A stretch of 32,025 nucleotides of DNA from Candidatus Nomurabacteria bacterium (GTDB lineage: Bacteria; Patescibacteriota; Minisyncoccia; Phycocordibacterales; UBA9973), in assembly GCA_943350875.1 (NCBI GenBank), contig CALRAL010000001.1, positions 132,992 to 165,016 on the forward strand. Direction: 5' to 3'. The position numbers and the translations under genes are program-made. Numbering within the stretch: position 1 is the stretch's first letter; each line of letters starts with the position of its first letter. Below are positions 1 to 32,025 of this stretch, piece after piece. The notes below the pieces were generated by a model that worked only from the letters and a program-made list of their open reading frames with translations, was not told the origin of the DNA and searched no databases.

Positions 1-2
1 AT

Positions 3-218
3 ACTCAATTAGGATTATTTGGAGATGATAAAACTTTAGAGCCTATAAAAGGGCGCCCTAAGACAAATGCCAATAAATTAATCATTAATGAGGTCAATGA
101 TCTTGATGGCGATGGTGCTTTTGATTTGCGTGATATTGCCGAACAATTAAAAGCAAATAAAAATAATGAATGGTCCCAATGGAAGGTGATGGAGATTTTA
201 GAAGTAATGAAAGTATAG
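3..218 (+). pseudogene. Open reading-frame fragment upstream of the methyltransferase remnant
   Basis: An open frame enters from the left edge and stops at the TAG at 216-218. It overlaps the methyltransferase gene in a different frame. The fragment is hydrophilic, with a GRPKTNANK stretch and an acidic DLDGDGAFD stretch, and I do not recognise it. The last residues (after about nucleotide 160) are simply the methyltransferase DNA read out of frame. It is therefore probably the tail of an unrelated or rearranged gene joined to the methyltransferase. It could instead be the displaced upstream part of the same gene after a frameshift, but it does not resemble the N-terminus I know for that family. 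Confidence 0.35.
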
Positions 219-889
219 AGCTTTTGAAGCAAGCAGATATTGTTGTAACAAACCCACCTTTTTCATTATTTCGAGAATATATTGCACAGTTAGTTGAATA
301 TAATAAAAAGTTTTTGATTTTAGGAAATATGAATGCAATTACGTATAAAGAGGTTTTTAGATTAATAAAAGAAAATAAATTATGGTCTGGTTACGGCTTC
401 AATATGTCAATGGTATACAAAACTCCTTATAGTAATGATCTTGAGGCCAACAAGCAATTTGTTAAAGGGAAAGGTTATAATCCGAATGATGGATATGTTA
501 AAGTTCCAGCAGTCAATTGGTATACAAATCTTGATACGGGAAAGCGACATGAAAAATTAGTTTTCTATAAAAAATATTCGTCAAAAGAGTATCCGAAGTA
601 TGATAACTACGAAGCAATAAACGTGAATAAAGTTTCAGATATTCCAATGGATTATAAAGGTGTTATGGGTGTACCAATTACTTTTCTTGATAAATATAAT
701 CCAGATCAGTTTGAAATAATTTGGATAGCAGATAGGCAAAACTCTGAAGGGATAAGAACAAAAATTTATACCATAGAAGATAATAAAAATTATAATGACC
801 TTAATAGAGGTCCAGTCGTTAATTTAAATGGTGAATTGAAGGTTGTTTATATGAGAATTTTAATTAAAAATAAAAAATTACATAAATAA
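170..889 (+). pseudogene. EcoRI-type adenine-specific DNA methyltransferase, N-terminally truncated
   Basis: The protein (239 aa from ATG 170) matches the central and C-terminal part of the EcoRI adenine methylase family. A GDGDFRSNES stretch is followed by the catalytic motif IV NPPF at residues 28-31, then the FLILGNMNAITYKE and MGVPITFLDKYNPDQFEI blocks and a family-like C-terminus. Family members normally carry roughly 100 more N-terminal residues, including part of the AdoMet-binding region. Here that stretch is missing and the upstream DNA is open only in another frame. Such enzymes methylate adenine to protect host DNA from a cognate nuclease. The next two genes follow at 1-nt gaps, which suggests an operon with the HNH protein. 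Activity is doubtful because of the truncation, unless a second polypeptide supplies the missing part. Confidence 0.8.
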
Positions 890-890
890 T

Positions 891-1415
891 ATGGAAAATA
901 ATTATACAACAATTATTGATTTCTTAATGAAAGGATCTATTTCAATTATTGGTGTAATAGTTGGTTTTTTTATAGCAAAAAATAAATATGTTTTTGAAAA
1001 AACTTATGATAGAAAATCTATCTTAATAACAGAACTTTATGCCGAGATAATTCGATTAGAATTTGAATTAAAAAGATATATATATTTTATAGGGGCAGAT
1101 ATGCAAGCAAATATTTTAGAAGAAAAAATAAAATCACTTAATGATATTAAAGTTAAATTTCAAAAATTTCAACACAAATTTTGGGAGATAGAAATTATTC
1201 TAGATGAATCTTCAAATGATAAAATAGAAACATTTTTAAAGAAATATATTGAAATTACCTCAAAATTATCAAGATCACACATATCACAACAATTAGAATC
1301 GTCGAATAAAGCTTTTGAAAGTTGGGATGAGAGTTTGAAACTATTCGAATCAGATCTTGTAGAAATAAAAAACGAACTAAAAAAAGATTTTAAAAATAAT
1401 TTGAATAAAAAATAA
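891..1415 (+). CDS. Hypothetical membrane-anchored coiled-coil protein in the RM-like operon
   Basis: This is a 174-aa protein of unknown function. One hydrophobic helix lies near the N-terminus (about residues 15-31, GSISIIGVIVGFFIA). The rest is charged and strongly helical, rich in K, E, I and L, with a likely coiled coil and no cysteines or catalytic motif that I recognise. The topology fits a small inner-membrane protein with a cytoplasmic helical domain. It starts 1 nt after the methyltransferase stop and ends 1 nt before the DUF262-HNH start, so the three genes are very probably co-transcribed and translationally coupled. A membrane anchor between a methylase and a nuclease is unusual for a plain type II system and suggests a defence accessory role, but that is inference from position only. 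Confidence 0.6.
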   Translation: MENNYTTIIDFLMKGSISIIGVIVGFFIAKNKYVFEKTYDRKSILITELYAEIIRLEFELKRYIYFIGADMQANILEEKIKSLNDIKVKFQKFQHKFWEIEIILDESSNDKIETFLKKYIEITSKLSRSHISQQLESSNKAFESWDESLKLFESDLVEIKNELKKDFKNNLNKK

Positions 1416-1416
1416 A

Positions 1417-2520
1417 ATGAAAATAGAACTGCACAAAATAAAAATTTCAGAAGTTGTAAAAGACTACAAAGACAGTGCCGAGGAAGGCGTGTCTGCTTTT
1501 GGTGGTAAGCTAGATATTCGTCCTAAATATCAGCGAGAATTCGTTTACAGCGGAAAACAAAGAGACGAAGTAATCAGAACTGTAAAAAATTGTTTTCCGC
1601 TCAATGTGATGTATTGGGTCAAAAAAGAAGATGGAAATTTTGAAGTGTTAGACGGACAACAGCGAACAATCAGTATTGCTCAATTCGTGAACGGAGATTT
1701 TTCTATTGAATTTAGTGGAAGAACAGCAATGTTCCACAATCTGACTTCCGAAGAACAAGAGCAAATTATGAACTACGATCTCATGATTTATCATTGTGAA
1801 GGAAAAGACAAGGAAAAACTTGATTGGTTTAAAATTATTAATATCGCAGGAGAAAGACTAACAGATCAAGAACTTAGAAATGCTGTTTATACTGGACCAT
1901 GGCTTTCTGACGCAAAACTTAAATTTAGTAAATCAAATTGTGCGGCGTATCTACTTGCAAATGACGGAGGTTCTTTGGTATCTGGTTCACCAATTCGCCA
2001 AGAATATTTAGAAACTGCATTGTCTTGGATAAACAATGAAGACATTGAAGGATATATGGCGAAAAACCAGCATGATAAAAATGCAGATGAATTGTGGCAG
2101 TATTTTCAAGATGTAATTCACTGGGTGCGAAAAACTTTTCCAAATTACAGAAAGGAAATGGCGGGTGTAAATTGGGGTGAACTTTACAATGAGTTTAGGA
2201 ATAAAAAACCTGATTCAGAAAAACTTGAAAAAGAAATCAAAGAATTGATGCAAGACGAAGATGTAACAAAAAAATCTGGTATCTATCCTTATGTATTAAC
2301 CCGAAAAGAAAGATATCTCTCTATCCGTGCTTTTACGCCAAACATGAAGCGTGAAGCATATGAAAGACAAGATGGTATTTGCCCCGTCTGTAAAAAAGAG
2401 TTTGCTATTGGAGAAATGGAAGCTGACCATATAACACCTTGGCATGAAGGTGGTAAAACAATTTTAGAGAATTGTCAGATGTTGTGCAAAGATGACAACC
2501 GAAGAAAATCAGGGATATAA
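1417..2520 (+). CDS. DUF262 and HNH endonuclease domain protein (GmrSD-like)
   Basis: This 367-aa protein combines two known modules. The N-terminal DUF262 (ParB/sulfiredoxin-like) domain has the diagnostic DGQQR at residues 79-83. At the C-terminus is an HNH nuclease with a CPVC pair at 322-325, DH at 337-338, His343, Asn352 and the second Cys pair at 353/357. DUF262-HNH proteins include the GmrSD type IV restriction enzymes and other phage-defence nucleases, in which DUF262 uses nucleotide hydrolysis to control cutting. Here it follows an adenine methyltransferase remnant, so it may be the restriction partner of that operon. The ATG lies 1 nt after the upstream stop. The catalytic residues look intact, so if the methylase is dead, the nuclease must be silent, modification-dependent or otherwise controlled. 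Confidence 0.88.
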   Translation: MKIELHKIKISEVVKDYKDSAEEGVSAFGGKLDIRPKYQREFVYSGKQRDEVIRTVKNCFPLNVMYWVKKEDGNFEVLDGQQRTISIAQFVNGDFSIEFSGRTAMFHNLTSEEQEQIMNYDLMIYHCEGKDKEKLDWFKIINIAGERLTDQELRNAVYTGPWLSDAKLKFSKSNCAAYLLANDGGSLVSGSPIRQEYLETALSWINNEDIEGYMAKNQHDKNADELWQYFQDVIHWVRKTFPNYRKEMAGVNWGELYNEFRNKKPDSEKLEKEIKELMQDEDVTKKSGIYPYVLTRKERYLSIRAFTPNMKREAYERQDGICPVCKKEFAIGEMEADHITPWHEGGKTILENCQMLCKDDNRRKSGI

Positions 2521-2552
2521 AAATAGTAGAAAGTGTGAAATAAGCTTAAAAA

Positions 2553-2561
2553 TGCTAAAAT
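2553..2561 (+). promoter_or_regulatory. Extended -10 promoter of the MazF/PemK-like gene
   Basis: TGcTAAAAT lies at 2553-2561, and the start codon is 11 nt after it. The 23 bases from the TG through the ATG, including the TAACGTTA palindrome, are identical to those in front of the TraG-like gene at 3102. There is no Shine-Dalgarno sequence. Confidence 0.6.
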
Positions 2562-2572
2562 AACGTTATATT

Positions 2573-2959
2573 ATGGAAAAAGATTTTGATAATTGGAACA
2601 AACTTAAGAAAAGCATGAATCTTAAGAATTTAATTCCCTTATTTTCTGAAAGAGAAATCTGGAATTGTTCTTTGGGTTTAAATGTAGGTAGTGAAGAAGA
2701 TGGCAAAGGTATCAATCATTTGAGGCCTATGCTCATAGTTAGAAAATTTAATAAAGAAATCTTTTATGGTATCCCTATCACTTCAAAAATTAAAAATGAT
2801 ATATTTCACATCCAAATAAATTCTGGAGAAGTAAATGGCTCATTAATTTTGTCTCAAATGAGGTTAATTGATGCTAAAAGATTAAGTTATTTAATGGGTA
2901 AAATAACAGAGAAAGAAATGTCACAAATAAAAGAAAAACTTAAGGCATTATTTCCTTAA
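2573..2959 (+). CDS. MazF/PemK-family toxin-like protein, no antitoxin adjacent
   Basis: The 128-aa protein has the features of the PemK/MazF endoribonuclease fold. A REIWNCSLGLNVGSEEDGKG segment is followed by RPMLIVRKFNKEIFYGIPITSK and GSLILSQMRLIDAKRLSYLMGKI, corresponding to the conserved core strands and the S-Q-x-R-xx-D block. Family members cleave mRNA at short sequences and are usually neutralised by a small antitoxin encoded just upstream. No such gene is visible in the 52 nt upstream, and the gene before it ends in the HNH protein. It has an N-terminal extension of about 25 residues compared with minimal MazF. It is transcribed from its own promoter. It may be a solitary toxin, or the antitoxin may be encoded elsewhere. 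Confidence 0.8.
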   Translation: MEKDFDNWNKLKKSMNLKNLIPLFSEREIWNCSLGLNVGSEEDGKGINHLRPMLIVRKFNKEIFYGIPITSKIKNDIFHIQINSGEVNGSLILSQMRLIDAKRLSYLMGKITEKEMSQIKEKLKALFP

Positions 2960-2977
2960 GTTTTTCTCAGTATTTAC

Positions 2978-3008
2978 CTCCGCCGAAGCGGAGTCGTGCC
3001 AAATGGCA
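2978..3008. repeat. Double hairpin between toxin gene and TraG-like gene
   Basis: Two perfect hairpins sit side by side: CTCCGC/GCGGAG around a CGAA loop (2978-2993), and TGCCA/TGGCA around AA (2997-3008). They are much more GC-rich than the surrounding DNA and no long U run follows, so this looks more like a palindromic repeat than a plain terminator. The rest of 2960-3101 holds only the downstream promoter. Confidence 0.55.
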
Positions 3009-3081
3009 ATTTGTAGATTAAGTATAACAAAATCATATTTTATGTCAAATCAAAAAGTGGAAAACAAAATAAATATAAAAG

Positions 3082-3090
3082 TGCTAAAAT
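3082..3090 (+). promoter_or_regulatory. Extended -10 promoter of the TraG-like gene
   Basis: TGcTAAAAT lies at 3082-3090, 11 nt before ATG 3102. It is the duplicate of the promoter at 2553, including the palindromic TAACGTTA between the -10 and the start, which could bind a shared regulator. Confidence 0.6.
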
Positions 3091-3101
3091 AACGTTATAT
3101 T

Positions 3102-4682
3102 ATGCCTAAGCCAAATCGAGTTCAAATAATCAAATATGCTCCGCCACCACCAGAATTGCCTGTTTTTGGCAAGGTTGACCCAGCAGAGGTTTCTTTTATT
3201 GGACGGACGAATTATGTGGCAGCCCTAGAAGAGAAGAAATTTATTTTCGGAATCAAGAGAGTGGACAGAAGAAGGCACCTCTATATCATTGGAAAGTCTG
3301 GAGTAGGGAAGACGAAGCTTTTGGAATTAATGATTAGACAAGATGTGACGTATGGGCACGGACTTTGCTTGATTGATCCGCACGGAGATGTGATAGAAGC
3401 AATGCTAGATTATATACCTCGCGAACGGATGGATGATGTGTGCATTATAGATCCTTCCGACGTTGATTTCCCAGCGTCATTTAATCCACTTGCGAATGTG
3501 GATCCGATGTTTAAATTTCAATTGACCCAAGGGCTAATCGAAGTCTTACAGAAACAATTCGGCGCAAATTGGACCCCTCGTCTAGAACACGTCTTTCGTT
3601 TTACTTGTTTAGCGCTTCTCGATTATCCACATGCCACGATGAGGGGGATGATCTCGATGTTGACGGATAGGAATTATAGACAGAAAGTAGTGGAATATAT
3701 CACAGACGACATGGTGAAAAGATTCTTCGCTATCGAATTCGCGGATTGGTCTGAGAAGTTTGACACCGATGCTATCATTCCGCTTGTGAACAAGCTTGGG
3801 CAATTCCTTTCTGATCCGTTGCTTCGAAATATTTTCGGACAAAAACAAAATAAAATAGATATCAGTAAACTCATGAATGATCAGAAAATTATTTTCATTA
3901 ATTTATCCAAAGGACGCATTGGTGAAGAGAATTCTTCTTTTTTTGGATCAATGTTCTTGACGAAAATAAAACAAGCTGGAATGGAACGGGCTGCTATCCC
4001 TGAAAAAGAGCGTAAGGATTTCTACCTATATGTGGATGAGTTTCAAAATATCGTGACTCAGACTTTTGAAAACATTCTCTCAGAAGCTAGAAAATATGCT
4101 TTAAATTTAACTATGGCGCATCAATATGTTGGTCAGATTTTACCCAAAGTGCACCAAGCAGTTTTAGGAAATACCGGTAGCGTCATCTCTTTCAGAGTAG
4201 GTGGAGAAGATGCAGTAAAATTAAAACCAGAGTTTTCACCAGTTTTTGATGTGAAAGATTTGATCAATTTAGCGGTGACAGAATTCTATATTAAAATGAC
4301 GATTGACGGAGAATCTTATGATCCATTTTCTGCCGAAACTTTACGGGTTTTGCCTCCTACTCATCCTTCATATCGGGAAGAAATTGTAGCTTTGTCTCGT
4401 CAAAAATATTCAATCCCGAAAGGTGATGCGCAAAAATTGATCGCTGAGGAGGAAGCAACCATTATCCGTAGTGCAGAAGAAAAAGCGATAATTGAAGGGA
4501 AGCCTGCCCGCAATGCTTCGCAAAGTGATGCCCGCCCGCATGACTCGCAACAGCGTGTTGGGCAGGCAGGCGGGGGTAAAAAAGTTAAAACAAAAGAAAC
4601 AGAATTAGAAAACAAAGAAGAAAAATCAGAATCCAAAGAAACGAAAGTCAAATCTTCACAAGAAGCCGAACCGATGATATAG
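3102..4682 (+). CDS. TraG/VirD4-like DNA-transfer ATPase (TraM-recognition type)
   Basis: This 526-aa RecA-fold ATPase belongs to the type IV coupling-protein/HerA-FtsK superfamily. Walker A is GKSGVGKT (residues 64-71), followed by LCLIDPHGDVIEAML and the NPLANVDP region. Walker B is in LYVDEFQNI (about 307-315), where coupling proteins show the same VDEFQ core. No N-terminal membrane helices are visible, unlike VirD4, so it is a soluble or peripherally bound form. Relatives are common in CPR genomes, where they are linked to DNA uptake or type IV pilus/secretion functions; no other secretion gene is adjacent here. The last ~80 residues are a low-complexity K/E/S tail that contains an in-frame GC-rich inverted repeat (4502-4567), unlike the rest of the gene. 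Confidence 0.85.
   Translation: MPKPNRVQIIKYAPPPPELPVFGKVDPAEVSFIGRTNYVAALEEKKFIFGIKRVDRRRHLYIIGKSGVGKTKLLELMIRQDVTYGHGLCLIDPHGDVIEAMLDYIPRERMDDVCIIDPSDVDFPASFNPLANVDPMFKFQLTQGLIEVLQKQFGANWTPRLEHVFRFTCLALLDYPHATMRGMISMLTDRNYRQKVVEYITDDMVKRFFAIEFADWSEKFDTDAIIPLVNKLGQFLSDPLLRNIFGQKQNKIDISKLMNDQKIIFINLSKGRIGEENSSFFGSMFLTKIKQAGMERAAIPEKERKDFYLYVDEFQNIVTQTFENILSEARKYALNLTMAHQYVGQILPKVHQAVLGNTGSVISFRVGGEDAVKLKPEFSPVFDVKDLINLAVTEFYIKMTIDGESYDPFSAETLRVLPPTHPSYREEIVALSRQKYSIPKGDAQKLIAEEEATIIRSAEEKAIIEGKPARNASQSDARPHDSQQRVGQAGGGKKVKTKETELENKEEKSESKETKVKSSQEAEPMI
4502..4567. repeat. In-frame GC-rich inverted repeat in the TraG-like gene
   Basis: The 8-bp arms GCCTGCCC (4502-4509) and GGGCAGGC (4560-4567) enclose about 50 GC-rich bases with further CCCGC runs. 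The insert is in frame, encodes a P/R/Q/G-rich stretch within the disordered tail, and has composition unlike the flanks. The GGGCAGGC octamer recurs at 31220-31227. Confidence 0.6.
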
Positions 4683-4709
4683 CCAATATAGAGTATCAGC
4701 CTACTAGTA

Positions 4710-4718
4710 TGGTGATAT
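4710..4718 (+). promoter_or_regulatory. Leaderless-type promoter of the first Cys-rich gene
   Basis: TGgTGATAT (4710-4718) ends 6 nt before ATG 4725, the spacing repeated at many genes in this window. There is no Shine-Dalgarno sequence. The hexamer is a weak match. Confidence 0.45.
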
Positions 4719-4724
4719 AAAATC

Positions 4725-6419
4725 ATGGAAACAAAAAATTGCCAAAACTGTAAGAAAGATTTTGTAATAGAGCCAGAAGATTTTAACTTTTATGAGAAAA
4801 TAAAAGTTCCTGTACCTACCTTTTGTCCTGAGTGTAGAAATATGCAGAGGATGGCAACTAGGAATGTGAAATCTTTATATAAAAAGGAATGTGATTTATG
4901 TAAAAAAAGTGTCATTTCTAGATTCTCACCGAATAATCCTGCCAGAATGTATTGTAGAGACTGTTGGTGGGGAGACGGTTGGGACGCTATGTCTTTTGGA
5001 AAAGAATATGACTTTTCTAAAACGTTTTTTGAACAATTCAAGGAGCTTCTTTTTATCGTGCCACATGTTTCGCTTTTGAGTTCAAATATGACTGAAAGTG
5101 ATTATTCAAATATGGAATCTGATGGCAAACGTTGCTATCTGACTTTTGGTGGACATTACAATGAAGATTGTGCTTTTACTGAATACTGTCTTTGGGGTAG
5201 GGAAGTTTATGATTCTTATTGGGCTTTTAAATCAGAGCAATGTTATCAATGTTTACTGATCGAGCGTTGCTATAGAACTTTTTATTCACAGCAATGTTAT
5301 GACTGTTTAGATACTTATTTTTCTTACGATTGTTCTAATTGTTCAAATATTATAGGTTGCGCAGGCTTACGTAATAAATCTTATTGTATTTTCAATCAGC
5401 AATATTCTCATAAAGAGTTTTTGAAGATAAAAGATAGTTTTAATCTAAGCTCCAAGAAAGGTGTTTTAGAACTATTGGAAAAATCAAAAAAAGTCTGGCT
5501 TGGTTTTCCACATAAAGAAAGTTTAATAACTCATTCAAATAATTGCTCAGGGAATAGTGTAGTTAATTCAAAAAATTCAAAGAATATTTATCAAGCAGAT
5601 CAAGTAGAAGATTCAAAATATGTCTATATTGGGGCTTGGAATAAAAACTGTTACGACGAAACTTCTACCGGTAATAATGAACTAACTTATATGTGTGCTA
5701 ACGGTGGTGGACTTTACAATTGTATTGCTGTTCTATATTCTTTTGGTTCAGATGTAGTCAAAAAGAAAAATGCTTTCGATTGTCAATATTCATATACAGT
5801 TTTGAATTGTAATGATTGTTTTGGTTGTGTTGGACTTCGCAATAAACAGTATTGTATTTTAAATAAACAATATACCAAAGAGGAATATTTTAAGCTTTTA
5901 GAAAAAATAAAAAAGGAGATGTTGGTAAATCCTTTTAAATCACAAAAAACAGGGCAAGTTTTTAGTTATGGAGATTTTTTCCCTTCAGAACATTCACTTT
6001 TTTCATATAATGAAACTGTAGCCAATGATTTTTACCCAAAAACAAAAGAAGAAGTAGAAAAAGCAGGTTTTATCTGGCGAGAAGAACCAGAAACCAATTA
6101 TGATTTTAGCGATTATGATATTCTTGATGATATAAAGGATGTGGATGATTCTATATTATCGAAAGTTTTGAAATGTGAAAAGAGTGGCAAGGGTTATAAG
6201 ATAATAAACCAAGAATTTACTTTTTACAAAAAAATGGGAATCCCTATCCCTCGTATTTCACCATTAGCCAGGATTAAAGATAGAATATATCTACTTTTAC
6301 CTTTTAAACTTTTTGCTCGACAATGTCAAAAATGTTACAAAGATATCCAAACCCCGTATGCCCCCGAACGCCCAGAAATAGTGTATTGCGAAAAATGTTA
6401 CCAGCAGGAAGTTTACTAG
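4725..6419 (+). CDS. Cys-rich multi-zinc-ribbon protein, paralog 1
   Basis: This 564-aa protein has about 34 cysteines, mostly in CxxC pairs, and is of unknown function. It begins with a treble-clef-like zinc ribbon (CQNC ... CPEC, residues 6-38) and a second CDLC/CRDC pair. A long central region has spaced cysteines and many aromatic residues, including two copies of a GCxGLRNKxYCxxNxxY block (about residues 210 and 365). The C-terminus echoes the N-terminal ribbon but has lost cysteines (CEKSGK and ISPLAR where CxxC pairs are expected), then ends with an intact CQKC and CEKC. It is the tandem paralog of 6478-8199. Relatives are widespread in CPR genomes, often under uninformative names. Metal binding is a good inference; a nucleic-acid or protein-binding role is only a guess. 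Confidence 0.75.
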   Translation: METKNCQNCKKDFVIEPEDFNFYEKIKVPVPTFCPECRNMQRMATRNVKSLYKKECDLCKKSVISRFSPNNPARMYCRDCWWGDGWDAMSFGKEYDFSKTFFEQFKELLFIVPHVSLLSSNMTESDYSNMESDGKRCYLTFGGHYNEDCAFTEYCLWGREVYDSYWAFKSEQCYQCLLIERCYRTFYSQQCYDCLDTYFSYDCSNCSNIIGCAGLRNKSYCIFNQQYSHKEFLKIKDSFNLSSKKGVLELLEKSKKVWLGFPHKESLITHSNNCSGNSVVNSKNSKNIYQADQVEDSKYVYIGAWNKNCYDETSTGNNELTYMCANGGGLYNCIAVLYSFGSDVVKKKNAFDCQYSYTVLNCNDCFGCVGLRNKQYCILNKQYTKEEYFKLLEKIKKEMLVNPFKSQKTGQVFSYGDFFPSEHSLFSYNETVANDFYPKTKEEVEKAGFIWREEPETNYDFSDYDILDDIKDVDDSILSKVLKCEKSGKGYKIINQEFTFYKKMGIPIPRISPLARIKDRIYLLLPFKLFARQCQKCYKDIQTPYAPERPEIVYCEKCYQQEVY

Positions 6420-6429
6420 CCTTTGGCTA
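6413..6429 (+). terminator. Short hairpin at the stop of paralog 1
   Basis: ACTAGCC/GGCTAGT, 7 bp with a TTT loop, includes the stop codon TAG. Only a short T/A run follows, so it is a weak or partial terminator, or an mRNA-stabilising end. Confidence 0.45.
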
Positions 6430-6437
6430 GTTTATCA

Positions 6438-6477
6438 AAATACAATTTACTACAATATACTGTAGCAAAACAAAATT
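6438..6477 (+). promoter_or_regulatory. Promoter/operator shared with the gene at 23144
   Basis: About 40 nt upstream of ATG 6478 closely match 23105-23143. The region centres on a near-perfect dyad, CTACAATATACTGTAG (6450-6465), whose reverse complement is nearly the form seen at 23117-23130. A TATACT hexamer lies inside the dyad 16 nt before the ATG, so a bound repressor would block the promoter. No Shine-Dalgarno sequence is present. Confidence 0.5.
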
Positions 6478-8199
6478 ATGCAAAGCGAAACAAAAATTTG
6501 TCAAAATTGTAAAAAAGATTTTATTATAGAACCTGAAGATTTTAACTTTTACGAAAAAATGAAAGTGCCTGCGCCGACATGGTGCCCAGAATGTCGAATG
6601 GTTCGTCGTCTTTCTTTTAGGAATGAATCAATGCTTTTTCGTAGACTTGATTCACATACTGGGAAAGAAATTTTTTCTGGTTTTTCTCCAAAATCGAAAG
6701 TTATAACATATGAAAATAACTATTGGTATAGTTCCGATTGGGACCAACTTGAGACTGGAGTAGATTATGATTTTTCAAAAACTTTTTTTGAACAGTTCAG
6801 ATTACTTTTTTCTCGAGCACCTGTTTTAGCAAGGTCAGTATACAACATGGTTAATTCAGATTATTGTCAAGAAGCCAGTGAATGTAAAAATGCTTATTTA
6901 TGTTTTAATGCAGATTATATTGAAAATTCTGCCTATCTTCGAAAATCTCATAGAGTCAAAGACTCTTTTGATTGTTATGAAGTTGATGAAAATGAACTTT
7001 GTTATGAGAATGTTTTAGTAGATAAAAGTTATCAGACTTTTTTCTCTACTGATTGTGAAAGTTGTGTAGATGTATGGTTTTCAAAAGGACTTCGTGGGTG
7101 TACTAATTGCTTTGGTTGTGTAAATTTAAGAAATAAATCTTATTATTATTTCAATAAAGCATGTACTAGAGAAGAATATTTAGAAAATATTAGATTTCTA
7201 ACTTCAGGTTCTTATAAAATAATGTTGGAAACAAAAAAGAAAGTCGCAAACTTTTGGTTGAATTTTCCAAATAAATTTTATCATGGTCTTCGTGTTATTA
7301 ACTCGACAGGAGAAAGAATTTTTGATTCAAAAAATGTTAAAGATTCTTATTTTGTTAAAAATGCTCAGAATATGCGTTATTGCCAAGATGTTTGGATAAA
7401 AGCCAGTGATTGTTATGACTATTCTGTATGGGGAGATGGTGCTGAGAATATATATGAATGCATGACTTGTGGTATGGGTGTTTATAATTTGAAATTTTGT
7501 TTTCATTGCTGGGAAGAAGCACGTGATTTAGAATATTGTGCTTATTGTATAGGTTCAAAAAATTGTTTCGGTTGTGTTGGTTTGTATAAAAAAGAATACT
7601 GTATTTTTAATAAGCAATATACAAAAGAAGAGTATTTTTTAATGGTACAAAAAATTAAAAAACAGATGAATGAGGTGCCATATATAGATAAAAATGGAAG
7701 AATTTATAGATATGGTGAATTCTTCTCATTTGATATTTCTCCACTTTCTTACAATGAAAGTTTGGCCCAGTTTTTCTTCCCTTTAGATAAAAATACAGCT
7801 GAAGAAAAAGGTTATCAATGGAGAGAAAATAGTACCAGAGAATATGATATAACAATTGATGCAAAAGATTTGAAAGACAATATTGATGATATTGAAGACA
7901 CTATTTTAAATGAAGCAATAAAGTGTATAAATTGCAATAGAGCATATAGAATAATTAGTCTTGAATTTCAATTTTACAAAAGAATGAAATTACCCTTACC
8001 GAGAACTTGTCACAATTGTAGATTTATTGAACGTTTTAAATTAGTTAATCCACCAAAACTTTGGCATCGAAAATGTATGTGTGATAAAACAAGTCATAAT
8101 CACCAAGGAAAATGTGAGGTAGAATTTGAAACCCCATATGCCCCCGAACGCCCTGAAATAGTTTATTGCGAAAAATGTTATCAGCAGGAGGTATATTAG
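6478..8199 (+). CDS. Cys-rich multi-zinc-ribbon protein, paralog 2
   Basis: The 573-aa paralog of the preceding gene has about 35 cysteines. Its N-terminal CQNC/CPEC ribbon is nearly identical to that of paralog 1. The central region carries two GCVxL...YxxFN repeats and many aromatic-Cys pairs. The C-terminal ribbon is intact here (CINC ... CHNC), whereas it is degenerate in paralog 1, and an extra Cys/His cluster (about residues 535-550) precedes the shared end. The last ~60 nt of the two genes are almost identical, including the PYAPERPEIVYCEKCYQQEVY ending, which points to recent duplication or gene conversion at the 3' ends. Function is unknown; each probably binds several zinc ions. The gap to paralog 1 is 58 nt and carries its own regulated-looking promoter. 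Confidence 0.75.
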   Translation: MQSETKICQNCKKDFIIEPEDFNFYEKMKVPAPTWCPECRMVRRLSFRNESMLFRRLDSHTGKEIFSGFSPKSKVITYENNYWYSSDWDQLETGVDYDFSKTFFEQFRLLFSRAPVLARSVYNMVNSDYCQEASECKNAYLCFNADYIENSAYLRKSHRVKDSFDCYEVDENELCYENVLVDKSYQTFFSTDCESCVDVWFSKGLRGCTNCFGCVNLRNKSYYYFNKACTREEYLENIRFLTSGSYKIMLETKKKVANFWLNFPNKFYHGLRVINSTGERIFDSKNVKDSYFVKNAQNMRYCQDVWIKASDCYDYSVWGDGAENIYECMTCGMGVYNLKFCFHCWEEARDLEYCAYCIGSKNCFGCVGLYKKEYCIFNKQYTKEEYFLMVQKIKKQMNEVPYIDKNGRIYRYGEFFSFDISPLSYNESLAQFFFPLDKNTAEEKGYQWRENSTREYDITIDAKDLKDNIDDIEDTILNEAIKCINCNRAYRIISLEFQFYKRMKLPLPRTCHNCRFIERFKLVNPPKLWHRKCMCDKTSHNHQGKCEVEFETPYAPERPEIVYCEKCYQQEVY

Positions 8200-8211
8200 C
8201 CTTACCAAAAA

Positions 8212-8256
8212 TACTGATGCCATAAAACAATGCGGTCGTCTCATTTTGTAGTATGG
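8212..8256 (+). repeat. 45-bp dispersed repeat, copy 1 (upstream of dnaJ)
   Basis: 39 of 45 bases match the copy at 27973-28017. The invariant core includes AAAACAATGCGGTCGTCT. It can fold: CCATA/TATGG outside and ACAATG with CATTTTGT inside, leaving CGGTCGTCT as the loop. Orientation relative to the downstream gene is the same in both copies. Confidence 0.7.
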
Positions 8257-8286
8257 AAATTTAATTTTGATTTTTGCTGTAATTTT

Positions 8287-8295
8287 TGATAGTAT
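8287..8295 (+). promoter_or_regulatory. Leaderless-type promoter of dnaJ
   Basis: TGaTAGTAT ends 6 nt before ATG 8302, with no Shine-Dalgarno sequence. The start codon also lies in the loop of ATAGTCTT/AAGACTAT (8294-8301 and 8309-8316). Confidence 0.6.
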
Positions 8296-8301
8296 AGTCT
8301 T

Positions 8302-8958
8302 ATGTCTAAAGACTATTACGATACTTTAGGGGTAAATAAGAGCGCGTCAAAAGAGGAAATAAAAAAGGCTTTTTATAAAATGGCGCATAAATATCACCCC
8401 GATAAAAAGGATGGGAATGAACAGAAATTCAAAGAGGTAAATGAAGCTTATCAGGTGCTTTCTGATGATTCTAAGCGTTCAAAATACGATCAATACGGAG
8501 CGGGTTTTGAAAACATGCAAGGAGGTTTCGGAGGGCAACATAGTCAAGGTGGATTTGAGGGTTTTGATTTCAGTAATTTTACTGGGGGTTTCCAGGGTGG
8601 GAATGCAGATTTTGATTTTGGGAATTTGAATGATATTTTTACAGATTTCTTTGGAGGGATGAGTGGTTTTCGTACTCGCACTCCTCGTGGGAGAGATTTT
8701 CAGACTGAAATACAAATTTCTTTGGTTGATTCTATTTTAGGAGTAGATAAAAAAATAATTATTAATCAGAAAGAAATAATAGCCAAAATTCCTGCTGGTA
8801 TTCAAAACGGTCAGACTCTGAAGATGGTGGGTTATGGTGAAGCAATAAAAAATGGAAAAGCAGGAGATTTATATATAAAAATAAATGTAAAAATTCCTAG
8901 TAAAATTTCTAAAAAAGCTCGCGAACTTCTCGAAGAACTCAAAAAAGAGGGAATATGA
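8302..8958 (+). CDS. dnaJ: Short DnaJ-family co-chaperone lacking the zinc-finger domain
   Basis: This 218-aa protein has an N-terminal J domain with HPD at residues 32-34 and a [16 protein letters not shown] end. A Gly/Phe-rich linker follows (about residues 70-125), then a single beta-rich substrate-binding segment ([34 protein letters not shown]). The four CxxCxGxG repeats of classical DnaJ and the second C-terminal domain are absent, so it is a type II/CbpA-like, shortened form (full DnaJ is about 370 aa). The J domain would stimulate DnaK ATPase. No dnaK or grpE lies in this window. Its stop codon abuts the stop of the convergent agmatinase gene with no gap and no terminator between them. 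Confidence 0.85.
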
Positions 8959-9888
8959 TTATTTTAATTTATCCCTAAACTTCTCAGCGATCATGCTGTA
9001 GCAAAGTTGGGCGGAGCTGTATTCAGTGAGGACTGAGTCTGGGATTGGGGAGATTTCTACTATATCAGCTCCGATTAATTCCTTTGCATTAATAGCTTTT
9101 TCTATCAAATTTACTCCATACCACCATTCGAGACCGCCTTGGACAGCTGTACCAGTGCCAGGCATCACACTTGGATCAAATCCATCCACGTCTATCGTGA
9201 TGTATAGATATTTTGTCTTTATAGCTTTCAGAATTGTATTTATTAAAGGTGGTTGCCAAATTTTATTCCCCTCTTGAGGGGTGGCTTTAGCCGGGGTGGA
9301 AGGGTTCCATTCAAAAACTGTCACATTATTTTTCTTGTCGCTAAAGTATTCATATTCATCTGTGGAGTACGTGCGGATGCCAACTTGGATAATAGGGAAG
9401 CCGAGAGAGCTCGCATGACGCATGACTGTGGAATGTGCAAGGCTTGAAGGGTTATCAGTATAATCACTGTCGTCTTTTCGCAAGTCGCAGTGTGCATCTA
9501 TCTGTAATATCGTGACATCTTTCGGATTATATTTCTCTGCCAATGCTCGGAATGCTCCTATGCACACTGAATGTTCGCCACCCAAGAGAAAAATAAATTT
9601 ATCTTTTGCTAGTATTTTTTGATAAGTCTTTTTTATTTTATTTAATGTTTCTTCGGGCAATAAATTCTTTATTTCTTTTAAATTTTGATGGGCTATTTTT
9701 ACAAAACTATTTACTTCTTTTTTATATTTACGATCAAAGAACTCAATTTGAGTATTCAAAGCTTTAACCACTTTTTCTGGGCCGTTCACAGTGCCTTTGT
9801 GCGAAGAAGCAGTCTTTTCGTACGGAGCCGAGAGTAATACTACGTCTGCTTTTTCCCAATTCTTTTCATTAATGATCGTTTTTACCAT
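8959..9888 (-). CDS. speB: Agmatinase/arginase-family ureohydrolase
   Basis: This 309-aa ureohydrolase has the binuclear Mn-binding motifs: GGEHS (103-107), DAHCD (131-135) and DVDGFDP (233-239). It also has VEISP near the C-terminus. The family hydrolyses agmatine to putrescine and urea, or arginine to ornithine; the length and motif context suggest agmatinase, but substrate assignment is not certain. An in-frame palindromic insert at 9268-9297 adds a Pro/Ala/Thr/Gln-rich stretch (residues ~196-208) just before the second metal-binding half. Divergent from metK across a 60-nt promoter region; metK makes AdoMet, which could feed other polyamine steps, though none of those genes is seen here. 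Convergent with dnaJ. Confidence 0.87.
   Translation of the reverse strand: MVKTIINEKNWEKADVVLLSAPYEKTASSHKGTVNGPEKVVKALNTQIEFFDRKYKKEVNSFVKIAHQNLKEIKNLLPEETLNKIKKTYQKILAKDKFIFLLGGEHSVCIGAFRALAEKYNPKDVTILQIDAHCDLRKDDSDYTDNPSSLAHSTVMRHASSLGFPIIQVGIRTYSTDEYEYFSDKKNNVTVFEWNPSTPAKATPQEGNKIWQPPLINTILKAIKTKYLYITIDVDGFDPSVMPGTGTAVQGGLEWWYGVNLIEKAINAKELIGADIVEISPIPDSVLTEYSSAQLCYSMIAEKFRDKLK
9268..9297. repeat. In-frame palindromic insert in speB
   Basis: Two GC-rich hairpins in tandem, CCCCTC/GAGGGG (9268-9281) and GGCT/AGCC (9283-9292), are bracketed by GGGGT on both sides. The block encodes a low-complexity stretch in an otherwise conserved enzyme. The form closely resembles repeats I recall from other CPR genomes (recollection, not checked). 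Confidence 0.6.
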
Positions 9889-9930
9889 ATCTTTAAGAGT
9901 ATCATTTTTTCTTTTATATGCAAAATATTA

Positions 9931-9939
9931 TGATATAAT
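9931..9939 (+). promoter_or_regulatory. Promoter of metK
   Basis: The consensus extended -10 TGaTATAAT ends 9 nt before ATG 9949, giving at most a 2-3 nt leader. Confidence 0.6.
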
Positions 9940-9948
9940 CTATCCACT

Positions 9949-10890
9949 ATGAGTATTAAAACAGCTGAATTTGTGAGCCCGAGCCATCCGGACAAGATCT
10001 GCGATTTTATTGCAGATTCTATTTTGGATGCTTATTTGGCAGAAGATGCTGACAGTAGAGTGGCGGTAGAAGTCATGGGTGGGCATAACCTCATCACTAT
10101 CAATGGAGAAGTCACGAGCAAAACTCATCCGGATTTGGAATCAATAGTTAAAAAAATTGTAGGGGAAAATTTTAAAATAATTATTAATTTATCAAAGCAA
10201 AGTCCGAGCATCGCGAGCGGGGTAGATACTGGGGGTGCTGGGGACCAAGGCATCATGAAAGGCTATGCGACTGTTGAGACAGAAAATATGATGCCCAGAG
10301 AGTATGAACTGGCTCTAAATTTGTGTCAGAAAGTTTATGAAAAATATCCGTATGATGGAAAAGTGCAAGTGACTTTAAATGGCGCAGATGTTGAGACGGT
10401 AGTGGTGAGCTTTCAAAATACGAAGAATGAAGAATTATTGCCATTGGTGAAAAATTTAATTCAAGCAAAAGAATATTTAATAAATCCGGCAGGGGAATGG
10501 ATGCAAGGAGGATTCGATGCGGATACTGGACTTTCTGGTAGGAAAATAGTGATAGATAATTATGGTCCAGAGGTCCCTATTGGAGGGGGTTCTTTTTCGG
10601 GCAAAGATTATACAAAAGTTGATAGGAGTGGAGCTTATATGGCTCGTAAAATAGCTATTGATTATTTGAAAAATAAAAAGGCCAAAGAGGTTTTTGTAAA
10701 GCTCGCTTATGCGATAGGTAAGCCTGACCCAGTGATGGCTGTGGCAGTAGTAGATGGGGAGGAAATGAAAATAGAGGGCTATGATCTCACTCCAAAAGGA
10801 ATAAAAAATATGTTGAATCTAAATAATGTAAAATTTGCCGAAACTGCCAAATGGGGACACTTCGGCAGAGGATTCACTTGGGATAAATAA
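9949..10890 (+). CDS. metK: S-adenosylmethionine synthetase, short form
   Basis: This 313-aa enzyme makes AdoMet from methionine and ATP. Recognisable blocks are SPSHPDKICDFIADSILDA (HPDK at 13-16), EVMGGHNLITINGEVTS, GAGDQGIMKGYAT and the signature-like GGGSFSGKDYTKVDRSGAYMAR. The C-terminal GHFGR is also present. Usual bacterial MetK is about 380-400 aa. The loss is spread over loops and the central domain rather than being a terminal truncation, because both ends of the family are present. Catalytic residues appear intact, so it is probably functional and streamlined. It has its own strong promoter and is convergent with cysS, with only 4 nt between the two stops. Confidence 0.88.
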   Translation: MSIKTAEFVSPSHPDKICDFIADSILDAYLAEDADSRVAVEVMGGHNLITINGEVTSKTHPDLESIVKKIVGENFKIIINLSKQSPSIASGVDTGGAGDQGIMKGYATVETENMMPREYELALNLCQKVYEKYPYDGKVQVTLNGADVETVVVSFQNTKNEELLPLVKNLIQAKEYLINPAGEWMQGGFDADTGLSGRKIVIDNYGPEVPIGGGSFSGKDYTKVDRSGAYMARKIAIDYLKNKKAKEVFVKLAYAIGKPDPVMAVAVVDGEEMKIEGYDLTPKGIKNMLNLNNVKFAETAKWGHFGRGFTWDK

Positions 10891-10894
10891 ATTT

Positions 10895-12259
10895 CTAAAT
10901 TTTCCCTATCTCATACCCCCCATCTTTATCTTCAATTTTATAACCAAGAGAAAATATTTTATCTCGGAGTTCATCGGATTTTTTCCAATCTTTATTTTTG
11001 CGAGCAGACTCTCGCTCATCTCCAAGTTTTTTTATATCTTCTGGAATTTCAACTTTTTCAGCCATTTTTATTTTATCGAACCCAAGCCCTAGGACTTTAT
11101 CAAAATCTAAGATAGTGGCTTTTTTATCAGCATTACTTACATTTTCATCCTTTACGAGGTCCCAAAGTAGGGAAAGCGCTCTAGGTGTGTCTAAGTCATC
11201 AGAAACGTATTCTTTGAACTTTTGTTGGTATTTTTTGGCTATTTTACCCATCTCGTCGCCTAGCTCAATATAGAGCTTATAGAGGCGTTTTAGAGCCGTT
11301 TCTGCCCCCTCTAGGGCTTCCCAGACAAAATTAACCCTTGTTCTATAATTCGCCATTAAGAGCCAGAATCGAAAAGAAATAGGATTAATATTTCTATCTA
11401 TAACATCCTTTAAAATATAAGAATTATTTAAAGATTTAGACATCTTTTTTTGATCCACGAGCATCCATTCATTGTGCATCCAATATTTTACAAATTGTTT
11501 TCCTGTCGCGCTTTCTGATTGAGCAATCTCATTTTCATGATGAGGAAAAATATTATCAACTCCGCCAGTATGGATGTCTAATTGTTCACCGAGATTCTTT
11601 ATAGACATGGCAGAACATTCTATATGCCAGCCAGGGCGACCTTTGCCTAAGGAAGTTTCCCAAAATACATCTCCATCTTCTTTGTCCCACGCTTTCCATA
11701 GAGCGAAATCTTGCGGATTATCTTTTTCATATTCGTCTTTTTTTATTCTGCCTGAAGCATTTTCTTTTTGTTCTCCTAAAACAAGGTTTGAAAGTTTCCC
11801 GTAATTTTTAAATTTCTTTATATCAAAATATACACTGCCGTCTGGACTCTTATAAGCTATTCCATTCGTAAGGAGTTTCTTAATTATTTCTACCATTTCA
11901 TCTATGTAGTCAGTGGCTTTGGTGAATTTATCTGGGCTTAAAATATTGAGCATTTTTTCATCTTTGTAAAATTCTTCAGTATAAAATTCAGTGAATTCTT
12001 TGAGACTTTTACCAGCTTGTTGTGAATCACGAATAGTCTTGTCATCTATATCTGTGATGTTCATGATGTGCTTCACTTTGTATCCATTGTAAAGGAACAC
12101 ACGTTTCAAAGTATCCGCGAAAATATATGCGCGATAATTCCCAATGTGCGGATAGTTATACACTGTCGGTCCGCAATTGTACATGCGTACCTCGCCTTCG
12201 TGTATTGGCACAAATTCCTCCTTTTCCTTGGTCAATGTATTGTAGAATTTGAGAGACAT
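10895..12259 (-). CDS. cysS: Cysteinyl-tRNA synthetase
   Basis: This 454-aa class I synthetase charges tRNA-Cys. It has the MYNCGPTVYNYPHIGN start (HIGH-type motif 38-41), the zinc/cysteine-binding residues in WHIECSAMS and GGVDNIFPHHENEIAQSE, and the KMSKS loop in DQKKMSKSLNN. The C-terminal helical region ends in RKNKDWKKSDELRDKI, and the length is normal for the family. It is transcribed from a leaderless-type promoter divergent from rplU. Confidence 0.95.
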   Translation of the reverse strand: MSLKFYNTLTKEKEEFVPIHEGEVRMYNCGPTVYNYPHIGNYRAYIFADTLKRVFLYNGYKVKHIMNITDIDDKTIRDSQQAGKSLKEFTEFYTEEFYKDEKMLNILSPDKFTKATDYIDEMVEIIKKLLTNGIAYKSPDGSVYFDIKKFKNYGKLSNLVLGEQKENASGRIKKDEYEKDNPQDFALWKAWDKEDGDVFWETSLGKGRPGWHIECSAMSIKNLGEQLDIHTGGVDNIFPHHENEIAQSESATGKQFVKYWMHNEWMLVDQKKMSKSLNNSYILKDVIDRNINPISFRFWLLMANYRTRVNFVWEALEGAETALKRLYKLYIELGDEMGKIAKKYQQKFKEYVSDDLDTPRALSLLWDLVKDENVSNADKKATILDFDKVLGLGFDKIKMAEKVEIPEDIKKLGDERESARKNKDWKKSDELRDKIFSLGYKIEDKDGGYEIGKI

Positions 12260-12265
12260 CTATTT

Positions 12266-12271
12266 ATATTA
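12266..12271 (-). promoter_or_regulatory. Leaderless-type promoter of cysS
   Basis: On the minus strand TAATAT ends 6 nt before the cysS ATG (12259). No Shine-Dalgarno sequence is present. Confidence 0.55.
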
Positions 12272-12302
12272 AGGCATATTTGCTTTTTTTACAACTTTCG
12301 TG

Positions 12303-12308
12303 TAATAT
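12303..12308 (+). promoter_or_regulatory. Promoter of rplU
   Basis: TAATAT, preceded by TG, lies 11 nt before ATG 12320. A very short leader is expected. Confidence 0.5.
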
Positions 12309-12319
12309 AGGGCTTACTT

Positions 12320-12655
12320 ATGAACAAGGACGAATTCGCAGTTATACAAACAGGTGGCAAGCAATACAAGGTCTCACAAGGGGCTTTTGTCACTATTGAG
12401 AAAATAAAGACAGTGGGAGTAGACTACAAAAAAGGGGATAAAATCTCTTTCGATAAAGTGCTACTTACTAATGATGGCAAGGACACTGTTGTCGGGATGC
12501 CTTATGTAAAAGGTGCTAAAGTTGATGCTGAAATAATGGAAATAGGCCGCGCTCGCAAAGTCCTCGTGATGAAATACAAACAGAAATCTCGCTATCTCCG
12601 CAGGAACGGTCACCGTCAGCCATTCTTCCAAGTCAAAATAACTTCTGTAAAATAA
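12320..12655 (+). CDS. rplU: 50S ribosomal protein L21
   Basis: This 111-aa protein has the family's FAVIQTGGKQYKVSQG start, the central DKVLLTNDGKDTVVGMPYVKGAKVDAEI and the basic C-terminus KQKSRYLRRNGHRQPFFQVKI. L21 binds 23S rRNA domain VI. In most bacteria rplU and rpmA (L27) are adjacent; here rpmA starts at 31847, about 19 kb away, so each gene has its own promoter. The gene is followed by a bidirectional terminator. Confidence 0.95.
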   Translation: MNKDEFAVIQTGGKQYKVSQGAFVTIEKIKTVGVDYKKGDKISFDKVLLTNDGKDTVVGMPYVKGAKVDAEIMEIGRARKVLVMKYKQKSRYLRRNGHRQPFFQVKITSVK

Positions 12656-12682
12656 AAATCCGCTGCAAAGTGGCTTTTTATT
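12656..12682. terminator. Bidirectional terminator between rplU and recR
   Basis: A short hairpin, CCGCT/AGTGG with a GCAA-type loop, is flanked by an A run on the left and a T run on the right, so it serves both converging genes. Confidence 0.65.
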
Positions 12683-13292
12683 GTCTATTCTTTAATGCAT
12701 TTTTGAGAGTGTCATTGTCGGAATATTCGAGTTCGGTGCCAGTAGAGAGTCCTCGACCGAGGGAGGAGATTTTGATGCCTAATGGTTCGGTTATGGGTTT
12801 CAGTTGGTTTCGTACATAAAAGTCTGTATGGTCGCCTTGAGGGGAAAGTGAAAAAGCCAAAATGATTTCCCCGAAGACGGTCTTCGGGGAAGACTTAATT
12901 TTGTTTTCTAATTCTTTTATTCGCACTTGGCTTTTGGTCGTTTTCTCAACTATGGGAACCAGTCCACCTAGGACAAAATATTTCCCATTATATGTCCTGC
13001 TTTTTCTAACACTTTCCAAATCAGAATCTTTTTCCACTACCATTAAGATGGAAGAATCTACATTAGGATCAGTGCAAATATTACACAAATTTGATTTCTC
13101 ATGAGAGAGGAAATATCTAAAACAATCTTTACATTGAGTTACTTCTTTTTTTAAATCTAAAATGAGGCTGGAAAGCAAGGTAGCATAGTTCGGATTCCGA
13201 GACATTAAAAAATACACAAATCTTTTTGCTTGCCTTTCTCCTATACCGGGGAATTCCTTAAATATTTCTGTTAATTTATCTATTGTATCCAT
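12678..13292 (-). CDS. recR: Recombination protein RecR
   Basis: This 204-aa protein has the RecR domain order: helix-hairpin-helix FPGIGERQAKR (14-23), a four-Cys zinc finger (Cys54, 57, 70, 73), and a Toprim domain starting ILMVVEKDSDLESV. The GRGLSTGTELEYSD C-terminal block is also present. RecR acts with RecF/RecO to load RecA at gaps. An in-frame 25-bp perfect palindrome (12867-12891) encodes SSPKTVFG around residues 134-141, inside the Toprim domain just before the strand EIILAFSLSP, where other RecR proteins have a short loop. It starts 2 nt downstream of dnaB and is probably co-transcribed with it. Confidence 0.93.
   Translation of the reverse strand: MDTIDKLTEIFKEFPGIGERQAKRFVYFLMSRNPNYATLLSSLILDLKKEVTQCKDCFRYFLSHEKSNLCNICTDPNVDSSILMVVEKDSDLESVRKSRTYNGKYFVLGGLVPIVEKTTKSQVRIKELENKIKSSPKTVFGEIILAFSLSPQGDHTDFYVRNQLKPITEPLGIKISSLGRGLSTGTELEYSDNDTLKNALKNRQ
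12867..12891. repeat. 25-bp perfect palindrome in frame in recR
   Basis: Arms TTCCCCGAAGA and its exact complement (11 bp) surround a CGG loop. Total length, arm length, loop and the AAGA/TCTT inner arms are identical to the palindrome at 31434-31458, while the outer arm sequences differ completely. Confidence 0.8.
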
Positions 13293-13294
13293 TT

Positions 13295-14686
13295 TTAAAA
13301 TTCATCCAAGTTATCACTTATTTTTGAAGGTGAAAATTCGCTCAACGTGCTCTTTTCAAGAGTGAGAAATGTAGTGGTTTTTTCATCAAAGTAAAGTTCA
13401 ACTTTTCCAGTTGGTCCATTTCTATGCTTTTCAATCAAGATTTCTGCAATATTTGTCTTTTCAGATTCATCTTTACCTTTATCTTCTCTGTGGATAAACA
13501 TTACAAGATCGGCATCTTGTTCGATAGATCCAGAGTCACGCAAGTCAGAAAGGCGAGGCTTACCACCGCGAGATTCTACTGCGCGGTTTAATTGAGATAA
13601 GGCAAGTACTGGCACATCGAGCTCTTTTGCTAAACTTTTTAAGGATCTAGAAATCTCTGTCACTTGATTTACCATTGAATCGTAATTTTTCGAAGTAGTC
13701 ATAAGCTGTAAATAGTCTACTACTATGAGGTCGAGACCTTTTTCCATTTTTAATCGGCGAGAAAGGGCTTTCATTTTTACGATAGAATTCCCCGGAGTGT
13801 CATCAATATATATTTTCGCTTTTGAAAGCTTGTCTAATGAATCACGGAGGTGCGAGAATTCAGTATCAGAGGACAAGCGCCCTGTACGCAGATTCCATGC
13901 ATTCACTCTAGATTCTGCAGAGAGCATCCTGTCCACGAGTTGCTGGGAAGACATTTCAAGGGAGAATATTAAAACAGACTTACCATGTGTTATGGCAGAC
14001 ATGCGAGCCATATCTAGGGCGAGGGTAGTCTTACCGACGCTTGGTCTAGCAGCCAGAATAATTAAATCTTGTTTTTGTAAACCAGAGAGCATTATGTCTA
14101 GATCTTTAAATCCCGTTGGGAGTCCGCGGAGGGCGTCTTTATGTTCATGTAGTTTTTCTAATCTTTCCCATGCTTCAGGTAATGCGTCTTTTAAGCTTGT
14201 ATATTTTTGATTTTTAGGAGAAGAGACCACGCTAAATATTTTCTTCTCTGCCATATCCAAAATGTCATCCATATGATCATCGCCTTCCTCAAATCCAAGT
14301 TCAGAGACATAGTCCGCGGCCTCTATCAAACTTCGCAAGACATATTTTTTCTGAACAATAGTGGCGTAGTGTTTGACATTAGTAGAAGAGGGGACGACGT
14401 TTACTATTTCTGCCAGATATTGATTTCCACCGACTGAATCCAAGAGTTTCTGTTCACTTAATTTAGTTGAAAGTGAGAGCATATCTATCGGTTCATTCTT
14501 GAGCGATAGGTCGAGCATTGCTTGGAAAATCATTTTATGTTTTTCAGCATAAAAAGAATCCGCATTTACAATATCTTCCACTTCGTGAATTGCGTCTTTG
14601 CGGAGCATTATTGAACCCAGGACGGCTTTTTCAGAGTCCAAGCTTTGGGGAGGGATGCGGACTTCTTTTTTAGTTTGTTTGACCAT
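13295..14686 (-). CDS. dnaB: Replicative DNA helicase DnaB
   Basis: The 463-aa protein has the DnaB N-terminal domain (IPPQSLDSEKAVLGSIML ... LAEIVNVVPSSTN) and a RecA-like C-terminal helicase domain. Walker A is ARPSVGKT (213-220) and Walker B lies in LDLIVVDYLQLM. The conserved ALSQLNRAVE.R and RDSGSIEQDADLVMFIHRE blocks follow. The hexamer unwinds DNA at the replication fork. No intein is present. It is the first gene of a dnaB-recR unit under a leaderless-type extended -10 promoter. Confidence 0.95.
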   Translation of the reverse strand: MVKQTKKEVRIPPQSLDSEKAVLGSIMLRKDAIHEVEDIVNADSFYAEKHKMIFQAMLDLSLKNEPIDMLSLSTKLSEQKLLDSVGGNQYLAEIVNVVPSSTNVKHYATIVQKKYVLRSLIEAADYVSELGFEEGDDHMDDILDMAEKKIFSVVSSPKNQKYTSLKDALPEAWERLEKLHEHKDALRGLPTGFKDLDIMLSGLQKQDLIILAARPSVGKTTLALDMARMSAITHGKSVLIFSLEMSSQQLVDRMLSAESRVNAWNLRTGRLSSDTEFSHLRDSLDKLSKAKIYIDDTPGNSIVKMKALSRRLKMEKGLDLIVVDYLQLMTTSKNYDSMVNQVTEISRSLKSLAKELDVPVLALSQLNRAVESRGGKPRLSDLRDSGSIEQDADLVMFIHREDKGKDESEKTNIAEILIEKHRNGPTGKVELYFDEKTTTFLTLEKSTLSEFSPSKISDNLDEF

Positions 14687-14692
14687 GAGTTT

Positions 14693-14701
14693 ATATTAGC
14701 A
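14693..14701 (-). promoter_or_regulatory. Leaderless-type promoter of dnaB-recR
   Basis: On the minus strand TGcTAATAT ends exactly 6 nt before the dnaB ATG (14686). Confidence 0.65.
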
Positions 14702-14806
14702 CAGCCAAAAAATAGTCAAAATCAAAAAGTGTGTAAATATGTTATTAAAATGTGGAGAAAAACTTTAAATATAGACTTTTGTTATATTTTAAGTTTTTTG
14801 CTTTTG

Positions 14807-14815
14807 TGCTAAAAT
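14807..14815 (+). promoter_or_regulatory. Leaderless-type promoter of trpS
   Basis: TGcTAAAAT ends 6 nt before ATG 14822, with no Shine-Dalgarno sequence. The 135-nt gap to dnaB holds only these two divergent promoters and AT-rich DNA. Confidence 0.65.
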
Positions 14816-14821
14816 ATAGTT

Positions 14822-15772
14822 ATGTCTAAAAAAGTGTTATTGTCAGGTGTTAGGCCTTCAGGAAAACCGCATATTGGCAACTATTTTGGGGCATTAAAGC
14901 AATTTGTGGATCTTCAAGACCAATATGAAGCATATATAATGATTGCTGATTATCATGCTTTAGATTTCGTGCAAAATGGTAAAGATATGAAGCAGAATAT
15001 TATGAATGTTTTACTAGATTATTTAGCTGTCGGTCTTGATCCTAAAAAAGTGACTATTTTTAAACAATCAGATGTATCTGAACATACCGAACTTGCTCGT
15101 ATTTTTGAAACCATTACTACTATGCCATATCTAATGCGAGCGCATGCTTTCAAAGATGCGGAAGCAAAAAATAAAGATTTGAGCGTTGGAGTTTTTAATT
15201 ATCCGATGTTGATGGCGGCAGATATTTTACTTTATAGCCCAGATATTGTGCCAGTAGGAGCTGATCAGAAACAGCATATTGAAATAGCTCGTGATACAGC
15301 CGAGAAATTCAATCGTATTTTCGGAGACACTTTTAAATTACCAGAACCACTAATAATGAAAGAGGTAGCGACTGTGCCTGGGACCGATGGCAGAAAGATG
15401 TCCAAAAGTTACGGCAATACCATTCCACTTTTTGCGGAATATGAGGAGATAAAGAAATGTGTGATGAGTATCGTCACAGATTCGGCGGGCGGATTTCCAA
15501 AAAATGTTTTTGAAATACATAAACTTTTACGACCAGAAGATGAATTGAAAAAGATTTATGAAGAAAAAGCAGGAAAGTACAAAGAGTTGAAGGAAATGTT
15601 GATCGAGGATTTAGAAAAATTTATTGCACCACTTCGAGAAAAAAGAAAAGAATTTGAAAAAGATATTCCAAAGGCCCTAGAAATATTAAAAGCTGGTGGT
15701 GAAAAAGCCAAAAAAATATCCGGCCCAAAAATGGACGAAGTGAGGGAGAAAGTAGGGGTAAAATTATATTAA
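14822..15772 (+). CDS. trpS: Tryptophanyl-tRNA synthetase
   Basis: This 316-aa class I synthetase has the SGVRPSGKPHIGNYFGAL start (HIGN motif 17-20), MIADYHAL, YPMLMAADILLY.PD.VPVGADQKQHIE and GRKMSKSYGN (KMSKS). This is a compact but complete TrpRS, close to the ~330-aa bacterial norm. It is monocistronic, with its own promoter and a strong terminator shared with prs. Confidence 0.95.
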   Translation: MSKKVLLSGVRPSGKPHIGNYFGALKQFVDLQDQYEAYIMIADYHALDFVQNGKDMKQNIMNVLLDYLAVGLDPKKVTIFKQSDVSEHTELARIFETITTMPYLMRAHAFKDAEAKNKDLSVGVFNYPMLMAADILLYSPDIVPVGADQKQHIEIARDTAEKFNRIFGDTFKLPEPLIMKEVATVPGTDGRKMSKSYGNTIPLFAEYEEIKKCVMSIVTDSAGGFPKNVFEIHKLLRPEDELKKIYEEKAGKYKELKEMLIEDLEKFIAPLREKRKEFEKDIPKALEILKAGGEKAKKISGPKMDEVREKVGVKLY

Positions 15773-15780
15773 AATTTAAA

Positions 15781-15816
15781 GCCTCATGAAATTACTTTCA
15801 ATGAGGCTTTGGCGTT
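15781..15816. terminator. Bidirectional terminator between trpS and prs
   Basis: A 10-bp stem, AAAGCCTCAT/ATGAGGCTTT, encloses a 13-nt loop, with A-rich sequence on the left and T-rich on the right. It serves the convergent genes. Confidence 0.8.
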
Positions 15817-15831
15817 TTATATTTAAAAGAG

Positions 15832-16929
15832 TTATTTATTTTCTAAACTCTTTAGTATTTGAAACAATGAATCAGCAAATAAACTTGCTACTGAAATATC
15901 AATAATCAATCCACCAGTTCTTTTTTCATATCCTCGATAGATAGTGTTTGTTACAATAATTTTTTCAAATGGGTTTTTATTGAAAAGTTTATTTCTCCAA
16001 CCTGGAGTTAAAACAGTATGAGTAGCAACAAGTATAATTGATTTTGCTTTTGTACCCTGTAATAATCTACCTGTATCATTTGCTGTAGTTCCAGAAGCAA
16101 TTTCATCTTCGACCATAATCATAATATTATCTTGAACAAGTTCATGAGTCATATGATGAATATCTTCAAATTTATAGAATTTTTTTAATTCTAAAATTAG
16201 TTCTTTGATTTCATTTTCTTCTTTTTGCACAATAGAGATTTCACTATTAATTGCTCTATTTTTTTGATTAAACAAAACTGGACAATTAAAGATTCTTCCC
16301 ATTTCAATAGCTCTTTCCATTGAACCAATATCTGGAGCGTATGTCCTTAATTTATTTCGATCTTCAAGTCTTACAAAAGTATTAATTTTTGTGGCAAATA
16401 AAGATGCTGGATTAATTTCATGAAATACAATGTTGTACTTTTTGCAAAGTTTGGACATTGCATTAGAATGAGGGGTAGCAACCATCATCTCGTTTACTCC
16501 ACAAACACTAAACAAATGTATACTTCTTTCCAATCTTTTTATTTCGTCTGGTTTCAAAATTTTCTTTGACCAGGGTCCTTCTTTTTCATTTTCATTTGAA
16601 ATCGGATCTTGTCTCCGATTCCAAAAGAAAGGAAAAATTGCAATAACATATTTAGCACCATACTGATGTTTTATAGCCCAAATTAAATCAAAAGCTTCAG
16701 TTTGAAGTTCTTGACTATATATACTTTGATAAAATACTACAGTTTTTCCTTTAATTTTTTCGTATTTTACAATACGATCATCTGGTTCTCCATCTGGCCA
16801 ATCATTATAATTAATATGGTCAAATTCACAATTTTCACCAAGCAGTTCGCTTAGTTCTTTTAGTATTTCGGAACCAAGTTGATGATTCCCGTTTCCGCTC
16901 AAAAAAACAATTTTTTCAACATTTTTCAT
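15832..16929 (-). CDS. Divergent ribose-phosphate pyrophosphokinase-like protein
   Basis: This 365-aa protein has the PRPP synthetase layout but with clear departures. FPFFWNRRQDP (99-109) stands for the usual R-Y-x-R-Q-D-R region. KNRAINSEISI (223-233) corresponds to the flexible KRR loop. The PRPP-binding loop reads VEDEIASGTT (273-282) instead of VDDxIDTGGT. The usual DLHAxQxQGFF segment is replaced by ATPHSNAMSK, where the key His is still present. It is longer than standard Prs (about 310-320 aa). It most likely makes PRPP from ribose-5-phosphate and ATP, or is a regulatory phosphoribosyl-transferase-like relative. It is preceded by a folded leader (16958-17003). Confidence 0.7.
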   Translation of the reverse strand: MKNVEKIVFLSGNGNHQLGSEILKELSELLGENCEFDHINYNDWPDGEPDDRIVKYEKIKGKTVVFYQSIYSQELQTEAFDLIWAIKHQYGAKYVIAIFPFFWNRRQDPISNENEKEGPWSKKILKPDEIKRLERSIHLFSVCGVNEMMVATPHSNAMSKLCKKYNIVFHEINPASLFATKINTFVRLEDRNKLRTYAPDIGSMERAIEMGRIFNCPVLFNQKNRAINSEISIVQKEENEIKELILELKKFYKFEDIHHMTHELVQDNIMIMVEDEIASGTTANDTGRLLQGTKAKSIILVATHTVLTPGWRNKLFNKNPFEKIIVTNTIYRGYEKRTGGLIIDISVASLFADSLFQILKSLENK

Positions 16930-16957
16930 ACTCTATATCTGATTTCAATGAACAAAA

Positions 16958-17003
16958 CTGGTTTGCACCAGGAGCCCTTTTCCAGGTAAAGGGTTTCTTA
17001 ACC
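16958..17003 (-). promoter_or_regulatory. Structured leader region upstream of the PRPP synthetase-like gene
   Basis: On the minus strand three small hairpins follow each other: GGTT/AACC, CCCTTT/AAAGGG (16975-16993) and CTGGT/ACCAG closed by a GCAA tetraloop (16958-16971). The last is followed by TTTTGTT, like a weak attenuator. It matches no riboswitch consensus I know. The loop of the middle hairpin (CCTGG) is complementary to CCAGG of the last one, so alternative pairings exist. Confidence 0.4.
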
Positions 17004-17046
17004 TACCCATAAGATAACATAGACATTGTATAAAGTAAAAATTTTA

Positions 17047-17055
17047 TGTTATAGT
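17047..17055 (+). promoter_or_regulatory. Leaderless-type promoter that fixes the aspS start
   Basis: TGtTATAGT ends 6 nt before ATG 17062. An in-frame ATG at 17026 lies upstream of this promoter and is therefore unlikely to be the start. Confidence 0.65.
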
Positions 17056-17061
17056 ATTTTT

Positions 17062-18375
17062 ATGGAAAGAATTTTATCAAATGAAATTAAAAACTATATA
17101 GGAAAAGAGATTTTGGTTAAAGGCTGGCTTCATAAGAAGCGAGCGATGGGGGGACTAATGTTTATAGTCTTGCGGGATAGGAGAGGGGTGGTACAGATAC
17201 TCGTAGAAGATAAAAATGAAGGAGAAAAACTGCAAGGTATCCAAATTGGTTCAGTTTTACAGATAGTGGGGAATGTTATTTCTGAACCTCGGGCTCCAGG
17301 AGAAGTAGAAATCCACGAACCTAAAATACAAGTATTGATACCAGTCACAGAAGCCGGACCGATTGAAATAGATAAACCAATTTCTCACAAATCTGATAAT
17401 TTAGATACTCTTTTTGAATATAGAGTTTTAGGAGTGCGTAATATTCAAGAGGGGAAAGTTTTTAAGATTAGGAGTGAGCTTAATCGTTACATTAGAGAAT
17501 TTTTAAATAAAAATGAATTTGTGGAAATCCAAACACCAAAGATATTAGCTGGAGCCACAGAAGGCGGGGCAGAAGTTTTCAAGTTTGATTATTTTGGCAA
17601 AGAGGCAACTCTCGCACAGAGCCCGCAATTCTATAAACAAATAATGGTGGGCGCTTTTGAGCGTGTTTTTGAAATAGGTCCAGCCTTTCGGGCAGAGCCA
17701 AGCACCACTTCCAGGCATTTGAGTGAGATAACGATGCTAGATATGGAGATGGGTTTCATAGAATCGCATGATGATGTTTTGCAAATGACAGAGAACCTTT
17801 TTTACAGTGTTCTCACTCGAGTATATGAAGAACATGGGGAAGAATTAAAAAGCTGGAATGCACCAGAATTAATTCTGAAACCATCTTTTCCTCGATATAC
17901 TTTGAAACAAATTCATGAGATGTACACTAAAGCCACAGGTACGGACACAACCAGAGAGAAGGATATGACTCCTGATGAAGAAAAATGGATTTGTGAATAT
18001 TCAAAAAAAGAGAATGGTTGTGAAGCTATTTTTGTCACCGAGTTTCCGATTGAGAGTATGAAATTCTATCACATGGTAAATCCAAAAGATCCTACGACGG
18101 TGCTCTGGGCGGATTTGCTTTTTAGAGGGTTAGAGATAGCTACGTGTCCAATGCGTGAACACAGATATGAGAATCTTGTATCTCAAATGAAGAAAGCTGG
18201 ACTCAATCCTGAACATTCAGGTTATAAATATTATTTACAAGCTTTCAAATACGGCTTGCCTCCGCATGGAGGGTTTGGTTTTGGCATAGACAGATTGGTA
18301 GAAAAGACTATTGGTCTTGGCAATGTCAAAGAGGCAACTCTCTTTCCAAGAGACATAAATCGCTTAACTCCGTAA
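17062..18375 (+). CDS. aspS: Aspartyl-tRNA synthetase, archaeal-type short form
   Basis: The protein is 437 aa from the chosen start MERILSNEIKNYIGK. An OB-fold anticodon-binding domain (residues 1-~105, VKGWLHKKRAMGGLMFIVLRDRRGVVQ) is followed by the class II catalytic core. Motif 2 is FRAEPSTTSRHLSE and motif 3 is GFGFGIDRLVEK. The GAD insertion domain of typical ~590-aa bacterial AspRS is absent, so this is the archaeal/eukaryotic-type enzyme (AspRS2), which is often non-discriminating and also charges tRNA-Asn for amidation. Whether this one is non-discriminating cannot be settled here; no gat genes are in the window. The riboflavin kinase gene follows after 1 nt. Confidence 0.93.
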   Translation: MERILSNEIKNYIGKEILVKGWLHKKRAMGGLMFIVLRDRRGVVQILVEDKNEGEKLQGIQIGSVLQIVGNVISEPRAPGEVEIHEPKIQVLIPVTEAGPIEIDKPISHKSDNLDTLFEYRVLGVRNIQEGKVFKIRSELNRYIREFLNKNEFVEIQTPKILAGATEGGAEVFKFDYFGKEATLAQSPQFYKQIMVGAFERVFEIGPAFRAEPSTTSRHLSEITMLDMEMGFIESHDDVLQMTENLFYSVLTRVYEEHGEELKSWNAPELILKPSFPRYTLKQIHEMYTKATGTDTTREKDMTPDEEKWICEYSKKENGCEAIFVTEFPIESMKFYHMVNPKDPTTVLWADLLFRGLEIATCPMREHRYENLVSQMKKAGLNPEHSGYKYYLQAFKYGLPPHGGFGFGIDRLVEKTIGLGNVKEATLFPRDINRLTP

Positions 18376-18376
18376 G

Positions 18377-18748
18377 ATGGAAATTAAGGGTAAGGTGATA
18401 AGAGGTGATAGGTATGGTAGGGAGATTGGATTTCCGACGATAAATTTGTCGAGGAATGGTTTTTTAAAAATGAAAATAAAACCAGCTTTTGGAGTTTATG
18501 CAGGAGAAGTTTCAATTATGTCAAACACCCGATGTCTGACATATAAGGCGGGGATCGTTATTGGCCCGCTTGATAAAAGAAAGTTACCAAAGATAGAGGC
18601 TCACATGATAGGTTTCAAGGGGAATGCTTACGGTAAAACAGCAGTTTTTAAAATAAATAAATTTATCAGGAAATTCAAAAAATTTAAGACAGAAAAAGAA
18701 TTAATAGAACAGATAAAGAAAGATTTGAAAAAACTTGTCCCGTACTAA
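18377..18748 (+). CDS. Stand-alone riboflavin kinase domain
   Basis: This 123-aa protein corresponds to the C-terminal flavokinase half of bacterial RibF. GKVIRGDRYGREIGFPTINL carries the G-R-x-x-G-F-P-T-x-N motif, followed by FGVYAGEV and IEAHMIGFKGNAYGKTAVFKINKFIRKFKKF..EKELIEQIKKDL. It would phosphorylate riboflavin to FMN. The FAD synthetase (nucleotidyltransferase) half is missing, so FAD formation would need another enzyme. It starts 1 nt after aspS and leads a run of flavin genes. Its stop codon lies inside the 5' arm of the stem that reaches the ribE start codon. Confidence 0.85.
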   Translation: MEIKGKVIRGDRYGREIGFPTINLSRNGFLKMKIKPAFGVYAGEVSIMSNTRCLTYKAGIVIGPLDKRKLPKIEAHMIGFKGNAYGKTAVFKINKFIRKFKKFKTEKELIEQIKKDLKKLVPY

Positions 18749-18805
18749 ATTTTTGATTACGGGATATAATGATAAATATTAATAAATAAAATTTTAGTAC
18801 TGGGA
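18738..18805 (+). repeat. Stop-to-start stem between riboflavin kinase gene and ribE
   Basis: The 5' arm TCCCGTACTAAA (18738-18749, containing the kinase stop TAA) pairs with the 3' arm TTTAGTACtGGGA (18793-18805), with one bulged T. The last paired base is the A of the ribE ATG. The same 5' arm can instead pair with TACGGGA at 18758-18764, so two exclusive folds are possible. Confidence 0.6.
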
Positions 18806-19371
18806 TGTTCACGGGTATAATACAAAAAACTTCAAAAGTAGCAAACATAAAATCTAATAAAAACAGGATGCTTTTGGAAGTTATAAATAATTTAGGGAAA
18901 ATAAAACTTGGAGAAAGTATCTCTGTAAATGGGGTTTGTTCTACGGTTAAAGGAAGCAATAAGAATATTTCATTTGAATATATGCCAGAGACTTTAAAAC
19001 TTTCAAATATGAGTTTACTTAAAAAGAATGATTTAGTTAATTTAGAAAGATCAATGAAGTTTGGTGACAGGCTTGATGGGCATATAGTGCTTGGACATAT
19101 TGATACAACTGGTAAAATAATCTCAATAAAAAGGGAAGGGAATTCAAATGTATTTGAAATAAAAATAGATAAGAAATTTAGGAAGTTTTTAGTCTACAAA
19201 GGATCTATAGCCCTAGAAGGAATAAGTTTAACAACTACAAAAGTTTCAACTAGTTCTTTTGTGGTGAAGATATTACCTTACACATTAAAAAATACAAATC
19301 TTAAATCAAAACAAAAAGGGGATACTGTTAATTTAGAATTTGATATACTGGCAAAGTACGTGTCCCGTTAG
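18805..19371 (+). CDS. ribE: Riboflavin synthase alpha chain
   Basis: This 188-aa protein starts with the diagnostic MFTGIIQ and has the two-fold repeat of lumazine-binding barrels. The first half contains GESISVNGVCSTV and FEYMPETLKLS. The second contains GHIVLGHIDTTGKI and KGSIALEGISLTTTKV. It converts two 6,7-dimethyl-8-ribityllumazine molecules to riboflavin. It is slightly shorter than the usual 200-215 aa. It sits between the flavokinase and ribH, with 56-nt intergenic stems on both sides and no Shine-Dalgarno sequence. Confidence 0.92.
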   Translation: MFTGIIQKTSKVANIKSNKNRMLLEVINNLGKIKLGESISVNGVCSTVKGSNKNISFEYMPETLKLSNMSLLKKNDLVNLERSMKFGDRLDGHIVLGHIDTTGKIISIKREGNSNVFEIKIDKKFRKFLVYKGSIALEGISLTTTKVSTSSFVVKILPYTLKNTNLKSKQKGDTVNLEFDILAKYVSR

Positions 19372-19428
19372 AAAATCAGCCTACGAGGCAGTACGAAAAA
19401 CTTTTATTATTTTAATTTTCTAATGGGA
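19363..19428 (+). repeat. Stop-to-start stem between ribE and ribH
   Basis: TCCCGTTAGAAAAT (19363-19376, containing the ribE stop TAG) pairs over 14 bp with ATTTTCTAATGGGA (19415-19428), including one G-T pair. The last base is the A of the ribH ATG. An inner hairpin GCCT/AGGC (19379-19389) lies in the loop. Layout is the same as at 18738-18805. Confidence 0.65.
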
Positions 19429-19874
19429 TGCAAATAAGAAATAAAAAATATTTACAAATAAATGGAGAGAAGCTACGAGTAGGCATTGTAGTAGCTAGAT
19501 TTAACAAAGAATTCACTGATGCTCTACTTGTAAATGCTTTGGATGCATTGGAAAAATGTAAAGTCTCTGATAAAAATATCAGAGTTGTGTCTGTAGCTGG
19601 TGTCGTTGAGATACCATATATACTTCAAAAGCTTGCAATTACCAAGAAATTTGATTTTCTTGTAGCTTTGGGATGTGTCATAAAAGGGAAGACTCCACAT
19701 TTTGATTATGTTTGTAAAATGGCGCAGGAAGGTATTTTGAAAGTTATGCTCGATAAGAATATTCCAATAAGCTTTGGAGTGCTTACTGTAAATAATGAAA
19801 AACAAGCGAAGGAACGACTCCATGTAGGTAAAGAAGCTGCACTAGCTGCTTTAGAATCAGCGCTTATAAAATAA
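19428..19874 (+). CDS. ribH: 6,7-dimethyl-8-ribityllumazine synthase
   Basis: This 148-aa protein has VGIVVARFNKEFTDALLVNAL, SVAGVVEIPYILQKLA (the usual V-P-G-A-F-E-I-P varied to V-A-G-V-V-E-I-P) and ALGCVIKGKTPHFDYV. It condenses the ribityl-aminouracil and the butanone phosphate to lumazine, the substrate of RibE. The genes that make those two precursors (ribA, ribB, ribD) are not in this window. The start codon A is the last paired base of the stem from the ribE stop. It is followed after 9 nt by the pterin dehydratase gene. Confidence 0.93.
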   Translation: MQIRNKKYLQINGEKLRVGIVVARFNKEFTDALLVNALDALEKCKVSDKNIRVVSVAGVVEIPYILQKLAITKKFDFLVALGCVIKGKTPHFDYVCKMAQEGILKVMLDKNIPISFGVLTVNNEKQAKERLHVGKEAALAALESALIK

Positions 19875-19883
19875 TATTTATAT

Positions 19884-20246
19884 ATGAATGATTTGTTAAA
19901 GAAAAAGTGTGTGCCTTGCGAAGGCAAAAACATAAAACCTTTTAGCAAGGAAGAGGCACAGAAATATTTGTCTCAAGTTGAAGGGTGGGAATTAATTTGG
20001 GAAGACAACCCCAAACCAGAGCAAGCTCGGTTCGGGGCGAGAATTTCAAAAGAATTTAAATTCAAAGATTTCATCGGAGCGATAAATTTCGTTGAGCGAG
20101 TGGCTGATGTGGCAGAAATGGAAGGGCATCATCCAGATATACAAATACATTATAATAAAGTTTTATTAGACCTCTCTACACATTCTATCGGTGGCCTCTC
20201 TGAAAACGACTTTATCTTAGCTTCTAAAATCGATGCGCATAAATAG
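19884..20246 (+). CDS. Pterin-4a-carbinolamine dehydratase family protein
   Basis: This 120-aa protein has the active-site signature EGHHPDIQIHYNKVLLDLSTHSIGGLSENDF (paired His, Tyr, His and Asp in register) and WEL plus FKFKDFIGAINFVERVADVAE before it. The family dehydrates 4a-hydroxy-tetrahydropterin in pterin recycling and in some cases serves in molybdopterin or tRNA-related roles. No aromatic amino-acid hydroxylase is seen, so the substrate is open. An in-frame palindromic insert (20009-20037) separates the N-terminal helix and first strand; it encodes a DNPKPEQARFG stretch not expected in the family. It is the last gene of the flavin run. Confidence 0.85.
   Translation: MNDLLKKKCVPCEGKNIKPFSKEEAQKYLSQVEGWELIWEDNPKPEQARFGARISKEFKFKDFIGAINFVERVADVAEMEGHHPDIQIHYNKVLLDLSTHSIGGLSENDFILASKIDAHK
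20009..20037. repeat. In-frame imperfect palindrome in the pterin dehydratase gene
   Basis: CCCC, AACC and GAGC blocks (20009-20022) pair in order with GCTC, GGTT and GGGG (20025-20037), with single-base interruptions around an AA loop. It is a GC-rich block in an AT-rich gene and sits where other family members have a short loop. Confidence 0.55.
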
Positions 20247-20266
20247 ACACATTTCTAAAAAAAGTG

Positions 20267-20272
20267 TATATT
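20267..20272 (+). promoter_or_regulatory. Leaderless-type promoter of the aminopeptidase-scpA unit
   Basis: TATATT ends 6 nt before ATG 20279. The spacer TAGAGG could also act as a weak ribosome binding site, but it abuts the ATG too closely. Confidence 0.5.
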
Positions 20273-20278
20273 TAGAGG

Positions 20279-21712
20279 ATGAAAATAACTTTTAAAAATG
20301 ATGCAAAAGGCATAAAAGAGGCACTTTTTGTGTCTGTGGGTTCAGAAAATAAGGATGAAATAATTAAGGAAAATGGTGTTAAAACCCTTTATTTAAAATG
20401 CGAGGAGGTGGAAAAGATGAATTTGAGGAAACTTTTTTTACTTGTACGAAAGATGGTATTTTTAGCTAAAAGTGTAAAAGCTGAAAAATTAGTTTTTAAT
20501 TTTAATGATTTCTCCACCCGAGGCGGACCATCCTCGGGCTGGAAGTTTGGAAAGCTCACTGATTCAGAATTAGCAGAAATAATCGGTTCCCAACTTGATT
20601 TTGCTAATTATGAATTTGTGGAATATAAAACTCCACTGAAGGAAGGTTTTTCTTTTATTAAAGAAGTTTGTATTTTAGGTACGGATAGTAAAATACAGAA
20701 AGCTATTTTAAAAGGGCACGCTATAGCTGAAGAAATAAATAAAACTCGTTCACTTTCTAACACTCCCGGAGGAGATATGACTCCAAGTATTTTGGCCAGA
20801 AAAGCGGTAGAAGCAATGAAAAATTTACCAGTAAAAGTGAAAGTTTTAGGTGAGAAAGAAATGCAGAAAGAAAATATGCAGGCGATACTGGCTGTAGGAA
20901 AAGGATCCGACGAAGAATCAAAATTTATAATTATGGAGTATATGGAAGGTAAAAAAGGTGAGAAACCAATAGTACTTGTTGGTAAAGGTGTGACATTTGA
21001 TACTGGAGGAATAAATTTAAAACCTTCGAGCGGTTTACTTGGCATGAATATGGATATGTCTGGTGGAGCATCTGTCATACACACCGTAGCTCTAGTAGCA
21101 AAAATGAAATTGAAAATAAATGTGATTGGGCTTATACCATCTGTGGAGAATATGGCTTCTGGTAAAAGTTATAGACCTGGGGATGTGATTCGTTCTATGT
21201 CAGGGCAGACGATTGAAGTTTTAAATACAGATGCAGAAGGACGGGTGATCTTAGCGGATGCACTTACTTATGCTCAAAAATACAATCCAGAGTTGGTGGT
21301 GGATATTGCCACTTTGACAGGGGCTGCCTGTGTGGCGTTGGGCGAGAGGGCTTCTGCCATTTTTACTAATGATGACGATTTGTCAAAAACTTTAGAACAA
21401 ATAGGCGAGAGGACAGGGGATTACTTATGGCGTTTGCCAATGTGGGAAGAATATGAAAATGAAATCAAAGGTAGTCTTGGGGATTGGACAAATATACACA
21501 ACAAAGATTCGCGTTATGGTGGGGCTATTTATGGAGCAATATTTTTATATCAATTTATTAAAGGCAAAGCCGGAGGCGGTAAAGGTCCGAGATGGGCACA
21601 TTTAGACATCGCTCCTCGAATGACTGCGATGGCAGGGGAATATCTGGCTACAGGCGCGCTTGGTACTCCTGTCGGACTTTTATATAAAATGATTGAAGAG
21701 TATAAAAAATAA
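20279..21712 (+). CDS. Cytosolic leucyl aminopeptidase (M17 family)
   Basis: This 477-aa zinc/manganese exopeptidase removes N-terminal residues. The catalytic domain has VGKGVTFDTGGINLKPS (Lys and Asp ligands), NMDMSGGASV and the M17 signature NTDAEGRVILADAL near residue 317. It continues with ATLTGAACVALG and HLDIAPRMTA. The divergent N-terminal domain contains a small GC-rich inverted repeat, CCCGAGG/CCTCGGG (20517-20538), encoding TRGGPSSG. The stop codon abuts the scpA start with no gap, suggesting coupled translation. Confidence 0.93.
   Translation: MKITFKNDAKGIKEALFVSVGSENKDEIIKENGVKTLYLKCEEVEKMNLRKLFLLVRKMVFLAKSVKAEKLVFNFNDFSTRGGPSSGWKFGKLTDSELAEIIGSQLDFANYEFVEYKTPLKEGFSFIKEVCILGTDSKIQKAILKGHAIAEEINKTRSLSNTPGGDMTPSILARKAVEAMKNLPVKVKVLGEKEMQKENMQAILAVGKGSDEESKFIIMEYMEGKKGEKPIVLVGKGVTFDTGGINLKPSSGLLGMNMDMSGGASVIHTVALVAKMKLKINVIGLIPSVENMASGKSYRPGDVIRSMSGQTIEVLNTDAEGRVILADALTYAQKYNPELVVDIATLTGAACVALGERASAIFTNDDDLSKTLEQIGERTGDYLWRLPMWEEYENEIKGSLGDWTNIHNKDSRYGGAIYGAIFLYQFIKGKAGGGKGPRWAHLDIAPRMTAMAGEYLATGALGTPVGLLYKMIEEYKK
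20517..20538. repeat. Small in-frame inverted repeat in the aminopeptidase gene
   Basis: Perfect 7-bp arms CCCGAGG and CCTCGGG surround an 8-nt loop in the variable N-terminal domain. Confidence 0.4.
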
Positions 21713-22459
21713 ATGAATCCAGAAATTTTAGAGAATGCATATAAGGTAAAAACAGCCGGTTTTGAAGGGCCTTTTCATCTGCTTTTAAACCTCATAGAAA
21801 AACACAAACTTTTCATAAATGACATATCTTTGGCTGAGGTGACAGAGGATTATCTAAAATATGTGAACAATCCAAATGAAGTAGATAGGGCTCAAATCTC
21901 TAGTTTTATAGTTGTAGCTGCGACTTTGATCTTAATAAAGTCAAAATCATTATTGCCGAATCTTGATCTGACTTCGGAAGAAGAAAGCGATATCAGTAAT
22001 CTAGAAAAAAGATTAAAACTCTACGAGATGTTTTTGAATCTCGGAGTAAATATAAAAAGTAAATTTGGAGAGAATATTATTTTCGCGCCACAGGAAAGAA
22101 AGAACGACATTCTAGTTTTCTTGCCAGATGAACAGATTACGAAAGACAATATGATGACTTTTGCTCGTGAGGCATTAGGTAGGATGCCAAAGAAGACATT
22201 TTTACCAGAAGTGGAAGTGAAAAAAGTCATCAGTATTGAGGAGATGATTTTAAACTTAACGAATAGAATTCAGAATTCTTTAAAAATGAATTTCAAAGAT
22301 TTTGCAGGTAAACCTATCACCCGCGAACATAAAGTGACAGTGATTGTGAGCTTCCTCGCAATGCTCGAGCTCGTCAGACAGGGAATAATGGATGCTATAC
22401 AGAATAATAATTTTGAAGATATTATGATGGAGAAACAAGAAGTTATAAATAACATATAA
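21713..22459 (+). CDS. scpA: Segregation and condensation protein A
   Basis: This 248-aa kleisin bridges SMC heads in the bacterial condensin complex. The N-terminal block YKVKTAGFEGPFHLLLNLIEKHKLFINDISLAEVTEDYLKYV and the IVVAATLILIKSKSLLPN helix are typical. The C-terminal winged-helix region contains VTVIVSFLAMLELVRQG. It starts directly after the aminopeptidase stop and is followed by scpB, the usual partner. No smc gene is in the window. Confidence 0.93.
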   Translation: MNPEILENAYKVKTAGFEGPFHLLLNLIEKHKLFINDISLAEVTEDYLKYVNNPNEVDRAQISSFIVVAATLILIKSKSLLPNLDLTSEEESDISNLEKRLKLYEMFLNLGVNIKSKFGENIIFAPQERKNDILVFLPDEQITKDNMMTFAREALGRMPKKTFLPEVEVKKVISIEEMILNLTNRIQNSLKMNFKDFAGKPITREHKVTVIVSFLAMLELVRQGIMDAIQNNNFEDIMMEKQEVINNI

Positions 22460-22460
22460 T
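22455..22460 (+). promoter_or_regulatory. Leaderless-type promoter of scpB overlapping the end of scpA
   Basis: TATAAT overlaps the scpA stop and ends 6 nt before ATG 22467, so scpB may also be transcribed on its own. Confidence 0.5.
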
Positions 22461-22466
22461 AAATAT

Positions 22467-23108
22467 ATGATAGATATAGATACAAATGAAAAAATAGATC
22501 CCGTTAGAGATAGAGGCTCGCTGCGAGCCCTCGCGATCTCTAACGGGATAGAAGCGTTACTTTTTTGGAAAGGAGAACCAATGTCTCGAAAGAAACTGGC
22601 GGAAGTTTTGAATGTCGGACAAAATGAGATAAATGAAGCTATTGAAAAATTAAAAGAGAATCTAAAAGGACGGGGAATAGTGTTGCAAGAAAAAGAAAAT
22701 GAAATTACTTTAGGTACAATGCCAGAGCTTTCAGAATTGATTGAAAAATTACAAAAAGAAGAGCTAAATAAAGAACTTTCAAAAGCGAGCTTAGAGACAT
22801 TGTCTATTATTTTATATAAAAATGGAGCAAGTAGAGCAGAGATTGATTATATCAGAGGGGTAAACTCTAGTTTTACTTTACGGGCATTGTCTATCAGAGG
22901 GCTAGTAGAGAAGATCACTGATCCAGATGACAGCAGGCGTTATATATACAAGCCAAGCTTTGAATTGCTATCATTTATGGGCGTAAAATCAGTGGAAGAA
23001 TTGCCAGACTTTTCAGAAATAAAAAACTCTATTTCAAATGTGGCAGAGAATTTAAATGACCTGTCTAATGACAAGACAGGAGAATTAAAAGATGAAAATA
23101 TGGAATAA
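22467..23108 (+). CDS. scpB: Segregation and condensation protein B
   Basis: This 213-aa protein carries the two winged-helix domains of ScpB. The canonical N-terminus is visible at ISNGIEALLFWKGEPMSRKKLAEVL, and the second block is LETLSIILYKNGASRAEIDYIRGVNSSFTLRALSIRGLVE. The ~22 residues before the canonical start (PVRDRGSLRALA within them) are encoded by a nearly perfect nested palindrome at 22498-22549. No alternative start codon exists after the palindrome, so the element must be translated. It acts with ScpA and SMC in chromosome condensation. Confidence 0.92.
   Translation: MIDIDTNEKIDPVRDRGSLRALAISNGIEALLFWKGEPMSRKKLAEVLNVGQNEINEAIEKLKENLKGRGIVLQEKENEITLGTMPELSELIEKLQKEELNKELSKASLETLSIILYKNGASRAEIDYIRGVNSSFTLRALSIRGLVEKITDPDDSRRYIYKPSFELLSFMGVKSVEELPDFSEIKNSISNVAENLNDLSNDKTGELKDENME
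22498..22549. repeat. Nested palindrome forming the N-terminal codons of scpB
   Basis: 14-bp perfect arms ATCCCGTTAGAGAT and ATCTCTAACGGGAT (22498-22511, 22536-22549) enclose an inner hairpin GGCTCG/CGAGCC (22515-22529). The outer arms begin with the same CCCGTTA motif as the intergenic elements at 19363 and 31748. Confidence 0.8.
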
Positions 23109-23143
23109 CAATTTGTTACAGTATATTGTAGTAAAATAAAATT
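23105..23143 (+). promoter_or_regulatory. Promoter/operator matching that of the gene at 6478
   Basis: About 40 nt closely resemble 6438-6477. The dyad TACAGTATATTGTA (23117-23130) is followed by TAAAAT (23132-23137), which ends 6 nt before ATG 23144. Confidence 0.5.
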
Positions 23144-23926
23144 ATGAAAGAAGGAGAATTTGGAAAAATAAGAAAGGCAATTAAAATAAATAAAGAAGTT
23201 TCTATGGGCAATTTTGCTATTGAAGAAAAGTGGCCCACACGTGACTCATCAATAGAAGATTTCTCTAAAACTTTTTTTAGTTGTATTTCGGATGAATATA
23301 ATACAAGACATAATTTTGATAGATCTAAAAAAGAAAATATTTTTAAAAATTATATAGAGGATACATTAAAGAACAATGAAAATAAAAAATTGTATGCCAT
23401 TGAATTTGGTGGTTCTGGATCAGAATTGTTTCGTGGATTTTCGAAAGATTTTTTTTATAAAACTATTGGTATTTGTCTTAAAGATTTACGCAAAATAAGT
23501 GAAAAATTTAGTGATAAATTAAATAATCATTTTGTTATTGAAGGAGATATTTTAGACATATTTGATAAAAAAATATATAATGATATTAATAAAAAATTTA
23601 ATATGAAAAAAGTGGATCTTATTATCTCTAGAATGATGGGGGCTGTATATGATTTTAAAAAGAATGAAGCGATATTAAATAATATAGCTAGAAAATGGTA
23701 TAGCATATTGAATGAAAATGGTCTTATGTTTGTACAATTTGCTTTACCTAAAGTTGAAATAAACACAGAAGAATTGGTGCATAAATGGGTTGGTTACATT
23801 AATCAAAATTTTAAAGATAAAATTGAAATACAAGTAGAAAAAAATGTTTTTTGTTTACATAAAAAATTTGGTGCACCAGAAGAATTACCGGAATATAAGC
23901 CTGAAGAAATCAATACAGTAAAATAA
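23144..23926 (+). CDS. SAM-dependent methyltransferase-like protein
   Basis: This 260-aa protein resembles a class I methyltransferase. Motif I-like AIEFGGSGS (85-93) is followed by IGICLKDLR, then HFVIEGDILDIFD (acidic motif III region) and VDLIISRMMGAVYD (motif IV position). ILNENGLMFVQFALPK is the typical post-IV strand. The substrate is unknown. Codon use is more AT-rich than in its neighbours scpB and mraY, and the gene lies between two conserved operons with its own regulated-looking promoter, so it may be a later insertion. Assignment rests on the Rossmann-like order only. Confidence 0.6.
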   Translation: MKEGEFGKIRKAIKINKEVSMGNFAIEEKWPTRDSSIEDFSKTFFSCISDEYNTRHNFDRSKKENIFKNYIEDTLKNNENKKLYAIEFGGSGSELFRGFSKDFFYKTIGICLKDLRKISEKFSDKLNNHFVIEGDILDIFDKKIYNDINKKFNMKKVDLIISRMMGAVYDFKKNEAILNNIARKWYSILNENGLMFVQFALPKVEINTEELVHKWVGYINQNFKDKIEIQVEKNVFCLHKKFGAPEELPEYKPEEINTVK

Positions 23927-23935
23927 TGCTATAAT
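23927..23935 (+). promoter_or_regulatory. Leaderless-type promoter of mraY-ftsW
   Basis: The perfect extended -10 TGcTATAAT ends exactly 6 nt before ATG 23942. Confidence 0.7.
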
Positions 23936-23941
23936 ATTACA

Positions 23942-25003
23942 ATGCTCACTGACTTAATTAAAATTTTTCTACCGACGACGCTAGCTTTCTTTTTAGGTAT
24001 TTTTATCACACCTTTGGCTACACATTTCTTCTACAAACACAAAATGTGGAAGAAGAAAACAAGGACAGACGACGTGCCACTGGAAGATTTCAAAAAAGTT
24101 TTTAAAGAAAGGGAAAGCAATGAAGTCTCTGTGCCTTGTGTGGGAGGGATCATTATATGGGTTTCAGTATTCGTTACTGTTTTTTTATTTACTTTATTTT
24201 TATATATTTTTCCAGATACTATTTTTACTAAATTAAATTTCCTTAGCCGTTCGCAGACATTCATACCGATTGCGATGTTGTTACTGGGTTCACTTTTCGG
24301 ACTTGTAGATGACATTTTAGAAATTATAGGTAAATCAAGAATAACTCGTAATTCTCATTGGTACACTTTTGGGAAAATTGTACTAGTACTCATTTTGGGT
24401 TTTATCGCCGGTTGGTGGTTCTTTTATAAATTAGGAATGACAGGAATACATATACCATTTAATGGAATTTTAGAACTTGGTATTTTATTTATTCCTTTTG
24501 TGATGTTGGTGATGCTTTCGGCTTTTTCTGGTGGAATCATAGACGGGTTGGACGGACTTTCTGGTGGAGTTTTGGCTTCTATTTTTGCTGCATATTCAAC
24601 GGTGGCTTTTTTAAATAATCAGATAGATTTAGCTACATTTTGTGGAGTGACTACAGGAGCAATATTGGCGTTTCTGTGGTTCAATATTCCTCCGGCGAGG
24701 TTCTATATGGGGGAGACGGGGATAATGGGACTCACTATTACTCTGGCAACCTTGGCATTTTTAACCGATTCAGTTCTAGTTTTACCTGTTATTGCTATGC
24801 CACTGGTCATCACCTCTGGTTCAGTTATTTTACAAAAAATTTCTAAAGTATTCAGAGGTGGAAAAAGAATTTTTAGAATAACACCACTCCATCATCATTT
24901 TGAAGCTATCGGTTGGCCATCTTACAAAGTGACAATGCGTTTCTGGGTTTTGAGCATTATTTTTGCAATTATAGGAATAATATTAGTAGTTATTAGTAGA
25001 TGA
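23942..25003 (+). CDS. mraY: Phospho-MurNAc-pentapeptide transferase MraY
   Basis: This 353-aa polytopic membrane enzyme transfers phospho-MurNAc-pentapeptide to undecaprenyl phosphate, making lipid I. Motifs are GLVDDILEIIGK (DD pair), GGIIDGLDGLSGG, FNIPPARFYMGETG (E where most have D) and the C-terminal RITPLHHHFEAIGW. About ten hydrophobic segments are visible. It overlaps ftsW by 4 nt (ATGA), so the two are translationally coupled. With ftsW and murG it forms a shortened dcw-type cell-wall cluster. Confidence 0.94.
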   Translation: MLTDLIKIFLPTTLAFFLGIFITPLATHFFYKHKMWKKKTRTDDVPLEDFKKVFKERESNEVSVPCVGGIIIWVSVFVTVFLFTLFLYIFPDTIFTKLNFLSRSQTFIPIAMLLLGSLFGLVDDILEIIGKSRITRNSHWYTFGKIVLVLILGFIAGWWFFYKLGMTGIHIPFNGILELGILFIPFVMLVMLSAFSGGIIDGLDGLSGGVLASIFAAYSTVAFLNNQIDLATFCGVTTGAILAFLWFNIPPARFYMGETGIMGLTITLATLAFLTDSVLVLPVIAMPLVITSGSVILQKISKVFRGGKRIFRITPLHHHFEAIGWPSYKVTMRFWVLSIIFAIIGIILVVISR

Positions 25004-26097
25004 AAGAAAAAAAGGTAGATAGATTTTTCTTGGTACTTGTGTCCCTTATTATTTTTTTAGGGACGGCAATGTTTATTTCTGCTTCTTTAGGGATATTATC
25101 TCGAAGCCAAAGTACTTTTTATTCAGTACTTTTTAGTCAGCTTGTTCTGGGTCTTGGTTTGGGTTTAGTTTGCATGTTTTTCTGCTTAAAAATAGATTAT
25201 TTATTTTGGCGAAAATATTCTTTTTATATTTTTTTAAGTTCTATACTTTTGACTTTAGCAGTATTTATTCCAGGATTAGGATTGACGCATCTGGGAGCAG
25301 AACGATGGATAAAATTAGGACCGATATCTTTTCAACCAGTTGAATTTTTGAAATTTGGTTTTGTTATTTATTTTGCTGCTTGGCTTTCTTGGGCAAAAAA
25401 TAAAGCGCAAGATTTTAAATTTGGCATTTTACCACTTGGCGTATTACTCACTATCATCGCCATTATTTTATTTAAACAACCAGACACTAAAAGTTTTATT
25501 TTAATAGCAGTGACAGGCATATCTATGCTTTTTATCTCTGGCGTGTCAGTGAAATACATTTTAAGTGTTTTATTGGGTTCAATCCTTGTTTTGGGTTCAC
25601 TTGTTTTCTTTACCCCATATCTTCAAGATCGAGTGAAAACTTTTATTGATCCATCTTCAGATCCCAGAGGTTCATCGTATCAGATACAACAGTCTCAAAT
25701 AGCGCTCGGTTCTGGAGGAGTATTTGGCAGAGGCTATGGACAGGGGATTCAGAAATTTAGTTATTTACCAGAACCACAAGGGGATTCACTTTTTGCTGTG
25801 CTAGGAGAAGAATTAGGTTTTGCTGGGGCTATTTTTACTATATTACTTTATTTACTTTTTATCTTGCGAGGGTTTAAAATAGCGAACAATTCATCTGATT
25901 TATTTAGTAGACTTTTGGTCTCTGGAATTGTTATACTTATCGGAGCGCAGGCTTTTATGCATATTTCTTCTGTAATAGGAGTGTTTCCGCTTACAGGAGT
26001 GCCACTGCCTTTTATGAGTCACGGAGGCACTTCTCTCATGATAGACCTTGTCGCTATAGGTATAATTTTACAAATATCAAAATTTAGCAGAAATTAA
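25000..26097 (+). CDS. ftsW: FtsW/RodA/SpoVE-family lipid II polymerase
   Basis: This 365-aa SEDS-family glycosyltransferase has about ten membrane helices. Typical blocks are LTHLGAERWIKLGPISFQPVEFLKFGFVIYFA, YQIQQSQIALGSGGVFGRGYGQG, YLPEPQGDSLFAVLGEELGFAGA and the C-terminal FPLTGVPLPFMSHGGTSL. It polymerises lipid II for septal wall; its place between mraY and murG favours FtsW over RodA. The last codons (AGA AAT TAA) lie at the left edge of the structured element repeated before rpmA, where AGAAATTAACGAG also occurs, so the C-terminus may have been overwritten by that element. Confidence 0.92.
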   Translation: MKEKKVDRFFLVLVSLIIFLGTAMFISASLGILSRSQSTFYSVLFSQLVLGLGLGLVCMFFCLKIDYLFWRKYSFYIFLSSILLTLAVFIPGLGLTHLGAERWIKLGPISFQPVEFLKFGFVIYFAAWLSWAKNKAQDFKFGILPLGVLLTIIAIILFKQPDTKSFILIAVTGISMLFISGVSVKYILSVLLGSILVLGSLVFFTPYLQDRVKTFIDPSSDPRGSSYQIQQSQIALGSGGVFGRGYGQGIQKFSYLPEPQGDSLFAVLGEELGFAGAIFTILLYLLFILRGFKIANNSSDLFSRLLVSGIVILIGAQAFMHISSVIGVFPLTGVPLPFMSHGGTSLMIDLVAIGIILQISKFSRN

Positions 26098-26217
26098 CGA
26101 GTGAAACGAATATAATTTCGCTACCCTGTTAAATAACTTTTGCCAAGCAAAAGTTGTCCGAAGGACATTTAACAGGGTAAAGATTTTAATAATCGCTTCG
26201 CTCATTTAAAATCATTT
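26092..26217 (+). repeat. Three-way-junction element, copy 1 (upstream of murG)
   Basis: P1 is ACCCTGTTAAAT with ATTTAACAGGGT (26123-26134/26167-26178, 12 bp perfect). P2 is AACTTTTGC/GCAAAAGTT (26135-26155) and P3 is GTCC/GGAC (26156-26166), with no unpaired junction base. P4 is GATTTTAA/TTAAAATC (26182-26189/26206-26213), ending 4 nt before the murG ATG. The P4 loop TCGCTTCGCTC (26193-26203) is largely complementary to GAGTGAAACGA (26099-26109), a possible pseudoknot. Copy 2 lies at 31709-31846. Confidence 0.8.
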
Positions 26218-27348
26218 ATGAAAATAGTTTTTACAGGAGGAGGAACTGGCGGTCATTTTTATCCAATTATCGCCGTGGCTCAAAAAGTCAACCAAATAAT
26301 AAGCGACGAAAAGATAATAGGCGCCAAGCTGTATTATTTTTCTGATAATCCTTATGACAAGGAAGCTCTTTTTGAAAACGGCATTATATTTGAAGAAGTG
26401 AAAGCGGGAAAAATGCGCACTTATTTTTCTTTCAAGAATTTTTCAGATATTTTTAAAACTTTTTTTGGAGTGATAAATGGAATATATAAGATGTTTTCAA
26501 TCTATCCAGATGTAGTTTTCTGTAAAGGCGGATATGCGAGTTTCCCTTCAATCGTTGCTGCGAGGATTCTTCGTATCCCAGTTTTTGTACACGAATCAGA
26601 TACTGCACCAGGACGGGTAAACAAATGGGCAGGGAAGTTTGCCAAGAGGGTGGCGGTATCCTTTAAAGATGCAGTCTCATTTTTCCCGCCAAAAACTACT
26701 GCTTGGACTGGTCAGCCAATAAGAACAGAGATAGAGCATGGTGCCGAGAGAAGCGAAGCTCTAAAATATTTTAAATTTGAATCTAGTTTGCCTGTGATAT
26801 TTATTATCGGAGGGTCTCAAGGGGCAGAACTCATAAACAATACGGTACTTGATGCTCTGCCTCGGCTTCTAGAGAATTATCAAATAGTGCATCAGGCAGG
26901 AGTAAATAATTTCAAACTTGTTTCTGGTAGGGCAGAAGTAGTGCTAGCGGATAATCCAAATAAAAGCAGATATTTAGTGATGCCATTTTTAAATCCACTG
27001 GCTTTGAAGATGGTGGCTGGAGCTTCTTCACTCGTCGTCTCTCGAGCTGGTTCACAAATATTTGAAATAGCTTCCTGGGGTATTCCTTCGATACTTGTTC
27101 CTATTACAAAGACGAATCTTGATCATCAGAAAAAGAATGCTTTTGCCTATGCTCGCACAGGAGCATGCAGTGTGATAGAAGAGATGAATATGACTGCCAA
27201 TATTTTTAGTTCGGAAATTGAGAGGATAATAGGGGACAAAGAAACACTACAACGCATGGCACATTCGGCTCTCGCTTTCAGTAAACCAGGTGCTTCTCTC
27301 CAAATAGCCCGCGAACTTGTAGATATGGCTTTGAGCCATGAGAAATAG
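26218..27348 (+). CDS. murG: UDP-GlcNAc:lipid I GlcNAc transferase MurG
   Basis: This 376-aa GT-B glycosyltransferase adds GlcNAc to lipid I to give lipid II. N-terminal TGGGTGGHFYPIIAVAQ, CKGGYASFPSIVAARILRIPVFVHESDTAPGRVN, the second-domain GGSQGAELINNTV and SRAGSQIFEIASWGIPSILVPI are all present. Length is slightly above the usual ~355-360. It is separated from ftsW by the 125-nt structured element, the 3' strand of whose last hairpin contains TAAAAT 5 nt before the ATG, so promoter and hairpin overlap. No Shine-Dalgarno sequence is present. Confidence 0.94.
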   Translation: MKIVFTGGGTGGHFYPIIAVAQKVNQIISDEKIIGAKLYYFSDNPYDKEALFENGIIFEEVKAGKMRTYFSFKNFSDIFKTFFGVINGIYKMFSIYPDVVFCKGGYASFPSIVAARILRIPVFVHESDTAPGRVNKWAGKFAKRVAVSFKDAVSFFPPKTTAWTGQPIRTEIEHGAERSEALKYFKFESSLPVIFIIGGSQGAELINNTVLDALPRLLENYQIVHQAGVNNFKLVSGRAEVVLADNPNKSRYLVMPFLNPLALKMVAGASSLVVSRAGSQIFEIASWGIPSILVPITKTNLDHQKKNAFAYARTGACSVIEEMNMTANIFSSEIERIIGDKETLQRMAHSALAFSKPGASLQIARELVDMALSHEK

Positions 27349-27386
27349 AATAAAAGCTTATATTTAAAGGCTTAATCGTAAAGTCC

Positions 27387-27415
27387 TTGACTTTTAAACT
27401 TGGTTGTGCTATACT
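27387..27415 (+). promoter_or_regulatory. Classical -35/-10 promoter
   Basis: TTGACT, a 17-nt spacer and TATACT preceded by TG-C (27387-27392, 27410-27415) form the only textbook two-box promoter I noticed. Unlike the others, it gives an ~70-nt leader before ATG 27495. Confidence 0.75.
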
Positions 27416-27434
27416 TCTATTGAATAAGTTATTT

Positions 27435-27488
27435 TATAATAATTCCCGAGGTCGCTGAAAATCGGTTCAAGAGTAAGCATTATTAAAA
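27435..27488 (+). promoter_or_regulatory. Folded leader of the gene at 27495
   Basis: TAATAAT near 27437 pairs with ATTATTA near 27478, and CCGA pairs with TCGG inside. No known riboswitch consensus is recognised. Confidence 0.35.
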
Positions 27489-27494
27489 AAATTT

Positions 27495-27746
27495 ATGGAC
27501 GAAAAAGTCCTAACCGAGCAAGAAGAGCAAGTAATTCTTAGAAAAATAGTGAAAGCTCTTTTTAAAAGAAAAGAAATCTGTTTTGCTGATGCAAAAAGAG
27601 ATGTAGGAAACATGTCCTCTGAAATAAAGGAAGACAATCAGAAAGTAGCTATGGTTATGGGAAAGCTATTAGCTGAGATTGTTTCTGAATCTTTTAAACC
27701 CGAAAATTACGAAAAAGGTATCGCCAAGTATAATGGCGGTCACTAA
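27495..27746 (+). CDS. Small hypothetical helical protein
   Basis: This 83-aa acidic/basic protein of unknown function starts MDEKVLTEQEEQVILRKIVKALFKRKE. It has one cysteine, no membrane segment and no recognisable motif, and is predicted by eye to be mostly alpha-helical. It is driven by the strongest-looking promoter in the window, with a folded leader, and is followed by a structured RNA. High expression would fit a small regulatory or nucleoid-type protein, but this is only inference. Confidence 0.6.
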   Translation: MDEKVLTEQEEQVILRKIVKALFKRKEICFADAKRDVGNMSSEIKEDNQKVAMVMGKLLAEIVSESFKPENYEKGIAKYNGGH

Positions 27747-27767
27747 TTTAGTAAATTGTAAAAATAA

Positions 27768-27773
27768 TAAAAT
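27768..27773 (+). promoter_or_regulatory. Possible -10 of the structured RNA
   Basis: TAAAAT is placed so that transcription would begin near 27780, where the folded region starts. Confidence 0.35.
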
Positions 27774-27779
27774 TTAGTT

Positions 27780-27955
27780 CTGGTGGAGTTTACTCCCTAA
27801 ACGGGTAATTATTCCTCGGCGAAAGCTTTAGGATAGAACAAGAACCGTTTCCTCACTAAATAATTATTTTAAACGCTGGTAATTCTTCTCCAGTGATTGG
27901 CTAAGCCAAGAAGAAATTAACTCAACCCTTTATATTTGTATAAAGGGTTGTTTCT
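27780..27955 (+). ncRNA. Unidentified structured RNA with intrinsic terminator
   Basis: About 175 nt of non-coding, highly foldable sequence. Hairpin GGAG/CTCC lies at 27785-27796. A stem AACGG/CCGTT (27800-27804 with 27845-27849) encloses a GAAA-tetraloop hairpin (27814-27832). Hairpin CGCTGG/CCAGTG (27874-27895) has a 10-nt loop, TAATTCTTCT, that is complementary to AGAAGAAATTA at 27909-27919, an H-type pseudoknot or alternative stem. TTGGC/GCCAA (27897-27909) lies in between. It ends in a strong terminator. Size and terminator would suit 6S RNA, but I cannot see its conserved core. It lacks RNase P, SRP and tmRNA signatures. Confidence 0.6.
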
Positions 27956-27960
27956 TTTTT
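27924..27960 (+). terminator. Strong intrinsic terminator of the structured RNA
   Basis: An 11-bp perfect stem, AACCCTTTATA/TATAAAGGGTT, with a TTTG loop is followed by a run ending in six T. Confidence 0.88.
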
Positions 27961-27972
27961 ATATGTCATATT

Positions 27973-28017
27973 TACTGATACTATAAAACAATGCGGTCGT
28001 CTTATTTCGTAGTATAC
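27973..28017 (+). repeat. 45-bp dispersed repeat, copy 2 (upstream of gltX)
   Basis: 39 of 45 bases match 8212-8256. One C-G pair of copy 1 is T-A here, a compensatory change in the outer stem. It is flanked by the inverted 9-mers TATGTCATA (27962-27970) and TATGACATA (28019-28027). Confidence 0.7.
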
Positions 28018-28019
28018 GT

Positions 28020-28044
28020 ATGACATAGGAGTTTCCTATGTCAT
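28020..28044 (+). repeat. 25-bp perfect palindrome before gltX
   Basis: The 11-bp arms ATGACATAGGA/TCCTATGTCAT have a GTT loop. The 3' arm CCTATGTCAT recurs at 28077-28086 over the gltX start codon, so the 5' arm could pair with either. Confidence 0.7.
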
Positions 28045-28067
28045 TTTGAAACTTAGTATATTTAAAG

Positions 28068-28073
28068 TATAAT
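28068..28073 (+). promoter_or_regulatory. Leaderless-type promoter of gltX
   Basis: A perfect TATAAT ends 6 nt before ATG 28080. Confidence 0.65.
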
Positions 28074-28079
28074 ATCCCT

Positions 28080-29393
28080 ATGTCATCAAAAGTGGTAACA
28101 AGATTTGCGCCGAGTCCGACAGGACTTTTGCATTTAGGTACTTATAGGACTGCTATTTTTTCCTATCTATATGCCAAAAAGAATAATGGCACTTTTGTAC
28201 TTCGAATAGAAGATACAGATAAAGAACGCTCAAAAAAAGAATATGAAGAAAATATAATAGAAAGCTTGAAATGGTTGGGACTTGATTATGATCAATTTTA
28301 TCGTCAATCGGATAATTTAGATAGGCATAAATTTTATTTAGAAAAAATGATAAAAGAAGGCAAGGCTTATATTTCAAAAGAAGAAGCAAAAGATGGTACA
28401 GGCGAGATAAAAGAACTTGTAAGATTTAAGAATCCAAATATAGATATTACTTTTCATGATGAAATAAAAGGAGAAGTAAAAATGAATACAACTGATTTAA
28501 ATGATTTTGTGATTGCTAGGAATTTAAATGAACCACTTTTCCATTTAGCGGTAGTGATAGATGATTTTGAAGAAGGAATCACGCATGTGATACGAGGTGA
28601 AGACCATGTTTCAAATACTCCTAGGCAGATTCTCATACAAAGAGCCATAGGTGCTCCGACTCCAATATACGCGCATTTACCACTTGTTTTGGGTGCTGAT
28701 AAATTAAAACTCTCAAAAAGGCGAGGAGCTTTGCCTATCACATCATATAAAGATATGGGTTTTCTACCAGAAGCAATTTTAAACGGTGTTGCTTTTGTAG
28801 GCTGGAATCCAGGCACAGACAAAGAGATATTTACTCATGATGAATTAGTAAAAGATTTTGATTTATCAAAAGTGCAAAAAAGCCCAGCTGTTTTTAATGA
28901 AGAAAAATTAAATTGGTTCAACAAAGAGCATATGAAGCTTTTGTCGACAGAAGAAGTAAATAAAAATATTTTGGAGAATTTGCCAGAGAATATGCGCAAT
29001 GTGAAACTCGTGCCAATAATTTTTGAACGTATCACAAAATGGGGAGATATTAAGAATATGGTTTCAGTGGGGGAGCTTGATTTCTTCTTTAAACAGCCGG
29101 AATATGATAAAAGTAAATTAATTTATAAAAATGTTCAAAGTTCGACTTTGAACATATCAGAAAATATAAATAAAGCTATTTCAGTATTAGAAGAATTGAA
29201 TGAAAATAATTTCACAAAGGAAAATGTCAAAGAAGTTTTGATGAAAATAGCTGATAGCTTAGAGAGTAGGGGAGAGTTACTGCATCCTGTGCGGTTTGCC
29301 CTCTCTGGGCTAGATAAGTCTCCAGATCCATTTGTGATAGCAGAAGTTTTAGGTAAAAATGAAACATTGGCTCGCTTACAAAAAGCTATTTAG
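28080..29393 (+). CDS. gltX: Glutamyl-tRNA synthetase
   Basis: This 437-aa class I synthetase has RFAPSPTGLLHLGTYRTA (HLGT motif 18-21), LRIEDTDKERS and VIRGEDHVSNTPRQILIQRAIG. The KMSKS-type loop reads KLSKRRG (near residue 211). It is a little shorter than the usual 465-490 aa, the loss lying in the C-terminal anticodon-binding part. Whether it is discriminating cannot be told. Its last 35 nt overlap the M23 peptidase start. Confidence 0.93.
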   Translation: MSSKVVTRFAPSPTGLLHLGTYRTAIFSYLYAKKNNGTFVLRIEDTDKERSKKEYEENIIESLKWLGLDYDQFYRQSDNLDRHKFYLEKMIKEGKAYISKEEAKDGTGEIKELVRFKNPNIDITFHDEIKGEVKMNTTDLNDFVIARNLNEPLFHLAVVIDDFEEGITHVIRGEDHVSNTPRQILIQRAIGAPTPIYAHLPLVLGADKLKLSKRRGALPITSYKDMGFLPEAILNGVAFVGWNPGTDKEIFTHDELVKDFDLSKVQKSPAVFNEEKLNWFNKEHMKLLSTEEVNKNILENLPENMRNVKLVPIIFERITKWGDIKNMVSVGELDFFFKQPEYDKSKLIYKNVQSSTLNISENINKAISVLEELNENNFTKENVKEVLMKIADSLESRGELLHPVRFALSGLDKSPDPFVIAEVLGKNETLARLQKAI

Positions 29394-30639
29394 TGTTTTT
29401 CTGGTTGGGATTTTTTTAATAATTCCAATTGTTTTTTTGTATGCTGGAACTATTGATGACTTGAATAATAAAATAAAAAGTAGAAATAATGACATAGCTA
29501 AACTTGAAGAAGAGATAAAGAATTATCAAAATCAACTTGAAGATTTGAGTAGACAAAAGGATTCCCTGAATGGGTCGCTGAAACAGCTTGATTTAACACG
29601 TAAGAAGCTTATTGTCAATATCTCAATAACTCAAAATAAAATTGCTAATACAAATACAAAAATAGAAGAATTGAGTTTGGATATTTCAGATAAAGAATAT
29701 ACTATCACGAGTTTCTCAGATTCTATTTCCGAGCAGATCAAGCAGACACATGAAGTCGAGTCTAATTCTGTTTTAGGCCAACTACTCTCGAAAGACAATT
29801 TGAGTTTAGTTTGGAATGATATAGACAATATGATGGTAGTCAGTGATAAAATCCGTGAAAAAATAGTCCAATTAAAACAAATAAAGATAGATCTCGAAGA
29901 CAAGAAAACACAGACAGAAAAAGCTAAGAAAGAATTAGTTTCTCTTAAAAATCAATTGGCCGATGAGAAAAAGATAGTGGACCAAAATACAGCTGAAAAG
30001 AAAAAACTTCTAGCTCAGACAAAAAATAATGAATCAAACTATCAGAAACTTTTGAAAGACAGATTAGCTAAAAAAGATGCTTTTGAGAAAGAGCTTCGGG
30101 ATTATGAATCACAATTAAAATATATTTTAGATCCTTCAAAATTGCCTAATGGAGGGGTGTTGAGCTGGCCTCTTGATTATATTTACATAACACAGAATTT
30201 TGGTAAGACAGAAGCAGGGAAACGTTTATATGCTAATGGTTCTCACAACGGCGTTGATTTTAGAGCTTTGGTGGGTACTCCGGTCAAAGCCATGGCTGAT
30301 GGGGTAGTCGCGGGTACTGGTGATACTGACATACAGTGCGCTGGGGTCTCTTTTGGGCGTTTTGTGCTTATCAAGTACAATAATGGCCTTGCCAGCACCT
30401 TTGGGCATTTATCCCTTATAAAGGCCAATATAGGGCAAAACGTCTCCAGGGGTGATGTAGTGGGCTACAGTGGCAATACAGGCTATTCTACAGGCCCGCA
30501 TCTACATGTGTCGTTATATGCAAAAGATGCTGTAGAGCTCAAAACACTGCCTAGCAAGTCTTGCCCTGGACGCGTTTTGACTCAGCCAATTTCTCCTATA
30601 AATGCGTATCTTGACCCACTATTTTATTTGCCTCATTAA
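29359..30639 (+). CDS. EnvC-like murein hydrolase with coiled coil and M23 peptidase domain
   Basis: This 426-aa secreted protein has a signal peptide in the first ~29 residues (basic start, FLVGIFLIIPIVFLYA, then GTIDD). A long coiled coil (about 30-260) is followed by a LytM/M23 domain. That domain has HNGVD (about 295-299) and the HLH of GPHLHVS (near 380), plausible zinc ligands, so it may be an active endopeptidase rather than a degenerate EnvC-type activator. It would act on peptidoglycan outside the membrane during division. The start overlaps the end of gltX by 35 nt in another frame; the signal peptide supports this start. Confidence 0.88.
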   Translation: MKHWLAYKKLFSVFLVGIFLIIPIVFLYAGTIDDLNNKIKSRNNDIAKLEEEIKNYQNQLEDLSRQKDSLNGSLKQLDLTRKKLIVNISITQNKIANTNTKIEELSLDISDKEYTITSFSDSISEQIKQTHEVESNSVLGQLLSKDNLSLVWNDIDNMMVVSDKIREKIVQLKQIKIDLEDKKTQTEKAKKELVSLKNQLADEKKIVDQNTAEKKKLLAQTKNNESNYQKLLKDRLAKKDAFEKELRDYESQLKYILDPSKLPNGGVLSWPLDYIYITQNFGKTEAGKRLYANGSHNGVDFRALVGTPVKAMADGVVAGTGDTDIQCAGVSFGRFVLIKYNNGLASTFGHLSLIKANIGQNVSRGDVVGYSGNTGYSTGPHLHVSLYAKDAVELKTLPSKSCPGRVLTQPISPINAYLDPLFYLPH

Positions 30640-30651
30640 AGCGTGTTATGG

Positions 30652-30657
30652 TAAAAT
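30652..30657 (+). promoter_or_regulatory. Leaderless-type promoter of the small membrane genes
   Basis: TAAAAT, preceded by TGG, ends 6 nt before ATG 30664. Confidence 0.55.
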
Positions 30658-30663
30658 ATAAGT

Positions 30664-30810
30664 ATGAATAATAAAGAAAATAAACAAGGTGGGTTTCTCA
30701 GATTTATAATTGTTTTCATTATTGCGATTTTAATCATGAAATATCTGCACATCACTTTTGCTGATGTTTTTGAATGGATAAAAAATTTCTTTCAAAGTTT
30801 TTCTAAATAA
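30664..30810 (+). CDS. 48-aa single-helix membrane protein
   Basis: This small protein has a basic, glycine-containing start (MNNKENKQGGFLRF), one membrane helix (IIVFIIAILIMKYLHI) and an aromatic amphipathic tail. It has its own -10 at the 6-nt spacing and is followed 11 nt later by a second small membrane protein with a similar KQ-GG start. Function is unknown; the pair follows a cell-wall hydrolase. Confidence 0.6.
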   Translation: MNNKENKQGGFLRFIIVFIIAILIMKYLHITFADVFEWIKNFFQSFSK

Positions 30811-30821
30811 TAAAATTTAAA

Positions 30822-31157
30822 ATGCAAAAAAATACAAAACAAAAAGGAGGGATAAGTATACTTGGAATCCTACTTTTAGGTTTGCTTTTGATACTAGTGC
30901 TCAGTTATTTTCATATTAGTATCCGCGCTGTAGTAGAGAGTCCTGATACGCAAGATAATTTGCATTATGTTGGGGGAGGCAGTAAAAGCATCTGGAATGA
31001 CTATTTTAAAGAGCCATTATCATATCTCTGGAATGATGTTTTTGTAAATATTTTCTGGGCATCATTTATAAATAATATGGAGCGTATCCGTGATGGCCAG
31101 CCTACAGACTACGAAGTCTACGCGCCAACTTTTCCAGGCAACAAAAGTCCGCAGTAG
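30822..31157 (+). CDS. Small single-pass membrane protein
   Basis: This 111-aa protein of unknown function starts with a basic segment, KNTKQKGG, and one long hydrophobic helix (ISILGILLLGLLLILVLSYF). It then has an outside domain rich in Trp, Tyr and Asp. The arrangement (GG before the helix) matches the 48-aa protein just upstream, suggesting duplicated or paired membrane subunits. Homologous pairs may be CPR-specific. Confidence 0.6.
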   Translation: MQKNTKQKGGISILGILLLGLLLILVLSYFHISIRAVVESPDTQDNLHYVGGGSKSIWNDYFKEPLSYLWNDVFVNIFWASFINNMERIRDGQPTDYEVYAPTFPGNKSPQ

Positions 31158-31184
31158 TTTAAAGCTTATATAATAAATAATGAC

Positions 31185-31228
31185 GTCGCAAAGATATATT
31201 GTGCGACCCGCCAGAGGACGGGCAGGCG
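31185..31228. repeat. Palindromic repeat in the convergent gap
   Basis: Hairpin GTCGCA/TGCGAC (31185-31207) is followed by a GC-rich CCCGCC...GGGCAGGCG block (31207-31228). The GGGCAGGC octamer matches the arm of the repeat in the TraG-like gene. No clear terminator is otherwise seen in 31158-31256. Confidence 0.5.
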
Positions 31229-31256
31229 TATTATAAATAGCGCTTCCCTCTAGTGT

Positions 31257-31682
31257 TTATTTGCAAGAAGTGGATTTTGAGTACCCTGCATTTTGGGCAT
31301 CTATTTCAGTTGTAAAATAAATTTTATTTGTTTCTTTAATTGTTTTTCCTGCAGAGCAACCTATAGAATAATATTTCTTGCCTTTTTTTGAAGCAAAAAA
31401 ATTATTATTCACTAAATCAGATTTTGAGCCATTTGTGTCAAAGACGGTCTTTGACACACTTTTATCCCCTTTTTGGGTATAATCTATGGTGTTATCTATG
31501 ACATTTGCCTCTTGTGCAGGGTATTCTATTTTTACACCAGTATTTTCTGAATTATTATTTTTGGATAATCTGCCCAGTCCAAACGAGCCTAGACCTACTA
31601 GCATGACTATGATTACAGTCATTATGTTTTTGCCTTTATCACTTTCTATACAGTATTTTGAAAATAGCTTGATTTTTTCCAT
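31257..31682 (-). CDS. Membrane-anchored protein with Ada-like metal-binding domain
   Basis: This 141-aa protein has one membrane helix near the N-terminus (about 20-38, IMTVIIVMLVGLGSFGLG) and a linker. Its C-terminal domain, KKGKKYYSIGCSAGKTIKETNKIYFTTEIDAQNAGYSKSTSC, has the K-Y-x..C..N-x-I-x-F-x..A-x-x-A-G-Y..C pattern of Ada-type zinc-binding domains, here with two of the four cysteines. Such domains are found in extracellular CPR and firmicute proteins, sometimes beside nucleases. The linker contains an in-frame 25-bp palindrome (31434-31458) encoding SVSKTVFDT. A TATAAA lies 7 nt before the start on the minus strand. Confidence 0.65.
   Translation of the reverse strand: MEKIKLFSKYCIESDKGKNIMTVIIVMLVGLGSFGLGRLSKNNNSENTGVKIEYPAQEANVIDNTIDYTQKGDKSVSKTVFDTNGSKSDLVNNNFFASKKGKKYYSIGCSAGKTIKETNKIYFTTEIDAQNAGYSKSTSCK
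31434..31458. repeat. 25-bp perfect palindrome in frame, matching the recR one
   Basis: Arms TGTGTCAAAGA and its exact complement (11 bp) surround a CGG loop. Geometry and inner core are the same as at 12867-12891, and the centre encodes SKTVF here and PKTVF in recR. Confidence 0.8.
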
Positions 31683-31708
31683 ATAATTGTTTATACTTGA
31701 TTATATAA

Positions 31709-31846
31709 GAAATTAACGAGCAAAGCGAGTTTTTATTATATAATCAACCCCGTTAAATAACTTTTGCAGAGCAAAAGTTGAAATCTGAAAGATTTCATTT
31801 AACAGGGGTAAAGATTTTCTAATCGCTTCGCTCAAGAAAATCAATT
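31709..31846 (+). repeat. Three-way-junction element, copy 2 (upstream of rpmA)
   Basis: P1 is ACCCCGTTAAAT with ATTTAACaGGGGT (31747-31758/31797-31809, one bulged A). P2 is AACTTTTGC/GCAAAAGTT (31759-31779). P3 is GAAATC/GATTTC (31780-31796). P4 is GATTTTCT/AGAAAATC (31813-31820/31835-31842), ending 4 nt before the rpmA ATG. The P4 loop TCGCTTCGCTC pairs with GAGCAAAGCGA (31718-31728) with one mismatch. Confidence 0.8.
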
Positions 31847-32025
31847 ATGGCACATAGAAAAGCCGGCGGAACCGCCAAAAACTTAAGAGACTCAAACCCA
31901 AAGTACCTCGGTACGAAGTTGGCTGACGGCCAAAACGCTTCTAAGGGGCATATTATAGTCCGCCAACGTGGTACACCTATCATAGCTGGTACAAATGTCG
32001 GCATGGGTAAAGATCATACCCTCTT
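31847..32025 (+). CDS. rpmA: 50S ribosomal protein L27, 5' part (runs off the window)
   Basis: The first 59 codons are open to the window edge. [22 protein letters not shown], then [27 protein letters not shown], is the L27 signature, including the basic N-terminus that reaches the peptidyl-transferase centre. The start MAHRKAGG is the mature-type N-terminus, without the cleaved extension of Firmicutes. It is not next to rplU (12320-12655). It is directly preceded by copy 2 of the three-way-junction element, which leaves 4 nt before the ATG and no Shine-Dalgarno sequence. Confidence 0.95.

Follow-up and report, generated by a model that had tools for sequence, protein, structure and literature searches.

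Patescibacteria make up a large part of bacterial diversity, have tiny genomes and few cultured representatives, and their regulation is barely known. In type III toxin-antitoxin systems (ToxIN, CptIN, TenpIN), an RNA repeat array lies upstream of a nuclease gene. The locus described here resembles these systems in that an RNA and a small protein share one unit and pseudoknots are possible, but it has a single three-way junction located 3' of the gene for a three-helix protein without a nuclease match. OLE RNA, which acts with OapA-type partner proteins, is a noncoding RNA that requires a dedicated small partner for its function (PMC11332333). A dedicated small partner protein is also proposed here; however, OLE RNA is far larger, occurs in Gram-positive extremophiles and shows no sequence or structure match to this locus, and, judged by its sequence, the partner protein described here is no membrane protein. 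TnpB/reRNA (RAGATH-18) loci show stable co-occurrence of a structured RNA with a protein gene directly upstream (PMC11061315), an arrangement also found here, but TnpB is a large nuclease, whereas the protein described here has approx. 75 aa and lacks a nuclease domain, and a guide region was not seen. TIGR-Tas is an RNA-protein system of parasitic bacteria in the same radiation and requires a guide array and a Nop-like Tas protein (PMC12045711), neither of which is present here. In the open-licence literature, we found no description of the RNA or the protein reported here, and no structured RNA described for Patescibacteria other than the TIGR guide RNAs.

The stretch of DNA analyzed (32,025 nt; hereafter the window) comes from a 646 kb genome, the closest named relatives of which, based on gltX, are Candidatus Nomurabacteria, and contains, in this order, murG, an 83-aa ORF, the RNA and gltX. 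The ORF and the RNA belong to a single short transcription unit that runs from a promoter through the small ORF and a three-way-junction RNA to a terminator. The features of this unit and its flanks are as follows:

27359-27369, no strand: left one of the two direct repeats (11 bp, TATATTTAAAG) that flank the unit
27387-27415, + strand: promoter TTGACT-17-TATACT with an extended -10 TGC, 10 of 12 consensus matches (consensus scan)
27495-27746, + strand: 83-aa small ORF encoding the partner protein (recognized by a profile built without the window protein)
27761-27870, + strand: closing helix P1, pairing 27761-27768 with 27863-27870 and 27772-27778 with 27855-27861 (predicted fold)
27782-27855, + strand: conserved RNA core, a three-way junction (match of hold-out model R3, E = 1.5e-12)
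27785-27796, + strand: P2 hairpin GGAG-UUUA-CUCC (two-sided changes at all 6 model pairs)
27797-27810, + strand: near-invariant strand CUAAA-N-GGGUAAUU (alignments A4 and A6)
27802 (N) and 27803-27804 (GG), + strand: pair with 27845-27847 (alignments)
27811-27834, + strand: P3 hairpin with a GAAA loop at 27821-27824 (covariation at all 10 pairs)
27835-27846, + strand: near-invariant strand, AGAACAAGAACC in the window and AGRAYAAGAACC in its family form (homolog alignments)
27874-27919, + strand: 3' pseudoknot domain (sequence; kept in G106, L146)
27874-27879 with 27890-27895, + strand: P4, with loop 27880-27889; P5 at 27897-27909; pseudoknot strand at 27909-27915 (extending to 27919)
27923-27960, + strand: intrinsic terminator, a 12-bp stem with a 4-nt loop (27923-27950) followed by a U tract
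28057-28067, no strand: right copy of the 11-bp direct repeat TATATTTAAAG, flanking the unit

A first-pass annotation had placed a structured RNA at 27780-27955. The RNA is borne out by homologs with strong covariation, but this span is too narrow, as P1 begins at 27761 and the functional unit covers 27387-27960. No ORF of at least 40 aa covers 27780-27955, as had been stated, and the GNRA hairpin and the strong terminator recognized at that stage correspond to P3 and to 27923-27950 with its U tract, respectively. Most homologs have a sigma-70-like promoter 5' of the small ORF (judged by eye), and 33 of 43 homologs have a terminator within 110 nt 3' of the RNA. A weak match to the DUF805b RNA (RF02914) lies outside the RNA, in the 5' leader of the 83-aa ORF (27445-27479, + strand); this identity was rejected, with 24.2 bits against a gathering cut-off of 35.6. 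A loop GCU and a downstream AGC in this match retain, by a matched change, the pairing of the consensus GCC and GGC (by eye), and an Rfam scan found no such match in the leaders of the homologs.

Blastn of the RNA against 100 relatives returned short chance matches only. A covariance model of the single window sequence (R1) led to three genomes of the same genus, i.e., G106 (E = 3.6e-5), G004 and G110, which share with the window CUAAA-N-GGGUAAUU, a variable hairpin and AGAACAAGAACC-N'; the family consensus is CUAAA-N-GGGUAAUU, a variable hairpin and AGRAYAAGAACC-N'. The pattern GGGTAATT-N8-38-AGAACAAGAACC was present in 13 of the 397 genomes of the order, as compared to 0 matches for the reversed control. 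A refined model built from 15 sequences (R2) matched 38 of these 397 genomes, in 28 of 179 genera, with the lowest three matches (G126, G370 and G422; E > 0.003) being uncertain. R2 also matched 6 of the 80 genomes of the genus (one of these loci, L197, reads like coding sequence) and, in a sample of the phylum, 8 of 380 genomes, 4 of them outside the order; among these four, G691 is confident (E = 3.6e-9), G719 is plausible and two are likely false matches to coding sequence. By their appearance, the R2 matches L197, L200 and L201 were rejected as coding-sequence false positives. A model built without the window (R3) scored the window RNA at 58.6 bits (E = 1.5e-12), while its second-best match in the same genome had E = 0.33. 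The RNAs are approx. 100-180 bases long. Near-matches to the conserved strands elsewhere in the window's own genome were few, and none was traced to a known RNA.

Folding energy including the terminator was exceptional (z = -3.2), but without the terminator z was -1.0 to -1.4 and 10-16% of shuffled sequences folded as well; the terminator is thus the sole element exceptional by thermodynamics, and proof of structure needed relatives. In an alignment of 15 sequences (plain MAFFT, structure written by hand), 84.9% of the cells pair as compared to 66.9% in shuffles, and two-sided changes occur in 67 cells as compared to 22.9 +/- 4.2 in shuffles and at most 31 in slid controls. Among 44 distinct copies aligned with the covariance model, 90.4% of cells pair and two-sided changes occur in 263 cells (78 +/- 9 in shuffles; at most 64 in slid controls) and at 20 of 21 pairs, an alignment that leans toward the structure because it was fitted to it. 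RNAalifold, run on the same alignment, independently arrived at P2, at the N-GG/CC-N' helix and at the base of P3. At N-N', 19 copies have AU, 10 CG, 8 GC and 3 GU, and the P1 flanks pair in nearly all homologs (mean duplex energy -10.7 kcal/mol vs. -6.5 kcal/mol for mismatched flanks). The window RNA combines the conserved strands with a covarying P3, the P2 hairpin and the closing P1, and it is a member of the family on these grounds. Overall, covariation among the aligned sequences shows an RNA family with a defined structure, the conserved core of which is a three-way junction around a GNRA hairpin.

Searches of Rfam gave no family match at the RNA in the homologs; in the whole window there was no match at the gathering threshold, and the RNA region had only terminator-like or unrelated weak matches. 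The first-pass annotation had proposed that an Rfam scan and covariation in related genomes would settle identity, and by that test the absence of a match together with covariation makes this a new RNA family. The resemblance to 6S RNA (RF00013) suggested at that stage was not upheld. The window RNA is similar to 6S RNA in size (approx. 180 nt) and in being single copy, but no covariance-model match was found in the window, either at gathering or up to E 10, and none was found in the window's genome, while the same search matched controls in 6 of 14 genomes. The covariation supports a three-way-junction core instead of the 6S rod with a large central bubble and paired ends, and the distribution is accessory and patchy. 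Other housekeeping identities were also rejected, as the tmRNA of this genome is located at C2:78855-79253 and an RNase P RNA motif occurs elsewhere (C2:166423). That the RNA is a 6S or other housekeeping RNA too diverged for Rfam would fit its size and the lack of a 6S RNA found in this genome; given the fold, the patchy distribution and the presence of tmRNA and the RNase P motif elsewhere, we consider the chance of this negligible.

The first-pass annotation had further drawn attention to pseudoknot potential. The loop complementarity it noted is real: the 10-nt loop at 27880-27889 (UAAUUCUUCU) of the hairpin 27874-27895 is complementary to AGAAGAA(A)UUA at 27909-27919, with 7 contiguous Watson-Crick pairs (27883-27889 with 27909-27915) that leave a 3-nt crossing loop. 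A pseudoknot of a similar kind occurs in 9% of shuffles. In G106, 2 of the 7 pairs differ from those in the window, both on both sides (UUCUUCU/AGAAGAA in the window vs. UUUCUCU/AGAGAAA in G106), and pairing in P4 and P5 is likewise kept, which is good evidence for conservation, drawn from two sequences. Among the family members examined, however, the P4/P5/pseudoknot domain is evident in the window and G106 only; the pseudoknot is a variable 3' extra outside the conserved core. The pseudoknot strand is also predicted to be able to pair with the terminator U tract, so alternative states may be possible.

The small gene upstream of the RNA encodes a protein of 65-90 residues in the family as a whole. 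A profile HMM built without the window protein had a single match among 4518 ORFs of the genome, i.e., the 83-aa ORF (E = 6.6e-7), and the window thus shows, as its relatives do, a homologous small ORF directly upstream of the RNA. AlphaFold2 predicted three helices for a family member (pLDDT 90.5); its model of the window protein was also helical but weaker. The protein had no significant match in Pfam, NCBIfam, PHROGs, PADLOC or PDB, and Foldseek found nothing at E <= 0.001, with recurrent ribbon-helix-helix matches at E > 0.4; PDB sequence matches to designed repeat proteins were rejected as short helical stretches of 18 residues. The 83-aa protein has diverged too far for tblastn, which returned no match in the genus, phages, genome_contigs or viral contigs. 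By homology searches, then, the RNA and the protein are both new families, absent from every library searched, and the novelty therefore lies in homology. Longer proteins (127-159 aa) that appear to contain two copies of the small domain were seen at L157, L161, L181, L187 and L189.

Of the 33 copies with an exactly located core, 30 are preceded in the same orientation by a homologous small ORF, the end of which lies 12-64 nt 5' of GGGUAAUU. The exceptions are L184, which has only a C-terminal remnant of the ORF but whose genome carries another copy that is complete; L190, where the RNA occurs without the small ORF; and L161, where the upstream ORF is not recognized by the profile. Across the order, both components occur in 29 genomes, the protein alone in 11 and the RNA alone in no more than 4, and 273 genomes lack both (P = 8e-28; Fisher's exact test). 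Two protein-only loci (L238 and L240) have a diverged RNA, and a third (L237) has a terminator and no RNA. These data show a near-obligate linkage of the RNA to the protein; the gene that the first-pass annotation had recorded merely as a small neighbor is a conserved partner. Persistence of the RNA without an intact ORF (L184 and L190) indicates that the RNA can outlast the protein. One genome (G089; L202) has two RNA copies approx. 5 kb apart, one of which retains an RNA core of 60 bits next to a small ORF reduced to a C-terminal remnant.

Constraint on the internal loop of the RNA is strong. Its near-invariant blocks are 13 and 12 nt long, and pairwise identity is 63% for the RNA core vs. 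29% for the protein, a contrast between nucleotides and amino acids that is indicative only. This bears on whether the RNA might act in cis, as a 3' UTR that serves as a receptor for the preceding protein (or a metabolite) and sets the stability, termination or translation of its own mRNA in a feedback loop. Such a role would fit an RNA that is always co-directional with the ORF, lies 12-64 nt after the stop codon and just before the terminator, and shares one promoter with one protein; however, the RNA is more constrained in sequence than the protein that would read it, and RNA-only copies persist, so we regard cis action as unlikely. No consistent base-pairing partner of the RNA was found in the 5' leaders of the homologs, and a long-range pairing of the leader with AGAACAAGAACC, attractive in a few members, was rejected (overall mean 4.9 vs. 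4.6 nt).

We tentatively favor, at somewhat short of an even chance and on comparative grounds, the reading that the RNA and the small protein form a small accessory ribonucleoprotein that acts in trans, with the RNA as its conserved active part. A short mRNA would carry a 65-90-codon ORF for the three-helix protein, followed by the three-way-junction RNA ending in the terminator; the RNA would then either be released from the mRNA 3' end by cleavage or stay attached. A conserved cell component would recognize the near-invariant internal loop (GUAAUU facing AGRAYAAGAA), and the small protein, which evolves fast, would bind the RNA as a dedicated partner. A stronger version, which we consider doubtful, is that this is a new class of ribonucleoprotein confined to Patescibacteria, consisting of an RNA that has a three-way junction and a near-invariant internal loop, and of the three-helix protein dedicated to it. 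It would act in trans on a conserved cell part, with the ribosome, RNA polymerase or RNA decay as candidate targets, by a mechanism unseen in other bacteria. With 44 distinct copies aligned, a protein partner at hand and the conserved positions precisely placed, the RNA class is defined well enough for tests of binding, processing and target to be designed at once.

The unit is accessory (about 10% of genomes), chromosomal and stand-alone. Searches of phages and plasmids for the unit were empty, and a phage-borne RNA was rejected, as pattern matches in viral contigs (L149 and L242-L246) fell in AT-rich or coding sequence with scores at chance level. In G110, the unit lies directly downstream of the tmRNA gene (L148, 801-1183), and tRNA genes were seen near the unit in several other genomes. 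A small two-part cassette with such a patchy occurrence (38 of 397 genomes in the order and 6 of 80 in the genus), with insertion sites that are unrelated across chromosomes and, in the window, a flanking direct repeat, might also be a module resembling toxin-antitoxin or defence systems, with the RNA and the protein as mutual antagonists. We consider this quite unlikely, since neither a significant PADLOC match nor a nuclease-like fold was found, the RNA is unrepeated and follows the ORF, and phage or plasmid copies were not found. A type III toxin-antitoxin identity in particular was rejected (single RNA, 3' of the ORF; no significant Pfam or PADLOC match).

The gap between murG and gltX is 735 nt in the window as compared to approx. 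15-60 nt in most relatives; others hold unrelated inserts, and none of these junctions has an RNA copy. The flanking 11-bp direct repeat (an equally long repeat occurred in 2 of 500 shuffles) encloses the unit such that removing the 698 bp between the repeats would leave a gap of approx. 33 nt. Together with gltX having its own promoter, the enlarged gap and the repeat indicate that the RNA lies in an inserted or acquired unit and is not a gltX leader; gltX adjoins it only incidentally. A riboswitch or T-box-like leader that controls gltX through the terminator would be suggested by a structured RNA and terminator upstream of an aminoacyl-tRNA synthetase gene. However, the promoter of gltX ends 6 nt before its start codon, a T-box riboswitch (RF00230) was rejected for lack of an Rfam match and of conserved downstream genes, and each lineage has different genes 3' of the unit, often in the opposite orientation, which speaks against control of a neighbor in cis. 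Contradicted by this comparative context, a leader function is highly improbable.

An insertion with a direct repeat, in which an ORF is followed by a folded element, might also point to a DNA-level element, i.e., to a mobile cassette whose recombination site (attC-like, for instance) follows the small ORF. In attC sites, the core RYYYAAC/GTTRRRY lies in one hairpin, and the sites occur in arrays beside an integrase. The unit described here has its own promoter and terminator, its copies are single rather than in arrays, and the covariation, with its G-U pairs, matches an RNA three-way junction; we consider a recombination site very unlikely.

The gltX promoter (TTGAAA-16-TATAAT; 28046-28080) is strong, and its position suggests that the gltX mRNA is leaderless. 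Just 5' of it lies a perfect 11-bp inverted repeat with a 3-nt loop (28020-28044), possibly an operator or a terminator-like element. Unrelated inserts have repeatedly expanded the murG-gltX junction in Paceibacteria (L097, L101, L105, L113, L115-L117, L123, L124, L126, L128 and L136); several of them share a small protein of secreted type (MEPQSG..KAWQWVVT..), while others encode regulators or phosphatases.
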